From contig NZ_WOSV01000001.1 in NCBI RefSeq assembly GCF_011516655.1, positions 248,001-312,000 on the forward strand: DNA of 64,000 bases, written 5' to 3'. The stretch's first letter is position 1; each line of letters starts with the position of its first letter. The notes beneath the pieces were generated by a model, which worked only from the letters and a program-made list of their open reading frames with translations, made no database searches and was not told where the DNA came from. Below are positions 1 to 64,000 of the stretch, piece by piece. The DNA is from Acetobacter thailandicus. GTDB lineage: Bacteria; Pseudomonadota; Alphaproteobacteria; Acetobacterales; Acetobacteraceae. Made by a program: the position numbers and the translations under genes.

Positions 1-1277
1 CGGGCTATCGCTTCACGGCGGGCATCCTGTGTGCTCAGCCCGTCAAGAAAGCCTGAATTAATCATTGTGCCATCGCCGGTAAAGGCATGAGCCGCAATAC
101 TAAAATCAGCCTGGTCTTTACCTGCTGGCAGCACAACGGGCACAACAGGCAGGTTATATTTATGAGCAAAGTCAAGGTCGCGCTGATCGCCTGACGGACA
201 GCCAAACAACGCACCGGTGCCATAATCGGTCAGTACAAAGTTGGCGATCCAGACCGGAAAATCTTTATCCAGAAACGGGTGTTTAACCCGCAGACCCGTA
301 TCAATACCGCGTTTTTCAGCTGTTTCAACAGCTTCTGCTGATGTCCCAAGGCTATGACATTCGGCAATAAAGGCCGCAGCATCCGTATTACTCTGTGCCA
401 CCCATGTGGCCAGCGGATGATCGGGCGCAATCGCAAGGAAAGACATCCCAAACAATGTGTCAGGCCGGGTTGTGAATACCTCAACTGCATTCAGGTTGGT
501 GTCGAGACCGGCAGGAGGCGCATGCAAAGCAAACGTCACACGCGCGCCCTCCGAACGACCAATCCAGCGCTCCTGCATAGTGCGCACACGCTCAGGCCAG
601 CGATCAAGAGTTTGCAGCTCGCTAAGCAGGTCATCGGCAAAATCAGTAATTTTAAGGAACCACTGTGACAGCTGTTTTTTCTCAACAGGAGCACCTGAAC
701 GCCAGCCCTTGCCATCAACCACCTGCTCATTTGCCAGAACAGTCTGATCAATCGGGTCCCAGTTCACCCAGCTTTCGCGACGGTCAACCAGGCCAGCTTT
801 CATAAAATCAAGAAACAGCTTCTGCTGCTTCCCGTAATATTCAGGCAGGCAGGTCGCAATTTCCCGGTCCCAGTTCAGCGAAAAGCCAAGACGCTGAAGA
901 GTCGTGCGCATAGTCGCAATATTTTTCAGCGTCCATTCCTGCGGGTGTACACCGCGCTCACGCGCTGCATTTTCAGCCGGCAGACCAAAAGCATCCCAGC
1001 CCATAGGGTGCAAAACAGCATATCCTCTGGCGCGTTTATAGCGTGCCACCACATCGCCAAGAGCGTAATTGCGCACATGCCCCATATGGAGCTGCCCTGA
1101 CGGATAAGGAAACATCTCCAGAACATAATATTTAGGTTTATCGGCCGGAGGGGTATCCGGCACGCTGAAAACATCACCGCTGTTCCAGACCTGTTGCCAG
1201 TGTGGTTCAACCGTTTCAAAATTATAGGAGATGGCAGAAGAAGCCTGAAGGTCAGATTTGCTGGCGGACTGTGTCAT
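1..1277 (-). CDS. leuS: Leucyl-tRNA synthetase, N-terminal part
   Basis: This class I aminoacyl-tRNA synthetase charges tRNA-Leu in the cytoplasm. About 425 N-terminal codons are present; the gene runs off the left edge, so the rest (families are usually about 850-880 residues) is outside the window. The start is ATG at 1277, giving [11 protein letters not shown] followed by the usual [15 protein letters not shown] opening. The class I HIGH signature appears as HMGH, in the context [17 protein letters not shown]. It lies 48 bases downstream of the DUF3576 lipoprotein gene on the same strand, a neighbourhood I remember from alphaproteobacteria. The identity is clear; nothing can be said about the editing domain end or the KMSKS loop. 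Confidence 0.96.
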
Positions 1278-1325
1278 GGAACTCGTACAGATTATCAGAG
1301 AAAGAAAAGAGAACGACCTGAGCCG

Positions 1326-1871
1326 TTAGTTATCGTTATTACCGTTATTTGCGCGCAGTTTACGGGCACGCGCGAGAATACGCGCAGCAATATCTGACGC
1401 TGTATTGCCGGCAGCAGGTGTATCAACCCACTGACCATCCTGCTTAATCTGTCGGAAAACTGACAAACGCAGCGCATCAGAGCGAAGGCGGCGATCAAGA
1501 ATAAACGCCGTAATTTTAAAACGCTCATCCTGAGTTGCAGGCGGCGTGTACCAGTCTGTCAGAATAAGACCACCCTGTGCATCGGCCGTAGCAATAGGCA
1601 TGAAAGAGAGCGTATCAAGTGAGGCGCGCCACAGATACGCATTCACACCGCCTGCCCTGAGCGTATCTTCCCCCCCCGATGCACCACGGTCTTCCATCGC
1701 TAGGTGACTGCGTGGTGACGCAAGGTCACTGGCATTTTTAGGTGAATCTGAGCAGGCCGGCAATGTAGCCAGAGCCAGAAAAGAGGATGCGAGCACCCAT
1801 GATGAGGCTCTGCGCGGGCTCAGAAAAGCACGACCTGAAACAAGTGAACTGGGCATGAGACGACGGGGCAT
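1326..1871 (-). CDS. DUF3576 family lipoprotein
   Basis: This is a 181-residue predicted outer-envelope lipoprotein. The N-terminus is basic, then a hydrophobic stretch ends in a lipobox (ALATLPAC), so the mature protein should begin at that Cys around residue 40. A low-complexity linker follows, then a conserved-looking domain from about residue 75 (NAYLWRASLDTLSFMPIATAD, then GGLILTDWYTPP) and a basic tail ending in NNGNNDN. The sequence resembles the DUF3576 family, which in alphaproteobacteria lies next to leuS. The molecular role is unknown. ATG at 1871 is preceded by AAGGAG about 13 bases away; an internal ATG at 1856 is an alternative start. Confidence 0.8.
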   Translation of the reverse strand: MPRRLMPSSLVSGRAFLSPRRASSWVLASSFLALATLPACSDSPKNASDLASPRSHLAMEDRGASGGEDTLRAGGVNAYLWRASLDTLSFMPIATADAQGGLILTDWYTPPATQDERFKITAFILDRRLRSDALRLSVFRQIKQDGQWVDTPAAGNTASDIAARILARARKLRANNGNNDN

Positions 1872-2045
1872 TGTGTTAATACGGCTCCTTCGGCGCGAGG
1901 CGTCGATAGTTCAGGGCCTGCCCTGTAAAATGAAGCAGGCACCGGTTTATGATCACAAGCATAGGCTCATAATGCCTTTCTTACCGTGTCGGAGCAGTCC
2001 CGCCAAGCATATGATGCAGTAAGACTGGCCAGGAACAGGATTTTT

Positions 2046-3095
2046 TCACGGCTGAGAGACAGGTATACACGCTATGCTACGGCGATGCAGAGCCGCACAG
2101 ACTGAACTAATCTGCGCTTCTGGCACACCAACAAAACGCACACGCCACACAGCAGAGCCGGAGAGACGCTCAATGCGCGTAGCGCTGCCTGCAAGAGCGG
2201 GGGCACAGCGACGCGCAAGGTTACTCACAGCCACAGCCCGCTCCTGCGTTGAAAAAGCACCTGCCTGCACAATGCCTGACTCTGAGCTGACAGCAGCCCA
2301 GCTGGCCGAAGACGATACAGCCTGGGTCACTGCGACCGGAACTTCAGCTGACGTATACCCGCCTTTAACCGGAGCGGGTGGTGGTAGTGTATCATCTGGC
2401 AATGCCGGCGCTACGCCGTAGGCACTCTGAGACGAAGTGCGGGCTGATGCTGTATCTGACACCACCTGCACCGGCATAACCGGCGCCGCAGGAAAAGACA
2501 GCGAGGCAGGCTTTAACATAGCCGGGATAGGGTCATTCAGATGAGGTTTAATGGATGCCATGTAGTGCCGGGCATAATCAGGCAGCGAGCTGCCCCGTGA
2601 CCGGTGATTCTCTGCACATTGTGGCCCGCAGTTATAAGCCGCCAGAAAAAGCGGAGAACCAAACCGGTCTGATAATTCACGAATATAGCCGCTGCCTGCC
2701 ATAATATTATCATGCGGGTCGTACGGGTCAGAGCCAAGGTGATAACGCCGTGCCAGCTCATGATAGGTATCAGGCTTGATCTGCATCAGTCCCACAGCAC
2801 CATGCACTGAGCGAATTTTACGCCCGTGCAGATACTGATGACCACCCGACTCCTGCTGCATAACAGCTCTTATCCATGATGGAGGAACAGAGAATCGCTG
2901 TGACGCATCAAGAATATACCCGTTCCAGTGATCAACTGCAGACCCGGCTGAGGAACCAGAGGAAGTATTATACGCTGATGTCGTACTGCGATGCCCCGCA
3001 CAGGCCGAGAGTAAAGCCAGCGACACAAAGCATAGCAGCCGGGATATACCTTTTTTACTACAAAAAAAATCCGGCAGGTGTGGAGGAGCTGGCAT
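2046..3095 (-). CDS. Lipoprotein lytic transglycosylase with SPOR domain
   Basis: This 349-residue envelope enzyme probably cleaves peptidoglycan to give 1,6-anhydromuramyl ends. A signal sequence ends in a lipobox (ALLSAC, about residue 32). The SLT family 1 catalytic domain spans about residues 55-175: catalytic Glu in MQQESGG, the GLMQI motif, and AYNCGP closing the fold. A Pro/Ala/Ser-rich linker leads to a C-terminal SPOR-like domain (about 270-345, GIVQAGAFSTQERAVAVSNLA), which in other proteins binds glycan strands stripped of stem peptides at division sites. The start is 8 bases after the dciA stop, so the two are probably co-transcribed. No clear ribosome binding site is visible. Confidence 0.88.
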   Translation of the reverse strand: MPAPPHLPDFFCSKKGISRLLCFVSLALLSACAGHRSTTSAYNTSSGSSAGSAVDHWNGYILDASQRFSVPPSWIRAVMQQESGGHQYLHGRKIRSVHGAVGLMQIKPDTYHELARRYHLGSDPYDPHDNIMAGSGYIRELSDRFGSPLFLAAYNCGPQCAENHRSRGSSLPDYARHYMASIKPHLNDPIPAMLKPASLSFPAAPVMPVQVVSDTASARTSSQSAYGVAPALPDDTLPPPAPVKGGYTSAEVPVAVTQAVSSSASWAAVSSESGIVQAGAFSTQERAVAVSNLARRCAPALAGSATRIERLSGSAVWRVRFVGVPEAQISSVCAALHRRSIACIPVSQP

Positions 3096-3103
3096 GCAGA
3101 GTT

Positions 3104-3640
3104 TCAGCGCCCGTTATCCTGCAATACGCGTGCTCCAAGCGCTTCAAGTGCTGTACGCAAAGGCCCCTCCTCCATATCCGGCAGTTCATAGCGTGGCGGC
3201 GGCCGCAGGGAAAATTCAGGGAGCGCCGCAGAACGAGGCTTTTCTGGCTGGGTATCCTGCACAAAACGCAAACGCGATACCAGTGACTGCCCACACCAGG
3301 TATTAATACGCGATATCAGACTATCACTCATATACTGTAACTCCATCGCAACAGGCCCTGCGCAGGAAATAAACAGTGTACCTGCCGTAAGACGCTGCGG
3401 CCTGGTACGTGCAGCATATGCCGGACCAATAATTTCAGCCCAGTCCGTTATCAGACGCATATTTAAAGAAGAATGACGACGCAAAACAGGCTCTGTCACT
3501 GCGGGCAAAAGCGCTGCAAGGCTACGCGCTTTAAATGCCCGCCTTACAGGCTGATCAGCTTTTGGCTCGGCATACCGGCGCGAAGACGTTTTTGTAAAAC
3601 GTACGGCTTTGGTCTTGTCGGCAGAACTGTCCTTCGTCAT
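3104..3640 (-). CDS. dciA: DciA-type DUF721 protein
   Basis: This 178-residue protein belongs to the DUF721/DciA family, which in bacteria lacking DnaC helps load the replicative helicase DnaB. The basic, probably disordered N-terminus (residues 1-40) precedes the domain (about 45-130: LAALLPAVTEPVLRRHSSLNMRLITDWAEIIGP, then RPQRL and GPVAMELQYMSDSLISRIN). The family match is by sequence pattern; helicase loading is inferred from family knowledge. It is divergent from mutY, with only about 10 bases between start codons if mutY begins at GTG 3651, so the two promoters must overlap the coding ends. The transglycosylase gene follows after 8 bases. Confidence 0.82.
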   Translation of the reverse strand: MTKDSSADKTKAVRFTKTSSRRYAEPKADQPVRRAFKARSLAALLPAVTEPVLRRHSSLNMRLITDWAEIIGPAYAARTRPQRLTAGTLFISCAGPVAMELQYMSDSLISRINTWCGQSLVSRLRFVQDTQPEKPRSAALPEFSLRPPPRYELPDMEEGPLRTALEALGARVLQDNGR

Positions 3641-3650
3641 AACACTCTCC

Positions 3651-4715
3651 GTGCAAATACCATCCGCTTATGCCCTCCTTGACTGGTACGACCGTCACCG
3701 GCGCACCCTCCCCTGGCGTTCTGACCCTGGTCAGAGTGCTGACCCTTATCATGTCTGGCTGAGCGAGATTATGCTGCAACAGACAACCGTCAAGGCGGTT
3801 ATACCCTATTACCTGCGTTTTCTCGAAAAATTTCCTACTGTTGAAGCCCTGGCCGCAGCGGAGCGTGATGATGTGCTGGCCGCCTGGGCCGGACTTGGCT
3901 ATTACTCACGTGCCCGCAACCTGCATGCCTGTGCCGCTGCTGTTGTAGCGCTCGGGGGTTTCCCAGACACCACTGAGGAGCTGCTGAAACTGCCCGGGGT
4001 GGGATCCTATACCGCGGCAGCCATAGCAGCCATAGCATTTAATGTGCCGGTAGTACCGGTAGACGGAAATGTTGAACGCATAACCTCCCGTCTGTTCGCT
4101 GTAGAATCCCCCCTGCCAGGAGCGAGAAAAGAGCTCACCCACCTGGCACGCGAACTCAACAATGCACAGGAAGCGCAGCAACGCCCCTCTGATTTTGCAC
4201 AGGCCTTGTTTGACCTCGGTGCCTCTCTGTGCTCACCCCGCTCACCAGCCTGTGGCCTGTGCCCCTGGCAACCGCACTGCGAGGGACAGCGTACAGGCCT
4301 GGCTCCGTCCCTGCCCCGGCGTGCTGCCAAAAAAGACAAACCTGTGCGCTATGGTGTGCATTTTCTCGTGCTCGATAATGCTGGCAATATATTACTACGC
4401 AAACGCCCTGAGACCGGATTACTTGCCGCAATGACCGAGCTGCCTGGCACAGACTGGCTGGCAACCCCCTGGACATGGCCTGAAGCTGCCAGACATGCCC
4501 CCCTGAATACCGGGTGGAAAAAAAGTGATGACGTACAACATGTTTTCACACACTTCACGCTACATCTTCATGTTTATGCCGCACATATAGACAAATTTTC
4601 CAACTCGTCCTTAAAGTCAGGGTTTCTGGCACAAAAAAATATGCTCGCTGATGTATCATTGCCATCTGTGATGATGAAATGTATCAGATCCGGGTTAAAA
4701 GTTCTCTCACCATAA
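3651..4715 (+). CDS. mutY: A/G-specific adenine glycosylase MutY
   Basis: This enzyme removes adenine mispaired with 8-oxoguanine. The N-terminal glycosylase domain carries the catalytic Glu in SEIMLQQTTV, the helix-hairpin-helix LPGVGSYTAAAI (about residue 115) and the catalytic Asp in VPVDGNVERI. The 4Fe-4S cluster motif is complete: Cys-x6-Cys-x2-Cys-x5-Cys in CSPRSPACGLCPWQPHC. A Nudix-like C-terminal domain for 8-oxoG recognition follows (about 235-354). I chose GTG at 3651 (354 residues) because an in-frame TTG at 3609 would overlap the divergent dciA start by 32 bases. The ribosome binding site is weak either way. Confidence 0.93.
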   Translation: MQIPSAYALLDWYDRHRRTLPWRSDPGQSADPYHVWLSEIMLQQTTVKAVIPYYLRFLEKFPTVEALAAAERDDVLAAWAGLGYYSRARNLHACAAAVVALGGFPDTTEELLKLPGVGSYTAAAIAAIAFNVPVVPVDGNVERITSRLFAVESPLPGARKELTHLARELNNAQEAQQRPSDFAQALFDLGASLCSPRSPACGLCPWQPHCEGQRTGLAPSLPRRAAKKDKPVRYGVHFLVLDNAGNILLRKRPETGLLAAMTELPGTDWLATPWTWPEAARHAPLNTGWKKSDDVQHVFTHFTLHLHVYAAHIDKFSNSSLKSGFLAQKNMLADVSLPSVMMKCIRSGLKVLSP

Positions 4716-4774
4716 GTGACATCAGATAACAACCGACACGCGATGTGTCATGCCGTCACAGTCAGGAGGGTTTT

Positions 4775-5812
4775 ATGGTTTTTCACTATATTCCATCACG
4801 CCGCACGCATGACCATGCAGACGCGTCTCCCCGGAAACCAGGAATTTTGCTCCTCAACCTGGGAACACCCGAAGATACAGATTATCGATCTGTACGCCGT
4901 TATCTTTCAGAATTCCTCTCTGACCGCAGAGTTATTGAAGCCTCTCCTGTCGTATGGAAGCCCATTTTGCAGGGTGTAGTACTGACTGTACGACCAGGAA
5001 AAAGCGGTAAAGCCTATAAACGCATATGGGATAAAGAAACCAATGAAAGCCCGCTGCGCCGCTATACGCGCGATCAGGCTGAGGCTCTTGCCAGACGTTT
5101 TGAGGCCGATAATGTGCCGGTAGTGTGGGCTATGCGTTATGGCACACCGTCTGTCGCTCAGGGGTTAAAAACCCTGCTTGAGCAAGGGTGTGATCGTATT
5201 CTGGCTGTGCCGCTTTATCCACAATACAGTGCAACCACGACAGCCACCGCGAACGATCAGTTTTTTCGTGCACTTATGCGCCTGCGCAATCAGCCTGCGA
5301 TAAGAACGCTGCCCGCCTTCGCAGACCACCCGACCTATATAAAAGCCCTGGCTGACTCTGTGCGGGATACAATAAGCAAACAGACTGAAGCCCCGCAAAT
5401 GGTTGTGGCGTCTTTTCATGGTCTGCCCAAAGCCTATATCAACAAAGGCGACAGCTATCTGACTGACTGCATACGCACAATGACAGCCCTGCGCGAAGAA
5501 CTGGGTATGACCGAAGACATGCTGCCAATGACGTTTCAGTCACGCTTTGGGCCGGCCAAATGGCTGGAACCTGCCACGGCCAGTTTTATTGAGGAACTTC
5601 CTGCCAGAGGTATTAAAAATATTGCTGTTATTACACCAGGTTTCATAACTGACTGCATCGAAACCCTGGATGAAATTGGCAATGAAGTATGTGAAGAATT
5701 TATAGCTAAAGGTGGAGAGCAGTTTACGCTCATCCCCTGTCTCAACGATAGTCCTGCCTGCATTACCTTACTTGAAGAACTTACCAGGCAGGAGCTGCAA
5801 GGCTGGCTTTAA
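4775..5812 (+). CDS. hemH: Ferrochelatase
   Basis: Ferrochelatase inserts Fe2+ into protoporphyrin IX, the last step of protoheme synthesis; heme is needed for the bo3 and bd oxidases encoded in this window. The protein has 345 residues, normal for the family. Visible motifs are PGILLLNLGTPE near the N-terminus, the catalytic His in SFHGLPKAYINKGDSY, FQSRFGPAKWLEP, and the conserved acidic segment PGFITDCIETLDEI. ATG at 4775 is chosen because AGGAGG (4764-4769) sits five bases upstream; an earlier in-frame start at 4745 has no such site. It lies 59 bases after mutY. Confidence 0.96.
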   Translation: MVFHYIPSRRTHDHADASPRKPGILLLNLGTPEDTDYRSVRRYLSEFLSDRRVIEASPVVWKPILQGVVLTVRPGKSGKAYKRIWDKETNESPLRRYTRDQAEALARRFEADNVPVVWAMRYGTPSVAQGLKTLLEQGCDRILAVPLYPQYSATTTATANDQFFRALMRLRNQPAIRTLPAFADHPTYIKALADSVRDTISKQTEAPQMVVASFHGLPKAYINKGDSYLTDCIRTMTALREELGMTEDMLPMTFQSRFGPAKWLEPATASFIEELPARGIKNIAVITPGFITDCIETLDEIGNEVCEEFIAKGGEQFTLIPCLNDSPACITLLEELTRQELQGWL

Positions 5813-5834
5813 AATACTTTCACACTATTTGGAC

Positions 5835-5863
5835 AAAAACAGCCTGCCTTTTTCAGGCAGGCT
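5835..5863 (-). terminator. Terminator after nth, possibly serving hemH too
   Basis: An 8-base stem (agcctgcc / ggcaggct, 5841-5863) is followed on the minus strand by a T-rich run. It lies between the convergent hemH and nth ends and fits a rho-independent terminator for nth. On the plus strand the downstream T run is missing. Confidence 0.7.
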
Positions 5864-5912
5864 AAATCAGACAAACGTGAAACTCTTATACATTATCAAA
5901 AAAGATTAATAA

Positions 5913-6683
5913 CTATATTTCCGGCCTGTCAGTTTTATCAGGATAAAGACAGTCATTCGCCGCAACGCAACGCCAGCATTCCGGCTTGCGTGCTTTACAC
6001 ACATAACGCCCCTGCAAAATAAGCCAGTGATGAGAGTCACGAATCATCCGGGTCGGAATAACTTTTTCAAGCTTCTTCTCAACAGCCTCTACGGTTTTGC
6101 CACGCCCAAGCCCTGTACGGTTAGCCAGACGAAAAACGTGAGTATCAACCGGCACAGTTGGCTGATGAAATAAAACACTCAGAATAACATTAGCTGTTTT
6201 GCGGCCTACACCGGCAAGAGCCTCAAGGTCATCACGCGTGTCAGGCACCTCTCCCCCATGGCGCTCAACCAGCTGACGTGAAAGCTCAACAATATTCCTG
6301 GCCTTATTACGCCACAGCCCGATAGTGCGAATATAAGCTCCGGCTTCCTCTTCACTCAGCTGCATCATCACCTGCGGGGTCGGGGCAGCTGCAAACAAGG
6401 CAGGAGTCACTTTATTAACGGAAGCATCGGTTGCCTGAGCGGAAAGAACCACTGCGACCAGCAAAGTAAAGGGAGTAGTATAATGAAGCTCAGTCTGCGC
6501 ATCTGGCCAGGCCCCCTCCAGGTCTTTTAAAAAAACCAGTCGCTCCTCAGCCGTCATATCACGCGGAGCCTGCCCGGCCTGTGGTTTGCTTTTTACCACT
6601 TTCATTTTACGGGCACTCACAGCAGAAATTTCCTTATTCGCAGAAACTGCACGCTTACGGGGAGAGGAAGGAGATCGGGCCAT
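5913..6683 (-). CDS. nth: Endonuclease III
   Basis: This bifunctional DNA glycosylase/AP lyase repairs oxidised pyrimidines. It has 256 residues; about 45 basic N-terminal residues precede the usual start of the fold. The helix-hairpin-helix is LAGVGRKTANVIL, carrying the catalytic Lys, and the catalytic Asp lies in VPVDTHVFRLANR. The 4Fe-4S motif is intact near the C-terminus (CKARKPECWRCVAANDC, Cys-x6-Cys-x2-Cys-x5-Cys). With mutY 1.2 kb away on the other strand, two base-excision repair enzymes lie close together. An internal start in the basic leader is possible. Confidence 0.95.
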   Translation of the reverse strand: MARSPSSPRKRAVSANKEISAVSARKMKVVKSKPQAGQAPRDMTAEERLVFLKDLEGAWPDAQTELHYTTPFTLLVAVVLSAQATDASVNKVTPALFAAAPTPQVMMQLSEEEAGAYIRTIGLWRNKARNIVELSRQLVERHGGEVPDTRDDLEALAGVGRKTANVILSVLFHQPTVPVDTHVFRLANRTGLGRGKTVEAVEKKLEKVIPTRMIRDSHHWLILQGRYVCKARKPECWRCVAANDCLYPDKTDRPEI

Positions 6684-6824
6684 ACCCTCTTTCTATCGTG
6701 CTCTGTCACAAAGTGCCATCATGTGTTGCTTTGTTTGCTAAAAATACTTTTTCTGGTTAGAATTTATATTCATTATGCTCTGACACGCCCCTGCTGTGCG
6801 TAACCATTACCTCGGAATTTTGTC

Positions 6825-8633
6825 ATGAATACCCCCTCTTCTGCGGATAATAAAACCGCAGGGAAGCAAAGTCTGTTTGTCGATGTCCTGAAATTTGTCA
6901 TGCGGCGCTGGCTGGATTTTCCCTGGCCACTCTGGGTCACTGTCATCGGCATTATGTTTGCAACTGTACTTGATGTGCTGATGCCCGTTCTTGCCGGACG
7001 CCTGGTCTCTGACGTCGCGCAGCCTGCGGCACAATCCTCCCTCACCCATGATGCTTTATGGATGCTGGTTGCTATGGCAGGTTGCGGCATAGGTAATGTG
7101 CTGGGCAAACGTGCGGCCTATCTGGGCATTACCCACCTGACAACACGCGTTATGCAGAAAATTGTTATTGAAGCCTTTGCGCATGTGCAGAGGCTTTCAA
7201 CCGAGTGGCATGCTAACAGCTTTGCAGGTTCGACTGTCAGAAAACTGACACGCGGCATGTGGGCCGTGGATATGCTGAATGACACGCTGCTGCTTATGCT
7301 TATTCCTGAAGCTGTACTGCTGATCATGACAACACTCGTGCTTGCCTGGCACTGGCTGTTTATGGGTATTGTGCTGGGAGTGATTGCCGCCCTTTTTATT
7401 GCTTCATCGTGCCTGCTGACACTCAATTATGTTGCCCCCTCTGCCCGTACAGCCAACCAGTGTGACAGTCGCGTGGGTGCTGCTCTGGCAGATGCCATGA
7501 CCTGCAATGCTGTTGTTAAAGCCTTTGGCGCAGAAACACGTGAGGAAACACGCCTGGAGACAGCTGTTGCAGAATGGAAAAACGCCACATGCCAGACATG
7601 GGTACGTGGTACAAACAGCGCCGGCATTCAGAATCTTCTTGTCACCTTAATGCGTATTGCACTGGCAGGCGCCTCTGTCTGGCTATGGCTGACAGGCCGG
7701 GCCGGGCCGGGTGACGTAGCTTATATTCTGACCATGACGTTTCTGGTGCAGGGCTATCTGCGCGATATCGGGCAACAGGTTTCCGTTGTTCAGCGTTCAG
7801 TCAATGAGATGGAAGAACTGCTTATGCTGTGGCGTATGCCGCCTTCGGTGCAGGACGCCCCACACGCTCTGCCCTTTAAAGCAAAGGCTGGTAAAATTGA
7901 ATTTGAGCACGTCAGATTTCTTTATGCGGCACAGAAAAAAGAAATTTTTTCTGATCTCTCCGTCACGATTGCGGCCGGAAGTCGTGTCGGGCTTGTTGGC
8001 CCGTCCGGCTCTGGCAAGTCAACTTTTACCCGTTTGCTGCAAAGGCTATACGAACCCGATAGCGGACGTATTCTGATTGATGGAATTGATATTACCACAG
8101 TGCAGCAATCAACCCTGCGCGCAGAAATTGCGATTGTTCCGCAGGAGCCTATGCTGTTTCACCGCACTCTGGCAGAAAATATTGCCTATGGCCGCCCTGA
8201 TGCAACACAGGCTGAAATTGAAGAAGCAGCCCGCCTGGCCAATGCCTCTGACTTCATTGCCCGCCTGCCTGATGGTTATAATACTCTTGTTGGGGAGCGT
8301 GGTGTTAAACTCTCAGGCGGCGAACGCCAGCGTGTCGCCATTGCCAGGGCTTTTCTGGTCAATACACCTGTGCTGATTATGGATGAAGCCACAGCCAGCC
8401 TTGATTCCCGCTCTGAAGTTCTGGTGCAGGAGGCCATGCACAGGCTTATGCAGGGGCGCACTGTTGTGGTCATTGCACACCGCCTCTCTACCGTTGTGGA
8501 TCTGGATCGTATTCTGGTGTTTGAGCATGGTCATATCGTTGAAGATGGCAGCCACGCTCAGCTAATTCAGCAGGAAAACGGGCTATACCGCCGCCTGTAT
8601 GAACTCCAGTCCCTGGAAGTGGACCAGCAATAA
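6825..8633 (+). CDS. ABC exporter, fused permease and ATPase
   Basis: This 602-residue half-transporter has a six-helix type IV exporter membrane domain (about residues 35-330) followed by an ATPase domain (about 360-595). The ATPase is complete: Walker A GPSGSGKST, signature LSGGERQRVAIARA, Walker B VLIMDEATASLD and switch His in VVIAHRLSTV. It should work as a dimer in the inner membrane and export a lipid, drug or peptide; the substrate cannot be read from sequence. It stands alone between nth and pgm with its own terminator. MsbA-like lipid export and multidrug efflux are the two main possibilities. Confidence 0.88.
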   Translation: MNTPSSADNKTAGKQSLFVDVLKFVMRRWLDFPWPLWVTVIGIMFATVLDVLMPVLAGRLVSDVAQPAAQSSLTHDALWMLVAMAGCGIGNVLGKRAAYLGITHLTTRVMQKIVIEAFAHVQRLSTEWHANSFAGSTVRKLTRGMWAVDMLNDTLLLMLIPEAVLLIMTTLVLAWHWLFMGIVLGVIAALFIASSCLLTLNYVAPSARTANQCDSRVGAALADAMTCNAVVKAFGAETREETRLETAVAEWKNATCQTWVRGTNSAGIQNLLVTLMRIALAGASVWLWLTGRAGPGDVAYILTMTFLVQGYLRDIGQQVSVVQRSVNEMEELLMLWRMPPSVQDAPHALPFKAKAGKIEFEHVRFLYAAQKKEIFSDLSVTIAAGSRVGLVGPSGSGKSTFTRLLQRLYEPDSGRILIDGIDITTVQQSTLRAEIAIVPQEPMLFHRTLAENIAYGRPDATQAEIEEAARLANASDFIARLPDGYNTLVGERGVKLSGGERQRVAIARAFLVNTPVLIMDEATASLDSRSEVLVQEAMHRLMQGRTVVVIAHRLSTVVDLDRILVFEHGHIVEDGSHAQLIQQENGLYRRLYELQSLEVDQQ

Positions 8634-8648
8634 CAAAAACGATAAAAT

Positions 8649-8685
8649 ACTGACGGTGCCACCAGTGAACACCGTCAGTTTTATA
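8649..8685. terminator. Bidirectional terminator between ABC exporter and pgm
   Basis: A perfect 10-base stem (actgacggtg / caccgtcagt, 8649-8679) has T-rich sequence downstream on the plus strand and an A-rich run on the other side (8642-8648). It can therefore end transcripts of both convergent genes. Confidence 0.82.
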
Positions 8686-8688
8686 TAA

Positions 8689-10335
8689 TCAGGCTGACAG
8701 AACCTTTGTAATGACAGTCTGAGCCTCTTCCTGAATTTCTTTTAAATGTTCAGGACTTTTAAAGCTTTCAGCATAAATTTTATAAACATCTTCTGTGCCG
8801 GAAGGACGTGCCGCAAACCAGCCATCAGCTGTTGTTACTTTCAGGCCACCAATCGCGGCACCATTACCTGGTGCTCTGGTCATTCTGGCAGTAATCGCTT
8901 CACCTGCGAGGGTCTCACCCGGATATTGCTCTGGCGAAAGTTTAGACAGCCGCACTTTCTGATCGGGTGTCGCTGGCGCATCAATACGCTGATAGTACGG
9001 CATGCCAAGGCGCGCGGTCAGCTCATGGTAATGCTGCACCGGGTTTTTGCCGGTTTTTGCGGTAATCTCCGCAGCCAGAAGGCTAAGGATGATCCCATCT
9101 TTATCGGTTGTCCAGACCTTACCGTCACGCCGCAGGAAGGTCGCTCCTGCACTTTCTTCCCCTCCGAACCCCAGAGAGCCATCCATCAGACCGGGCACAA
9201 ACCACTTCAGCCCAACCGGCACCTCAACAAGTTTACGGCCCAGCTCAGCGGCAACACGATCAATCAGACTACTGCTGACCAGTGTTTTACCAATACCCAG
9301 TTTCGGGCTCCACTCAGGCCGGTTCTGATAAAGGTATGAAATCGCTACAGCCAGATAATGATTAGGGTTCATCAGCCCATCAGGGCGGGCTACGATACCG
9401 TGGCGGTCAGCATCGGTGTCGTTTGCAAAAGCCACATCAAACTTCTCACCCATAGCAATAAGACGCGCCATAGCATAAGGCGACGAGCAGTCCATACGAA
9501 TCTGCCCATCCCAGTCGGCTGTCATAAAGCCAAACTGCGGGTCTACCTCATTGCTGACAATCGTCGCGTTCAGAGCATATGCATCGACAATGCGCTGCCA
9601 GTAGCCAACAGCAGCCCCCCCAAGCGGATCGATGCCAATTTTGATACCTGATTTGCTGATTGCCTGCATATCGATAACAGATTCAAGGTCAGCAACATAA
9701 GGTGTGACAAAATCATAACGTGTGACACAGGGCTGCTTTACGGCCTCATCATAAGGCAGGCGTTTAACCTCTTTGAGGTCATTTTCCAGAAAACTGTTAG
9801 CCATATCCTGAATGGCTTTTGTAATAGCTGTATCAGCCGGGCCACCATGTGTCGGATTATATTTAAAGCCGCCATCAGCCGGTGGATTATGCGAAGGTGT
9901 GATAACAATACCATCAGCCAGACCAGTTGTGCGGTCCTTATTATAAGTCAGAATAGCGTGGGATATAACGGGTGTTGGCGTATAGCCATCATCCTTATCA
10001 ATGTGAACTCTGATCCCGTGAGCGGCCAGCACCTCAAGCGCTGTGCGCTGTGCCGGTGCTGAAACGGCGTGGCTGTCGATGCCCAGAAATAACGGGCCAT
10101 CAATACCCTCAGCCTTACGATGACGAGCAATTGCCTCGCACATAGCCAGAATATGATTTTCATTGAAACTGCTGTGCAGCGCACTGCCCCGATGGCCTGA
10201 TGTTCCGAAAGCAACACGCTGTGTTGCCACTGACGGGTCAGGTTTGCGGTCATAATAAGCCGCAAGCAGAGCTGAAATATCTGTCAGATCTGACGAAGGA
10301 AGACACTTTCCTGCCTGTGAACTGATCATGACCAT
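8689..10335 (-). CDS. pgm: Phosphoglucomutase, alpha-D-glucose specific
   Basis: This enzyme interconverts glucose 1-phosphate and glucose 6-phosphate, feeding UDP-glucose for polysaccharides or returning glycogen-type carbon to central metabolism. It has 548 residues, as in the E. coli Pgm group. The phosphoserine loop is TPSHNPP (about residue 148), the Mg2+ site is [10 protein letters not shown], and the sugar-binding loop is [10 protein letters not shown]. The C-terminal phosphate-binding loop appears as [11 protein letters not shown] at 10335 gives [10 protein letters not shown]; the ATG two codons later is equally possible. The gene is monocistronic as far as can be seen. Confidence 0.96.
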
Positions 10336-10462
10336 GGGTGTTATAATCCTTAACTCAGAGTAGAATAACCTGAGTGTGATAGAAACACCCCGCAGCCCGG
10401 CGGTCTACCCCTCTTTGCACACAATTTTACAGTAATAAAAACGAAACAAAGCAAACAGCAGG

Positions 10463-10498
10463 TTTTGTATGAGAGGTTTACAATCCCCTCATACAAAA
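10463..10498 (-). terminator. Terminator after the TonB-dependent receptor gene
   Basis: An 11-base perfect inverted repeat (ttttgtatgag / ctcatacaaaa) begins 13 bases past the receptor stop codon on the minus strand. The distal arm itself supplies the terminal A/T run. Confidence 0.65.
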
Positions 10499-10510
10499 TA
10501 ACAGACTGTT

Positions 10511-12886
10511 TTAGTAAGTAAAACTCACCTCTCCAAGGAACATACGCCCGGCTGACGGCGTAGCCCTGTTCGAGAACAGGCTCTGATAGTTCAGTCTGTT
10601 TGCGAGGTTATACCCGTTCATTGAAATCTTCCAGTGACGGTCAAAGCGGTGAGAGATCATCGCACTGAAATCAAGGTTAGCCGGCACTTTTGCCGTGTTC
10701 GTGTTATTCAGCCAGACATGCTGACGCCAGGTTACACCACCGCCGATCATGATATTATAAGGCTTATTAGCGAACGCGTTATACGCCGTCCACAATGTTG
10801 CCTGGTTATGGGGCACATATTGCAGATTTTTACCGACTGAAGCAGCCGTAGCAGATGACATAACCTTACTGTCATACAGGGCATATGTTGCTGAAATATT
10901 CCAGCCTGGCAGAATAATACCACCCACAGACAGCTCCATCCCCTGGTTTCTCAGACGGTCTGATGAGCCACTGACATTACCAGTCACCGGGTCTGTATAA
11001 TACGCATTGCCTTTATCAAGACGGAACAGAGAAACCGAAGCGCCGAGCCTGTCATGCAGCAGGCTGTACTTTGCACCTACTTCATAGAGCTGCGCTTTTT
11101 CAGGTGCTGCAAAAGAGCTGGTGCCCGGACGAATAGGCACAGACCCGTTTGTTACATACATACCTGTAGGAGTGGTCGAATTTGCCCAGGTGAAATAGTA
11201 GGTCTGATGTGCATCAGGCGTAATAATCAGGCTCGCGTTAGGGTTAAAGACCCCTTCAACACTACGCATGTGCTTATCGGGATATTTAGCCGTATCACCA
11301 CCTGTCAGACTGTACGCCGTCTGCCAGCGGTCCCAGCGGAAGCCGCCTTTAACAGACAGCCAGTCTGTAAACCATATCTGGTCATATAAAAACAGACCCG
11401 TATCAAAACCATAACCATTACTATGTGGTTTTGCGCCCAGACCATTAAGGTTTACAAGCCCGCCAGGGTTTGACTCACCGGGTACAAGCCCAAGGTTACC
11501 AACATAAGGGTTAGGGTTAACCAGGCTGGCATAGGGCTTTGCTTTTGTATAGGTCGATTGTGAGCGCACATCGTTCACACGCTCAATATCAACACCCGCA
11601 ACAACCTGATGCCTTAAGAAGCCCGTATGAAAATTGGCGAGCATAGAAGCGACGTTCTGCACAGACCAGCTTCTCTGCTCATAAGGCAATGGCGCGTAAA
11701 ATGTACCGGCACCCAGGCCGGCACCGGCTCCCGTCGGGCCTGAACGCGCAACAAGAGCGGCCGCCGGGTCACCATTGAAATAATTATTCACACAGGTTGT
11801 ATCGCAGGTCGCTTTAGACGCTGCGAATGTACGATAATACTGACCACCACGCAGATCGTCATAAAAAGTAATATGACGATTAAGCTTATAGGTAAAACGT
11901 GCTGTTTCCATATTATCATTGGTCGCATTCTGATCGTTATCAGTGCCATACCAGTTCGTGCGTCTTATACCGTATTCAGTAATCGGCTTAGCAACAGATG
12001 TTCCCGGTTTTGTAACAACAGGAACACCAAAGTCAGGAATAGAATTTTCCTGCTGGTGCATATACTGCAAAATCAGCGTTGCGCGCTTACCAAGACCAAA
12101 TGCTATTGATGGCGCAACACCCCAGCGATGTGAATAAATGAAGTCACGCCCGACAACATTATTTTCGCTGCCCATACCCGTGATACGGATGGCTGTAGAA
12201 TCATCAAGCTTCTGGTTAAAGTCGAGCGTGCCACGGTAAAAACTGCCTGAACCGCCTGTAAACTCTGCTGCGTAACGGTTATCAAGGCCTGGGGTTTTAG
12301 TGGTCATGTTAATAGCACCACCTGTCGTGCCATTACCAAACACTTCAGAAGACGGCCCCTTAATCACCGACACCGATTCATAATCAAATGAATCACGTGA
12401 ATACACACCGAAATCTCTCAGACCATCTTCATAAATATCATTCTGAGCCTGGAAACCTCTGATCAGAAACTGGTCGCCATTCATGCCACCCGCACCCTCA
12501 CCGATAGAAGCTGTAACGCCGGGTACATTACGCAGGGCTTCAGTCAGTGATTTAACGTTTTGCTGACGCATCAGCACCTGAGGCACCACGTTAATGTTTT
12601 GTGGTGTGTGCATCACATCCTGCGGAAGACGGGACATCCCGAGAGACTGATGCATCGTATTAAAGCCGTGCCCTGTGACAGTCAGCCTTTCTTCTTCACC
12701 GGCAATACCTTCTTCCTGCGGGGCAGCTACATTTTTTTTTGCAACTTTGTGAGCATGGGCGCGTTTAACATCACGCTTTTTATCAATTTTTGCAGCATCA
12801 TTGCTGGCAGCTACAGCCTGCACAGAAAACAAAAGGGCACCAATACACGATACTGGTGCCAGATAACCCCGTTTTATCTCACTCAT
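10511..12886 (-). CDS. TonB-dependent siderophore receptor
   Basis: This outer-membrane receptor of 791 residues probably imports a ferric siderophore using TonB energy. A signal peptide (SEIKRGYLAPVSCIGALLFSVQAVAA) is followed by a basic linker, a TonB-box-like EERLTVTG, and the plug domain (about residues 75-210: SLTEALRNVPGV, FLIRGF, SVIKGPSSEVFG, GGAINM). The rest is the 22-strand barrel, ending in the expected aromatic residue (GEVSFTY). The plug resembles the catecholate/ferrichrome receptor group, but the ligand is a guess. Start ATG at 12886 has GAGG about 9 bases upstream; an in-frame start 27 bases earlier would spoil the signal peptide. A Fur box lies 50-70 bases upstream. Confidence 0.9.
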   Translation of the reverse strand: MSEIKRGYLAPVSCIGALLFSVQAVAASNDAAKIDKKRDVKRAHAHKVAKKNVAAPQEEGIAGEEERLTVTGHGFNTMHQSLGMSRLPQDVMHTPQNINVVPQVLMRQQNVKSLTEALRNVPGVTASIGEGAGGMNGDQFLIRGFQAQNDIYEDGLRDFGVYSRDSFDYESVSVIKGPSSEVFGNGTTGGAINMTTKTPGLDNRYAAEFTGGSGSFYRGTLDFNQKLDDSTAIRITGMGSENNVVGRDFIYSHRWGVAPSIAFGLGKRATLILQYMHQQENSIPDFGVPVVTKPGTSVAKPITEYGIRRTNWYGTDNDQNATNDNMETARFTYKLNRHITFYDDLRGGQYYRTFAASKATCDTTCVNNYFNGDPAAALVARSGPTGAGAGLGAGTFYAPLPYEQRSWSVQNVASMLANFHTGFLRHQVVAGVDIERVNDVRSQSTYTKAKPYASLVNPNPYVGNLGLVPGESNPGGLVNLNGLGAKPHSNGYGFDTGLFLYDQIWFTDWLSVKGGFRWDRWQTAYSLTGGDTAKYPDKHMRSVEGVFNPNASLIITPDAHQTYYFTWANSTTPTGMYVTNGSVPIRPGTSSFAAPEKAQLYEVGAKYSLLHDRLGASVSLFRLDKGNAYYTDPVTGNVSGSSDRLRNQGMELSVGGIILPGWNISATYALYDSKVMSSATAASVGKNLQYVPHNQATLWTAYNAFANKPYNIMIGGGVTWRQHVWLNNTNTAKVPANLDFSAMISHRFDRHWKISMNGYNLANRLNYQSLFSNRATPSAGRMFLGEVSFTY

Positions 12887-12937
12887 CCTACCCGCCTCAG
12901 AAAGCAAACACATCTCTAATTTCTGATGCAGGCCTTA

Positions 12938-12959
12938 GCAAATAATGATAATCATTTGC
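12938..12959 (-). promoter_or_regulatory. Fur box of the siderophore receptor gene
   Basis: gcaaataatgataatcattt plus gc forms a near-perfect palindrome close to the classical Fur consensus (GATAATGATAATCATTATC). It lies 52-73 bases upstream of the receptor start, where it would overlap the promoter. Repression under iron sufficiency is inferred. A second small inverted repeat, caact/agttg (12959-12973), abuts it. Confidence 0.8.
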
Positions 12960-13077
12960 AACTAGCGAAGTTGAGAGTTTTTCGCAGAGACTAAACTTCC
13001 GCCACAATCCGTTGCAAAATTAACACGGCTATCACTGACCTGGCAGATTTATCTGAATATCAGCAGAAACTGACAAT

Positions 13078-13497
13078 TCATTTTTTAGAAGGAGAGCAAA
13101 TATATGCAAACTGCGCCCCTCCTCCGCCATTTTTATGAACTGACTGAGTGGCCGGCATCGCAGGAGAAGTTGCCGGCTGAACCTGCGGCAAAACCGTATC
13201 CTGATCAGCTCGTAAAAGACCAATCAGGGCGCGCGCCCTCCGCTCTTCCTCTCTGCTGGCCAGACTATAATAAATAGCCCTGGACTCACGACGCGGCACT
13301 ATAATGTCCGCCCGACGCAATGTACCCAGCTGCTGGCTTAGCGTCGGCTGGCCTATACCAGTGCGTACTTCAAGTTCACTTACAGCAAGGGGACCTCCTC
13401 TAAGCAGCACATCGACAATAATGAGGCGCTGTGGCTGAGCAAACAATTTAAGACGCTCGACAACAAGCCTGGCTTCTTCCAGCAGCAGCGGTGTCAT
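13078..13497 (-). CDS. BigR/SqrR-like ArsR-family repressor without the sensor cysteines
   Basis: This 139-residue winged-helix protein resembles BigR/SqrR, the persulfide-sensing ArsR group. The recognition helix region contains GIGQPTLSQQLGTLRRADI (about residues 46-66). In BigR/SqrR two Cys form a tetrasulfide when persulfide is present. Here the first position is Asp29 (LIIVDVLL), and the second lies in GLLRADQD with no Cys. The only Cys is residue 134 in the C-terminal tail (YICSPSKK). The start ATG overlaps the peroxiredoxin stop (ATGA), so translation is probably coupled; an earlier in-frame ATG at 13530 would lie inside the peroxiredoxin gene. It probably controls the divergent promoters at 14154-14349. 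Confidence 0.82.
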   Translation of the reverse strand: MTPLLLEEARLVVERLKLFAQPQRLIIVDVLLRGGPLAVSELEVRTGIGQPTLSQQLGTLRRADIIVPRRESRAIYYSLASREEERRARALIGLLRADQDTVLPQVQPATSPAMPATQSVHKNGGGGAQFAYICSPSKK

Positions 13498-14153
13498 TTT
13501 TTCTGTTCCCCTTCCATTTTCATAAACCATTCCGGGCCAATAGCTGTGATTTCCTGCTGCACCTGAACCTGCGGCTGCAAAACATCATCTCCGGGCTGCC
13601 AGCCTTCAGGTGTCAGAGCATCCCCCCCGGCGACTCTCTGCAAAGCCTGCAAAAGCCGCAGCATCTCCTGCACACAGCGCCCTACGGCATAAGGGTACCA
13701 TGTCATAGCCTGCACAACGCCATCAGGATCAATCATATAAACCGCCCTGACCGTAACACTATTCTGTGATGAGCTATCAAGCATGCCATACGCGCGGGCA
13801 ATCGCCATTGAAGGATCTTCAATGATAGGAAATGGAATCTCCACCCCAAAACGTTCTCTGATCGATTCGACCCACGCAATATGCGAAGGAAGACTATCAA
13901 CAGAAACACCAAGTAATACACAGTTAAGAGCAGAGAACTGCGGCGTCATACGCGCCAGAGTAATAAACTCGCTTGTGCAGACAGGGGTAAAATCAGCCGG
14001 ATGCGCAAAAAGCATCACCCATTTCCCACGCAATGCACTTAGCGTAAGCTGGCCATGATTGGTTCTGGCAACAAAATCCGGTGCCAGCTCACCTATTCTG
14101 AGAGACGAGCCTGAATGATAAAGAGGGCATGTGTCCTGTAAACTGTCATTCAT
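13494..14153 (-). CDS. Peroxiredoxin, 1-Cys (Prx6) type
   Basis: This thiol peroxidase of 219 residues reduces hydrogen peroxide, organic or sulfur hydroperoxides. The peroxidatic Cys is in HPADFTPVCTSEF, and the Prx6-type C-terminal part has MTWYPYAVGR and GWQPGDDVL. A further Cys follows the conserved Arg (VGRCVQEML), so a resolving partner within the chain cannot be excluded. ATG at 14153 has AAGGA six bases upstream and is preferred over the ATG at 14171. It is the first gene of a two-gene operon with the ArsR regulator and faces the persulfide dioxygenase gene, which suggests a role in sulfur or thiol stress. Confidence 0.88.
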   Translation of the reverse strand: MNDSLQDTCPLYHSGSSLRIGELAPDFVARTNHGQLTLSALRGKWVMLFAHPADFTPVCTSEFITLARMTPQFSALNCVLLGVSVDSLPSHIAWVESIRERFGVEIPFPIIEDPSMAIARAYGMLDSSSQNSVTVRAVYMIDPDGVVQAMTWYPYAVGRCVQEMLRLLQALQRVAGGDALTPEGWQPGDDVLQPQVQVQQEITAIGPEWFMKMEGEQKK

Positions 14154-14218
14154 ACGGCGTCCTTCGTTCATCTTAAACTTAATATCTTTTAGCTTTTACT
14201 CAGGAAGTGTACCATCAC

Positions 14219-14279
14219 AAGAGATTTTCTGTATATTGCTACAGGAGATTTTCTTAACCACCATAACATCTCCTTGACG
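14219..14279. promoter_or_regulatory. Phased repeats in the divergent prx/persulfide dioxygenase promoter
   Basis: Two near-identical 14-mers (acaagagattttct at 14217, acaggagattttct at 14241) start exactly 24 bases apart. An inverted half element, atctcct (14268-14274), begins another 24-25 bases on and runs into a -35-like TTGACG (14274-14279) pointing at the dioxygenase gene. The arrangement fits an operator array for the ArsR-family regulator next door; that link is inferred. Confidence 0.5.
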
Positions 14280-14349
14280 GAGCATGTTTTACTCTTTAAA
14301 AACACTAAAATACATACTTAATTTAATTCTTTAACTAAGGATGCTTCTG

Positions 14350-15276
14350 ATGACAGATACCTCTCTGAATTTAGCAGCCAGCCAGATTCTTAATGCACTT
14401 GCAAACAATGAGCTGCGCCCGGTTGTCAGAACATTCTTTGACCAGGCAACATTTACAGCCAGCCACGTTGTGCACGACCCGTCAACAAAATCTGCAGCCA
14501 TCATTGACAGCGTACTCGACTATGACCCCGCTTCGGGGCGCACCAGTTTCAGTTCAGCACAGAATATTGTCAGCTACGTCAAAGAAAATGACCTGCACAT
14601 TGAATGGCAGCTCGAAACCCATGCCCACGCAGACCACCTTTCAGCAGCCCCCTGGCTGCAGGAGCAGCTTGGCGGAGAACTGGGAATAGGCGCTCAGATC
14701 ATCACCGTTCAGGAAGTATTTGGTAAAATCTTTAATGCTGATACGCGCTTTGCACGCGACGGCTCTCAGTTTGATAAACTATTTCATGATGGCAATCAGT
14801 TCAGAATTGGCAATCTGAATGTTACCGTTCTGCACGTTCCGGGTCATACACCAGCAGATATGGCCTTTGTTATTGGCGATGCCGCTTTTATTGGCGACAC
14901 TCTGTTTATGCCTGATTATGGCACTGCCCGCGCAGATTTTCCCGGAGGCAACGCGACGACTTTGTTCCGCTCCATCCGCCGCCTGCTCTCTCTGCCCGGT
15001 AAAACCCGTGTTTTTCTATGCCATGATTATAAAGCTGAAGGCCGTGATCAGTTTGCCTGGGAAACAACAATTGAGGCAGAACGGGCACACAACATCCATG
15101 TGCACGACGGCATTACGGAAGAAAATTTCGTTAAAATGCGTACTAACCGCGATGCTACACTCAACCTGCCAACCCTCATCATGCCCTCAGTCCAGGTGAA
15201 TATACGCGGCGGTCATATGCCTGAACCAGATGATAACGGCACCAGCTATATCAAAATTCCTGTTAATAAACTTTAA
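14350..15276 (+). CDS. Persulfide dioxygenase, Blh/ETHE1-like
   Basis: This metallo-beta-lactamase-fold protein of 308 residues resembles Blh/ETHE1 enzymes, which oxidise glutathione persulfide to sulfite with O2 using one Fe(II). The metal motif is THAHADHLS, with further ligands in VPGHTPADM and GDTLF. The context TARADFPGG is typical of the ETHE1/Blh group. There is no rhodanese domain. ATG at 14350 has AAGGA at a good distance; the ATG at 14341 overlaps that site. The sulfite exporter gene follows after 24 bases, so product formation and product export are paired, and the likely regulator lies divergently upstream. Confidence 0.87.
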   Translation: MTDTSLNLAASQILNALANNELRPVVRTFFDQATFTASHVVHDPSTKSAAIIDSVLDYDPASGRTSFSSAQNIVSYVKENDLHIEWQLETHAHADHLSAAPWLQEQLGGELGIGAQIITVQEVFGKIFNADTRFARDGSQFDKLFHDGNQFRIGNLNVTVLHVPGHTPADMAFVIGDAAFIGDTLFMPDYGTARADFPGGNATTLFRSIRRLLSLPGKTRVFLCHDYKAEGRDQFAWETTIEAERAHNIHVHDGITEENFVKMRTNRDATLNLPTLIMPSVQVNIRGGHMPEPDDNGTSYIKIPVNKL

Positions 15277-15300
15277 TTTCAAGAACTATATACCGTTAGC

Positions 15301-16089
15301 ATGACCGCCCCCTTCTTCCATATTCTTCTTGAAATTTTTTCAGGAACACTCGTTGGATTCACCCTGGGACTCATCGGCGGAGGCGGCTCAATTCTGGCTG
15401 TCCCGTTAATGGTTTACCTTGTCGGGGTCTCAAACCCGCACGTTGCCCTGGGCACCAGCGCGCTTGCCGTAGCGCTCAACGCTCTGGTTGGCCTCGCACA
15501 GCATGCAAAACAGGGCACCGTAAAATGGCGCTGCGCTGCAATCTACGCATCATGCGGCATCCTTGGTGCTTTTGCAGGAGCAGCGGCAGGAAAAGCCGTT
15601 AACGGGCAACACCTTCTGCTCTGCTTTGCAATACTTATGGTGATCGTTGGCGGCATCATGCTGCACGGCAGACGCAAAACCGGCACCCCGGGAGCAAGCT
15701 GCAACCGCCATAATATCGGGAAAGTTGCCGGATTTGGTATTGGCACAGGCATACTGTCTGGCTTTTTTGGTATTGGCGGCGGCTTTCTGATTGTTCCTGG
15801 CCTGGTGGCCTCAACAAATATGCCTATTCTTAACGCTGTTGGCACATCTCTTGTCGCGGTGGCTGCATTTGGGCTTACAACCGCTGTCAGCTACATGCTC
15901 TCAGGCTATATAGACTGGCAACTTGCAGCACTCTTTGTTCTGGGGGGTGCACTTGGCAGCGTTGGCGGAATGCGCCTTGCCAGACGCATGGCCGGCAAAA
16001 GCGGGCAACTGACAACATTATTTGCCTGTATTATTTTTATGGTTGCTGCCTACATGATCTGGCAGGGTGTAAGTGCATTATCATTTTAA
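15301..16089 (+). CDS. TauE/SafE-family sulfite exporter
   Basis: This inner-membrane protein of 262 residues has about eight hydrophobic segments and the two internal repeats typical of TauE/SafE permeases: GLIGGGGSILAVPLMVYL near residue 25 and GFFGIGGGFLIVPGLV near residue 155. Family members export sulfite, sulfoacetate or related anions. Directly following a persulfide dioxygenase, the most likely substrate is sulfite made by that enzyme. No clear terminator follows; 16090-16322 is an AT-rich spacer before cydD. Confidence 0.88.
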   Translation: MTAPFFHILLEIFSGTLVGFTLGLIGGGGSILAVPLMVYLVGVSNPHVALGTSALAVALNALVGLAQHAKQGTVKWRCAAIYASCGILGAFAGAAAGKAVNGQHLLLCFAILMVIVGGIMLHGRRKTGTPGASCNRHNIGKVAGFGIGTGILSGFFGIGGGFLIVPGLVASTNMPILNAVGTSLVAVAAFGLTTAVSYMLSGYIDWQLAALFVLGGALGSVGGMRLARRMAGKSGQLTTLFACIIFMVAAYMIWQGVSALSF

Positions 16090-16253
16090 TTAACAATATG
16101 TTACACTTTACCTTACTGCACTTTAAAAACAAAAATAGTACTTGCATGTAACCAAAAAACTTAACAAAATAATAAAAGTCGATTTTTTATCGAAACATTA
16201 GCCCCTGGCAACAGTTTATGACAGCGCCTGCCTGGCCGTTAATTTTTAATTAT

Positions 16254-16280
16254 TTTATTTATTTATTTATTTATTTATTA
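16254..16280 (+). repeat. TTTA tetranucleotide repeat in the cydD leader
   Basis: Six tandem TTTA units (16254-16277) plus a partial unit lie 43 bases before the preferred cydD start. The frame is open from an ATG at 16218 through the tract into cydD, so a change in unit number would shift any translation beginning upstream. With the preferred start the tract is in the leader. Confidence 0.85.
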
Positions 16281-16322
16281 AATTATAATACCATTATGGT
16301 CTGTTTTACAGGATGGCTCTCC

Positions 16323-18014
16323 ATGCAAGCGACTCAGCAACAAACAGGATCATATCTCAAAGACCTGACACGCCGGGCCCGCACATGGCTGATGCTTTCT
16401 GCTGCAACCAGCAGCATTGCCTGTATACTCTTCATTTTACAGCTCTGCGCTCTTGCCGCTCTTGTCGATAATCTGACATTCAAAGGGCAGCCTCTCGACA
16501 CATCAGTTACAGACTGCATCATCATTCTTGCTCTCTCTGTCAGCAGTTTTATTTTTCAGTGGCTGGCAGATATGACCGGCAAAGAAGGAGGGCTGCACAT
16601 CAGCGCTTCCGTTCAGCGCGATGCCCTCATTCATCTGACCAAAGCCGGCCCTGCAGGGTGCGCCAAACAACCAGCCGGGCAGCTTATCACCACCATGACA
16701 GAAGCTGCCGAAGCGCTTGAGCCTTATTTTTCACAATATATTCCACGCGCGGTCATGATGGTCGTGCTCCCCATAGTGATTCTTGGCATTGTGTTTCACT
16801 TTGATATCTGGAGCTTTGTAATTCTGGCCTGCACCGGGCCTCTTATTCCTTTTTTTATGGTTCTGGTCGGCTACAGCGCACAAAGCATAATGGACCGCCA
16901 GTGGACACAGCTTGTGCTGATGGGGTCATCCTTCCTTGACTCTTTGCGGGGGCTCATGACCCTGCGCCTGAATGGACAGACAACGAACAGTATCACCCGT
17001 CTTGAACGTCAGACCGAAGCACACCGCCATGCAACATTTTCTGTCATGCGCGTCGCTTTTCTGACATCTGCAACTCTCGAATTTTTTGCCAGCCTTTCTG
17101 TCGCGATGGTTGCAGTTATCTTTGGCTCTCGCCTGCTGGCCGGCACTGCTGATTTTCGTTCAGCCTTTATTGTTCTGGTCCTGGCACCTGAATATTTCAT
17201 TCCTCTGCGCAATTTCTCATCCAGCTATCACGCCAGACAAAATGCTATGGCCGCAGCAAAACAACTCCAGACCCTTTTTACTCTGCCTGAATATGCGGTC
17301 GCGCGTCAAAGCGCCTCAGAACCTGTGTCATCAGCAGCACCTGTTACGATGCTAAAGCTTAATGATATTTCTGCATCTTATGAAAAAGCACTTATCCTGA
17401 AGCAGATCAGTGCAGAAATAAGAAAAGGACAGCTCACTGCAGTGAGTGGCGAAAGTGGCAGCGGTAAAACCACATTACTCTATACTTTAATGGGTTTTTT
17501 ACCTCTCCGTTCAGGTTCTGTTGCAGCATACGATGCTGGAGGGGCACAACACCCCCTGACAGAAGAAAACATAGCATGGGTTCCCCAGCGCCCGCTTATG
17601 GCCTTTGGCAGCATTGCTGACAACCTGCGCCTGGGCGCACCGGAAGCCACTGATGATGACCTGAAAAATGCCACGCGGCAGGCTGGGATTTTCGATTTCA
17701 TCATGACACTGCCAGAAGGCTTTAATACTCAGGCCGGTGAACGGGGCGCCCGTCTTTCCGGCGGGCAGATCAGACGCCTCAGCCTGGCCCGGGCCCTGTT
17801 GCGTAACCCCGATATACTCTGCCTGGATGAACCAACAGCGAACCTTGATCCCGATACTGCTGACACCATTATTGAGATGCTGAAAAGCTGTGCGAAAACG
17901 CGCATCGTTCTTGTCGCTACACATGATCAAAAACTCATTTCTGCAGCGCAACAGGTTTTACATATCAACGAAAATGGCAGTCTCTCCGCACTTACTGAGA
18001 AGGCAGTCGCATGA
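16323..18014 (+). CDS. cydD: Cysteine/glutathione exporter subunit CydD
   Basis: CydD forms a heterodimeric ABC exporter with CydC that moves glutathione and cysteine to the periplasm and is needed for assembly of cytochrome bd. About 563 residues: a six-helix membrane domain, then an ATPase with [24 protein letters not shown] and [16 protein letters not shown] at 16323 follows AGGA by 9 bases and gives a normal N-terminus; in-frame ATGs at 16296 and 16218 would add 9 or 35 residues partly encoded by the TTTA tract. Its stop overlaps the cydC start (ATGA). It heads the operon cydD-cydC-cydA-cydB plus two small genes. Confidence 0.92.
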
Positions 18015-19696
18015 TCCCCCTGCGTCGTCTGCCTTCACTCACAAAATCCGTCCGGCTTTACATGATATTTGGCATAGCGCTGGCGTGTCTTGCCGCACTG
18101 GCAAGCTTTGGGTTGCTCTTTTTATCAGGGTGGTTGCTGGCCGGAGCTGCTGTAGCAGGCATAAGCGGAGTTGCTGCACAACAGGCTTTTAATATTTTGC
18201 TACCCGCGACAGGTGTGCGCTTCTTTGCAATGCTGCGCATTCTCTCGCGCTATGGTGAGAAACTTATCACTCATGATGGTGCCTTGAGAGTTATGGGCCA
18301 GCTGCGTAGCTGGTGCTACCACTGCCTGGCACCACAGGCGCCTGCAGGGCTGCATAACCGCCGGGGAGGTGACCTGCTTTCACGCTTTGTAACTGACACC
18401 GACCTGATAGGGCAGCATTATACCAGCACTTTGTTGCCTTATATCAGAGCAGTCGTCTGCGGCAGCCTGTTCGTGCTCATAATGGCTATTTTTTCTCCAC
18501 AGGCAGCGTTGTGCCTTGCAACGGGACTACTCTTCAGTGGCCTGATCCTGCCTTATATTACCGGCCTGATTGCTGACCGGCTGGCAGTCACCCTGACTAC
18601 CCTCCACAGTCAGAACCGTACCGACCTGGCCGACCTGATTGCTGCAACAGGTGAATATCTGGCGCCTGCCGCCACCCGCCATCTGCACATACAGTTTACT
18701 GAAAAGCAGCTCAAACTTAATCGTTCACATCGCCTTATGGCCGCCACCGAAAGTGCCGCCCGCGGGTTAACGACACTATGCACCACGGTGACAAGCCTTG
18801 CTGTTCTTCTTGTCGCAACAAATTCTTTTCATAAAAACTACCTGTCATTACCAGAAGTGCCCATGCTGGTTCTGGGGTGTCTTACCGCATTTGACATCAT
18901 CACTCCTCTGCCTGCGGCCAGGCAACTGCTAAGCCGCACAAAGCTCGCAGCACAACGACTATATGATGCCTGTATGACCCCCCCTCTTGTGGCAGCTCCC
19001 ATTCACCCGGTTCATCCTGACAATGCCGATTTTCTGGAAATTTCTAATCTTTCATTCCGCTACCCCGGGTCAGAACAGTGGATCTTTCGGCATGCCAGCC
19101 TGAATATCCAAAAAGGAGAACGTGTTGCACTGATCGGCCCCTCTGGCACCGGGAAAAGTTCTCTCATTCAAATTCTTTTTCGCTTCTACCCTTTTGAAGC
19201 AGGCAGCTGTCATTTAGGTGAGCATGATATCTGCGATATGCAAAGCGAAACACTGGCTGAAAAAATCAGTGTTGCTCCACAGAATTTTCACCTTTTTAAT
19301 GGCACGGTTCGTGACAACATGCTTCTGGCAAGCCCACAGGCAACTGAAGCCGACATAATGCAGGCGCTGCAAACTGCAGGCCTGACAGACTGGCTTAACA
19401 ATACACCACATGGACTGGAAACTGCCGTTGGTAACGAAGGTTTTCAGATATCAGGAGGTCAGGCGAGAAGGCTCTGCCTCGCACAGATACTACTGCGCAA
19501 AACCCCATGGCTCATTCTCGATGAGCCTACAGAAGGGCTTGATGCAGAAACGGAAAAGACTGTTCTGACAAACCTCATACAGGCAAGGCCGGATATGACA
19601 CTGATCTGCATAACTCACAGACGATCAGTTCTGCCGTTTATGACCAGAGCGATTCAGATCAGAAACGGTCAGTTTCATCCGGCAGAGGAGATATAA
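18011..19696 (+). CDS. cydC: Cysteine/glutathione exporter subunit CydC
   Basis: This is the partner of CydD, 561 residues. The membrane domain occupies about residues 15-310 and the ATPase about 335-555. The ATPase shows IGPSGTGKSS, ISGGQARRLCLAQ and PWLILDEPTEGLD, and a switch His in LICITHRRSV. It starts inside the cydD stop codon, so the two are translationally coupled, as expected for an obligate heterodimer. The cydA gene starts 49 bases downstream after an A/T-rich spacer. Confidence 0.92.
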   Translation: MIPLRRLPSLTKSVRLYMIFGIALACLAALASFGLLFLSGWLLAGAAVAGISGVAAQQAFNILLPATGVRFFAMLRILSRYGEKLITHDGALRVMGQLRSWCYHCLAPQAPAGLHNRRGGDLLSRFVTDTDLIGQHYTSTLLPYIRAVVCGSLFVLIMAIFSPQAALCLATGLLFSGLILPYITGLIADRLAVTLTTLHSQNRTDLADLIAATGEYLAPAATRHLHIQFTEKQLKLNRSHRLMAATESAARGLTTLCTTVTSLAVLLVATNSFHKNYLSLPEVPMLVLGCLTAFDIITPLPAARQLLSRTKLAAQRLYDACMTPPLVAAPIHPVHPDNADFLEISNLSFRYPGSEQWIFRHASLNIQKGERVALIGPSGTGKSSLIQILFRFYPFEAGSCHLGEHDICDMQSETLAEKISVAPQNFHLFNGTVRDNMLLASPQATEADIMQALQTAGLTDWLNNTPHGLETAVGNEGFQISGGQARRLCLAQILLRKTPWLILDEPTEGLDAETEKTVLTNLIQARPDMTLICITHRRSVLPFMTRAIQIRNGQFHPAEEI

Positions 19697-19745
19697 TCAT
19701 GCCTTAAAAAATATTGTTTTTTATGATTTTTAAAGGATTTTTTAA

Positions 19746-21344
19746 ATGGATATGATCGACCCAACCGTTGTAGAGCTTTCACGGTTTCAGTTTGCACTTA
19801 CAGCTCTCTATCACTTTATGTTTGTTCCTCTGACACTGGGACTGACATTTATGCTTGCTGCCATGGAAACTGTTTATGTCGTAACCGGCCGCAAAATTTA
19901 CAAAGACATGGCAATGTTCTGGGGAAAGCTCTTTGGTATCAATTTCGCACTTGGCGTTGCTACCGGCATCACCATGGAGTTCGAATTCGGCACCAACTGG
20001 TCCATGTATTCACGATATTTTGGCGACATGTTTGGTACACCACTTGCCATTGAAGGTCTGATGGCCTTTTTTATGGAGTCTACCTTTGTCGGCATGATGT
20101 TTTTTGGATGGGACCGCCTGAGTAAACCAGCTCACCTTGCCATAACATATCTGGTTGCTTTGGGATCAAACCTCTCAGCTTTGTGGATTCTGATTGCCAA
20201 TGCGAGCATGAACGTCCCTGAAGGCACGCACTTTGATCCTGAAACAATGCGTTTGCAATTCGACAGTTTTGTAAAAGTTGTTTTCAACCCTGACGCGCAG
20301 GCTAAATTTGTTCATACGTCAGTTGCTGGTTACGTATGTGCCTCCTTATTCGTCATGGGTATCAGCTCTTTTTATCTTTTACGTAAACAACACAGACAAT
20401 TCGCTGCCCGGTCTTTTCGTATGGCTGCCTTGTTTGGCATTATTTCAACTGTAGCTGTAATCACTCTGGGTGATGTTCTTGGCCGCATGGATTACGAAAA
20501 ACAGCCGACAAAAATTGCCGCTATTGAAGGGTTGTGGGAAACCAGCCAGCCACCTTATGCCCCCTGGCTTCTTTTTGCTTTACCTGATAATGAAAAGCAG
20601 ACGAACTACCTTGAAATCGGTGTCCCCTACGTTCTGACACCACTGATTACACATGAGTTTGATAAGCCGATTACCGGCATGCATGAGCTACAAAATGAAG
20701 CCGAGCCTCATATTCGCTCTGGCATCGAAGCGCTCTCGGCTTTAAAACGCTATGGTCAGACACATGACCAGACTGATCTGGATGCTTTCCGTCAGCACAA
20801 AGAAGATCTTGGGTTTGGTTTCCTGGCCACACAATTTGCACCAGGTCAGGATGTCACCAACATCTCTCCGGATGAAGTAAATAAAGTCGTAGAAGCTACA
20901 AAACCTGCTATCCTGCCTAATGTTTTTGTTGTTTTCTGGTCTTTCAGACTTATGGTTTTTCTGGGGCTTTCCTTTTTTCTTTTGTTTGCTGTGTCTGCCT
21001 ATCTCAGCCTCAAAAAACAACTCGAACGCAACCGCTGGATTTTACACCTGTGCATGTGGTCTATCCCTCTGCCTGTTCTGGCTACCGAGTTTGGATGGAT
21101 TACGGCTGAAGCCGGCCGTCAGCCCTGGACAGTTTTTAACAGACTGCCAACCTTTCTGTCATCATCCACGCATAGCGTAACATATATGGCCATTTCACTG
21201 GCTGGCTTTGCCCTCCTTTACAGTATCTTCATCGCGGCTGAACTTTATCTGATGTTTAAATTTGCCCGCCTTGGACCAGATGAGCACGATACACACGGCA
21301 CATCTGCTCTGTCACATAACGCCGCCGCTCCCGCAGCACACTGA
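19746..21344 (+). CDS. cydA: Cytochrome bd ubiquinol oxidase subunit I
   Basis: CydA carries hemes b558, b595 and d and oxidises ubiquinol. The 532 residues follow the E. coli CydA pattern closely (HFMFVPLTLG with a heme His, KLFGINFALGVATGITMEF, GTNWSMYSRYFGDMFG, ALGSNLSALWI). After the quinol-site segment (KQPTKIAAIEGLWE) a long Q-loop of the bd-I type is present (about residues 250-390), with the conserved C-terminal half around KKQLERNRW. Acetic acid bacteria are better known for the short-loop cyanide-insensitive form, so this is a different oxidase. AAAGGA precedes ATG 19746; the ATG two codons later is an alternative. Confidence 0.95.
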   Translation: MDMIDPTVVELSRFQFALTALYHFMFVPLTLGLTFMLAAMETVYVVTGRKIYKDMAMFWGKLFGINFALGVATGITMEFEFGTNWSMYSRYFGDMFGTPLAIEGLMAFFMESTFVGMMFFGWDRLSKPAHLAITYLVALGSNLSALWILIANASMNVPEGTHFDPETMRLQFDSFVKVVFNPDAQAKFVHTSVAGYVCASLFVMGISSFYLLRKQHRQFAARSFRMAALFGIISTVAVITLGDVLGRMDYEKQPTKIAAIEGLWETSQPPYAPWLLFALPDNEKQTNYLEIGVPYVLTPLITHEFDKPITGMHELQNEAEPHIRSGIEALSALKRYGQTHDQTDLDAFRQHKEDLGFGFLATQFAPGQDVTNISPDEVNKVVEATKPAILPNVFVVFWSFRLMVFLGLSFFLLFAVSAYLSLKKQLERNRWILHLCMWSIPLPVLATEFGWITAEAGRQPWTVFNRLPTFLSSSTHSVTYMAISLAGFALLYSIFIAAELYLMFKFARLGPDEHDTHGTSALSHNAAAPAAH

Positions 21345-21372
21345 AAAACGTGAGAAGGGAAAGGACTTTATT

Positions 21373-22512
21373 ATGGATATTTATACCATTCTCAAGCTGA
21401 TCTGGGGAGGCATTCTGTGCCTTCTCATGATTGGTCTCGCCCTTATGGTTGGGATGGATATGGGCGTTGGCACGCTTCTGCGCTTTGTGGGCAAAGATGA
21501 TGCTGAACGCCGCACGATGCTGAACATTATTGGCCCACACTGGGACGGTAATCAGGTCTGGTTTGTTTTAGGTGGCGGCGCAATTTTTGCGGCATTTCCC
21601 ACTCTTTACGCCACTTCTTTTTCAGTTTTTTATCTTGTTATGATTATGCTGTTATTCAGCATGATTCTTCGTCCTGTCGCATTTGAATATCGCTCAAAAG
21701 CAGATAGCACCCGCTGGCGGGCCAGCTGGGACTGGACCTTCCTGATCTCTGGTTTCTTACCAATGTTTATTTATGGTGCTGCCTTTGGCAACATCCTTAG
21801 TGGTGTTGGTTACCATTTCAGCTGGACAGGCCAATATTACCAGGACAGCTCTTTTATTTCTTATCTGCTCAACCCTTTTGTCATTCTGTGTGGTCTGCTC
21901 TCTGTTTCTCTGAGTGTTTACCAGGGTGGCGTTATGCTTATGCTGCGCAGTAACGACCCTATTTATAGCCGGGCCAGAAATTTCTCACGGATCGCAGGTG
22001 TACTGGCAGCATTTTTATTTGCCGCCGGTGGTGTATTTATCTGCTTTATGCAGGGTTTTATGCTTACAGAACCTGTGAATACCGCCATGCCTGCAAACCC
22101 GCTGCATGGACAGCATGTTGCAAGAGCAGCAGGAGCATGGCTGCTTAACTACTCAGCACACCCTGTCCTGTGGCTTCTGCCTGTTGCAGGGCTGGCCAGC
22201 ATGATATGCGGCTCGGCTTTGGTTACACTCAAAAAAACCGTTCTGGCATGGTGGTGCGGCATGAGTGCCTGGATTGGCGTTATCGGCACTGTGGCTGCGG
22301 CAATGTTTCCGTTCCTCATGCCTTCCACAACAAAGCCTGATCAGAGTCTGACATTATGGAACAGCACCGGCAGCCTTTACGGGCTTACATGCATGTTAAT
22401 TGTCAGCACCATTTTCATACCACTGATCATTACTTACACCTCATGGTGTTATTATGTCATGCGTGGCAAGGTCAGCACAGCTGAGATCGCCAACGATCCA
22501 CACAGCTATTGA
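21373..22512 (+). CDS. cydB: Cytochrome bd ubiquinol oxidase subunit II
   Basis: CydB pairs with CydA in the inner membrane and stabilises the oxidase. The 379 residues match the length of E. coli CydB; the N-terminus (MDIYTILKLIWGGILCLL) and the segment GPHWDGNQVWFVLGGGAIFAAFP are characteristic. The start at 21373 has GAAGGGAAAGGA just upstream; an in-frame upstream extension to 21262 would overlap cydA and is unlikely. The stop is followed after 11 bases by the small cydX-like gene. Confidence 0.95.
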   Translation: MDIYTILKLIWGGILCLLMIGLALMVGMDMGVGTLLRFVGKDDAERRTMLNIIGPHWDGNQVWFVLGGGAIFAAFPTLYATSFSVFYLVMIMLLFSMILRPVAFEYRSKADSTRWRASWDWTFLISGFLPMFIYGAAFGNILSGVGYHFSWTGQYYQDSSFISYLLNPFVILCGLLSVSLSVYQGGVMLMLRSNDPIYSRARNFSRIAGVLAAFLFAAGGVFICFMQGFMLTEPVNTAMPANPLHGQHVARAAGAWLLNYSAHPVLWLLPVAGLASMICGSALVTLKKTVLAWWCGMSAWIGVIGTVAAAMFPFLMPSTTKPDQSLTLWNSTGSLYGLTCMLIVSTIFIPLIITYTSWCYYVMRGKVSTAEIANDPHSY

Positions 22513-22523
22513 GGAGACATACT

Positions 22524-22715
22524 ATGCAATTTTTACGCCTGGCAGGTCTTGCAGCTGTTCTGGTTGTTGCTCTGCTTTTTGCTGTTTTTGTAGGTGATCA
22601 GGGCCCCTGGTATTTTGCCTGGGTCATTGGCACTGTAATGATTATTCTCATCTCTGGTGCCGGCGCTATCCTGTTCGATGCTCAGGAAACCGCCTCAGAT
22701 GATCAGGAGGTTTAG
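22524..22715 (+). CDS. cydX: CydX-like small subunit with an extra N-terminal membrane segment
   Basis: This 63-residue protein contains WYFAWVIGT at residues 29-37, the hallmark of the cytochrome bd accessory subunit CydX (E. coli CydX begins MWYFAWILGT). In E. coli the motif is at the N-terminus of a 37-residue, single-span protein. Here about 28 residues with a separate hydrophobic span (about 5-23) come first, so two spans are predicted, with an acidic tail (ETASDDQEV). GAGGAG 22511-22516 supports ATG 22524. It lies between cydB and another tiny gene; whether the first span contacts CydA is unknown. Confidence 0.8.
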   Translation: MQFLRLAGLAAVLVVALLFAVFVGDQGPWYFAWVIGTVMIILISGAGAILFDAQETASDDQEV

Positions 22716-22717
22716 TA

Positions 22718-22816
22718 ATGCTGACAGATCCTGAAAATGTTATTTTCTTTATTCCTTTTCTTTATCTTTCTTTTTACGGAATCGCCTATTTTATTATGCG
22801 ACGTTTTTTCCGTTAA
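22718..22816 (+). CDS. 32-residue single-span membrane protein at the end of the cyd operon
   Basis: A small gene not resembling any family I know. ATG at 22718 follows the cydX stop by two bases, with AGGAGG (22705-22710) seven bases upstream. The product begins MLTDPENV, then has one hydrophobic, aromatic-rich span (about residues 9-27) and ends in a basic tail (MRRFFR), predicting an N-out/C-in helix by the positive-inside rule. Position and size recall extra small subunits of bd oxidases such as CydH/CydY or CydS, but I see no sequence match. Stop TAA at 22814-22816; arsC follows after 61 bases. Confidence 0.65.
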   Translation: MLTDPENVIFFIPFLYLSFYGIAYFIMRRFFR

Positions 22817-22877
22817 CAGTCATTCGACTCTCTGAGAGTGCGTGATATGCTGCAATGATAAAGAAGGAAAATACCTT

Positions 22878-23240
22878 ATGACTGTTACTCTTTATCACAA
22901 CCCAGCCTGCAGCACGTCACGCACCGTTCTCAACATGATACGTGAAGCAGGTACAGAGCCTGAAATTATACTTTACCTGAAAACCCCGCCTACACGCGAA
23001 CAGCTGAATACCATGCTGGCGACAAGCAACCAGCCGGCCCGTACATTTGTTCGCCCGAAAGGGGAGTTATATACCTCTCTGAACCTGGCAGACAAAAGCC
23101 TCTCTGATGAAAGTCTGCTCGATGCAATTGCACAACACCCTGAGCTATTGAACCGTCCTGTTGTGACAACCCCCTTAGGCACCCGTGTATGCCGCCCTAA
23201 AGAGTTACTTTTCGAAGTGCTTTCAAACGCTGAAAAATAA
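22878..23240 (+). CDS. arsC: Arsenate reductase, glutaredoxin-dependent ArsC family
   Basis: This 120-residue protein of the ArsC/Spx thioredoxin-like fold resembles E. coli ArsC along its length. It has the catalytic Cys in HNPACSTSRT, the segment ILYLKTPPTREQL, and Arg-bearing NRPVVTTPLGTRVCRPKE. ArsC reduces arsenate to arsenite with glutathione and glutaredoxin. No arsenite efflux gene (arsB or acr3) is beside it, so it may act elsewhere or have a different oxyanion or thiol role. AAGGAAA precedes ATG 22878. It may be the last gene of the cyd operon, as no terminator is evident between it and the small gene. Confidence 0.88.
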   Translation: MTVTLYHNPACSTSRTVLNMIREAGTEPEIILYLKTPPTREQLNTMLATSNQPARTFVRPKGELYTSLNLADKSLSDESLLDAIAQHPELLNRPVVTTPLGTRVCRPKELLFEVLSNAEK

Positions 23241-23253
23241 TTTTTTCAGATAT

Positions 23254-23290
23254 AAAAAAAGGAAGCCCTCTTTCGCGGGCTTCCTTTTTT
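23254..23290. terminator. Bidirectional terminator between arsC and frmA
   Basis: An 8-base stem (ggaagccc / gggcttcc) is flanked by an A run on the left and a T run on the right, so it should work for both convergent genes. Confidence 0.9.
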
Positions 23291-23312
23291 CTAAACTCAT
23301 GCTCGCTGCGGC

Positions 23313-24428
23313 TTAGTACTCAACAACGGTACGAATTGTTTCGCCTCGTGTCATCATATCAAAACCCTCGTTAATCTGCTCAAGAGGGATTTTATGGGTG
23401 ATAAGATCGTCAATATTGATCCGGTTTTCCATATACCAGTCAACAATTTTCGGCACATCAGTACGCCCGCGTGCACCACCAAAAGCTGAGCCAATCCAGC
23501 GACGGCCTGTTACCAGCTGGAACGGACGGGTGCTGATTTCCTGCCCTGCACCGGCAACACCAATAACTGTTGAAACACCCCAGCCACGGTGTGCACATTC
23601 CAGAGCCTGACGCATCAGAGTTGTATTACCCACACACTCAAATGTATAATCAGCGCCCCCGCCTGTAATCTCGATAATATGTCCGACAAGATCACCACCA
23701 GGGCCAAGATCTGCCGGGTTTACAAACTCGGTCATACCGAATTTACGGGCAATCTCTTCGCGGGCAGGGTTAAGATCGACACCGATAATACGGTCGGCAC
23801 CAACCATTTTTGCACCCTGAATAACATTCAGCCCGATACCACCCAGGCCAAACACAACGACGGTAGAACCCGCTTCAACCTGCGCTGTGAACAAAACGGC
23901 ACCGATACCGGTTGTTACACCACACCCGATGTAACAAACTTTATCGAATGGTGCATCCGGGCGAATTTTAGCCAGTGCAATTTCCGGCAGCACTGTATAA
24001 TTAGCAAATGTGGAACAGCCCATATAATGATGAACCGGTTGCCCCTTAAACGAAAAGCGTGATGTACCATCAGGCATCAGGCCTTTGCCCTGGGTAGACC
24101 GAATTGAAGTGCACAGATTTGTTTTACGCGACAGGCACGACTTACATTCGCGACACTCGGGCGTATAAAGCGGAATAACATGGTCACCAGGTTTGAGATG
24201 CCTGACACCTGGCCCGGTCTCCACAACAACACCTGCCCCTTCATGCCCCAGGATCGCCGGGAAAAGCCCTTCAGGGTCAGCCCCTGACAAAGTATATTTA
24301 TCAGTGTGGCACAAACCGGTAGCCTTAATTTCAACCAGCACTTCACCCTCTCTGGGTGCACCAAGCTGCACGGTTTCAATTCTGAGTGGCTCTCCTGCCT
24401 TAAAGGCAACAGCAGCTTTTACGTCCAT
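23313..24428 (-). CDS. frmA: S-(hydroxymethyl)glutathione dehydrogenase
   Basis: This class III zinc alcohol dehydrogenase (371 residues) oxidises the glutathione adduct of formaldehyde with NAD+ and can also reduce S-nitrosoglutathione. The catalytic zinc region is GLCHTDKYTLSG with GHEGAGVV. The structural zinc lobe is CRECKSCLSRKTNLC, and the NAD fold is VFGLGGIGLNVI. Start ATG 24428 has AAGGG upstream; an earlier in-frame ATG at 24473 adds an unlikely leader. It stands alone, without the esterase FrmB or Gfa next to it. Confidence 0.94.
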   Translation of the reverse strand: MDVKAAVAFKAGEPLRIETVQLGAPREGEVLVEIKATGLCHTDKYTLSGADPEGLFPAILGHEGAGVVVETGPGVRHLKPGDHVIPLYTPECRECKSCLSRKTNLCTSIRSTQGKGLMPDGTSRFSFKGQPVHHYMGCSTFANYTVLPEIALAKIRPDAPFDKVCYIGCGVTTGIGAVLFTAQVEAGSTVVVFGLGGIGLNVIQGAKMVGADRIIGVDLNPAREEIARKFGMTEFVNPADLGPGGDLVGHIIEITGGGADYTFECVGNTTLMRQALECAHRGWGVSTVIGVAGAGQEISTRPFQLVTGRRWIGSAFGGARGRTDVPKIVDWYMENRINIDDLITHKIPLEQINEGFDMMTRGETIRTVVEY

Positions 24429-24646
24429 TATTCTACCCTTACATTCTGACAGTGTAACAAACAAAATAAACACATATTATGGCAGGTATTTTCAGCTTTG
24501 CCAGAAAACCATATATCTGTATTCTGATAACTGTCTGATGATTTTACGGCTTTCAGCTTGAAGAAAAAACCATTCTGACACTACTATGCGCTAAAGAGAA
24601 ATATGTTTCTCTGTCTGGTAACACGACAATTTTAAGGTGAGCATAA

Positions 24647-25249
24647 ATGGAGTGGACCGAGGAAACAATCTCCCGGTTGAAAGAACTTTGGACAGAGGGG
24701 CTCTCAACAGCCGAGATTGGCCGTCGTCTTTCCATCACAAAAAATGCTGTAGTTGGTAAAGCACACAGGCTTGGTCTGCCTGCTCGTCCTTCTCCCATTC
24801 GTCGCAGCGAGAAAAAACCCGTCTCTGCTTCGGCAGACGATTCAACAGCGGACAAAACAAAAACTGCTAAAGCAGCTGAACCTGCGGCTACTCAGCCCCG
24901 GCCTGAGCCAAAAGCAGCCCCCAGGCCAGCAGCGGCTGAACCAAAAGCCCCTAAAGAAATAAAACCTGCTTCCGTTGCAGCGCCTGTACAGGTCGCCGCA
25001 CCTAAAGCTGTAAAGCCTGAGCCTGTACAACGTGCGCCAGTACGCCCGGCAGCAAAACCTGCGCTCAGCCGTATACCAGACCCGGATACGAAAAAACGCC
25101 GTGGTCCGTCATGCTGCTGGCCTATAGGTGACCCCGGCACCCCGGGTTTTCATTTTTGTGGTGCGACACCTTTACCTGGCAAGCCCTACTGCGGTGAGCA
25201 TGCTCAGATCGCTTATGTCAAACTCCGCGACAGGCGCGATAGTCACTAA
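24647..25249 (+). CDS. gcrA: Cell-cycle regulator GcrA
   Basis: GcrA is an alphaproteobacterial transcription factor that works with sigma70 at promoters methylated by CcrM (GANTC). The 200 residues start with the diagnostic MEWTEETISRLKELWTEGLSTAEIG and a helix-turn-helix (residues 1-45, ITKNAVVGKAHRLGLPAR). A long Ala/Pro/Lys-rich linker (about 50-150) follows, then the C-terminal Cys-rich module (CCWPIGDPGTPGFHFCG, YCGEH) that touches RNA polymerase in homologues. Its presence supports the taxonomic placement. Confidence 0.93.
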   Translation: MEWTEETISRLKELWTEGLSTAEIGRRLSITKNAVVGKAHRLGLPARPSPIRRSEKKPVSASADDSTADKTKTAKAAEPAATQPRPEPKAAPRPAAAEPKAPKEIKPASVAAPVQVAAPKAVKPEPVQRAPVRPAAKPALSRIPDPDTKKRRGPSCCWPIGDPGTPGFHFCGATPLPGKPYCGEHAQIAYVKLRDRRDSH

Positions 25250-25261
25250 TCGCCCTTCGGA

Positions 25262-25296
25262 CATCACCTCTTTCCTTTAAAAGGAAAGAGGTGATG
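25262..25296. terminator. Long perfect inverted repeat between gcrA and bactofilin genes
   Basis: The arms catcacctctttccttt and its exact complement (17 bases each, one central base) fill most of the convergent intergenic space. It probably ends both transcripts, though a typical T run is absent on either side. Confidence 0.65.
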
Positions 25297-25307
25297 CAGT
25301 CGGAATA

Positions 25308-26012
25308 TCAGCCTGCTGAGCTATTTTTATCAGCAGAGAATGAACTTTTGCTGCTGTCATCAGACAGCATTTCCAGCTGACCTGTAATCTGACCACCGTC
25401 TTCAACTTTCAGACGACGGCAGGCTGCTTTACCCAGTAAACGGCCGGTTGCACGCAGGCTCAGACTGCCACGTGCTGTTAATGTGCCATCAACTGTACCT
25501 GCGACTTCAGCACTTTCAACTTCTACGCTGCCGCGAAAAAGGCCACCAGGCATAACGATCAGCTCTTTCGCTGCGATCATGCTGGATTCAACTGTGCCTT
25601 CAACAACGAGGCGTTCAGCTTCCTGCACCGTGCCCTGAACGCTGATGCCACGACCGACAACCAGCGTACGCTGTTCAACAGGTTCTTTTTTAGGCTGCTG
25701 CATCTGGCCCTGTGGCTGAGGCATACGCGATGCACCCGGAATAGGAGGAACGGCAGCGCCAGGAGAGAGCGGAGAGCCAGGAGGAAGAGGAGCACGACCC
25801 ATAGGGGGTTCCTTTACTTGTTTTGAAGTAGAATCTGACGTTCCATTGCCGCCAGGGGCGTACGGCTTTGACCCGCCAGAAGGAGAAAAAATAGTATCAA
25901 AAGACCCTTTAGGCCCGCCAGGTGCAGACTGATCAGTCTGCTTATCTGTACCAGCTGTCCCTGGCCTGGTTTCTTCTGGTTTGCGTCTTCTAAACAAAAA
26001 CACCCCCGCCAT
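25308..26012 (-). CDS. Bactofilin-family cytoskeletal protein
   Basis: This 234-residue protein contains a bactofilin (DUF583) beta-helix domain in about residues 110-215: TLVVGRGISVQGTVQEAERLVVEGTVESSMIAAKEL, then GGLFRGSVEVESAEVAGTVDGTLTA. Bactofilins polymerise without nucleotide and help with stalks, cell shape or polarity. The N-terminal 105 residues are Pro/Gly/Ser-rich and probably disordered, longer than in small bactofilins; the C-terminus is Ser-rich. It is convergent with gcrA. No peptidase M23 gene, a frequent partner, is adjacent. Confidence 0.9.
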   Translation of the reverse strand: MAGVFLFRRRKPEETRPGTAGTDKQTDQSAPGGPKGSFDTIFSPSGGSKPYAPGGNGTSDSTSKQVKEPPMGRAPLPPGSPLSPGAAVPPIPGASRMPQPQGQMQQPKKEPVEQRTLVVGRGISVQGTVQEAERLVVEGTVESSMIAAKELIVMPGGLFRGSVEVESAEVAGTVDGTLTARGSLSLRATGRLLGKAACRRLKVEDGGQITGQLEMLSDDSSKSSFSADKNSSAG

Positions 26013-26212
26013 ACTGACTGCCCGTTATCAGACAGTTTATTTCAATAAAGCCCACCGTTCCCCTGCCTGCAGAGTAAAGATGAACCTTGCTCATTTGTTA
26101 TACAGCCACATACTCAGGCGGCAAGAACAGCTTACGTCTTTCTGTTGCCCTTTTTGTGGCGGCAGGTATATCGATACAAACTTTCAGCTCTTTTTCGGGA
26201 TATTAGCGTATA

Positions 26213-27211
26213 ATGAACTCAGAACAGATTAAATACGATATCCTCGGGATCGGTAATGCGATCACGGATATTTTAGGTACTGTCTCACCTGCTTTCCTCG
26301 AACAGCAGAATCTCATCCCGGGCAGCATGACGCTGATTGATGCAGAACGAGCCGATAACCTCACTGCCAGCTTTAATGCAGAACGCACTATGGGCGGTGG
26401 CTCAGTTGCTAACAGCTGCGTTGTTGCGGCTCAGCTGGGCGCAAAAGTTGCTTATCTTGGCAAAGTAGCCGGCGATACAGCCGGTGTGCAGTTTGCTAAA
26501 GATCTGAGTGAAAATAATGTCGCTTTCCCTTCAGCTCCGCTTGATGGACGCACCAGCGAAAACCTGCCTACAGCACGATGCATTGTCATGGTTACACCCG
26601 ACGGGCAGCGCACCATGGCAACTTACCTGGGGGCATGCACGCAATTTACAGCAGATGATGTATTGCCTGATGTCATCGCTGCTTCACGTATCGTTTATCT
26701 TGAAGGGTACCTGTTTGACCCCCCGCACGCGCAGGAAGCTTTTCGCCGGGCTGCTACCCTGGCCCATGAAAACAATCGTCAGGTTGCGCTTTCCCTGTCT
26801 GACCCGTTTTGCGTGAGCCGTCACAGAAAAGCTTTTCTCGAACTGGTACGTAACCATGTCGATATTCTTTTTGCCAACGAAGACGAAATCTGCTCACTTT
26901 ACGAGACTGAGAACTTCGACGTTGCTGCACAGCATGTACTGAAGGATACAAAATTTGCCGCTCTGACACGCTCTGCTGAAGGCAGCGTGGTTATTCACGA
27001 TGGCACTATCACCAAAGTGTCACCCGTCCCGACACAGGTGGTTGATACAACCGGTGCCGGTGATGCCTATGCGGCAGGTTTCCTGGCAGGTCTGACATCA
27101 GGCCGCACATTACCAGAGTGCGGACGCCTGGCCTCTGTCGCTGCTTCTGAAATCATTTCACATGTCGGGGCAAGGCCACTGGCCAATACCTGGCTTGATA
27201 CAAGCATCTGA
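26213..27211 (+). CDS. PfkB-family kinase, adenosine kinase type
   Basis: This sugar/nucleoside kinase of the ribokinase family has 332 residues. Visible features are the N-terminal KYDILGIGNAITDI, the substrate motif GGGSVANSCVVAAQLGAKVAYLGKVAGD, and the second PfkB signature DTTGAGDAYAAGFLAGL with the catalytic Asp. Alphaproteobacterial proteins of this type are annotated as adenosine kinase, which phosphorylates adenosine to AMP; I cannot tell it from other nucleoside kinases by eye. The start ATG 26213 has a weak CGGGA upstream. It is convergent with rnd. Confidence 0.85.
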   Translation: MNSEQIKYDILGIGNAITDILGTVSPAFLEQQNLIPGSMTLIDAERADNLTASFNAERTMGGGSVANSCVVAAQLGAKVAYLGKVAGDTAGVQFAKDLSENNVAFPSAPLDGRTSENLPTARCIVMVTPDGQRTMATYLGACTQFTADDVLPDVIAASRIVYLEGYLFDPPHAQEAFRRAATLAHENNRQVALSLSDPFCVSRHRKAFLELVRNHVDILFANEDEICSLYETENFDVAAQHVLKDTKFAALTRSAEGSVVIHDGTITKVSPVPTQVVDTTGAGDAYAAGFLAGLTSGRTLPECGRLASVAASEIISHVGARPLANTWLDTSI

Positions 27212-27243
27212 AGCAATCAGCCCTTTGTGATCCTTCCTTCTGT

Positions 27244-28443
27244 TCAGGATGAAGGATCACAGGGAATCTGAACAACTTTCCCTCCTTTAATTGCCAGGGC
27301 AACTTCACCCTGACAAAGAGAAAGAGCCGCCTCGCCAAAAATTTTACGGCGCCACCCCGCCAGTAACGGATTAGGCTGCAACGGGTCCAGTGCCAGTGCC
27401 TCCAGCTCATCAGCAGAAGCCACAAGGCGTGGTGCAACATCATGCTGCTCACATGCCGCAGCCAGAAGGACCTTCAGAAGAGCCATAAGTGCACCGGAAG
27501 GACGATTAGAATCTTTACCACGCCCTTTAGGCAAAGATGGCAGGTCAGCATCAGGCAGTTTTTGTGCCTGTTTAACAGCCTCAATTAGTGCAAGCCCGGT
27601 ACGCCCTTCTGCCAGCCCGCGCGAAACACCTCTGACCCGCGTAAGTGCATCAGTTGCAAGAGGCTGCGTCGCTGCAATTTCGAGCAGGCTTTCATCTTTA
27701 AGAAGGCGCTGACGTGGCACATTAACACGTTGTGCCTCACGCTCGCGCAATGCAGCCACCGCACGTAACACGCCAAGCATACGACGGTTGCCGGTGCGGG
27801 CCCGCAAACGTTCCCACTGCTTTTCCGGGTCAGGACGAAACGTCTCAGGCAGAGCCAGCTCAGCCATTTCATCAGCAACCCAGTCAAGCCGGTCTTCATG
27901 CGTCAGTTTACTGATCAGTTTTTCATATACCAGTCGTAGCCAGGTCACATCGCCTGCGGCATAACTGAGCTGAGCATCAGAGAGAGGGCGCACTGACCAG
28001 TCTGTAAAACGGTGGCTTTTATCAATACCATACCCGGTTAGTGACCCCACAAGGCTGTCATACCCCACCTGGTCACCATACCCCGCGACCATGGCCGCCA
28101 CCTGCGTATCAAATACCGGTACAGGCAGAGCATCAAACAAATGGAGAAAAATTTCCAGATCCTGACGGGCAGCGTGAAACACTTTAATCACTGATGTATC
28201 AGCAAACAGCTCTGCCAGAGGCGCAAGGTCTATGCCTTCAGCCAGAGCATCAATCAAAATAACTTCAGCGGCACCACCAATCTGAACAAGACATAGCTCA
28301 GGCCAGTAGGTGTTCTCACGCATAAATTCGGTATCAACCGTGAGAAAAGGCTCCTGACGCAGGCGGGCAACGGCTTCAGCCAGTTCGTCCGTCTCAGAAA
28401 TCAGGCGAGGGGCAGGAAAATCAGAAACTGAAAACTTGTGCAT
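27244..28443 (-). CDS. rnd: Ribonuclease D
   Basis: This 3'-5' exoribonuclease matures tRNA and other stable RNAs. The 399 residues contain a DEDD exonuclease domain (about 1-200: LTVDTEFMREN with the first Asp/Glu pair, FHAARQDLEIFLHLFD, and YAAGDVTWLRLVYEKL) followed by one or two HRDC domains (about 210-380). ATG 28443 is favoured because AGAGG lies five bases upstream; an in-frame ATG 15 bases earlier is weaker. Confidence 0.93.
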   Translation of the reverse strand: MHKFSVSDFPAPRLISETDELAEAVARLRQEPFLTVDTEFMRENTYWPELCLVQIGGAAEVILIDALAEGIDLAPLAELFADTSVIKVFHAARQDLEIFLHLFDALPVPVFDTQVAAMVAGYGDQVGYDSLVGSLTGYGIDKSHRFTDWSVRPLSDAQLSYAAGDVTWLRLVYEKLISKLTHEDRLDWVADEMAELALPETFRPDPEKQWERLRARTGNRRMLGVLRAVAALREREAQRVNVPRQRLLKDESLLEIAATQPLATDALTRVRGVSRGLAEGRTGLALIEAVKQAQKLPDADLPSLPKGRGKDSNRPSGALMALLKVLLAAACEQHDVAPRLVASADELEALALDPLQPNPLLAGWRRKIFGEAALSLCQGEVALAIKGGKVVQIPCDPSS

Positions 28444-28568
28444 AGCCTCTTTTCGCATAATTCATATAAAAAAAGAAGTTATGTAAGCCTCTCATTTTTC
28501 CCCGATCACGTGAAAGAGAGAGGCAATATGCGTCTTTCTGACTGAAGTAACAAAAAAGGAAATCAGTT

Positions 28569-29039
28569 ATGTCAAACTCTGATGAAAATCACTCAGCACT
28601 GACACAGCTAGGCCGGCAGATACAGGCAGCGGCAAGCCCTGAGGAAGCTGTGCTTGAACGTGTTGCTGCACCCCACCCTGACAAGAACTATCTTGTGCGC
28701 TTTACGGCCCCTGAGTTCACTTCGCTTTGCCCCGTAACAGGGCAGCCTGACTTTGCACATATCGTTATCGACTATGTGCCGGACCAGTGGATTGTCGAAA
28801 GCAAATCACTCAAGCTCTTTCTGACCAGCTTTCGTAATCATGGTGCATTTCACGAAGCCTGCTCTGTTCAGATCGCAACAACTCTCGTTGACCTGCTTTC
28901 TCCTGTATGGCTGCGTATTGGTGCCTACTGGTACCCACGCGGCGGTATGCCTATTGATGTTTTCTGGCAAACAGGCACCCCACCTGAAGACGTGTGGATT
29001 CCCTCACAAAATGTCCCGACCTATCGCGGCCGCGGCTAA
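28569..29039 (+). CDS. queF: NADPH-dependent 7-cyano-7-deazaguanine reductase
   Basis: QueF reduces preQ0 to preQ1 in queuosine synthesis. At 156 residues it is the short, single-domain (unimodular) type. The catalytic Cys and NADPH motif appear in [15 protein letters not shown] and [20 protein letters not shown]. Here it stands alone, so the preQ0 genes (queC, D, E) must be elsewhere. AAAAAGGA precedes the start. A strong terminator follows. Confidence 0.95.
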
Positions 29040-29056
29040 ATATTTTCAGGAAGTTA

Positions 29057-29087
29057 TAAAAAAAGCCACCTTACGGTGGCTTTTTTT
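29057..29087. terminator. Bidirectional terminator between queF and atpC
   Basis: The stem agccacc/ggtggct with a short loop (ttac) is flanked by an A run and a run of seven T, so it serves both convergent transcripts. Confidence 0.92.
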
Positions 29088-29109
29088 AACAATACCAGAA
29101 CGACAGAGC

Positions 29110-29523
29110 TCAGTGAGCAGCAGAAGCTGCATCAATTTCAGCACGGGCTGAAAGAATCTGCGCCTGAAGGGCGTCGATACTCTGTGGGTCATCGTGCTTA
29201 TCAGAACGGCCCCACAATGTTGTCAGCTCTTCAAGACGGGCTGTTGCCTCATCCACTGAAATCTCTGAAACCGGGACTGCCCTGTCAGCCAGAACAGTGC
29301 AACGGTCAGCCGTAATGTCAGCAAAACCGCCTTCGACAAAAAAACGATCTGTCACAACACCGTTCTCATAAAGAGAAACTACACCGCCGCGCAGCAAAAG
29401 CATGACAGGAGCATGCTCTGGCATTGCTGCGATATCACCCTCTGCACCGGGGATGACAGCCATCTCAACTTCACGCGACACCAGAACTTTTTCAGGACTG
29501 ATGATATCCAGCTGGACCGGCAT
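29110..29523 (-). CDS. atpC: ATP synthase epsilon subunit
   Basis: This 137-residue F1 subunit forms the rotor foot with gamma and can inhibit ATP hydrolysis. It begins MPVQLDIISPEKVLVSREVEM and has the beta-sandwich motif IPGAEGDIAAMPEHAPVMLLLRGG (residues 25-55), followed by the two-helix C-terminal domain. It is the last gene of atpHAGDC and starts 27 bases after atpD. Confidence 0.95.
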   Translation of the reverse strand: MPVQLDIISPEKVLVSREVEMAVIPGAEGDIAAMPEHAPVMLLLRGGVVSLYENGVVTDRFFVEGGFADITADRCTVLADRAVPVSEISVDEATARLEELTTLWGRSDKHDDPQSIDALQAQILSARAEIDAASAAH

Positions 29524-29550
29524 GAGTGCGCTCCTTTCGAAGAACCGGTA

Positions 29551-31026
<1,476 letters not shown>

Positions 31027-31055
31027 TCAGCTCCTGCGGGGCAAAATAAGCGGGC

Positions 31056-31943
31056 TCAGACAGCCTGTGCGCCCGAAATGATTTCAATCAGTTCGTTAGT
31101 AATATTGGCCTGGCGGGTCCGGTTATAAACCTGGCTCAGACTATCGATAGAGCGACCAGCGTTACGCGTCGCATTATCCATCGCAGTCATACGGGCACCG
31201 TTCTCACCTGCGGCTGTCTCCAGCAGCGCAGCATACAGCTGCACCTGAAGGTTTTTAGGGAGAAGCCGGAACAGAAGAGTTTCTTCATCCGGCTCAAAGT
31301 CATACAACGCCTTGTTCTCATCAGCGACAGCCGATGTCTCTGCAGCATCTTCCACAACCAGCGGCACCAGCTGCTGTTTTTGTGGAACCTGTGACATAGC
31401 ATTGATGAACTTGTTGAACACGAGTTCACAGACATCAATTTCGCCGGCTTCAAGCAGAGCATTGATTTTTACGCCCAGGCCTTCAGCGACAGAAAACGGA
31501 ACATCTCCGGGAATACCCATGATCTTATCAACGATAAGATCAGAATACTCACGAGAGAAATAACTGATCGCACGACGGCCAACAGGCAGAAGTTTAACCG
31601 TTTTACCTTCAGACTGAAGACGGCGGATCAACCGCTCTGTCAGGCGATGTACGCTGGCGTTAAAACCACCACACAGGCCACGATCACTGGTCAACGGAAC
31701 GAGAAGGTGAATTTTATCCTTCCCTGTTCCTGTCAGCAGTAATGGACCACCTTCTTCCCCGACGGTCGCTCCCGCCAGTTCAGCCATCATTCGACGCATA
31801 GCAGAAGCATAAGGTCTGGCAGATTCAGCACGGGCCTGAGCACGGCGCAGCTTTGCAGCTGCCACCATTTTCATAGCGCTCGTGATCTTCTTCGTAGACT
31901 TGATACTTCCGATTCTGGCGCGAAGTTCCTTAAGGGAAGCCAT
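31056..31943 (-). CDS. atpG: ATP synthase gamma subunit
   Basis: This central rotor shaft of F1 has 295 residues. The N-terminus MASLKELRARIGSIKSTKKITSAMKMVAAAKLRRA and the C-terminal ATRNAGRSIDSLSQVYNRTRQANITNELIEIISGA are the two conserved coiled-coil helices. It lies between atpA (13 bases upstream) and atpD. Confidence 0.97.
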   Translation of the reverse strand: MASLKELRARIGSIKSTKKITSAMKMVAAAKLRRAQARAESARPYASAMRRMMAELAGATVGEEGGPLLLTGTGKDKIHLLVPLTSDRGLCGGFNASVHRLTERLIRRLQSEGKTVKLLPVGRRAISYFSREYSDLIVDKIMGIPGDVPFSVAEGLGVKINALLEAGEIDVCELVFNKFINAMSQVPQKQQLVPLVVEDAAETSAVADENKALYDFEPDEETLLFRLLPKNLQVQLYAALLETAAGENGARMTAMDNATRNAGRSIDSLSQVYNRTRQANITNELIEIISGAQAV

Positions 31944-31956
31944 AACTCCTCCTGCC

Positions 31957-33492
31957 TCAGGCGTTGAAGTTACGGTTAAAGGCAGTGAGATATTCTGTCA
32001 GACCAGCTTCAGTTTCTTTTGAAACCTGGCGATCGTTGCGAATAGCATTCAGAATATCTTTTCCGCTGCTCTGCAGTTCAACAAGAAGTCTCTGCTCCCA
32101 CTCCACAACTTTTTTGGTGTCAATTGCATCAATAAAGCCACGTGTGCCGGCAAACAGAACAACAACCTGCTCTTCAACTGTCAGCGGTGAAGACTGAGGC
32201 TGTTTAAGCAGCTCAACCAGACGCGCACCACGTGACAGCTGTTTTTGTGTGATCGGATCAAGGTCAGATGCAAACTGCGAGAAGGCAGCCATTTCGCGAT
32301 ACTGAGCCAGCTCCAGTTTAATCTTACCGGCAACCTGTTTCATTGCCTTGATCTGTGCAGCAGAACCAACACGAGACACAGAACCACCAACGTTCACAGC
32401 CGGACGGATACCACGGTAGAAAAGGTCGGTTTCAAGGAAGATCTGACCATCGGTAATAGAAATTACGTTGGTCGGAATATAAGCAGCAACGTCACCAGCC
32501 TGAGTTTCAATAACCGGCAGAGCTGTCAGTGAACCACCGCCATGGCTGTCAGCCATTTTTGCAGCGCGCTCAAGCAGACGTGAGTGCAGATAGAACACGT
32601 CACCCGGATAAGCTTCACGACCTGGCGGACGACGCAGAAGCAGAGACATCTGACGATAAGCAACGGCCTGCTTAGACAGGTCATCGTAGCAGATCAGTGC
32701 GTGCATGCCGTTATCACGGAAATACTCACCCATTGCGCAGGCTGCGTAAGGTGCGAGATACTGCAGCGGAGCCGGATCAGAAGCCGTTGCGGCCACAACG
32801 ATAGAATACTCCATCGCGCCTTTCTCTTCGAGAAGGCGAACCAGCTGCGCAACGGTAGAGCGTTTCTGACCTACAGCAACATAAATGCAGTAGAGAGATT
32901 TTTTGTCATCACCGAGATCATTAACGCTTTTCTGAGCGAGAATGGTATCAGTAAGAATTGTGGTTTTACCGGTCTGACGATCACCAATAACAAGCTCACG
33001 CTGACCACGGCCAATCGGCACCAGAGCGTCAATAGCTTTAATACCGGTCTGCATTGGCTCGCTGACAGACTGACGTGGCATAATACCAGGAGCTTTAACC
33101 TCTGCACGACGCATTTCTACGTCAGCCAGCGGGCCTTTACCGTCAATCGGGTTACCAAGACCATCAACAACGCGACCAAGGAGCGAACGACCTGTTGGTA
33201 CTTCGACAACGCTACCTGTGCGGGTAACCGTATCACCTTCGCGAATGTCAACGCAGTCACCGAAGATAACGACACCAACACTGTCGCTCTCAAGGTTAAG
33301 GGCCATACCTTTCTGGCCAACGGACGGAAACTCAACAAGCTCACCGGCCATGACATTCTGCAGGCCGTAAACACGGGCAATACCATCACCTACGGATAGT
33401 ACTGTACCGGCTTCTACAACCTCAGATTCTTTGTCAAATGACGCGATCTGCTGCTTGAGGATATCCGAAATCTCTGCGGGACGGATTTCCAT
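31957..33492 (-). CDS. atpA: ATP synthase alpha subunit
   Basis: This non-catalytic nucleotide-binding F1 subunit has 511 residues. The P-loop is GDRQTGKTT, and the signature [17 protein letters not shown] is present. The start ATG 33492 shares its A with the atpH stop (TGATG), so translation is coupled; a GTG one codon earlier is a less likely start. Confidence 0.98.
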
Positions 33493-34112
33493 CACGCGGC
33501 TCCCTTCATGGCGTAATGCAAATGGAACAGGCGGGTCTGAATACTGGCATCGTAAAGCCTTGCACCCACACGCACGACGAGACCGCCGAGCAGAGAGGGG
33601 TCAACACTTTCACGCACCACCACCTGGGCGTAACCGGCTTGCGCCAGACTGAGTTTAAGCTGATCACGCTGCGCGTCGGTCAGAGCCTGAGCTGAAACAA
33701 CTTCAGCCACACTCTCACCGCGACGTGCGGCTGCCAGCTCACTAAATACCTCAAGAATGCGGCGCAGTATCGGAAGACGACGATTCGTCGTAACCACGCC
33801 TGCAAAATTCCTGATTGTCTCGCCAAACCCCTGGCTGGCAAGAACAGCGAAAATAGCTTTTTTCTGAACGGCTGTATCCAGCCTTGTGTCAGACAAAACC
33901 GTGCGCAGCGGCGCGCTCTCATCAATAAGGCGCGCAAGAGCGTCAGCCTCATCGAGCACTGTATCAAGCTGCTTCTGCTCTTCTGCAAGCTTATAAAGCG
34001 CTGTTGCGTAGCGGCCTTCCGGGCCGGTTGCAACATAAGCAGGAGAGTGTTCTGTCGTTACGCCTGAGGTCACCACGTCCTGGGGGTTCTTTCCATCTCT
34101 GCGCGCCGGCAT
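33492..34112 (-). CDS. atpH: ATP synthase delta subunit
   Basis: This 206-residue subunit links F1 to the peripheral stalk. Residues from about 33 show the family pattern ([27 protein letters not shown]), and the C-terminal part has [23 protein letters not shown]. It opens the atpHAGDC operon; the F0 genes atpIBEF are not here, as usual in alphaproteobacteria. The 34113-34412 spacer upstream should hold the operon promoter, but I cannot assign clear -35/-10 boxes. Confidence 0.94.
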
Positions 34113-34412
34113 TTCACGTTATGACTCCACTTTCGGGCCTGATGATTCAGACCATCAAGCATCTATCGGCGCGGCCTCTAGCATGAGACACCAACTCGTG
34201 CAACCAGCGTAACCCTCAGATCTTACACTTTTTACAGGCTTCACGCTCGAAATCACGTATCCGCTTCCCCTGAAAAGCTCTGTTTCTCTGGCTCAGCGGG
34301 CAGAACAAACTTAAAAGCCACACACAACAGCAGAAAACCCGACAATAAAGCCGCGGCGTTAAAAAACCCCATTTTTTAACAGATATGGGATTCGGCTAAA
34401 TTTTGAGGATTC

Positions 34413-34486
34413 TGGAGCGGACGGAGGGAATCGAACCCTCCTCGGTAGCTTGGAAGGCTACAGCATTACCACTATGCTACGCCCGC
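34413..34486 (-). tRNA. tRNA-Gly (TCC anticodon)
   Basis: The minus strand folds as a tRNA. The acceptor pairs GCGGGCG with CGTCCGC (one G-T), the anticodon loop is CTTCCAA (anticodon TCC), the T loop is GGTTCGATTCC, and the 3' CCA is encoded. It reads Gly GGA and probably GGG codons. Confidence 0.96.
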
Positions 34487-34710
34487 GCTCCTGGAGCACT
34501 CCATACTCCCAAAATACACCTCTTAGCAACCCCCTGATCATTCTTTTTGCCGTTATAGCATGTATTAACAGCTGGCGTGATTTTTCCTCTTGACTTTATG
34601 TCGAGAAAATATTTTCTTCCGGCGTCCGCCAGACGTTAACGGCTCTGGTCATATAACCCGCTAGCGGTTATAGTGCTTAGGGTCGGACACGTTTGTTGCG
34701 GCCATTTTGC

Positions 34711-34787
34711 AGGGGTGTAGCTCAATTGGCTAGAGTGCCGGTCTCCAAAACCGGAGGTTGTGGGTTCGAGACCCTCCACCCCTGCCA
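34711..34787 (+). tRNA. tRNA-Trp (CCA anticodon)
   Basis: The acceptor pairs AGGGGTG with CACCCCT, discriminator G, and an encoded CCA. The anticodon loop is CTCCAAA (anticodon CCA), and the T loop is GGTTCGAGACC. It precedes secE and nusG, the usual bacterial neighbourhood. Confidence 0.97.
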
Positions 34788-34855
34788 TTTCGTCCTGAAC
34801 GAAAGCTGATCTGTCAGAGACAGCCTTTGGTCAGTGCAAAAGGTTCAGTTTTTAG

Positions 34856-34896
34856 GTTATCTGCTTTGTTCCCGTTTGTGAAACGGGCCGGATAAC
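34856..34896 (+). promoter_or_regulatory. Structured leader of secE
   Basis: A nested hairpin stands immediately before the secE ribosome binding site: outer arms gttatc/gataac and an inner perfect stem cccgttt/aaacggg with a gtg loop. A smaller stem, ctgtc/gacag, lies about 40 bases upstream. It could be a processing site after the tRNA or a translation control element. The function is not known. Confidence 0.5.
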
Positions 34897-34914
34897 GTGA
34901 AGAGAGGAAGTAAC

Positions 34915-35109
34915 GTGTCGGTCAGTCCCGGTAAGTTTCTGCGTGAAGTACGTGCCGAGGCCAAACGGATTACCTGGCCCACACGACGTGCTACTCTGGT
35001 TACAACAGGTGCGGTTCTGGCTATGGCCAGCCTGGCATCATTATTCTTTTTCGCCGTGGATCAGCTGATTGGTCTTGGTATGCGTCAATTATTCGGGCTG
35101 GGAGGCTGA
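34915..35109 (+). CDS. secE: Preprotein translocase subunit SecE
   Basis: SecE clamps the SecY channel. The protein has 64 residues in the short, single-span form: FLREVRAEAKRITWPTRR amphipathic helix, then one membrane segment (about 30-52). GTG at 34915 is preferred since AGAGGAAG precedes it; another GTG at 34897 is in frame but lacks a site. The nusG gene follows after 9 bases. Confidence 0.93.
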   Translation: MSVSPGKFLREVRAEAKRITWPTRRATLVTTGAVLAMASLASLFFFAVDQLIGLGMRQLFGLGG

Positions 35110-35118
35110 GGAAGCGAC

Positions 35119-35649
35119 ATGGCCAAACGCTGGTATGTGGTCCACGTCTATTCGGGCTTCGAAAGAAAAATAGCTGAGCACATTCGTGAGCAGGCTGAGC
35201 AAAAAGGCCTGTCTGACCATATTGATGAAATTCTGGTCCCTTCAGAGGAAGTGATCGAAGTGCGTCGTGGTCAGAAAGTAAGCGCAGAACGTAAGTTCTT
35301 CCCTGGCTATGTGCTCGTTAAAATGGAAATGACCGACGAATCCTGGCATCTTGTTAAGGATACACCAAAGGTCACAGGCTTTCTGGGCAACAGAAACCGT
35401 CCTTCCCCTATCTCTGCCGCTGAAGCAGAACGGATTATCAACCAGACCAAAGAAGGCCTTGAGCACCCTCGCTCTGCTGTCACTTTTGAGGTTGGTGAGC
35501 AGATCCGCGTTGCTGATGGTCCCTTTACATCTTTCAATGGTGTTATTGAAGAAGTCGACGAAGAGAAAGCACGCCTCAAGGTCAGTGTTTCTATCTTTGG
35601 CCGCCTTACACCGGTTGATCTGGAATATAATCAGGTCGAAAAACTCTGA
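35119..35649 (+). CDS. nusG: Transcription termination/antitermination factor NusG
   Basis: NusG binds RNA polymerase and links it to Rho or ribosomes. The 176 residues start [22 protein letters not shown] (NGN domain) and end with the KOW domain (about 120-176, [22 protein letters not shown]). In most bacteria the rplK-rplA-rplJ-rplL-rpoBC cluster comes next; here a terminator and an opposing peptidase gene follow instead. Confidence 0.97.
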
Positions 35650-35679
35650 ACCTGATCTGATCATTCTATCAGTTTCTCA

Positions 35680-35713
35680 AACCAGGAAGACATTTTGTCC
35701 TCCTGGTTTTTTT
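35680..35713 (+). terminator. Terminator after nusG
   Basis: The stem aaccagga/tcctggtt with a 13-base loop is followed by a T-rich run, about 30 bases after the nusG stop. Confidence 0.85.
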
Positions 35714-35746
35714 ATGCTCACCTGATAGCTGACAAGGCCTGCCCTC

Positions 35747-37738
35747 TCAGGAATGAGAGGGAGGGGTGAAGCCAAAAATACGCCCGTAAAAAGCAACTTC
35801 TTCAGCCAGAGCGATCCGCAGCGTGCTCTCCTGACGAAAACCATGCCCCTCACCCGGAAACTCGTGAAGAAAACAGGGTGTACCAGCTTCTTTCAGTGCT
35901 GCTTCCATTGCATAAGCCTGTGCGGGCGGCACTACTTTATCCTCTGCTCCCTGCAACAACAGCACGGGACTACGAATTTTTGCTGCTACAGTCAGCGGTG
36001 AACGCTCGATATAAGCCGATTCGGCTTCAGGCCAGGGACCGATCAGACCATCAAGATAGCGTGCCTCAAATTTATGCGTTTCTGCCGCCAGAGCCCGTAA
36101 ATCTGTCACTCCGTAAAGGCTGACTCCTCCGGCAAACAATGATGACGTCGCCAGCGCCACCAGCACAGTCATACCCCCGGCGCTTGAACCACGAATACTG
36201 ATACGATCCGGGTCAATTTTGCCTGTCGTACACATAAACTGACATGCGGCAATGCAGTCTGCCACATCAACTACGCCCCATGCGCCCTTAAGGCGTTCAC
36301 GCCAGGAGCGGCCAAACCCGGTTGATCCCCCATAATTCACGTCTAGCACGGCAAACCCGCGTGAGGTCCACCACTGAATTTTAAAAGAAAATCCCTCCTG
36401 CGCCCTGGCGGTTGGTCCGCCATGCACAAGCACAATCATAGGTGGGCGCTCCCCCTCAGGCACTGAGGCCTGACTGCTGGCAGGAGGATAGAAAAATGCA
36501 TGCCCCACAGGCTCTCCACCGGCTTCGAGCGGAAAACGAACTGTTTGCGCGACTGAAATATCTTCGGGTGCCAGAGTAAGTGACGCCGCACACCGCAGCC
36601 TGTGCTGTACTCCCTTAGCAATAGTGCCCACAACTACAGCCGGCAATGCGTCAGAAGCCACCTCAAGCCAGGCATATCGTCCGTCACTCAGCATTAACGG
36701 GCACTGCTCGGGTGACGCACTGACAGTCCTGCTCTGACCATCAGGAGCTATGAAAACACAGCGCGAACTCCCGTTCTGCACTACCAGAGCGAGAACCCCT
36801 CCATCAGGCAGAAGCTGGTAGCTACGCTGGCCAAATACCCAGGCAGGCTGACCAATCTCCCCCTCAGGCACCGGGCATCTGGTCAGTAATGTTTGTGCGA
36901 CTCGGGTTTCTGCCTCCCATAAAGTCCAGGCACCCTCTCTGTCAGAAAGAACGTATAAGCGGCCATCTTTTGTCCAGCATGGTTCAAGAAGCGACTCGGG
37001 GGCACCATTTCCTGCCAGGATTTTTTCGTCACCTAACCCTGTCACGTATCCATTTTCATCACGCAGCAGGCGTGCATGACAAAGTTGCGTGGTATCCCAG
37101 GGCATATCGGGGTGGTGCCACTCAATCCAGACGAGAAAACGTCCATCAGGTGAAAGAGAAGGCGATGAAAGAAAATCAGGCCCTTCCCGCAGCACAACCT
37201 CAACCGGAGGAGCGCTGTCAGGAGTAAAGTTATCAGGGACAGAGAAAGCAACCAGGGCTGCCTTTGGCTCACCCTCAGCGCGATGATCTTCTCTGACAGC
37301 AAACAACACTGTACCATCAGACGAGAAGCGCAGGTCAGCATAACGCAGCCCGTCACAACGACGCAGGCATATCGCTTCACCAACACACCCAGCGGGCTGT
37401 AACCAGAGAAAGTCTGTGCGCTTTTCAGAGAAAGCAATAACATTCTTACACACGGCATAGGGTGCGCCACCATATTCATGAACACGCGTGCCAACATCAT
37501 AAGAAGCACCCAGTGCATCTGAAATACCCTGCTCATCCTGCCAGCAGCACAGAACTGTTCGTCCTTTTTCTGAAGGACGACGCTCAAGCCAGTAAACTGA
37601 AGTGCCATCGACACTAACCTCTGACAGTGCCAGAGCCTTGCCAGCAACCAGATCTACCGTAACCGGAGAGGGCCATGTGCCACACGGCAAAGGTTTCTGA
37701 TGTGCCTTTTTAAGCAAGGCTTTCGGTAAATCAGACAT
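35747..37738 (-). CDS. Prolyl oligopeptidase-family (S9) peptidase
   Basis: This 663-residue serine peptidase has an N-terminal beta-propeller (about 30-390) over a C-terminal alpha/beta-hydrolase (about 400-655). The nucleophile is in GSSAGG, the acid in GAEDKVVPP and the His in GEGHGFR. The oxyanion region is LVHGGPTARAQ. No signal peptide is visible, so it is probably cytoplasmic and degrades short peptides. ATG 37738 has a GGAG upstream; an in-frame ATG 15 bases earlier is possible. Confidence 0.9.
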   Translation of the reverse strand: MSDLPKALLKKAHQKPLPCGTWPSPVTVDLVAGKALALSEVSVDGTSVYWLERRPSEKGRTVLCCWQDEQGISDALGASYDVGTRVHEYGGAPYAVCKNVIAFSEKRTDFLWLQPAGCVGEAICLRRCDGLRYADLRFSSDGTVLFAVREDHRAEGEPKAALVAFSVPDNFTPDSAPPVEVVLREGPDFLSSPSLSPDGRFLVWIEWHHPDMPWDTTQLCHARLLRDENGYVTGLGDEKILAGNGAPESLLEPCWTKDGRLYVLSDREGAWTLWEAETRVAQTLLTRCPVPEGEIGQPAWVFGQRSYQLLPDGGVLALVVQNGSSRCVFIAPDGQSRTVSASPEQCPLMLSDGRYAWLEVASDALPAVVVGTIAKGVQHRLRCAASLTLAPEDISVAQTVRFPLEAGGEPVGHAFFYPPASSQASVPEGERPPMIVLVHGGPTARAQEGFSFKIQWWTSRGFAVLDVNYGGSTGFGRSWRERLKGAWGVVDVADCIAACQFMCTTGKIDPDRISIRGSSAGGMTVLVALATSSLFAGGVSLYGVTDLRALAAETHKFEARYLDGLIGPWPEAESAYIERSPLTVAAKIRSPVLLLQGAEDKVVPPAQAYAMEAALKEAGTPCFLHEFPGEGHGFRQESTLRIALAEEVAFYGRIFGFTPPSHS

Positions 37739-37952
37739 TCCGTCTCCTCTCATGATACAAAAATCTGCTTAATTTATCACAGCCGGGTACCGTATTTCAT
37801 AAGGAAACGTACTCTTTCTTACGCTCAGGCTTGACACTCAGCCAGCAAAACAGTTCCTGCTACCTCACCTTATATTAACAAATAATAACGGACCTCAGAC
37901 CCTGTTACACTCTCTGCACTCTTTTTTCTCTGCTGAACATCTGAGCAGCCTT

Positions 37953-38576
37953 TTGTTACAGTATGGCTATGGTGCAATTGGCGTCGTTGTCATGCTTGAA
38001 AGCATGGGGTTACCTTTACCGGCAGAAACTCTGCTGATTGGTTCAGCTCTGTTTTGTGCAACCACACATAAACTCAGCATAGCCGGTGTCATGATTGCAG
38101 GAGTCACCGGCGCCATTATGGGTGACAATTTTGGTTATCTGATTGGCCGCCGGCTTGGGCTGAAACTTTTACAAAAACACGGCCCGAAAATCGGTCTGAC
38201 CTCAGAGCGGCTTTTGCTGGGGCGTTACGTATTTTTTCAGTATGGCGGCCCGGTCGTATTTCTTGGGCGTTTTGTTGCTGTGCTGCGCATGTTTGTAGCT
38301 TTGCTGGCTGGTGCCAATCACATGCCATGGCATACCTTTCTTTGGTATAATGCGCTGGGTGGCGTATGCTGGGCAGGGGGATACACCCTTTGCACTTATC
38401 TTCTGGGTAACGAAATTTTCAAACTTTCCGGCCCTCTCGCTATTGTTGCGGGCTGTTGTGCCGTCATCGTAATCGGCACATCGTTTCTGTTTCTCAAGAA
38501 GAATGAAAAACGTCTGACGGAGGAAGCCTTGAAAGCAGCTGAACAAAACGAACATCTGCGGATTCCATCCGCATGA
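37953..38576 (+). CDS. DedA-family membrane protein
   Basis: This inner-membrane protein of about 207 residues belongs to the DedA/SNARE-associated family, lately linked to undecaprenyl-phosphate or phospholipid flipping. It shows the conserved ESMGLPLPAET, GDNFGYLIGRRLG, and FLGRFVAVLRMFVALLAGANHM (the Arg motif). There is no ATG or GTG in frame between the upstream stop (37802) and the conserved part; TTG 37953 or an upstream CTG may be the start, since the frame already reads as plausible protein from about 37902. The stop overlaps the SDR start. Confidence 0.88.
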   Translation: MLQYGYGAIGVVVMLESMGLPLPAETLLIGSALFCATTHKLSIAGVMIAGVTGAIMGDNFGYLIGRRLGLKLLQKHGPKIGLTSERLLLGRYVFFQYGGPVVFLGRFVAVLRMFVALLAGANHMPWHTFLWYNALGGVCWAGGYTLCTYLLGNEIFKLSGPLAIVAGCCAVIVIGTSFLFLKKNEKRLTEEALKAAEQNEHLRIPSA

Positions 38577-39523
38577 GTGTCTGGCATAAATGGTCTGTCA
38601 CCTCCAGACAGCCTTCTCTGAGCGGGCGCGTTGCGCTGGTCACAGGGGGCAACAGTGGTCTCGGGTTTGAAACAGCCTGTGGCCTGGCAAAAAGAGGAGC
38701 AAAACTCCTGCTGCCGGTACGCAACCCAGCAAAAGGGGAAGAGGCTCTTAAAGCTCTGTCTCAGCGTTGTCCTGGCGTTCAGGCACAGCTATTACAGCTT
38801 GACCTTGCGTCTCTCGCTTCTGTCAAAGCCTGTGCTGATTCTGTGTTTAACCACACTGAGCAGCTCGATTTTTTAATTAATAATGCCGGTGTCATGGCTC
38901 CCCCGCGCAGGCAGGAAACACTGGACGGATTTGAGCTGCAGTTCGGAACTAACCATCTGGGGCATTTTGCTCTGACAAGCCACCTGCGCCCGCTGCTTCA
39001 GGCTGCCAGAGGAGGCGGTACCGTTGTAACTGTCGCCAGCCTGGCCGCTCACAAAACACATATTCATTTTGATGACCTGCAGTTTCGTCATCACTACAGC
39101 CCGTTCACAGCCTATCAGCAAAGTAAGCTGGCAAACCTGCTGTTTGCCCGCGAACTTGCCCGCAAAGCCGGAGAGGCAGGCTGGGCACTGCATTCCCGCG
39201 CAGCACATCCGGGCTGGTCTTCAACTTCAATCATTGCCAATGGTCCGGCAGCTTCTACGCCCCCGGCTCTGAGTATACTGCAACGCACTGCCGGTGGTGC
39301 TGTGCTTCGCCTTATGGGGCAGTCAGCCGCACGCGGTGCCGAGGCCTCGCTTTATGCCGCCCTCTCTCCCGATGCCTGCGATGGTGATTATTATGGCCCG
39401 CAGGGCTCTCAGGAAAGACGCGGCCAGCCTGGGCCAGCCCGCGTGCCGGCCGAAGCACGCAAAACCAGCACAGCTGAACGGCTGTGGGATGTTTCCGAGC
39501 GCCTTACCGGCGTGGCATGGTAA
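38573..39523 (+). CDS. Short-chain dehydrogenase/reductase
   Basis: This NAD(P)-dependent oxidoreductase has 316 residues and resembles retinol dehydrogenase/WWOX-like SDRs. The cofactor motif is TGGNSGLGFE, then NNAGVM and the active-site YQQSK. Its substrate is unknown. ATG overlaps the DedA stop by four bases, so the two are coupled. The last 20 bases overlap the end of the convergent helicase gene. Confidence 0.87.
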   Translation: MSVWHKWSVTSRQPSLSGRVALVTGGNSGLGFETACGLAKRGAKLLLPVRNPAKGEEALKALSQRCPGVQAQLLQLDLASLASVKACADSVFNHTEQLDFLINNAGVMAPPRRQETLDGFELQFGTNHLGHFALTSHLRPLLQAARGGGTVVTVASLAAHKTHIHFDDLQFRHHYSPFTAYQQSKLANLLFARELARKAGEAGWALHSRAAHPGWSSTSIIANGPAASTPPALSILQRTAGGAVLRLMGQSAARGAEASLYAALSPDACDGDYYGPQGSQERRGQPGPARVPAEARKTSTAERLWDVSERLTGVAW

Positions 39524-41903
39524 TTTTTTTACGGCCGCCATCTTTTGGCGGCCCGCGACGCTCACGGCTACTGGCTGTGCGGGTATGACTGTGCTGGCGC
39601 AGCACAGTTTCAATCCAGTCATTCAGTTTCCGTGTCGTTTCCTCGGCCTCTTCCCGTTCAGGATAAAAATCAGGGAAGCGCAACGCCAGCCACCGCCAGG
39701 CCACAAGCCTTTTATGGCGTTTTTCTGCACGCTCAAGCTCTTCACGCCCGGCGCGCTCACCCGGAACCAGATGCCCCGTGCCAGGAGGATGCACACGCCG
39801 CCCGGCAGCATGGTCAGCAGCCCAGCCAATAAGGCGCTTAATACCATTATCACGGTCATCAACCGGGCACATGGCATAAGACCAGCGCGTTACCAGGTCG
39901 AGGCCTTCCACCCCCTCAAGGGCTGAAGCAATCGCAAAAGCCTGCTCCATATCTGCCAGACGATAATTCGGGTCATCTTTACGCAATACAGCCCGATGAA
40001 TACGAGCCAGCACACCGTAAAGGCTGTCTGAACCAATTTCAGCCGCCACAGCCTTAATAATATCTGCATCAGGCTGCACATAAGGGCGTAAATCATCAGG
40101 AAGCTCTGCGCCGGCTTCAAGCTGACGACGCAAAAAAGCCGGGCTGCCAGCACCGGCCAGCACGGCCACCTCACCCACTTCATGTTTGCCATAACGCCCG
40201 GCACGGCCACCAATCTGCTTGACTTCCTGCACACGCAGGTCACGGGTCTGGCTACCATCAAATTTCTTCAGAGCCGCAAAAATAACGCGTTTGATAGAAA
40301 GATTAAGCCCCATGCCAATAGCATCAGTGGCAACCAGAATATCTGCACCGCCCGAATTAAAACGCTGTGCCTCAGCACGACGCACTTCAGGGCTGAGTGC
40401 ACCATAAACTACAGCAACCCGACGACCATGCTGCATAAGCGCAGCCCGCAGATCAAGCACCTCACGACGTGAGAAAGCAATAAGGGCATCACCAGCCACA
40501 AGATCAGCCAGCCTGACCGGGTGGCCGGAGGGGTGCAGCGGGCTTTTACGCTCAAGCGTAATTTCATCCAGCGGATCACCACACAGCTCGGCAATACGAC
40601 GCACCATAGGAATACAGTCCGGCGCACCAAGCACATATAAATGGCGGGCAGGTGCACCCATAATCGCAGCGGTCCATGCCGCACCACGGTCTGTGTCAAA
40701 TAACATCTGTGCTTCATCAATCACAGCCACATCGACCGGATTATGAAAAGGGCACATCTCAACCGTTGCAGCCAGGTGACGACTCCCCGACACAACAATA
40801 CGCTCCTCCCCCGTTGCCAGAGAAGCCTCTACACCGCGCGATGCCAGAGCCTCGCGGAACTCATGTGCCAGCAGGCGCAGCGGCGCCAGAGCCAGGCCGC
40901 TTTCAGCCTGAGCCAGCGCGTTCAGTGCAGTGTATGACTTACCGCTGTTCGTAGGGCCGGTCACCAGCGTAATACGCCGGTTAAGCGAGCGGGCTGTACG
41001 AAAATGCGCGGCATAGCGGTCCAGAGCCGCCACGCGGGCAATCACCGAGTTGGCAACCTTACGGCCCATATCAGGCTGCACTCTGGGGCTGCCTGCAACA
41101 GGAGAACCCTGGTCACGCCACTCACTCAGCTTATCACGCAGGGTAATCAGCTCAGCAGGATCAAACTCCCACCGCTCACGCCCGCCCGATTCGCTGACCT
41201 TACGCGCAACCGGCAGACGATTCTCGGCAATCCAGCGCAAAGCCTCTTTGTGCGAACACCGCAGCAGACGTGGCACGTCTTTAAAAGAGACAAGACTTGC
41301 CTCCCACTCAGCAAGACGCTGCTCTTCGCTCTGACGTCTTTCCTGAGCAGTGCGCTCAATGGCATGAGCTGCCTTCTGCCTCTGAGTTTCTTCACGGCGT
41401 ACCGTTTCAAGAAATGGATCGCCGTCAGGCAGACCAAACGCAACAGCAACAGCCAGCAGCAGCAGGTCAACCTGACCAGGTGATAATACCCGCCCGGTAT
41501 CAAGCAGGTCAGCCTGAATCGCATCAAATGCCTTACGCGGTGTGCTGGCGTAGGCACGCAGGCGCGCCTCAGCCACCGGAGCTAATGCCCGCTCAAGGGC
41601 TGCATCGTCGGCATCAGGGTCTGTCAGTGTACTGACAGCTTCTTCTATCTCATCACGGGTGACCCAGATACGGCCACTGCGACGTGTCAGATCGATCAGA
41701 CGGGAGATACGCTTTTTACGTCTGACAACACACAGAATCGAGCGAAAAGCTTCATCAGAAATATCACGGGCACCGGGCTCAAGAGCCCTGGCAACGCGAC
41801 GCAGAATTTCAGGTTCTTCACGGGCCTCAACAGACAGCCCTGTGCGGGACATAACCTGGACAAAAGCCTCTCGGGCGGGGGACGCATACTGTTCTGATGT
41901 CAT
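39504..41903 (-). CDS. SUV3-type superfamily II helicase with helix-turn-helix insert
   Basis: This 799-residue protein has a SUV3-like ATP-dependent RNA/DNA helicase core (about residues 310-640): Walker A GPTNSGKSYTAL, APLRLLAHEF, the DEAQ box (VAVIDEAQM), and the C-terminal motif QIGGRAGRYG. The first 300 residues are unlike mitochondrial SUV3: helical, with a predicted helix-turn-helix of MerR/excisionase style around 225-275 (FKDVPRLLRCSHKEALRWIAENRLPVARK) after a charged coiled-coil (about 170-220). The tail is basic (RRGPPKDGGRKK). A second SUV3-type gene lies at 54271-56859. The start at 41903 lacks a good ribosome binding site. Confidence 0.85.
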   Translation of the reverse strand: MTSEQYASPAREAFVQVMSRTGLSVEAREEPEILRRVARALEPGARDISDEAFRSILCVVRRKKRISRLIDLTRRSGRIWVTRDEIEEAVSTLTDPDADDAALERALAPVAEARLRAYASTPRKAFDAIQADLLDTGRVLSPGQVDLLLLAVAVAFGLPDGDPFLETVRREETQRQKAAHAIERTAQERRQSEEQRLAEWEASLVSFKDVPRLLRCSHKEALRWIAENRLPVARKVSESGGRERWEFDPAELITLRDKLSEWRDQGSPVAGSPRVQPDMGRKVANSVIARVAALDRYAAHFRTARSLNRRITLVTGPTNSGKSYTALNALAQAESGLALAPLRLLAHEFREALASRGVEASLATGEERIVVSGSRHLAATVEMCPFHNPVDVAVIDEAQMLFDTDRGAAWTAAIMGAPARHLYVLGAPDCIPMVRRIAELCGDPLDEITLERKSPLHPSGHPVRLADLVAGDALIAFSRREVLDLRAALMQHGRRVAVVYGALSPEVRRAEAQRFNSGGADILVATDAIGMGLNLSIKRVIFAALKKFDGSQTRDLRVQEVKQIGGRAGRYGKHEVGEVAVLAGAGSPAFLRRQLEAGAELPDDLRPYVQPDADIIKAVAAEIGSDSLYGVLARIHRAVLRKDDPNYRLADMEQAFAIASALEGVEGLDLVTRWSYAMCPVDDRDNGIKRLIGWAADHAAGRRVHPPGTGHLVPGERAGREELERAEKRHKRLVAWRWLALRFPDFYPEREEAEETTRKLNDWIETVLRQHSHTRTASSRERRGPPKDGGRKKITMPRR

Positions 41904-42201
41904 AGATCACTCATGCGTCATCCTGACGTGAGGAACAATGCCCCTGAGCTCATGCAGGCTCTTTTTTCGAAAAAACTTCATATAAAAATGCATCTCTGAG
42001 GCCACATAACGCACACGCAACGGAGAAATTACACTTTAGGACTGGCAGAAACCCGCCTCTGCCCTTAAAAACGCCGCCAGCACCGGAAAAATACGCCCCC
42101 GGATTAAAGCTCCTGTGTCATTCGGGCGTAACTGGCCAGAACGCACAGACCAGGTAACCGGGCTTTTTCTTTGATCTGTATAAACGGAGTATAAAGCGGC
42201 C

Positions 42202-43116
42202 ATGTCTGTCACCTCATCAGAAACACTGAGCGGACCTTCTTTTGATGCCCTGCCGAAATTCTCTGCCTCTGAAGTGCCTGATGGCGTGCTGCCCGTCGAA
42301 GGCCACGAAGGCATGTGGCACCTTGCACCACCGACCAAAGAATATGCGCATCTCTACCCTGCAAAAGTTCTGACCGTTCATCACTGGACAGAGCGACTGT
42401 TCAGCTTCACCACGACACGTGACCCGGGCCTGCGTTTTGAAAATGGTCAGTTCGCCATGATCGGGATGGAACTCAACGGCAAGCCACTGCTGCGTGCTTA
42501 CTCTCTGGCTTCTCCTAACTATGAAGACGAACTTGAGTTCCTCTCCATCGCGGTTGAAGATGGTCCTCTGACATCACGCCTGCGTCACGTTAAAGTGGGC
42601 GATACTGTTCTGGTTGGCCGCAAACCAACAGGCACGCTTATTCTTGATAACCTGCGCCCTGGCCGCAACCTATATTTCCTTTCAACCGGCACGGGCCTCG
42701 CTCCTTTCATGAGCCTGATCAAGGACCCTGCCTGCTATGAAAAATTTGACCGCGTTATTCTGACCCACACCGTGCGCGTGTCAGGCGAGCTGGCCTATGC
42801 CAACCACATTCGCCACGAGCTGCCACAGCATGAGTTCCTCGGGGAAGATATCGCCGCCAAACTGCTCTACTACCCGGCTGTAACCCGTGAAGATTTTGCC
42901 GTGACCGACCGTATCACCACACTGATCGAAAACGGGCAGATCTTCCGTGATCTCAACATTCCTGAGCTCGACCCGGAGCATGACCGCGTCATGATCTGCG
43001 GGTCACCGGAAATGCTGGCTGACACCGAGGCCCTGCTTGAGGCACGCGGCTTTGACGAAGGCAACATGTCTAACCCTGGTTCTTACGTGGTTGAAAAAGC
43101 GTTCGCAGAACGCTGA
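42202..43116 (+). CDS. fpr: Ferredoxin-NADP reductase
   Basis: This FAD flavoprotein of 304 residues moves electrons between NADPH and ferredoxin/flavodoxin. The FAD site is RAYSLASPNYEDELEF, the NADP site has STGTGLAPFMSL and MICGSPEMLAD, and the C-terminus is VEKAFAER. About 45 residues precede the normal start (about 258 residues in homologues), with no signal peptide. A later start at around YAHLYPAKV is possible but no strong site was seen. FdxA, a possible partner, lies 14 kb away. The gor gene follows after 49 bases. Confidence 0.92.
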   Translation: MSVTSSETLSGPSFDALPKFSASEVPDGVLPVEGHEGMWHLAPPTKEYAHLYPAKVLTVHHWTERLFSFTTTRDPGLRFENGQFAMIGMELNGKPLLRAYSLASPNYEDELEFLSIAVEDGPLTSRLRHVKVGDTVLVGRKPTGTLILDNLRPGRNLYFLSTGTGLAPFMSLIKDPACYEKFDRVILTHTVRVSGELAYANHIRHELPQHEFLGEDIAAKLLYYPAVTREDFAVTDRITTLIENGQIFRDLNIPELDPEHDRVMICGSPEMLADTEALLEARGFDEGNMSNPGSYVVEKAFAER

Positions 43117-43165
43117 TAAGCTGTTTTTACCCTGCTACATCTCTGCTGCATAAGGAGCTCACACC

Positions 43166-44563
43166 ATGCCCCACGATTTTGACCTTCTTGTTATTGGTGC
43201 CGGATCAGGCGGTGTGCGGTGTGCTCGCATAGCAGCGGGGCATGGTGCCCGTGTGGCGGTTGTTGAAAGCCGCCACTGGGGTGGCACATGCGTTAACCTG
43301 GGCTGTGTGCCCAAAAAGCTCATGGTGCAGGCCAGCGAATATGGGGCGCTCGTTGACGACAGCGCAGGCTTTGGGTGGTCAAACACCCGGGGCACACACG
43401 ACTGGAGCAAACTGATTGCCGCTAAAGACAAAGAGATTACACGTCTGAACGGTATCTATATCTCTATGCTCGAAAAGGCTGGCATTACCCTGTTTACGGG
43501 TCATGCCCAGTTTGAAGATGCACATACTGTGCGCATCATGCCTTCGGCCCTGGCCCCTGACGCTAAGGCGCAGACTGTGAGCGCAAAAAAAATTATCATT
43601 GCAACAGGCTCAGAACCTGTCAGAGCCGACATTCCCGGTGCTGAGCTGGCCATTACCTCTGACGAGGCTTTCTACCTGAAAGAAAGACCCGAATCCGTCG
43701 TTATCATCGGTGGCGGTTATATTGGCCTCGAATTTGCCGGCATTTTTGCGGGCCTGGAGTCACGGGTTGACCTGGTCTACCGTCAGCCTGAACCGCTGCG
43801 CGGATTTGATCAGGATATGCGAACGGCGGTGAAAGAGGCGGTTAACGCAAAGGGGATTCAGCAACACCCCTCCGCCTCGCCACAGGAAATCATACGAACC
43901 GGCACCGGATACGCCGTAACCCTGGATAATGGCACAACACTCAATGCAGACTGCGTGATGTTTGCCACCGGCCGACGCCCTAAAGCTGGTAATCTGGGGC
44001 TGGAGAAAGCCGGCGTTAAAACAGAAAAAAGCGGTCGTATTATTGTCGATGATACGCAGGAGACCTCTCAGCCTGGTATTTATGCCATTGGCGATGTGAC
44101 TGACCGCATTAACCTTACACCCGTTGCCATTGCTGAGGGGCACAATCTGGCTGACAGGCTGTTTGGCAAAGACCCGGCCCGTACATGGTCAATCGACACC
44201 ACCCCTAAGGCTGTGTTCTTCACCCCTCCTCTGGCTTCTGTCGGACTGAGTGAGGAAGAAGCCGCACGCAATGGTGCAGTTGATATTTATCTCTCGCGTT
44301 TTACCCCCATGCGCCACACGCTGAGCGGACGCAGAGAACAGAAAACCGTTATGAAACTGGTGGTTGATCAGGCCAGCCAGAAGGTGGTCGGCGTGCATAT
44401 GCTGGGCGATGATGCTGCTGAAATTATGCAGGGCTTTGCCGTTGCTGTAACTGCAGGCCTGAAAAAGATCGATTTTGACCGCACGGTTGGCATCCACCCG
44501 ACCTCGGCAGAAGAGCTGGTAACCATGCGCACCCGCACGCGTGAAACACCACACACACCCTGA
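43166..44563 (+). CDS. gor: Glutathione-disulfide reductase
   Basis: This enzyme regenerates GSH with NADPH. The 465 residues show the FAD motif VIGAGSGGVRCAR, the redox pair GGTCVNLGCVPKK, the NADP domain IIGGGYIGLEFAG, and the C-terminal His-Glu in GIHPTSAEE. An AAGGAGC site precedes the start. It probably supplies GSH for the FrmA, persulfide dioxygenase, ArsC and CydDC systems of this window. Confidence 0.95.
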   Translation: MPHDFDLLVIGAGSGGVRCARIAAGHGARVAVVESRHWGGTCVNLGCVPKKLMVQASEYGALVDDSAGFGWSNTRGTHDWSKLIAAKDKEITRLNGIYISMLEKAGITLFTGHAQFEDAHTVRIMPSALAPDAKAQTVSAKKIIIATGSEPVRADIPGAELAITSDEAFYLKERPESVVIIGGGYIGLEFAGIFAGLESRVDLVYRQPEPLRGFDQDMRTAVKEAVNAKGIQQHPSASPQEIIRTGTGYAVTLDNGTTLNADCVMFATGRRPKAGNLGLEKAGVKTEKSGRIIVDDTQETSQPGIYAIGDVTDRINLTPVAIAEGHNLADRLFGKDPARTWSIDTTPKAVFFTPPLASVGLSEEEAARNGAVDIYLSRFTPMRHTLSGRREQKTVMKLVVDQASQKVVGVHMLGDDAAEIMQGFAVAVTAGLKKIDFDRTVGIHPTSAEELVTMRTRTRETPHTP

Positions 44564-44605
44564 GTTATTCTGCCCACCCTTTTTCTTTTTTTCAGGAGCA
44601 GCAGC

Positions 44606-45955
44606 ATGCCTCTCTCTCATAGTCATTCTGACGACACCTATGATCTGGTGCTCAAAGGTGGCAGCGTTGTGCTGCCCGATGCCACAGTTATCACCGACAT
44701 CTATGTCAAAAATGGCCGTATCGCCCGTATTGGTGGCCAGGGCAAAGCTGCCCGTGTGCAGGACTGCACAGGTCTGACCGTTTTACCCGGTGTCATTGAT
44801 ACCCAGGTACATTTTCGTGAGCCCGGTGCGACCGAGAATGAAGACCTCGAATCTGGCAGCCGTGCTGCTGTGCTCGGCGGAGTTACCGGCGTTTTTGAAA
44901 TGCCCAACACAAAACCCACCACCTCAACCCCTGAAGCCATTGCTGACAAACTCAGCCGCGCGCGTGAACGGATGTGGTGTGAGCATGCTTTTTATGTCGG
45001 GGCTACGACAGATAATGCTGATCTGTGTGGTGAGCTTGAAAAATTACCCGGCACAGCAGGCATTAAAATCTTCATGGGGTCATCAACCGGCAACCTGCTG
45101 GTGTCAGATGACAGCATTCTTGAGCGGATCATGCGTTCTGGCTCACGTCGCATTGCTATTCATGCTGAAGATGAGGAACGCCTGAAAGAACGACTCGATA
45201 TTCGTGTCTCAGGTGATCCGTCCTCTCATCCTGTCTGGCGTGATGATGAAACCGCATTACGCGCCACAACCCGTGCTCTGCGTCTGGCGCGTAAGACAGG
45301 CCGCAGAGTGCATATTCTGCATGTTACCACCCCGCAGGAGCTGGAACTGATTTCGCAACATCGCGACATTGCCAGCTGTGAGCTTACCCCTCAGCATCTG
45401 ACACTGGCGGGTGAAGAAGCCTATGCACGCCTGGGCACCTATGCCCAGATGAACCCGCCGATTCGCTCAGGCGCACATCGCGATGGCCTGTGGCACTGGG
45501 TCAGCCAGGGGCTGCCTGACATTATGGGGTCTGACCATGCGCCACACTCCATTGAAGCAAAGAGCAAAGAATACCCCGCCACCCCTTCAGGCATGCCTGG
45601 TGTGCAGACCTTCCTGCCGCTTATGCTTAACCATGTTGCACAGGGTCGCCTCACACTGCGCCGCCTGGTCGACATGACATCAGCGGGGCCACAGCGCCTG
45701 TTTGGCCTTGTACGCAAAGGGCGGATTGCTGTTGGCTATGATGCTGACTTCACTGTTGTTGACCTCAAGGCCACCTGGACAATTGAAGACAAATGGCTTG
45801 CCTCAAAATGCGGCTGGTCACCTTTTACCGGCATGAGCATTACCGGCCGGCCAACCGGCACCATCATTCGGGGGCATCAGGTCATGTGGGAAGGCACTCT
45901 GGCCGACAAAGCCACTGGTCAGCCCTTTATCTTTGATGCGACTGACCGCAACTAA
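44606..45955 (+). CDS. pyrC: Dihydroorotase-family amidohydrolase, QxH variant
   Basis: This 449-residue class I dihydroorotase-like amidohydrolase would convert carbamoyl-aspartate to dihydroorotate in pyrimidine synthesis. The family block DTQVHFREPG differs from the usual HxH: Gln67 replaces the first His. The Lys and later metal residues look present: GIKIFMGSSTGN, HILHV, ELTPQHL, and the Asp in GSDHAPHSIEAK. The variant resembles a dihydroorotase subgroup I remember from alphaproteobacteria and Bacteroidetes, so activity is plausible but not certain. Start has CAGGAG upstream. No pyrB is nearby. Confidence 0.82.
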   Translation: MPLSHSHSDDTYDLVLKGGSVVLPDATVITDIYVKNGRIARIGGQGKAARVQDCTGLTVLPGVIDTQVHFREPGATENEDLESGSRAAVLGGVTGVFEMPNTKPTTSTPEAIADKLSRARERMWCEHAFYVGATTDNADLCGELEKLPGTAGIKIFMGSSTGNLLVSDDSILERIMRSGSRRIAIHAEDEERLKERLDIRVSGDPSSHPVWRDDETALRATTRALRLARKTGRRVHILHVTTPQELELISQHRDIASCELTPQHLTLAGEEAYARLGTYAQMNPPIRSGAHRDGLWHWVSQGLPDIMGSDHAPHSIEAKSKEYPATPSGMPGVQTFLPLMLNHVAQGRLTLRRLVDMTSAGPQRLFGLVRKGRIAVGYDADFTVVDLKATWTIEDKWLASKCGWSPFTGMSITGRPTGTIIRGHQVMWEGTLADKATGQPFIFDATDRN

Positions 45956-45967
45956 CCCAGCCTGACT

Positions 45968-47287
45968 ATGACTGACATATCAACAATGACTTCTCCTCTC
46001 AGCCTTGGGATCGACTTTGGTACAACAAACAGTGTTGTCGTGCTCTCACACCCTGATGGCGCGACCGAAACACTCCGTTTTACCTTCCCTGATCGTGATA
46101 CACCTTCAGACACCTGCCGCACGCTACTCTGTTTCTGGCAGGAGGAAGAAGGTTCACGCATCATTCAGCACGAAGCCATAGGCGAAGCCGCTATTGATGC
46201 CTGGCTGGAAGACCCGGCTGAAACCCGTATGATTATGTCAGTCAAGTCATACCTCGCGCAAAAATCATTCCGCGAAACACAGGTTTTCAGCAAGCGCCTG
46301 ACACTTGAAACCCTGATTGCCCGTTTCCTTGCCAGCCTGATGAGAGCTGTAAAGCTCGACCCGGCTCAGGTGAGTGTAACTGTCGGACGGCCCGTAACCT
46401 TTGCCGGTGACATGCCTGATGATGCTCTGGGCGAGAAACGTCTGCGCGACAGTTTTAAAGCTGCCGGCTTTTCGCATGTCTCCCTGGCCTGGGAGCCAGA
46501 AGCCGCAGGCTGGCGCTTTGCCCAGCGCCTCACACAACCCGCCACTATTCTGGTTGGCGACTTTGGCGGCGGCACCAGTGACTTCTCAGTGCTGCATTTT
46601 GACCCCGACCGCCCGGATCGTACCCGCCCCCTGGGCCATTCAGGCACAGGTATTGCCGGGGATCAGTTTGATAACCGCATTATCAGCAATGTCGTTGCCC
46701 CTCTGCTGGGGCGTGACTGTACCTATCGGGTGATGGGAGGGGAACCTCTGCCTGTACCCATCGAGTGGTATAATGCCCTTGGCCACTGGCACCGTCTGGC
46801 CCTGATGCGCACCCCCCGCACCATGCGTGACATGGAAGATGTCTGCCGCACTGTGTCAGAGCCAGATAAGCTACAGGCGTTTATTGACCTGGTTGAAGAC
46901 CAGCAGGGACAATCGCTCTACCGCGCCGTAAGTGCCGTTAAAACAGCCCTGTCGCATGCAGACAGTGCCGAACTGGTGTTCAGGCATGGTAAGCTTAACA
47001 TCAGACACACCGTCACACGCTCTGATTTTGAACACTGGATTACCCCAGACCTGGAACGATTTAATGCCACAATAGAACGCGCACTCAACAATGCCGGGCT
47101 AAATGCAGCAGAAATCGACAGGGTCTTTCTGACGGGTGGCACCTCTTTCGTGCCAGCGGTTCGTCAGCTATTTATTGACCGCTTTGGGGCAGACCGTGTC
47201 GATACCGGTGGTGAATTCGTATCTGTGGCTGAGGGACTGGCCCTTATCAACCGACAGAACCGCGTTATGGAAAATCAGTGCGCCTGA
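45968..47287 (+). CDS. Hsp70-family protein, YegD-like ATPase without peptide-binding domain
   Basis: This 439-residue actin/Hsp70-fold ATPase has phosphate-1 GIDFGTTNSVV, phosphate-2 LVGDFGGGTSDFSVL and the adenosine motif VFLTGGTSFVPAV. The usual DnaK substrate-binding and lid domains are missing, as in E. coli YegD. Its client is unknown. It starts 12 bases after pyrC and overlaps the convergent hypothetical gene by 23 bases. Confidence 0.85.
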   Translation: MTDISTMTSPLSLGIDFGTTNSVVVLSHPDGATETLRFTFPDRDTPSDTCRTLLCFWQEEEGSRIIQHEAIGEAAIDAWLEDPAETRMIMSVKSYLAQKSFRETQVFSKRLTLETLIARFLASLMRAVKLDPAQVSVTVGRPVTFAGDMPDDALGEKRLRDSFKAAGFSHVSLAWEPEAAGWRFAQRLTQPATILVGDFGGGTSDFSVLHFDPDRPDRTRPLGHSGTGIAGDQFDNRIISNVVAPLLGRDCTYRVMGGEPLPVPIEWYNALGHWHRLALMRTPRTMRDMEDVCRTVSEPDKLQAFIDLVEDQQGQSLYRAVSAVKTALSHADSAELVFRHGKLNIRHTVTRSDFEHWITPDLERFNATIERALNNAGLNAAEIDRVFLTGGTSFVPAVRQLFIDRFGADRVDTGGEFVSVAEGLALINRQNRVMENQCA

Positions 47288-47729
47288 ACAGGTGCTGATC
47301 AACCAGCATGCGCAGCGGAGCAAACTGTTTTTTTGAAAAATGTTCGCTTCGCACGTGCTGACCATCAGGGCTTTCGACAAACACTGTGTCATTCCAGTCT
47401 GCGGCGCTAATTCCGGTCCATAATGTCAGGTCCAGAACCTCTTTGCCCTTATCGTCAAAAAGGGTGACGCGTGAATCACCTGATGAGGGAGGCGTCGTGC
47501 TTAGCGGCCCCCACCCCCCCTTATGCTGCGTAAACCATGTATTCAGCATGCTCACCTCTGCATCTGTCAGCATACGTTTATGGCGCATAGGGCCAACTTC
47601 TATGCTGCCACTGGCCACCTGTGGAAAAATCACAGGTTTCAGATCAGGTAACGCATATGTCCAGATCAGGATGGGGGTTCCGATCACCAGCACAAAAAAG
47701 CCAAGCAGAGCGGCAGCTTTTTTTGACAT
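47265..47729 (-). CDS. Unknown membrane-anchored protein in the surface-sugar operon
   Basis: I do not recognise this 154-residue protein. It has one N-terminal membrane span (about 5-27, KKAAALLGFFVLVIGTPILIWTYAL) and a soluble part that should face the periplasm. Visible elements: a Trp-rich WFTQHKGGWG, then SRVTLFDDKGKEVLDLTLWTG, WNDTVFVESPDGQHVRSEHFSKKQFAPL. It follows the DegT aminotransferase gene by 12 bases on the same strand with GAGAAGAG before the ATG, so it is probably its operon partner. An alternative open frame on the plus strand overlaps it and is judged a shadow. Confidence 0.7.
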   Translation of the reverse strand: MSKKAAALLGFFVLVIGTPILIWTYALPDLKPVIFPQVASGSIEVGPMRHKRMLTDAEVSMLNTWFTQHKGGWGPLSTTPPSSGDSRVTLFDDKGKEVLDLTLWTGISAADWNDTVFVESPDGQHVRSEHFSKKQFAPLRMLVDQHLFRRTDFP

Positions 47730-47741
47730 CTCTTCTCTTTC

Positions 47742-48875
47742 TTATCCACGCACAGCGGCAATAACCCGGGCGACTTCAGCGTCTGTCAGGTCAGGGTGAA
47801 CAGGCAGGGCGAGAATACGCGTTGCCAGGTCATCTGACACAGGCAGGGCCTCCCCGTCATGGTGGTCCTGATAAGCAGGCTGACGATGCAGTGGCAGAGG
47901 GTAGTAAATAGCAGACGGTACCCCTTTCGCACTCAGGCGGGCCTGCATGGCCTCACGCTCGGCCTGATTTTTCAGCAACACAGCATAAACAGCCCAGGCG
48001 CTTGCACTATCTGCCACACGCACCGGCACCTGCACATGCTCTTTCAGCCCTGTATCATAAGCTCGTGCAACATGCTCACGACGGGCAAGGTCTTCTTTGA
48101 AAAAATCCAGTTTCGCCAGCAGAACTGCCGCCTGAATCGTATCAAGCCGGCCATTCATACCTGTACGCATCACCTGATAACGTGTTTTACCCTCACCATG
48201 TGTGCGCAGCGAGCGATAAAGCTCAGCACGCTCAGGGTCATCTGTCAGAATGGCACCGCCATCCCCATAACCACCGAGTGGTTTAGAAGGGAAGAAAGAC
48301 AGAGTGGTTGCAACAGCCTCTCGTCCCAGAGGGCGGCCATTAAGTGCGGCACCGAATGCCTGCGCACAGTCGGAAAGAAGAAAGAGACCTTCCTCCTCAG
48401 CAATGGAACGTAACTCAGCCCAGGGAGCAGGCTGACCAAACAGGTCAACACCCACAATAGCACGGGGTGTCAGCCTGCCTGCCTGCCGCACAGCTTTGAT
48501 ACGGGCCCGCAAATGCACCGGGTCGATCTGAAAGGTATCGGGGTCAACATCGACAAACACAGGCGTTGCCCCGAGCACCAGAGGAACTTCAGCCGTTGCC
48601 GTGTAAGTAAAGGCCGGGAGGAACACCGCATCACCCCGCCCGATATTTTCAGCCATCATCACAATCTGCAACGCATCTGTGCCTGAAGAGACACCGACAC
48701 ACTCAGCCGCGCCGCACCATTCTGCCAGGCGCTGTTCTAGCTCTGCCACTTCAGGCCCCATCACGAAGCGACAATGCTCAAAAACAGCGTCAACCCGCTG
48801 CTTTAAGACAGGACCAAGCCGCTTCTGCTGTGCTGCCAGATCAAGAAACGCTACTGGTTTTTCTGCTGCGCTCAT
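47742..48875 (-). CDS. DegT/DnrJ/EryC1 sugar aminotransferase
   Basis: This PLP enzyme (377 residues) transfers an amino group to a keto-sugar nucleotide. It has SSGTDALQIVMMAEN and YTATAEVPLVLGATPVFVDVDPDTF, typical of the family; the PLP Lys is in FFPSKPLGGYGDGGA. The start comes two bases after the stop of the 4,6-dehydratase gene, whose 4-keto product would be its substrate. Product likely a UDP-4-amino-sugar (compare PglE), inferred. Confidence 0.92.
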   Translation of the reverse strand: MSAAEKPVAFLDLAAQQKRLGPVLKQRVDAVFEHCRFVMGPEVAELEQRLAEWCGAAECVGVSSGTDALQIVMMAENIGRGDAVFLPAFTYTATAEVPLVLGATPVFVDVDPDTFQIDPVHLRARIKAVRQAGRLTPRAIVGVDLFGQPAPWAELRSIAEEEGLFLLSDCAQAFGAALNGRPLGREAVATTLSFFPSKPLGGYGDGGAILTDDPERAELYRSLRTHGEGKTRYQVMRTGMNGRLDTIQAAVLLAKLDFFKEDLARREHVARAYDTGLKEHVQVPVRVADSASAWAVYAVLLKNQAEREAMQARLSAKGVPSAIYYPLPLHRQPAYQDHHDGEALPVSDDLATRILALPVHPDLTDAEVARVIAAVRG

Positions 48876-48877
48876 TC

Positions 48878-50890
48878 TTATACCACCTGTTCTGTGTGAT
48901 CAGACTGTGAAGGATACAACTCCGGAATTTTATCATTTTCTGCGCCCTGGGCAGAATGAACCTGACCATCAGGATTATGCCTGAATTCAGGAACCAGCAA
49001 TGTCAGCACACGCAGGGCTGCCTGTACGTCACCCTGACGTGCCAGAGATGTGATCTGATCGACCGCGCGGGAAACCTCAGCCAGATCAACTACACGCGGG
49101 GTTGCCATAAGCAGGCCGGGGTTATCAGTTGGCACCGGAGCCTCGCGCCCGTGAAAAAGTTCTTCATATAATTTTTCGCCTGGACGCAGACCCGTAAATT
49201 TTATGGCAATATCATCATCAGGGCGCAGTCCGGCCAGACGAATCATCTGCCGGGCCAGATCAACAATTTTGACCGGCTCACCCATATCAAGCACAAAAAT
49301 ACCACCATCACGCAGCAGAGCATCTGTGTCTGAGCTGCCGCGCTGACTGCGCACGCCTCTGACACTGGCCTGAAGCACCAGTCCTACCGCCTCAGGCACT
49401 GTCATAAAATAACGACACATATTGGGGTGCGTTACGGTCAGCGGGCCACCACGCTCAAGCTGGCGACGAAACAGAGGCACAACAGAGCCTGTCGACCCCA
49501 GAACATTGCCAAAACGTACGGTGACACATCGCATCATAGAACGGTCGGTCACAGCCCTGGCCTGAATATCAAGTGCCTGGCAGTACATTTCAGCCGCACG
49601 CTTTGCTGCCCCCATCAGGCTGGAAGGGTTAACTGCCTTATCAGTAGAAATAACCACCATGGCCTGTGCACCGTGGCGGGCAGCACTATCGGCAACAACG
49701 CGGGTACCATGCACATTGGTCAGCAAACCCTCAGCCGGGTTAGCCTCAACAATAGGCACATGCTTCAGTGCTGCGGCATGAAACACCAGAGCAGGCTGGT
49801 GCTGTGCCATAACGCGCTCCATCCGCTCTTCATCACGCACATCGGCAACAACAATGCTGCGCGGCACATGCGGCGCGAGCTCAACAAGCTCAACCTCAAT
49901 CTGCCAGAGCTCAAACTCACCGTGATCGAGCAAGACCAGATGCTTCGGCTCAAGGCAGGCAATCTGCCGCACCAGTTCAGACCCAATACTGCCCCCTGCC
50001 CCTGTGACCAGGACCGTCTGTCCTGTAATCAGCTGCTCCATCCCTTCACGATCAAGCGGGATCTGCGGGCGGTTAAGCAAATCTTCCAGCGGAATGGGGC
50101 GAAGTTCCACCCGCTCAGCCGGTGTAAGGGCAGTCAGAGCCGGAATACGCATCACAGCGATATTATATGCAGCCGCTGTGTTAAGCAGGTGAGATAAACC
50201 TGCCCCCCTGAACAAAGGCTCAGTCACCACCAGGGTCTCTGGCAGGTTACCGACCCGGGCCAGACGCTCAAGAATGGTCTGTACCTCATCCACATGACCG
50301 AGAATCGGAATATTATGTAAACGTCTGCCCGCCTGGTTCGTGCCCAGGGCGATCAGACCAGCCACTTTCACCCCTTCTTCAGGGTTACGCTCCATGGCCC
50401 GCAAAAAAAGATCGGCTCCGGCATCGACGCCAACCAGCACAACACAGCGCTGTGCAGCCCGAAACTGCCGCAGCCTGTGCGCCAGGCGGTAGGCGACGCG
50501 CAGCCCACCCAGAAGAACAAGCAAAACCAGAGCATAAATAATCGGGAAAGTGAAACTGGGCAGAGGGTAATGCATGACATACAGCCCCAGCGAAAATAAC
50601 GCTGAGCTGGCCACCGATGCCCCGGCAATACCCATCAGGTCTGACACGCCGGAAAAACGCCAGTACTGCTGTGGCATACGAAATGGCAGGCCACTGACCA
50701 CCAGAGTAACAGCCCCGCCAGCCAGAAACCACAAAGGGTGCAGCAGACCATCCTGCGGAGCCGCAAGCCAGCGGGCTATAGGCGCAGCAAGGGCGGCCAG
50801 CATTCCATCAAGCAAAATGTTGACCAGAATTCTGTTAAGTGGTCGTAATCGGAGATTACGATGCAAAGGCTCTGAACATTGCGGTACCAT
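48878..50890 (-). CDS. PglF/WbpM-type UDP-sugar 4,6-dehydratase
   Basis: This 670-residue membrane protein has four hydrophobic segments near the N-terminus (about 30-150), a first Rossmann domain (CVVLVGVDAGADLFLRAM), and a second, catalytic extended-SDR domain (TVLVTGAGGSIGSELVRQI). The FlaA1/WbpM-type block STDKAVNPSSLMGAAKRAAEMYCQ is present. It should dehydrate a UDP-HexNAc to its 4-keto-6-deoxy form, first step of bacillosamine or related sugars. ATG 50890 has AGGA at a fair distance; a GTG at 50917 is the alternative. It is divergent from the WecA-type gene. Confidence 0.9.
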   Translation of the reverse strand: MVPQCSEPLHRNLRLRPLNRILVNILLDGMLAALAAPIARWLAAPQDGLLHPLWFLAGGAVTLVVSGLPFRMPQQYWRFSGVSDLMGIAGASVASSALFSLGLYVMHYPLPSFTFPIIYALVLLVLLGGLRVAYRLAHRLRQFRAAQRCVVLVGVDAGADLFLRAMERNPEEGVKVAGLIALGTNQAGRRLHNIPILGHVDEVQTILERLARVGNLPETLVVTEPLFRGAGLSHLLNTAAAYNIAVMRIPALTALTPAERVELRPIPLEDLLNRPQIPLDREGMEQLITGQTVLVTGAGGSIGSELVRQIACLEPKHLVLLDHGEFELWQIEVELVELAPHVPRSIVVADVRDEERMERVMAQHQPALVFHAAALKHVPIVEANPAEGLLTNVHGTRVVADSAARHGAQAMVVISTDKAVNPSSLMGAAKRAAEMYCQALDIQARAVTDRSMMRCVTVRFGNVLGSTGSVVPLFRRQLERGGPLTVTHPNMCRYFMTVPEAVGLVLQASVRGVRSQRGSSDTDALLRDGGIFVLDMGEPVKIVDLARQMIRLAGLRPDDDIAIKFTGLRPGEKLYEELFHGREAPVPTDNPGLLMATPRVVDLAEVSRAVDQITSLARQGDVQAALRVLTLLVPEFRHNPDGQVHSAQGAENDKIPELYPSQSDHTEQVV

Positions 50891-50955
50891 CACTCTGATC
50901 CTATAGCCTAGCAGCACCCATCCTAGAAGCGGTACAACCCTGCGATTTAAGCCCC

Positions 50956-51981
50956 ATGTTACTATCTGATCCCACTCTGGCTGTTTTCTGTCTTTTTTGC
51001 GCTGCTTTTTTTGCAGCTGGTCTTGTACGCGTCATGATTAACCTGGCCGTTCTTGATCATCCAGGCGACCGAAGCTCTCACGAAACCCCTACTCCCAAGG
51101 GTGGCGGCGTAGGGGTTATGGCCTCTTTTTTCCTCTTTTTTCCGTTAGTGCAGGATATTACAGGACATAGCGTGCTCCGCACAGATGTCTTTCTGACGGC
51201 GCTGGCAACTCTTTTCCTGGCCGCTATCTCGTGGTTTGATGATATGTATCAGTGGCCGGCCTTCATTAAGCTGGCAGCACAATGTATCGCTTCCGCTCTG
51301 GTCATTGCCGGCGGGACGGCCGTGGCATGGCCTGGTCACATATCAGGCATCATCCTCTCCGTCATATGGCTGCTGTTTATTACCAACGCCGTCAATTTTA
51401 TGGATGGTCTGAATGGGCTGATTTCAGGCTCGCTGATTGCTGGTAATTTTTTTGTTGCTGCCGTTGCAACTTATTACGGCTTTCCTGATCTGATGTGGTC
51501 TGCCCTGATGATGGCAGCGTGCCTGCTGGGCTTTTTGCCTTTTAACTACCCTAAAGCCAAAATTTTTCTCGGTGACATTGGCAGCCAGAGCTGTGGCCTG
51601 CTGGCGGGCACATCAGCCCTTTATATGACACGTCATACTCCGCTGCCTTCAGGCTGGCTTCTGGGGCCATCACTACTGTTTCCACTTATTTTTGATGTAA
51701 CTTTTACTCTGCTTCGTCGCACACTGGCCAGGCAGTCTTTAATGCAGGCCCATCGCGGTCACCTTTATCAGGTGCTGCACCGCAGCGGTATGAATGCGGC
51801 GCTAATTACTGTGTGCGAATGCCTTTTTGTTGTGTGGGGCGGTGTTGTTGCTGTTTATGTCGCACACCAGCCACCAGTCAGCGGTGTATGCATAGCCCTG
51901 CCCCTGTTGCTGCTGCCACAAATGGGCTGGCTGGCTCTGGCTGTTATACGCACAAAAAAACACCCTGTAGGAAGGTGGTAA
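50956..51981 (+). CDS. WecA/MraY-type phosphoglycosyl transferase
   Basis: This polytopic membrane enzyme (341 residues, about ten spans) transfers a sugar-phosphate from a UDP-sugar to undecaprenyl phosphate. It shows DHPGDRSSHETPTPKGGG, then FMDGLNGL and FLGDIGSQSCGLL (Asp motifs of the family), and a His-rich RGHLYQVLHRSG loop. WecA-like use of UDP-GlcNAc or the 4-amino sugar from the divergent genes is inferred. It probably starts O-antigen, capsule or EPS synthesis. Confidence 0.9.
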   Translation: MLLSDPTLAVFCLFCAAFFAAGLVRVMINLAVLDHPGDRSSHETPTPKGGGVGVMASFFLFFPLVQDITGHSVLRTDVFLTALATLFLAAISWFDDMYQWPAFIKLAAQCIASALVIAGGTAVAWPGHISGIILSVIWLLFITNAVNFMDGLNGLISGSLIAGNFFVAAVATYYGFPDLMWSALMMAACLLGFLPFNYPKAKIFLGDIGSQSCGLLAGTSALYMTRHTPLPSGWLLGPSLLFPLIFDVTFTLLRRTLARQSLMQAHRGHLYQVLHRSGMNAALITVCECLFVVWGGVVAVYVAHQPPVSGVCIALPLLLLPQMGWLALAVIRTKKHPVGRW

Positions 51982-52081
51982 GAAACATTTATACTTTTTT
52001 ACAGGGCACCAGACAGAGCTGTAAAAAACCTTAACGGAATGTATCGCCAGGGCAACACCAGCCGCCACAGGCTAAAACCAT

Positions 52082-52116
52082 AAAAAAACAGCGCCTGCCA
52101 GATGGCGAAGCGCTGT
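52082..52116 (-). terminator. Terminator after marR
   Basis: The stem acagcgc/gcgctgt (with an inner gcc/ggc) is followed on the minus strand by a T run (complement of 52082-52088), 37 bases after the marR stop. Confidence 0.78.
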
Positions 52117-52152
52117 CTCTTTCTGCGGGTTGACCGCAATACTCTTCAGATA

Positions 52153-52572
52153 TCAGGCTGCTGCAACGCGCAGGCGGCGACGCACAGGCTGCACCTTCCT
52201 GCTCACGTCCTGAGCAACGCTTTCAATGCTTTTGCCAGCTGTTACATCCATAATCGCACAAATCTCTTTAAGATATGCTGCACCTTTAGGTGTGCGCTGC
52301 ACCAGCACAGAACGACGATCAAGCGGATCAACCTTACGACGTGCCAGGTCAAACTCACCCAGACGGTCAAGAGCACGGGTAATCGCAGGTTTTGATACGT
52401 TCAGACTTGAAGCCAGACCACGCACCGTATGTCCGCTCTCATCAAGATAACAGGTCAGAAACACACCCAGCTGACGTGCTGACAGATCAGGGCCTTCACC
52501 CTTTACCAGCGCAACCACGGTGTCACGCAGCATTTTAACCAGATCCTGAGCCTGATTCTTATTATTAGCCAT
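52153..52572 (-). CDS. MarR-family transcriptional regulator
   Basis: This 139-residue winged-helix protein has the recognition region VRGLASSLNVSKPAITRALDRLGEFDLARRKVDPLDRRSVLVQRTPKG (about 48-95), with the wing Asp-Arg-Arg typical of MarR. Its C-terminus is very basic (VSRKVQPVRRRLRVAAA), longer than usual. No obvious target operon is adjacent: both neighbours are a WecA-type gene (plus strand) and a leucyl aminopeptidase (minus strand). Effector unknown. Confidence 0.86.
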   Translation of the reverse strand: MANNKNQAQDLVKMLRDTVVALVKGEGPDLSARQLGVFLTCYLDESGHTVRGLASSLNVSKPAITRALDRLGEFDLARRKVDPLDRRSVLVQRTPKGAAYLKEICAIMDVTAGKSIESVAQDVSRKVQPVRRRLRVAAA

Positions 52573-52733
52573 GGCCGTTTATCCTTCCTGTTTTAATGCC
52601 GATGAGAGTTTTGCAGCAGGCCATCGGCTCCCTGTGACCGGTTCCGGTCGTTATGTCACGATCTTATATAGGAATCGAAACGAATTATAAAAGGACATCA
52701 ATGCATAACAGGTCTGTAATTTTCACATTTTTT

Positions 52734-54182
52734 TTATGATTCCGTTTTTTTTGTAATATTCAGAAGGACATCGCACGCGGCAAAAACTGCTCTGATCGCA
52801 GGAGAATCGCCACCTTCAGGCCTGCCAGGCCGGGCGCTGTCATTCCAGGCATATGTATCGATATGCACCCATTTCTGGTCTGGTGTCACAAAACGTTCAA
52901 GAAACAACGCGGCTGTAACAGCCCCGGCATGCGGTTTATAGGTAATGTTACTCAGGTCAGCGACTGAGCTGTTTATCCAGCCGGCATACCCCTGCCACAA
53001 TGGCAAACGCCACAGCGGGTCAGCCTGCTGCTGCCCGGCCTCAAGCAAAGCCTGCGCTGCTTTATCGCTGTTCGTAAACAGAGCTGGCAGGTCTGGTCCC
53101 AGAGCAACACGGGCTGCACCGGTCAGCGTGGCCATATTCAGCAAAAGGTCAGGCTGATGCTCTCCAGCTTCCGTCAGCAGATCAGCCAGGACGAGTCGTC
53201 CCTCAGCGTCGGTATTGCCAATTTCTACCGTCAGGCCTGCACGGCTTTTCACCACATCAAGCGGACGCATAGCCCGGCCTGAAACACTGTTTTCAACACA
53301 CCCCAGACGCACTTCAAGGCGTATGGGCAGATCCTGCGTCATAATAAGGCGGGCGAGCGCAAGTACTGACGCAGCTCCCCCCATATCCTTCTTCATGCGC
53401 AACATGCCTGAAGAGGGTTTCAGGTCATACCCGCCCGAATCAAAGCAAACCCCTTTGCCCACGAGGGATAGTAAAGGCGATTTTTTAGAGGCACCACTTC
53501 CCTGCCAGCGTGCAACAGCAACGCGGGGGCGTCGCTCTGACCCCTCACCCACATGTGCAACGAGCGGATAATTTTTACGAAGCTCTTTACCTTTAATAAC
53601 GTCAACCTCTGCCCCCAGTGAGGTCAGAACGTCATACGCTGCCTGAGCCAGCTGCTTTGGCCCTAACAGGTTAGCCGGCATGTTAATAAGGTCACGGGCC
53701 AGCCAGACAGAGCGCGCCGTCTCAACAGCCTGCCCTTTATTTTCTTCTTTCGTAACAATAAGCCGGGTTTTCTGTCCGGGTTTATCCTTTGCTTTAAGAG
53801 CATAGCGGTAGGCTCCGAGACAGAAGCCAAGAAGAACATCATCACGCTCAATATCGTCCGGCATTTTTGCCTGCCAGTCACCTGATGGCAGGTCACGTGC
53901 CAGCTGGCCGAACTGATAAGGATGCCGCTGCCCCGCAGGCTCAAGCCCTATAAAACAGACAGGCACACCGTTTTTGCCCTGTACATTCAGGAACTGACCA
54001 GGCTTGCCGGAAAAATCGCATGCGTGCGCAAAAGCAATACCTTCCTTGCTCAGTACTTCACTGAGAACTGCATCTTCACCGGCGCGTACGCCATAGACAA
54101 ACCGTTCCTCTGATGCAGAGTCTGCTGTCACGACAAGGCATTCGGCAGCCCGAACATGCAGCTTTTGTTTTTTCTCTGCCAT
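52734..54182 (-). CDS. Leucyl aminopeptidase, M17 family
   Basis: This di-zinc peptidase of 482 residues removes N-terminal residues from peptides. The catalytic core shows VGKGVCFDSGGYDLKPSSGMLRMKKDMGGAA (metal and catalytic Lys/Asp), NTDAEGRLVLADLL and ATLTGAARVALG. ATG 54182 has GAGGAG 7-12 bases upstream and is preferred to the start 87 bases earlier, which overlaps the divergent helicase. The divergent gene start is 88 bases away. Confidence 0.92.
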   Translation of the reverse strand: MAEKKQKLHVRAAECLVVTADSASEERFVYGVRAGEDAVLSEVLSKEGIAFAHACDFSGKPGQFLNVQGKNGVPVCFIGLEPAGQRHPYQFGQLARDLPSGDWQAKMPDDIERDDVLLGFCLGAYRYALKAKDKPGQKTRLIVTKEENKGQAVETARSVWLARDLINMPANLLGPKQLAQAAYDVLTSLGAEVDVIKGKELRKNYPLVAHVGEGSERRPRVAVARWQGSGASKKSPLLSLVGKGVCFDSGGYDLKPSSGMLRMKKDMGGAASVLALARLIMTQDLPIRLEVRLGCVENSVSGRAMRPLDVVKSRAGLTVEIGNTDAEGRLVLADLLTEAGEHQPDLLLNMATLTGAARVALGPDLPALFTNSDKAAQALLEAGQQQADPLWRLPLWQGYAGWINSSVADLSNITYKPHAGAVTAALFLERFVTPDQKWVHIDTYAWNDSARPGRPEGGDSPAIRAVFAACDVLLNITKKTES

Positions 54183-54270
54183 AAAAATGCGCTCCTCTGT
54201 GCGTTCTGATACAGAGCCGGATGCAGCAAGCCTTGCTTTTCTTCTCCGGCCGGATGACCATGGAAGCACA

Positions 54271-56859
54271 ATGAATACCCAACGTCACCTGTCTGTTCGC
54301 CCCCGCCCGGCCCAGCCAGAAATGCAGGCCCCTGTCAGAGCGATTCTTGGCCCCACCAACACGGGCAAAACGCATCTGGCACTAGAGCGCATGCTGGCAC
54401 ACCCCTCTGGCATTATGGGCTTTCCACTCCGTCTGCTCGCGCGTGAAAATTACGAGCGCATGGTTAAGCTTAAAGGTGTGAGCCATGTCGCCCTGATTAC
54501 AGGGGAGGAGAAGATTATTCCGCCCGGCGCACGCTGGTTCTCCTGCACGACTGAAGCCATGCCACTCGACAGGCCTGTCAGTTTTATTGCGATTGATGAA
54601 ATTCAGCTCTGCGCTGACCCTGAGCGTGGGCATATTTTCACTGACAGGTTACTAAACGCCCGTGGACAGGAGGAAACGCTCTTTCTTGGGGCTGAGACCA
54701 TTGCGCCTCTGCTACGCAGCCTTGTACGCCACATTGAGATTGAAACGCGGCCACGCCTGTCAAACCTGAACTGCACCGGCTTTACCCGCCTCAGCCGCCT
54801 GCCACCACGTACGGCAATTGTCGCCTTCTCGGCGGGAGATGTGTACGCCATAGCCGAGATGATCCGCCGCCGCCGGGGCGGATGTGCCATTGTTATGGGG
54901 CAGCTCTCACCCCGTACACGCAATGCACAGGTCGCCCTGTATCAAAATCGCGAAGTTGATTATCTGGTTGCGACAGATGCCATAGGCATGGGCCTGAACA
55001 TGGATATTCACCATGTCGCCTTTGCAGGGTTATCAAAATTTGACGGCTCAGGCCGCCGCTTTCTGAGTGCACCTGAAATTGCACAGATTGCCGGCCGTGC
55101 CGGCCGTGGCACTCTTGATGGCACCTTTGGCACCACAGGCGATTGTCCGCCTTTGTCAGAAAACATAACAGAAGCTGTTGAAACGCATCAGTTTGAGCCG
55201 CTGCATCATCTTTACTGGCGCAACAGTTCGCTCGATTACAGCTCTCCTGACGCCCTGCACGCCAGCCTGTGCCGCAAAACACCGGCAGCAGGGTTGTGGA
55301 GCGCACCCCCCGCCTCTGACCTGCTCACACTCATCGCCCTGATGCGTGATACGACTATACAAAATTTATGCCAGGCTCCCGGGCACGTACAACTGCTGTG
55401 GGATGTTTGCCAGATTCCTGATTTTCGTAAACTGGGCGAAGACAGTCATATTCGCCAGTGTGCACAGATTTTTGTCACACTGCGCCGTAAAGGCCGTCTG
55501 CCCTCTGACTGGCTGGAAACACGCCTGGTTAACCTTGAACGCACCGAAGGCGACATTGAAGACCTGATGCACCGCCTGATGGGAATTCGTTTATGGGCCT
55601 ACGTTGCCAACCATATCGACTGGGTTGAAAAGCCCGAACACTGGCGCGCCCGCACCCGCACTGTTGAAGACGCACTCTCTGACCTGTTGCACGAACGCCT
55701 GGCCGCACGCTTTGTCGATAAACGGGCCACGAGCCTGGCACGCAGGCTTGAAGAGGCCGACAGTGCCCCTCTGCTTTCAGCTATTACCAGAACAGGCGAA
55801 GTCAGCGTTGAAGGCCACCCTCTTGGCAGGATGCACGGCTTCCACTTTGTACCGGATGCTGACGTTTCTGCTCCCGACCAGAAACTGCTGCTGCGTGCCG
55901 CACGCCGCGCAGTAAGAAGCGAAATACCTCGCCGGGTCGCACAGTTTCTCCAGACTGAAGATGAAACCCTGACTTTTGACCTCTCTACCGGTGCCTTATT
56001 GTGGCAGGGTGATCATATCGCCTCTCTTCAGGCCGGAGAGACACTGTTCAGACCTGGTGTCTGTGTCACTGGCTCTGATTTTTTAGAAACAGCACACCGC
56101 GAACGAATTCGCGTACGCCTGAATGAGTTTGTAACAAAGCGCATTATCACAATACTGAACCCGCTCTTTCGGGCTGTTAAAGCTGTTGCTGATGTGCCTG
56201 TTCTGCGCGGCATAATGCATGAGCTGCTTGAACAGGGGGGCATTATGCCTCTGCCTGCCGCTGAGTATCTGACGCATAAAAATGCCGCCACTCTCAAAAA
56301 ATACGGGATCATATCAGGGAGCAGTACACTCTACAGCACAGCGGCCATGCGCCCTCAGGCCATGCACTTACGTGCCCTGCTACTCGCTGTTCAGACAAAC
56401 CAGCAGCTACCTCCGCTGCCACATGCTGGTGCTGTTTCGTTTAAACATAGCGCACTGCCCTCTGAGACCAGCGCTGCAACGCTCTTATTACTCAGCAAAA
56501 TCGGGTGGGTCAGAAGCGGACCATTATGGATCCGACTCGATATTGCTGAAGAAACCCGTAAAAGACTGCACACGCTGACCAGAAGCGGTGCCAAACCTAT
56601 ACCGGCTGATATTGCCAGCCGGCTCGGCAGTTCCCGGTCCGCTCTTCCCTCAGTCTTAAAAGGGTTGTCTTTGCGCCTTAAGATGCCTGAAATACTCTCT
56701 GAAAATCAGATTGGCCCTCAGGCTCCTGTTCTTTTGTACTCTCAAAAACCAGCAGCCGCGAAGCGCTTCCCCTCACCGCGCAAACGCAAAAGAGTGCAGA
56801 ACATACCACCTGCATCAGGCCCGTTTGCGGCCCTTGCCGTACTGCAATCACGCTCATAA
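54271..56859 (+). CDS. SUV3-type helicase, alphaproteobacterial form
   Basis: This 862-residue helicase has a SUV3-like core: ILGPTNTGKTHLAL (Walker A, about residue 25), FPLRLLARENYER, the DEIQ box (FIAIDEIQL), TDAIGMGLNM and QIAGRAGRGT. The remainder (about 400-860) is a family-specific extension with no recognised domain. In alphaproteobacteria this helicase sits before an S4-domain gene, fdxA and carD; here fdxA follows directly. ATG 54271 is preferred (GGAAG upstream); the ATG at 54187 adds 28 residues. RNA metabolism is a likely but unproven role. Confidence 0.87.
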   Translation: MNTQRHLSVRPRPAQPEMQAPVRAILGPTNTGKTHLALERMLAHPSGIMGFPLRLLARENYERMVKLKGVSHVALITGEEKIIPPGARWFSCTTEAMPLDRPVSFIAIDEIQLCADPERGHIFTDRLLNARGQEETLFLGAETIAPLLRSLVRHIEIETRPRLSNLNCTGFTRLSRLPPRTAIVAFSAGDVYAIAEMIRRRRGGCAIVMGQLSPRTRNAQVALYQNREVDYLVATDAIGMGLNMDIHHVAFAGLSKFDGSGRRFLSAPEIAQIAGRAGRGTLDGTFGTTGDCPPLSENITEAVETHQFEPLHHLYWRNSSLDYSSPDALHASLCRKTPAAGLWSAPPASDLLTLIALMRDTTIQNLCQAPGHVQLLWDVCQIPDFRKLGEDSHIRQCAQIFVTLRRKGRLPSDWLETRLVNLERTEGDIEDLMHRLMGIRLWAYVANHIDWVEKPEHWRARTRTVEDALSDLLHERLAARFVDKRATSLARRLEEADSAPLLSAITRTGEVSVEGHPLGRMHGFHFVPDADVSAPDQKLLLRAARRAVRSEIPRRVAQFLQTEDETLTFDLSTGALLWQGDHIASLQAGETLFRPGVCVTGSDFLETAHRERIRVRLNEFVTKRIITILNPLFRAVKAVADVPVLRGIMHELLEQGGIMPLPAAEYLTHKNAATLKKYGIISGSSTLYSTAAMRPQAMHLRALLLAVQTNQQLPPLPHAGAVSFKHSALPSETSAATLLLLSKIGWVRSGPLWIRLDIAEETRKRLHTLTRSGAKPIPADIASRLGSSRSALPSVLKGLSLRLKMPEILSENQIGPQAPVLLYSQKPAAAKRFPSPRKRKRVQNIPPASGPFAALAVLQSRS

Positions 56860-57032
56860 GGCTATCAGCACCTGACAGGAAAAAAAGAATACATTTTGTA
56901 AACCGCTTGCCATGAACGACAAACCGCATCATATCATGCGCCATACTTTGTGGTGCGACTGCCTGTAGTCGTGCCTTGTTTGCCCCCCGGCCAGATATCA
57001 CGTCAGGCCCCCAGATAATTTCGGAGAAAGCA

Positions 57033-57365
57033 ATGACCTACGTGGTCACTGAAAACTGCATCCGCTGCAAATTCATGGACTGTGTAGAAGTCTGCCCTGT
57101 TGACTGCTTCTATGCTGGCGAAAACTTCCTGGTTATTAACCCCGACGAGTGCATTGACTGCGGCGTGTGCGAACCGGAATGCCCGGCTGAGGCTATCTTC
57201 CCTGACAGTGACGATCGCGCAACTGCATGGGCAGAGCTGAACGCTTCTTACGCAGAAAAATGGCCCAACATTACCCGTAAGGGCACACCACCTGCTGATG
57301 CAGAAGAATGGAAAGACAAGCCCGGTAAGACCGATATGCTTTCTCCCGAGCCACATAAAGCCTGA
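57033..57365 (+). CDS. fdxA: 7Fe ferredoxin FdxA
   Basis: This soluble ferredoxin of 110 residues carries a 3Fe-4S and a 4Fe-4S cluster. Its N-terminus [26 protein letters not shown] and second motif [12 protein letters not shown] are intact. The C-terminal tail ([17 protein letters not shown]) matches Azotobacter-type FdI. GGAGAA precedes ATG 57033. It lies 173 bases after the helicase. Confidence 0.95.
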
Positions 57366-57463
57366 GGGTTACCGCTTTTATCCTGCGGTTCGGAATGCGC
57401 TCTTCCTGTTTCAGGCGAGCGCATTTTTTTTGGGCATATGATTACATGAGCCTGAAGCCGGGC

Positions 57464-57502
57464 ATAAAAAAACCCCGGGGCATTACCCCCGGGGTTTTTT
57501 TA
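57464..57502. terminator. Strong bidirectional terminator between fdxA and cyoD
   Basis: A 10-base GC-rich stem (aaccccgggg/ccccggggtt) with loop cattac is flanked by runs of A and T, ending both convergent transcripts. Confidence 0.93.
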
Positions 57503-57540
57503 TTGTTCAGGCCGGCATCATACCAGCCTGAAACTATGTC

Positions 57541-57873
57541 TTATCGGGACATCATCTGCACAGCAGCATTATTCATAACGAACAATGTACCGATGATTAC
57601 GATGCTGACAAAGCCAATCGTAAACACGAAGCAGATATTATTCCAGCGATGCTCTGAATGACCACCCATATGCAGGAAGTAGTGCAGATGCACCACAACC
57701 TGGATGATAGCCAGAAGAGACAGCGTCAGGATTGTCGCTGAAGGAGACAGGCTGTGCGTTACAACGATAGCAAACGACAGGACTGTCAGGATAACGGCGA
57801 GAACAAACCCGATAATGTATGAAGATACACTACCGTGGCTCTCACCGGAGGAGGTTGTGTTATGTTCACTCAT
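57541..57873 (-). CDS. cyoD: Cytochrome o ubiquinol oxidase subunit IV
   Basis: This 110-residue, three-span subunit is needed for assembly of the bo3 oxidase. It has the segment SYIIGFVLAVILTVLSFAIV and QVVVHLHYFLHM typical of CyoD. ATG shares one base with the cyoC stop (TGATG). Confidence 0.95.
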   Translation of the reverse strand: MSEHNTTSSGESHGSVSSYIIGFVLAVILTVLSFAIVVTHSLSPSATILTLSLLAIIQVVVHLHYFLHMGGHSEHRWNNICFVFTIGFVSIVIIGTLFVMNNAAVQMMSR

Positions 57874-58478
57874 CAGATCATGCTCGCCAGATATACGTAG
57901 GTGAAAACACAGATCCAGACGATGTCCAGAAAGTGCCAGAACAGGCTCAGGCAGGTGAGCTTGCTCATCATACGTTCCGGGATCGTCTTCGTGCCTGCAA
58001 GCTGAACCATAAGGGTCAGAATCCAGAGCAGACCAAAGCTCACGTGCAGACCGTGTGTTGATACCAGCGTAAAGAACGCTGACAGGAACGCACTGCGGTC
58101 AGGACCTGCGCCTTCGTGAATCAGACCAATAAACTCTTTCACTTCGAGGCCAACAAAGCCCAGCCCCAGCAGGAACGTAATGCCCAGCCAGACAATAACC
58201 TTGTTAATCTCATTTTTATGGGCAGCAATCATGCCAAACCCATAAGTGATAGAGGAAATCAGCAGTAATGCTGTCTCGAGGGCAAGGCCCCCGATTTCGA
58301 AAAGCTGGTGGCCATTAGGGCCACCGTTAAACTGGTTACGCAGAACTGCAAAGGTCGCAAAAAGCGTACCAAAGATAATGCAGTCCGTCATGAGGTAGAC
58401 CCAGAACCCGAACACTACCGGAGACTCGTGGTGGTGCTCGTCGTGGCCTGCGGTCTGAATAGTTGTATCGTGTGCCAT
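57873..58478 (-). CDS. cyoC: Cytochrome o ubiquinol oxidase subunit III
   Basis: This 201-residue, five-span subunit of the heme-copper quinol oxidase shows FGFWVYLMTDCIIFGTLFATF and HGLHVSFGLLWI. It overlaps by one base with both its neighbours, supporting coupled translation. Confidence 0.96.
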   Translation of the reverse strand: MAHDTTIQTAGHDEHHHESPVVFGFWVYLMTDCIIFGTLFATFAVLRNQFNGGPNGHQLFEIGGLALETALLLISSITYGFGMIAAHKNEINKVIVWLGITFLLGLGFVGLEVKEFIGLIHEGAGPDRSAFLSAFFTLVSTHGLHVSFGLLWILTLMVQLAGTKTIPERMMSKLTCLSLFWHFLDIVWICVFTYVYLASMI

Positions 58479-60475
58479 TATTCAGCTGCCTGTGCCATCA
58501 GTTGACGGGAATACTCTTGCTCAGTGCGGGCAACTTCTTCAGCCGGAATATAGTAGTCGATGTCTTTATCAGCACTACGAATAATAACCGTAGCGATGAT
58601 GCCAACAAGACCAATAACAGCAAGCCACCAGATATACCAGATCGCAGCAAAACCCAGAACAAAAGCAAATATACCAGCTGACAAACCAGCAGCAGTATTT
58701 CTGGGCATGTGAATAGGTGCATACTGCACACCTTCACCAGCACCACGTGTATTAATGCCGTGCTCTTTATCATGCATGTATGCATCAAGCTCATGCACGT
58801 GAGGAACGATAGCAAAGTTATATACAGGAGGAGGAGAAGAAGTAGACCACTCCAGAGTGCGACCATTCCACAGATCACCGGTAAGATCACGGTTTTCAGG
58901 AAGGTTGCGATCACGGATAGAAACGTAGAGCTGTGTCAGCTGACAGACAATGCCAAGCAGAACCAGAACCGCACCGAACATAGCAACCAGAATCCATGGG
59001 TACCAGTTAGGATTGTCATAATGGTTCAGACGACGGGTCATGCCCATGAAGCCAACGACATAGAGTGGTGTGAAAGCAAAGAAGAAACCAAAGAACCAGA
59101 ACCAGAAGGCAGCAATGCCCCATGATTCATTGAGCTTGAAGCCCATAACTTTGGGGAACCAGAAGTTCATGCCACAGATGTAACCGAAGTAAACACCACC
59201 GATAATCACGTTATGGAAGTGAGCAATCAGGAACAGAGAGTTGTGGAGAACAAAGTCAGCGCCAGGAATAGCCAGCATAACGCCGGTCATACCACCAATG
59301 GTGAAAACCACCATGAAGCCAACAGCCCAGTACATGCAGGCGTGGAACTGAACGCGCCCTTTGTACATGGTGAACATCCAGTTAAACAGCTTCACACCCG
59401 TCGGGATGGAGATAACCATTGTGGCAATACCAAAGAAGGCATTGACATCAGGACCTGCACCCATGGTGAAGAAGTGGTGAACCCAGACGAGGAAAGACAG
59501 AATCATGATCGAGCAGGTTGCATAGACCATGGTGGCATAGCCAAACAGAGGCTTGCCTGAAAACGCAGGAACAACTTCTGAGAACACGCCAAAAGCTGGC
59601 AGAATCAGAATGTAAACTTCAGGATGCCCCCATGCCCAGATCAGGTTGAGGTAAAGCATCTGATTACCGCCACCGTCATTGGTGAAGAAGTGCATACCCA
59701 GATAACGGTCAAGACCCAGAAGTGCCAGAGCAACTGTCAGGACAGGGAACGAAACCATGATCAGAATAGAAGAACAAAAAGCAGTCCAGGTGAAAACAGG
59801 CAGTCTCATCCAGCTCATGCCAGGAGCACGCATTTTCACGATGGTCACAAAGAAGTTCACACCGGTCAGCAGCGTACCGACACCAGCTATCTGCAATGCC
59901 AGAATATAGTAATCGACACCGACACCAGGACTAAACTGCTTTTCTGACAGAGGCGGATAAGCCAGCCAGCCACACTGTGAGAACTCACCGATAAACAGAG
60001 AAACGTTTACCAGAATGAACCCGACAGCTGTCATCCAGAAGCTAAGGTTGTTCAGGAACGGGAATGCAACGTCACGTGCACCAATCTGCAGAGGCACGAT
60101 GAAGTTAAACAGACCTGTCATGAACGCCATAGCCAGGAAGAAGATCATAATCGTGCCATGAGCACTAAAGATCTGGTCATAGTGTTCAGGCGGCAGATAA
60201 CCAGGGCTGCCGTTAAATGCCAGAGCCTGCTGGCTACGCATCATAATCGCGTCAGCAAAACCACGGAAAAGAGCAACCAGAGCCAGAACGATATACATTA
60301 CCGCCAGGCGCTTATGATCGACAGAGGTAAACCACTCTTTCCAGAGGTAACCCCATTTACCAAAATATGTAATCAGCCCCAGGACAGCAAGGCCGACAAC
60401 GGCAACGCCCGCAAATGTACCGACAAGAATCGGTACATGAATGGGGATAGCCGATAGAGATAATTTCCCTAACAT
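58478..60475 (-). CDS. cyoB: Cytochrome o ubiquinol oxidase subunit I
   Basis: This catalytic subunit (665 residues) carries heme b, heme o3 and CuB and pumps protons while reducing O2 with ubiquinol. Ligands can be read: [11 protein letters not shown] (low-spin heme His), [12 protein letters not shown] (CuB His and cross-linked Tyr), WVHHFFTMG (two CuB His) and HFHNVIIGG (heme His pair). Lengths and the extra N- and C-terminal spans fit CyoB rather than cytochrome c oxidase. No cyoE (heme o synthase) is in this window. Confidence 0.98.
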
Positions 60476-61404
60476 TAATCCTGTTCCTTCATATTCATGC
60501 CGGACATTGCAGACTCCATACGACCGTCAGGAGCAACTTTTTTATGCATGACCATACCGTTGTTATATTTACCGACAATTGAGTCGAACATGTCAGGCTC
60601 AACGTGAGCATAAAATGCATAAGGATTCTTTACGCTCGGCTTCAGAAGCTGTTCGTAAGTCTCTTTATTCAGCTGATCGGAGGAAGCTTTAACTTTCTCT
60701 ACCCAGTCTCTGTACTCTTCAGCATTCATAGCAAGAGCTACGAACTTCATGTCAGAGAAACCTTCGCCGCTAAAGTTAGCTGAAAGGCCCTGATACTGAC
60801 CTGGCTCGCTGGCCATCAGATGAAGCTGCGTCTGCATTCCGGCCATGGCATAAATCATTGAGCCAAGACGTGGAATAAAGAAAGAGTTCATAACGGAATC
60901 AGAAGTGATAACGAAATGGACTGGTGTATTAACCGGCATAGCAAGCTGGTTAACTGTCGCAATACCCTCTTCCGGATAAATAAACAGCCACTTCCAGTCG
61001 AGAGCGACCACCTCAACCTCAACAGGCTTTGTCGTCGCCTGAGCTTCTAACGGCCTGTAAGGGTCGAGAGAATGACAGGTCTTATAGGTAATCGTGGCAA
61101 GAAAGATGATGATGAGAACCGGGATACCCCAGATCACAACTTCAATCTTGTTCGAGTGACACCACTTAGGCAGATATTCTGCACTGGTGTTTGACTGGCG
61201 ATAATGCCAGGCAAACAGCACCGACAACAGGATAGTCGGGACAACCACAATCAGCATTGCAATTGATGAGGTCACAATAAGAGATTTAATTTCCTCACCA
61301 ACCGGCCCTTTCGGGTCGAAAACACCTGCATCACACCCGGCAAGCAGCAACGCTGACGATAAGCCACCCAATCGTGCCATCCTCGCCAGTAACTTGTTTT
61401 TCAT
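60475..61404 (-). CDS. cyoA: Cytochrome o ubiquinol oxidase subunit II
   Basis: This 309-residue subunit is a lipoprotein: lipobox ALLLAGC (about residue 24), two membrane spans, then a cupredoxin-like periplasmic domain. The CuA ligands of cytochrome c oxidases are missing, as expected for a quinol oxidase ([15 protein letters not shown] and [16 protein letters not shown] are typical). It opens the cyoABCD operon and is preceded by an almost 600-base spacer. Confidence 0.96.
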
Positions 61405-61907
61405 CGCACGCCTCTTGGTTCTGACATAAAATTAACCTCAACTTCAAGCACTTCGCGTAGCCATACAGACTACAGCAACACGAAGAGCACGCTCATGCTC
61501 TTCTGCCAGACAATGACGTGGCATAACAGAAGAATGAAAACGCTTTGGGCCTTAGTCTATTCCTAAAGCAGAGATTCTCAATGTCTGAAAAAGTCCATCT
61601 GCCCTGCATTTTCTCAGGGGCATCAGGCCTTAAAGCCTTCTTTGCGGTAATATTGCACAGATTTCTGACGGTAACAGTTTGTTGTTTTTAAAGAGCTGAC
61701 ATACTTCACTAATTGTTACGAAATATTTCAAATTCATAAAAAGTGATGAATTAACCATTGAAAAACAGTTAATTAAATAAAAAAAATCATCACATGGATT
61801 AAAAATTACAAACATACATAAAATATACAACTACCCCTGATTTTACCTCATAAAAGCATACTCTTTTGGTACTGATTACTATTTTCCTGCAATTGTTTTT
61901 TCATAAA
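61405..61907. other. Noncoding spacer upstream of cyoA
   Basis: About 500 bases without a convincing gene. The first 220 bases are mixed composition and hold two hairpins: gaagagca/tgctcttc (61482-61503, perfect 8-base stem) and tgccctg/caggggca (61600-61622, one bulge). The rest (61680-61860) is strongly AT-rich. A 66-codon minus frame in the AT-rich part has no coding look. The region should contain the cyo promoter and perhaps a long leader. Confidence 0.6.
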
Positions 61908-61934
61908 AAAACCCGACATTTCTGCCGGGTTTTT
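61908..61934 (-). terminator. Terminator after the BI-1 gene
   Basis: An imperfect nine-pair stem (aacccgaca/tgccgggtt) is followed on the minus strand by a T run, 51 bases past the stop codon. Confidence 0.8.
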
Positions 61935-61985
61935 ACGTTCGAGATGCATAAAAAATTATTACAATATAAAAACAATATAAAAAAC

Positions 61986-62762
61986 TTAACTATCAGAATT
62001 ACGCACACCCATAAAATTTAACAAAAACTGAAATAGGTTAATGAAGTTCAGATACAGAGCAAGGGCGTCATAAACGCTGCGTTTCGCTGTAATCTCAGGA
62101 GCCTCATACATTGCATACTGAGAGTATGTAACGCGAATCCGCTGCGCATCATAAGCTGTAAAAGCCGTAAATATGAACACACCAATCACGCTATAAATAA
62201 AATAGACAGCCGGGCTTTTCAGAAAAATATTTACAAAACCAGCAATAATCAGACCAAACAGCCCCATCATCAGAAAAGAGCCAAATTTCATCATATTTGC
62301 TTTTGTTGTGTATCCCCACAAAGAGGTCGCAGCAAACATGCAGGACGTCACCAGGAAAACCCGCATAACAGACGTACCGGTATAAAGAACCAAAATACTC
62401 GAAAGGCTGGCACCCATCGTTGCGCAAAGCAGCCAGAACAATGTCTGAGCAGCCTGTAACGACAGCCTGTTAATGCCAAAAGACATAACAAGTACAAATG
62501 CCAGAGGCGCCATCATAACTACAATGCCCAGCATAGTCGGGCTTTCCACCAGCCCGCCGGCACGTGGCACAGCATGGAAAAGCAGATGCCGCAAACTGCC
62601 AGAGGCAACCACATAAGCCACTATAGCAGTAAGCAGCAAACCTGACGCCATCCAGTTATAAACGCGCAGCATGTAAGCCCGCAGGCCGGCATCAAGGCTC
62701 GCTCCCTGTGCACCCCACCCCGAGGTGGTGGCTGATGATCGGAAGTCGTGACCAAACGACAT
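61986..62762 (-). CDS. Bax inhibitor-1/YccA-family membrane protein
   Basis: This 258-residue protein with about seven spans resembles the BI-1/YbhL family, whose members are pH-sensitive cation (Ca2+) channels or membrane-protease modulators. It has LRAYMLRVYNWMASGLLLTAIVAY, FTAYDAQRIR and LYLNFINLFQFLLNFMG at the end, all family landmarks. Function in bacteria is not settled. AAGGAG stands before the start. Confidence 0.92.
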   Translation of the reverse strand: MSFGHDFRSSATTSGWGAQGASLDAGLRAYMLRVYNWMASGLLLTAIVAYVVASGSLRHLLFHAVPRAGGLVESPTMLGIVVMMAPLAFVLVMSFGINRLSLQAAQTLFWLLCATMGASLSSILVLYTGTSVMRVFLVTSCMFAATSLWGYTTKANMMKFGSFLMMGLFGLIIAGFVNIFLKSPAVYFIYSVIGVFIFTAFTAYDAQRIRVTYSQYAMYEAPEITAKRSVYDALALYLNFINLFQFLLNFMGVRNSDS

Positions 62763-62971
62763 GTTTTACTTCTCCTTAAATGATGAAGAGACCAGCTTTT
62801 GTTGTCATCTCGTAGTCATTATGCACTATACGATAAAAAGAAGGATTTGTATTGTATTGTGTGCGACCTCTGCCCTGTTTTCGTGCTGCTCTTGAGCGTG
62901 ACAGCGTCAGGGACAATCAGCTGCTGGCTTTTTTCCTGCCTGAAACATAAGGTTATAAAGACGAGGATTCA

Positions 62972-63517
62972 ATGTATCTTACCCTCGGAATTACACTCCC
63001 TGAAAGTATTCGGGCTCCTCTGGCTGAACTCCAGCACTCTTTCTGGACAGAATACTGGGAACCGGTTTCCTTTTTAATGCTGCCACTCTGCATTATCGGC
63101 ACGTTACCCTCACGCCAGGCAGCGGCCGAACTTGATCACGCGCTCAGCACATTACCCATCACGCCGGATATGCCACTTGAGCCTGAACATTTTGATGTTT
63201 TTTCACGTAATGAAACTATTTCACTCGAAGTCAGAGTCCGCTCAGCACAACTCAGACATTTGAGTCTGAAAACAGACACTCTTTTAAAGCGAATCGGTAT
63301 TAAACCTGTCCGTCCGGCAACCCCTCTGACAATCCCGTTCTGCAAAGTTTCGCAGGTTGCCCCTGAAGATATCAGCGCCTGGATGCAGCTTCACCACGCT
63401 TTTCGCCTTCCGGCCACAACAGTAAGTACACTCACACTTTTTAGCTCATGGAAGACAGAACAAACTGTGCACTACACAGAAGAAGAAAGCTACCCTACGC
63501 AACTGCATGCCTCATAA
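62972..63517 (+). CDS. LigT/ThpR-like 2H phosphoesterase fold lacking catalytic histidines
   Basis: The 181 residues align by eye with ThpR/LigT (RNA 2',3'-cyclic phosphodiesterase): ITLPESIRAPLAELQ at the N-terminus and the C-terminal STLTLFSSWKTEQTVHYTE. Both HxT motifs are altered. The first, usually HxTLxFLG, reads MLPLCIIG (His to Met36, Thr to Pro38); the second, usually HxTL, reads PLTI (His to Pro118). Catalysis by the known mechanism is therefore unlikely, and it may bind RNA or have lost function. GAGGA precedes ATG 62972. It stands alone, BI-1 divergent, adhA downstream. Confidence 0.72.
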   Translation: MYLTLGITLPESIRAPLAELQHSFWTEYWEPVSFLMLPLCIIGTLPSRQAAAELDHALSTLPITPDMPLEPEHFDVFSRNETISLEVRVRSAQLRHLSLKTDTLLKRIGIKPVRPATPLTIPFCKVSQVAPEDISAWMQLHHAFRLPATTVSTLTLFSSWKTEQTVHYTEEESYPTQLHAS

Positions 63518-63699
63518 CCATCCGTTATGTCATGATAGTGAGTTGAAAAGATGGTAATTAACCGTAATAAGAACCGCAAATTCCTGCTCGGTTTCCGTCA
63601 GGAAAAAGAGTAGACCATATCGGAACAGTAACGGATAAAACCAGCTGATCCGCTAACATTTTGTTTTTTCCTCACCACCAGCCCGAGGACACGAACGGT

Positions 63700-64000
63700 A
63701 TGACCCGATACGCCCCCCTTAAGAGATATTCTCTGCAAGGGTTGCTCGCAGCAGGAACAATTTTTGCTGCATCTATGTCTCTGACACCTCTTTCTGCCCA
63801 GGCCGCACCTGTAGCCGACACGGGGCAGGCTATCATCCATGCGGATGATCATCCTGAAAACTGGCTAAGTTACGGTCGCACCTACAGCGAGCAGCGCTAT
63901 AGCCCCCTGGATCAGATTAACCGCTCAAACGCGGATAAACTGAAACTGGCATGGTATTTTGACCTTGATACCAACCGTGGTCAGGAAGGCACCCCGCTGG
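63700..64000 (+). CDS. adhA: PQQ-dependent alcohol dehydrogenase large subunit, N-terminal part
   Basis: The first 100 residues are present; the gene continues beyond the right edge (family about 740 residues). A signal peptide (MTRYAPLKRYSLQGLLAAGTIF to AQA, about residue 35) sends it to the periplasm. The mature start GQAIIHADDHPENWLSYGRTYSEQRYSPLDQINRSN is very like AdhA of Acetobacter and Gluconobacter. That protein oxidises ethanol with PQQ and heme c and passes electrons through subunit II to ubiquinone, which the bo3 and bd oxidases here can reoxidise. GAGGA lies about 12 bases before ATG. Confidence 0.93.
   Translation, partial: MTRYAPLKRYSLQGLLAAGTIFAASMSLTPLSAQAAPVADTGQAIIHADDHPENWLSYGRTYSEQRYSPLDQINRSNADKLKLAWYFDLDTNRGQEGTPL

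Follow-up and report, generated by a model that had tools for sequence, protein, structure and literature searches.

The cyd gene cluster and its last gene

The window, i.e. the whole 64,000-nucleotide stretch of Acetobacter thailandicus DNA that was analysed, contains a cytochrome bd gene cluster on the forward strand, in which two ABC-transporter-like frames are followed by cydA, cydB, a cydX-like gene and a 32-codon gene for a small membrane protein, here called S32. The two ABC-transporter-like frames overlap (16218..19696) and look CydDC-like from a reading of their translations. A tandem run of TTTA at approximately 16250-16285 lies at or just 5' of the start of the first of them. The cydA gene (19746..21344; PF01654, E 1.9e-161) codes for cytochrome bd subunit I of the Escherichia coli bd-I-like type, the best PDB match of its product being the E. 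coli bd-I CydA (6rko_A), and cydB (21376..22512; TIGR00203, E 2.2e-107; PF02322) codes for subunit II. The cydX-like gene (22524..22715) encodes a 63-aa protein with a WYFAW motif and, by reading, two hydrophobic stretches. Its match to TIGR02106 (E 0.0047) scores 17.2 bits against a CydX cut-off of 31.6 bits; the same model was matched at E ≤ 1 by 13 of 14 relatives of this protein. A cydX-like protein with two helices has been described previously from acetic acid bacteria (PMC5322542, cited, like the other papers below, from excerpts), and the excerpts mention no further ORF downstream of its gene.

The S32 gene (22718..22816), recognized by reading of the sequence, by profile matches and by the selection acting on it, starts with ATG at 22718 and ends with TAA at 22814-22816; its product is MLTDPENVIFFIPFLYLSFYGIAYFIMRRFFR, with a calculated mass of 4029 Da, to which formylation would add 28 Da. 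The start codon follows the TAG stop of the cydX-like gene after 2 bases, and the ribosome-binding site AGGAGG (22705..22710), located within the 3' end of the cydX-like gene, is separated from it by seven bases. These coordinates agree with the earlier note on this DNA, which had pointed to an ATG directly past the cydX-like stop, a well-spaced AGGAGG and a frame of 32 codons.

Distribution of S32 and its linkage to CydB

A search of 150 genomes of the family with the window S32 product (E ≤ 10) gave a match in 32 genomes. In 18 of the 29 loci fetched (the window's own excluded), the match was closely preceded by cydB and a cydX-like gene; the remaining matches were mostly stretches within long frames. 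A profile built from 17 S32 sequences and applied to 395 genomes of the order produced matches at E ≤ 1 in 128 of them, including 89 strong ones (E 1.1e-8 or better), all others having E values of 0.02 or worse. A search of the same 395 genomes with CydB gave a match in 339. In 87 of these, CydB is near full-length and of the close type, with at least 57% identity to that of the window (E 6.2e-146 or better); in another 43 the best match has an identity of 39-49%, 2 (G413 and G310) have close-type fragments only, and 207 have only remote matches (E 6.5e-37 or weaker).

S32 was present in all 87 genomes with near full-length close-type CydB, and the profile search detected it in none of the 43 genomes whose best CydB is 39-49% identical. 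In 86 of the 87 it lies on the contig and strand of cydB, 205-334 bases past it; in the 87th (G356), the contig with S32 starts inside cydB, so that the two are split by a contig end. Thus, 88 of the 89 strong matches are found at a close-type cydB: 86 on a single contig, one behind the cydB tail in G356 and one in G413, where cydB was matched only in three pieces and both cydX and S32 are intact. The last strong match is a degraded remnant, devoid of the conserved proline, in G259, a genome with only a remote CydB match. S32 is therefore a member of the cyd cluster that is conserved with it, with one exception, G310, in which a close-type cydB breaks off after approximately residue 136 near a contig end, cydA is present and the profile search found no S32 anywhere in the genome. 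G310 counts against a strict linkage of S32 to CydB, the remainder of its operon having been either lost or left unassembled; assembly errors are possible in both G413 and G310.

Analysis of 80 named-genome loci retrieved with CydB gave the same picture. S32 was recognized (49-69 bits) in 17 of them, which are exactly the 17 with a CydB at least 61% identical and include representatives of Acetobacter, Komagataeibacter, Acidomonas, Saccharibacter, Acidocella and Acidiphilium. The other 63 loci (CydB identity of 56% or less) gave at most 7.5 bits with the profile or nothing at E ≤ 10. A length of less than 6000 bases was found for 10 of these loci and for 1 of the 17, and the gene could lie beyond the contig in a few such cases. 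Among the 63, the loci least similar to the window (e.g. those of Brenneria and Pectobacterium) have a cydX for a single helix, in most cases with a YbgE-like frame behind it; those of Brucella, Frateuria, Thiomonas and Salinisphaera have a longer cydX and no S32. In two Thiomonas loci, cydB is followed by a tandem pair of CydX-like frames of this longer type (at +338 in L104 and at +301 in L110).

A class-wide search of 385 genomes revealed no convincing S32 member outside the Acetobacteraceae: the 13 out-of-family hits had E values from 7e-4 to 0.02 and aligned with the 32-position profile over 14 to 23 positions. A search of plasmid records for a copy of the operon returned 660 matches, all of them less than 60% identical.

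Reading frame, selection and the end of the operon

The copies of S32 that were compared come from 90 genomes, namely 88 of the 89 with strong matches (the G259 remnant was left out) and two from the first search (G093 and G094). Exactly 32 codons are found in 82 copies; two have 33 codons, two 38, two 29, one 47 and one 25. The start codon is ATG in 90 of 90 copies (with a script that favoured ATG if two starts were equally near), and 89 of the 90 are preceded by a motif resembling a Shine-Dalgarno ribosome site. The 82 copies of standard length represent 81 distinct 96-base sequences, including that of the window; stop codons occur in none of these in the S32 frame, in 67 in the +1 frame and in 53 in the +2 frame.

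For the selection test, we used 33 disjoint pairs of sequences differing at 3-30 bases. Substitutions were found mostly at third codon positions (126, 60 and 320 at positions 1, 2 and 3, respectively) and resulted in 145 residue differences, compared to a mean of 315 and a minimum of 288 in 2000 simulations that placed the same base changes randomly. In the 31 pairs for which dS could be computed, the ratio of summed dN to summed dS was 0.13. S32 is a genuine gene under purifying selection. The conservation with synonymous bias in Acetobacteraceae cyd loci that the earlier note had proposed as a check is thus borne out, by 87 of 87 close-type genomes and a dN/dS of approximately 0.13. As findings that would speak against the gene, the same note had named absence of the frame from related operons or its breakage by stops. 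The frame is present in all 87 close-type genomes; the contrary cases are G310 (see above) and G154, whose locus is close to that of Acetobacter pasteurianus and in which a stop codon cuts S32 to 25 codons, with loss of the basic tail. Three near relatives of G154 (G161, G219 and G314) have S32 at full length.

Terminator-like hairpins were found within 130 bases after S32 in 44 of the 90 loci and were not found there in the other 46; such hairpins occurred in only 1 of the 90 loci within the 230 mostly coding bases 5' of S32 and in 3 of 450 shuffled versions of the sequence downstream. No terminator-like site was found after S32 in the window, where an ArsC-like gene (TIGR00014, 22878-23240) begins 61 bases past it, so this gene might be co-transcribed with the cyd genes here.

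Sequence and predicted structure of the S32 protein

The description of S32 in the earlier note, a single aromatic-rich span with a basic tail, proved accurate. Among 69 distinct 32-residue sequences (weighted, effective number 39), Glu6 and Pro13 are invariant, Ile9, Tyr16, Leu17, Ala23 and Pro32 are conserved in more than 90%, and position 28 is occupied by Arg or Lys in 98%. Trp is absent from residues 1-14 in 67 of the 69. The window protein retains E6, I9, P13, Y16, L17, Y20, A23, Y24 and R28 and is divergent in having neither the GDLEG start nor the terminal proline. Conservation across residues 6-28 is periodic, its moment being highest at 100 degrees (p 0.007 for this angle), so that one face of a helix is constrained, as expected of a helix packing against a partner. 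With the mean number of Lys and Arg residues being 0.17 in positions 1-8 vs 2.5 in positions 25-32, the acidic N-terminus is predicted to be outside and the basic C-terminus inside. AlphaFold models S32 as one helix (residues 4-30, mean pLDDT 90.9, pTM 0.48), so the protein, with its hydrophobic core, is predicted to span the membrane once.

Neither the window protein nor 16 of its relatives had a significant match in Pfam or NCBIfam, in agreement with the earlier note, which had recognized no known sequence in S32; annotation based on those models would miss the gene. Weak matches of single members to PGF-CTERM (E 0.052), Defensin_big (E 0.26) and TIGR03061 (E 0.19) were dismissed as chance, as was the match of the S32 profile to a phosphatase (E 1.4) in a PDB search that returned no bd subunit chain at E ≤ 10.

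In an exploratory search for a contact site, we also compared the large subunits of genomes with and without S32. Seven of the 14 fixed changes that are specific to the S32 clade in CydB fall within residues 77-103 (Brenneria L138 numbering; p 0.0015); no such clustering was found in CydA. As these residues form a helix near the interface with CydA and the S32 genomes make up one clade, this clustering supports no conclusion about a contact site. In 18 CydA proteins of the S32 type, residue 243 is Arg and residue 233 is Ala; the respective E. coli residues, Tyr243 and Ser233, are reported quinone contacts (PMC13189123). The enzyme of acetic acid bacteria may have a quinol site that differs from that of E. 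coli.

Probable role of S32

These data are best explained if S32 is a translated single-pass membrane protein and an accessory subunit of the Acetobacteraceae CydAB-CydX bd-I oxidase, to which we assign a probability of roughly 0.75. On the features that can be tested in sequences, S32 fits the functional class of one-helix accessory subunits that are encoded in bd oxidase operons. The earlier note had favoured the same reading, and the conservation and selection described above support it; physical binding is still presumptive. Binding, and the site at which it would occur, are suggested by the operon position, the co-occurrence with CydB and the conserved helix face; the translation of S32, its topology and its effect on bd activity are likewise what we infer.

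According to the proposed mechanism, S32 would close the series of cyd genes in the bd-I operon of Acetobacteraceae and its product would be inserted, by the positive-inside rule, with the acidic N-terminus in the periplasm and the basic C-terminal tail in the cytoplasm. The face formed by E6, I9, P13, Y16, Y20 and Y24, with L17 and A23 beside it, would pack on a helix of CydA or CydB and might either stabilize the complex or close a lateral opening to the haem/quinol region, a job comparable to those of CydX and CydH in E. coli.

That S32 is a chance frame without a product can be put aside almost completely: it has only 32 codons and no annotation model, but purifying selection at the codon level, together with the exact length of 32 codons in 82 of 90 copies, refutes it. 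We find it very improbable that S32 is a regulatory or membrane-stress peptide merely riding on the shared transcript. Small hydrophobic peptides with such functions exist, and S32 is often the last gene before a terminator-like site, but its strong matches in the 395 genomes stay, apart from the one remnant, at a close-type cydB. Slightly less probable still is that S32 is a divergent homologue of CydH, CydX or YbgE. The E. coli CydH start, M-x-x-D-L-K (6rko_H), is superficially similar to the M-x-G-D-L-E of S32, but the likeness ends in opposite charges at residue 6, and hhalign comparisons of S32 with CydH, CydX-like proteins and YbgE gave probabilities of 0.23% or less, in a test of low power with profiles of approximately 30 residues and no positive control.

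The least improbable of the alternatives, albeit an unlikely one, is that S32 is an assembly or haem-insertion factor, which would act transiently and be absent from the mature oxidase. Linkage to the operon and selection are equally expected in this case, and ABC-transporter-like frames of the same orientation directly precede cydA. However, bd-associated proteins of similar size (CydX, CydH and CydS) are subunits visible in the structures (PMC8951039). The one-sided conserved helix with its invariant Glu and Pro is compatible with either role. In addition, the linkage of S32 to a single CydAB clade could result from common descent instead of physical contact.

If S32 is indeed a subunit, the Acetobacteraceae bd-I might be a four-subunit enzyme in which S32, having arisen independently of CydH, plugs or lines a lateral opening of CydA/CydB and sets the access of oxygen or quinol in organisms respiring in the presence of strong acetic acid or at low pH. 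We offer this more specific proposal only tentatively and consider it rather doubtful. In more general terms, an overlooked gene has been preserved together with cytochrome bd in acetic acid bacteria and their relatives and probably encodes an extra subunit, in which case bd enzymes that have been purified or modelled without S32 may be incomplete.

Comparison with known small bd proteins

In our searches of the open-licence literature we found no description of an S32-like gene. Allen et al. (2014; PMC4325964) mention, in the excerpts, unnamed other hydrophobic small proteins, and S32 may be among these. The CydY and CydZ (DUF2474) of that paper resemble S32 in being encoded by a short ORF after cydB with a ribosome site and in having one helix, but they come from operons without cydX and their helix begins with a Trp. 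S32 differs on both counts, adjoining a cydX-like gene in the loci that were read and lacking this Trp in 67 of 69 sequences. Their CydY, which belongs to a long-Q-loop operon and has an invariant helix-start Trp, is set apart from S32 by this description, and none of 17 S32 members matched DUF2474 (PF10617) at E ≤ 1.

CydS of Geobacillus is also a short single-helix bd subunit but takes the place of CydX (PMC8951039). YbgE, too, is a membrane protein whose ORF follows cydX in operons of the E. coli type; however, it has about 97 aa and another sequence, whereas S32 has 32 codons. CydX/AppX (TIGR02106, PF08173), which the oxidase needs for its assembly and activity, shares with S32 the small size, the membrane location, the position after cydB and the link to bd-I. 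S32, in contrast, adjoins a CydX-like gene, as seen in the 19 loci that were read and in the 17 named S32 loci (in one of these only in part), lacks the helix-start Trp and the WYFAW motif, and has the invariant Glu and Pro; 0 of 17 S32 members matched TIGR02106 or PF08173 at E ≤ 1.

A functional parallel would be the E. coli CydH/CydY (YnhF, NF033411), a bd partner of about 30 residues that is additional to CydX and blocks access to haem b595 (PMC6853902, PMC8951039). CydH occupies the cleft between TM1 and TM9 of CydA. It differs from S32 in being encoded outside the cyd operon (PMC6853902), whereas S32 is within the cyd cluster, and NF033411 had no match at E ≤ 1 among the 17 S32 members. 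Across the phylum, 21 of 398 genomes passed the CydH cut-off, as did the E. coli control; 0 of 41 S32 genomes passed it, with 12 weak matches (E 0.06-0.99) only. As these 41 genomes have no CydH above the cut-off, one could conjecture that S32 fills an analogous role. In E. coli, the small subunits are reported to serve in assembly and dimerization (CydX) and in oxygen access (CydH) (PMC8951039, PMC6853902, PMC13189123). The presence, across much of an industrially used family, of a second small protein that shows no detectable similarity to them and is encoded beside a CydX-like gene suggests that small subunits of bd oxidases evolve repeatedly.
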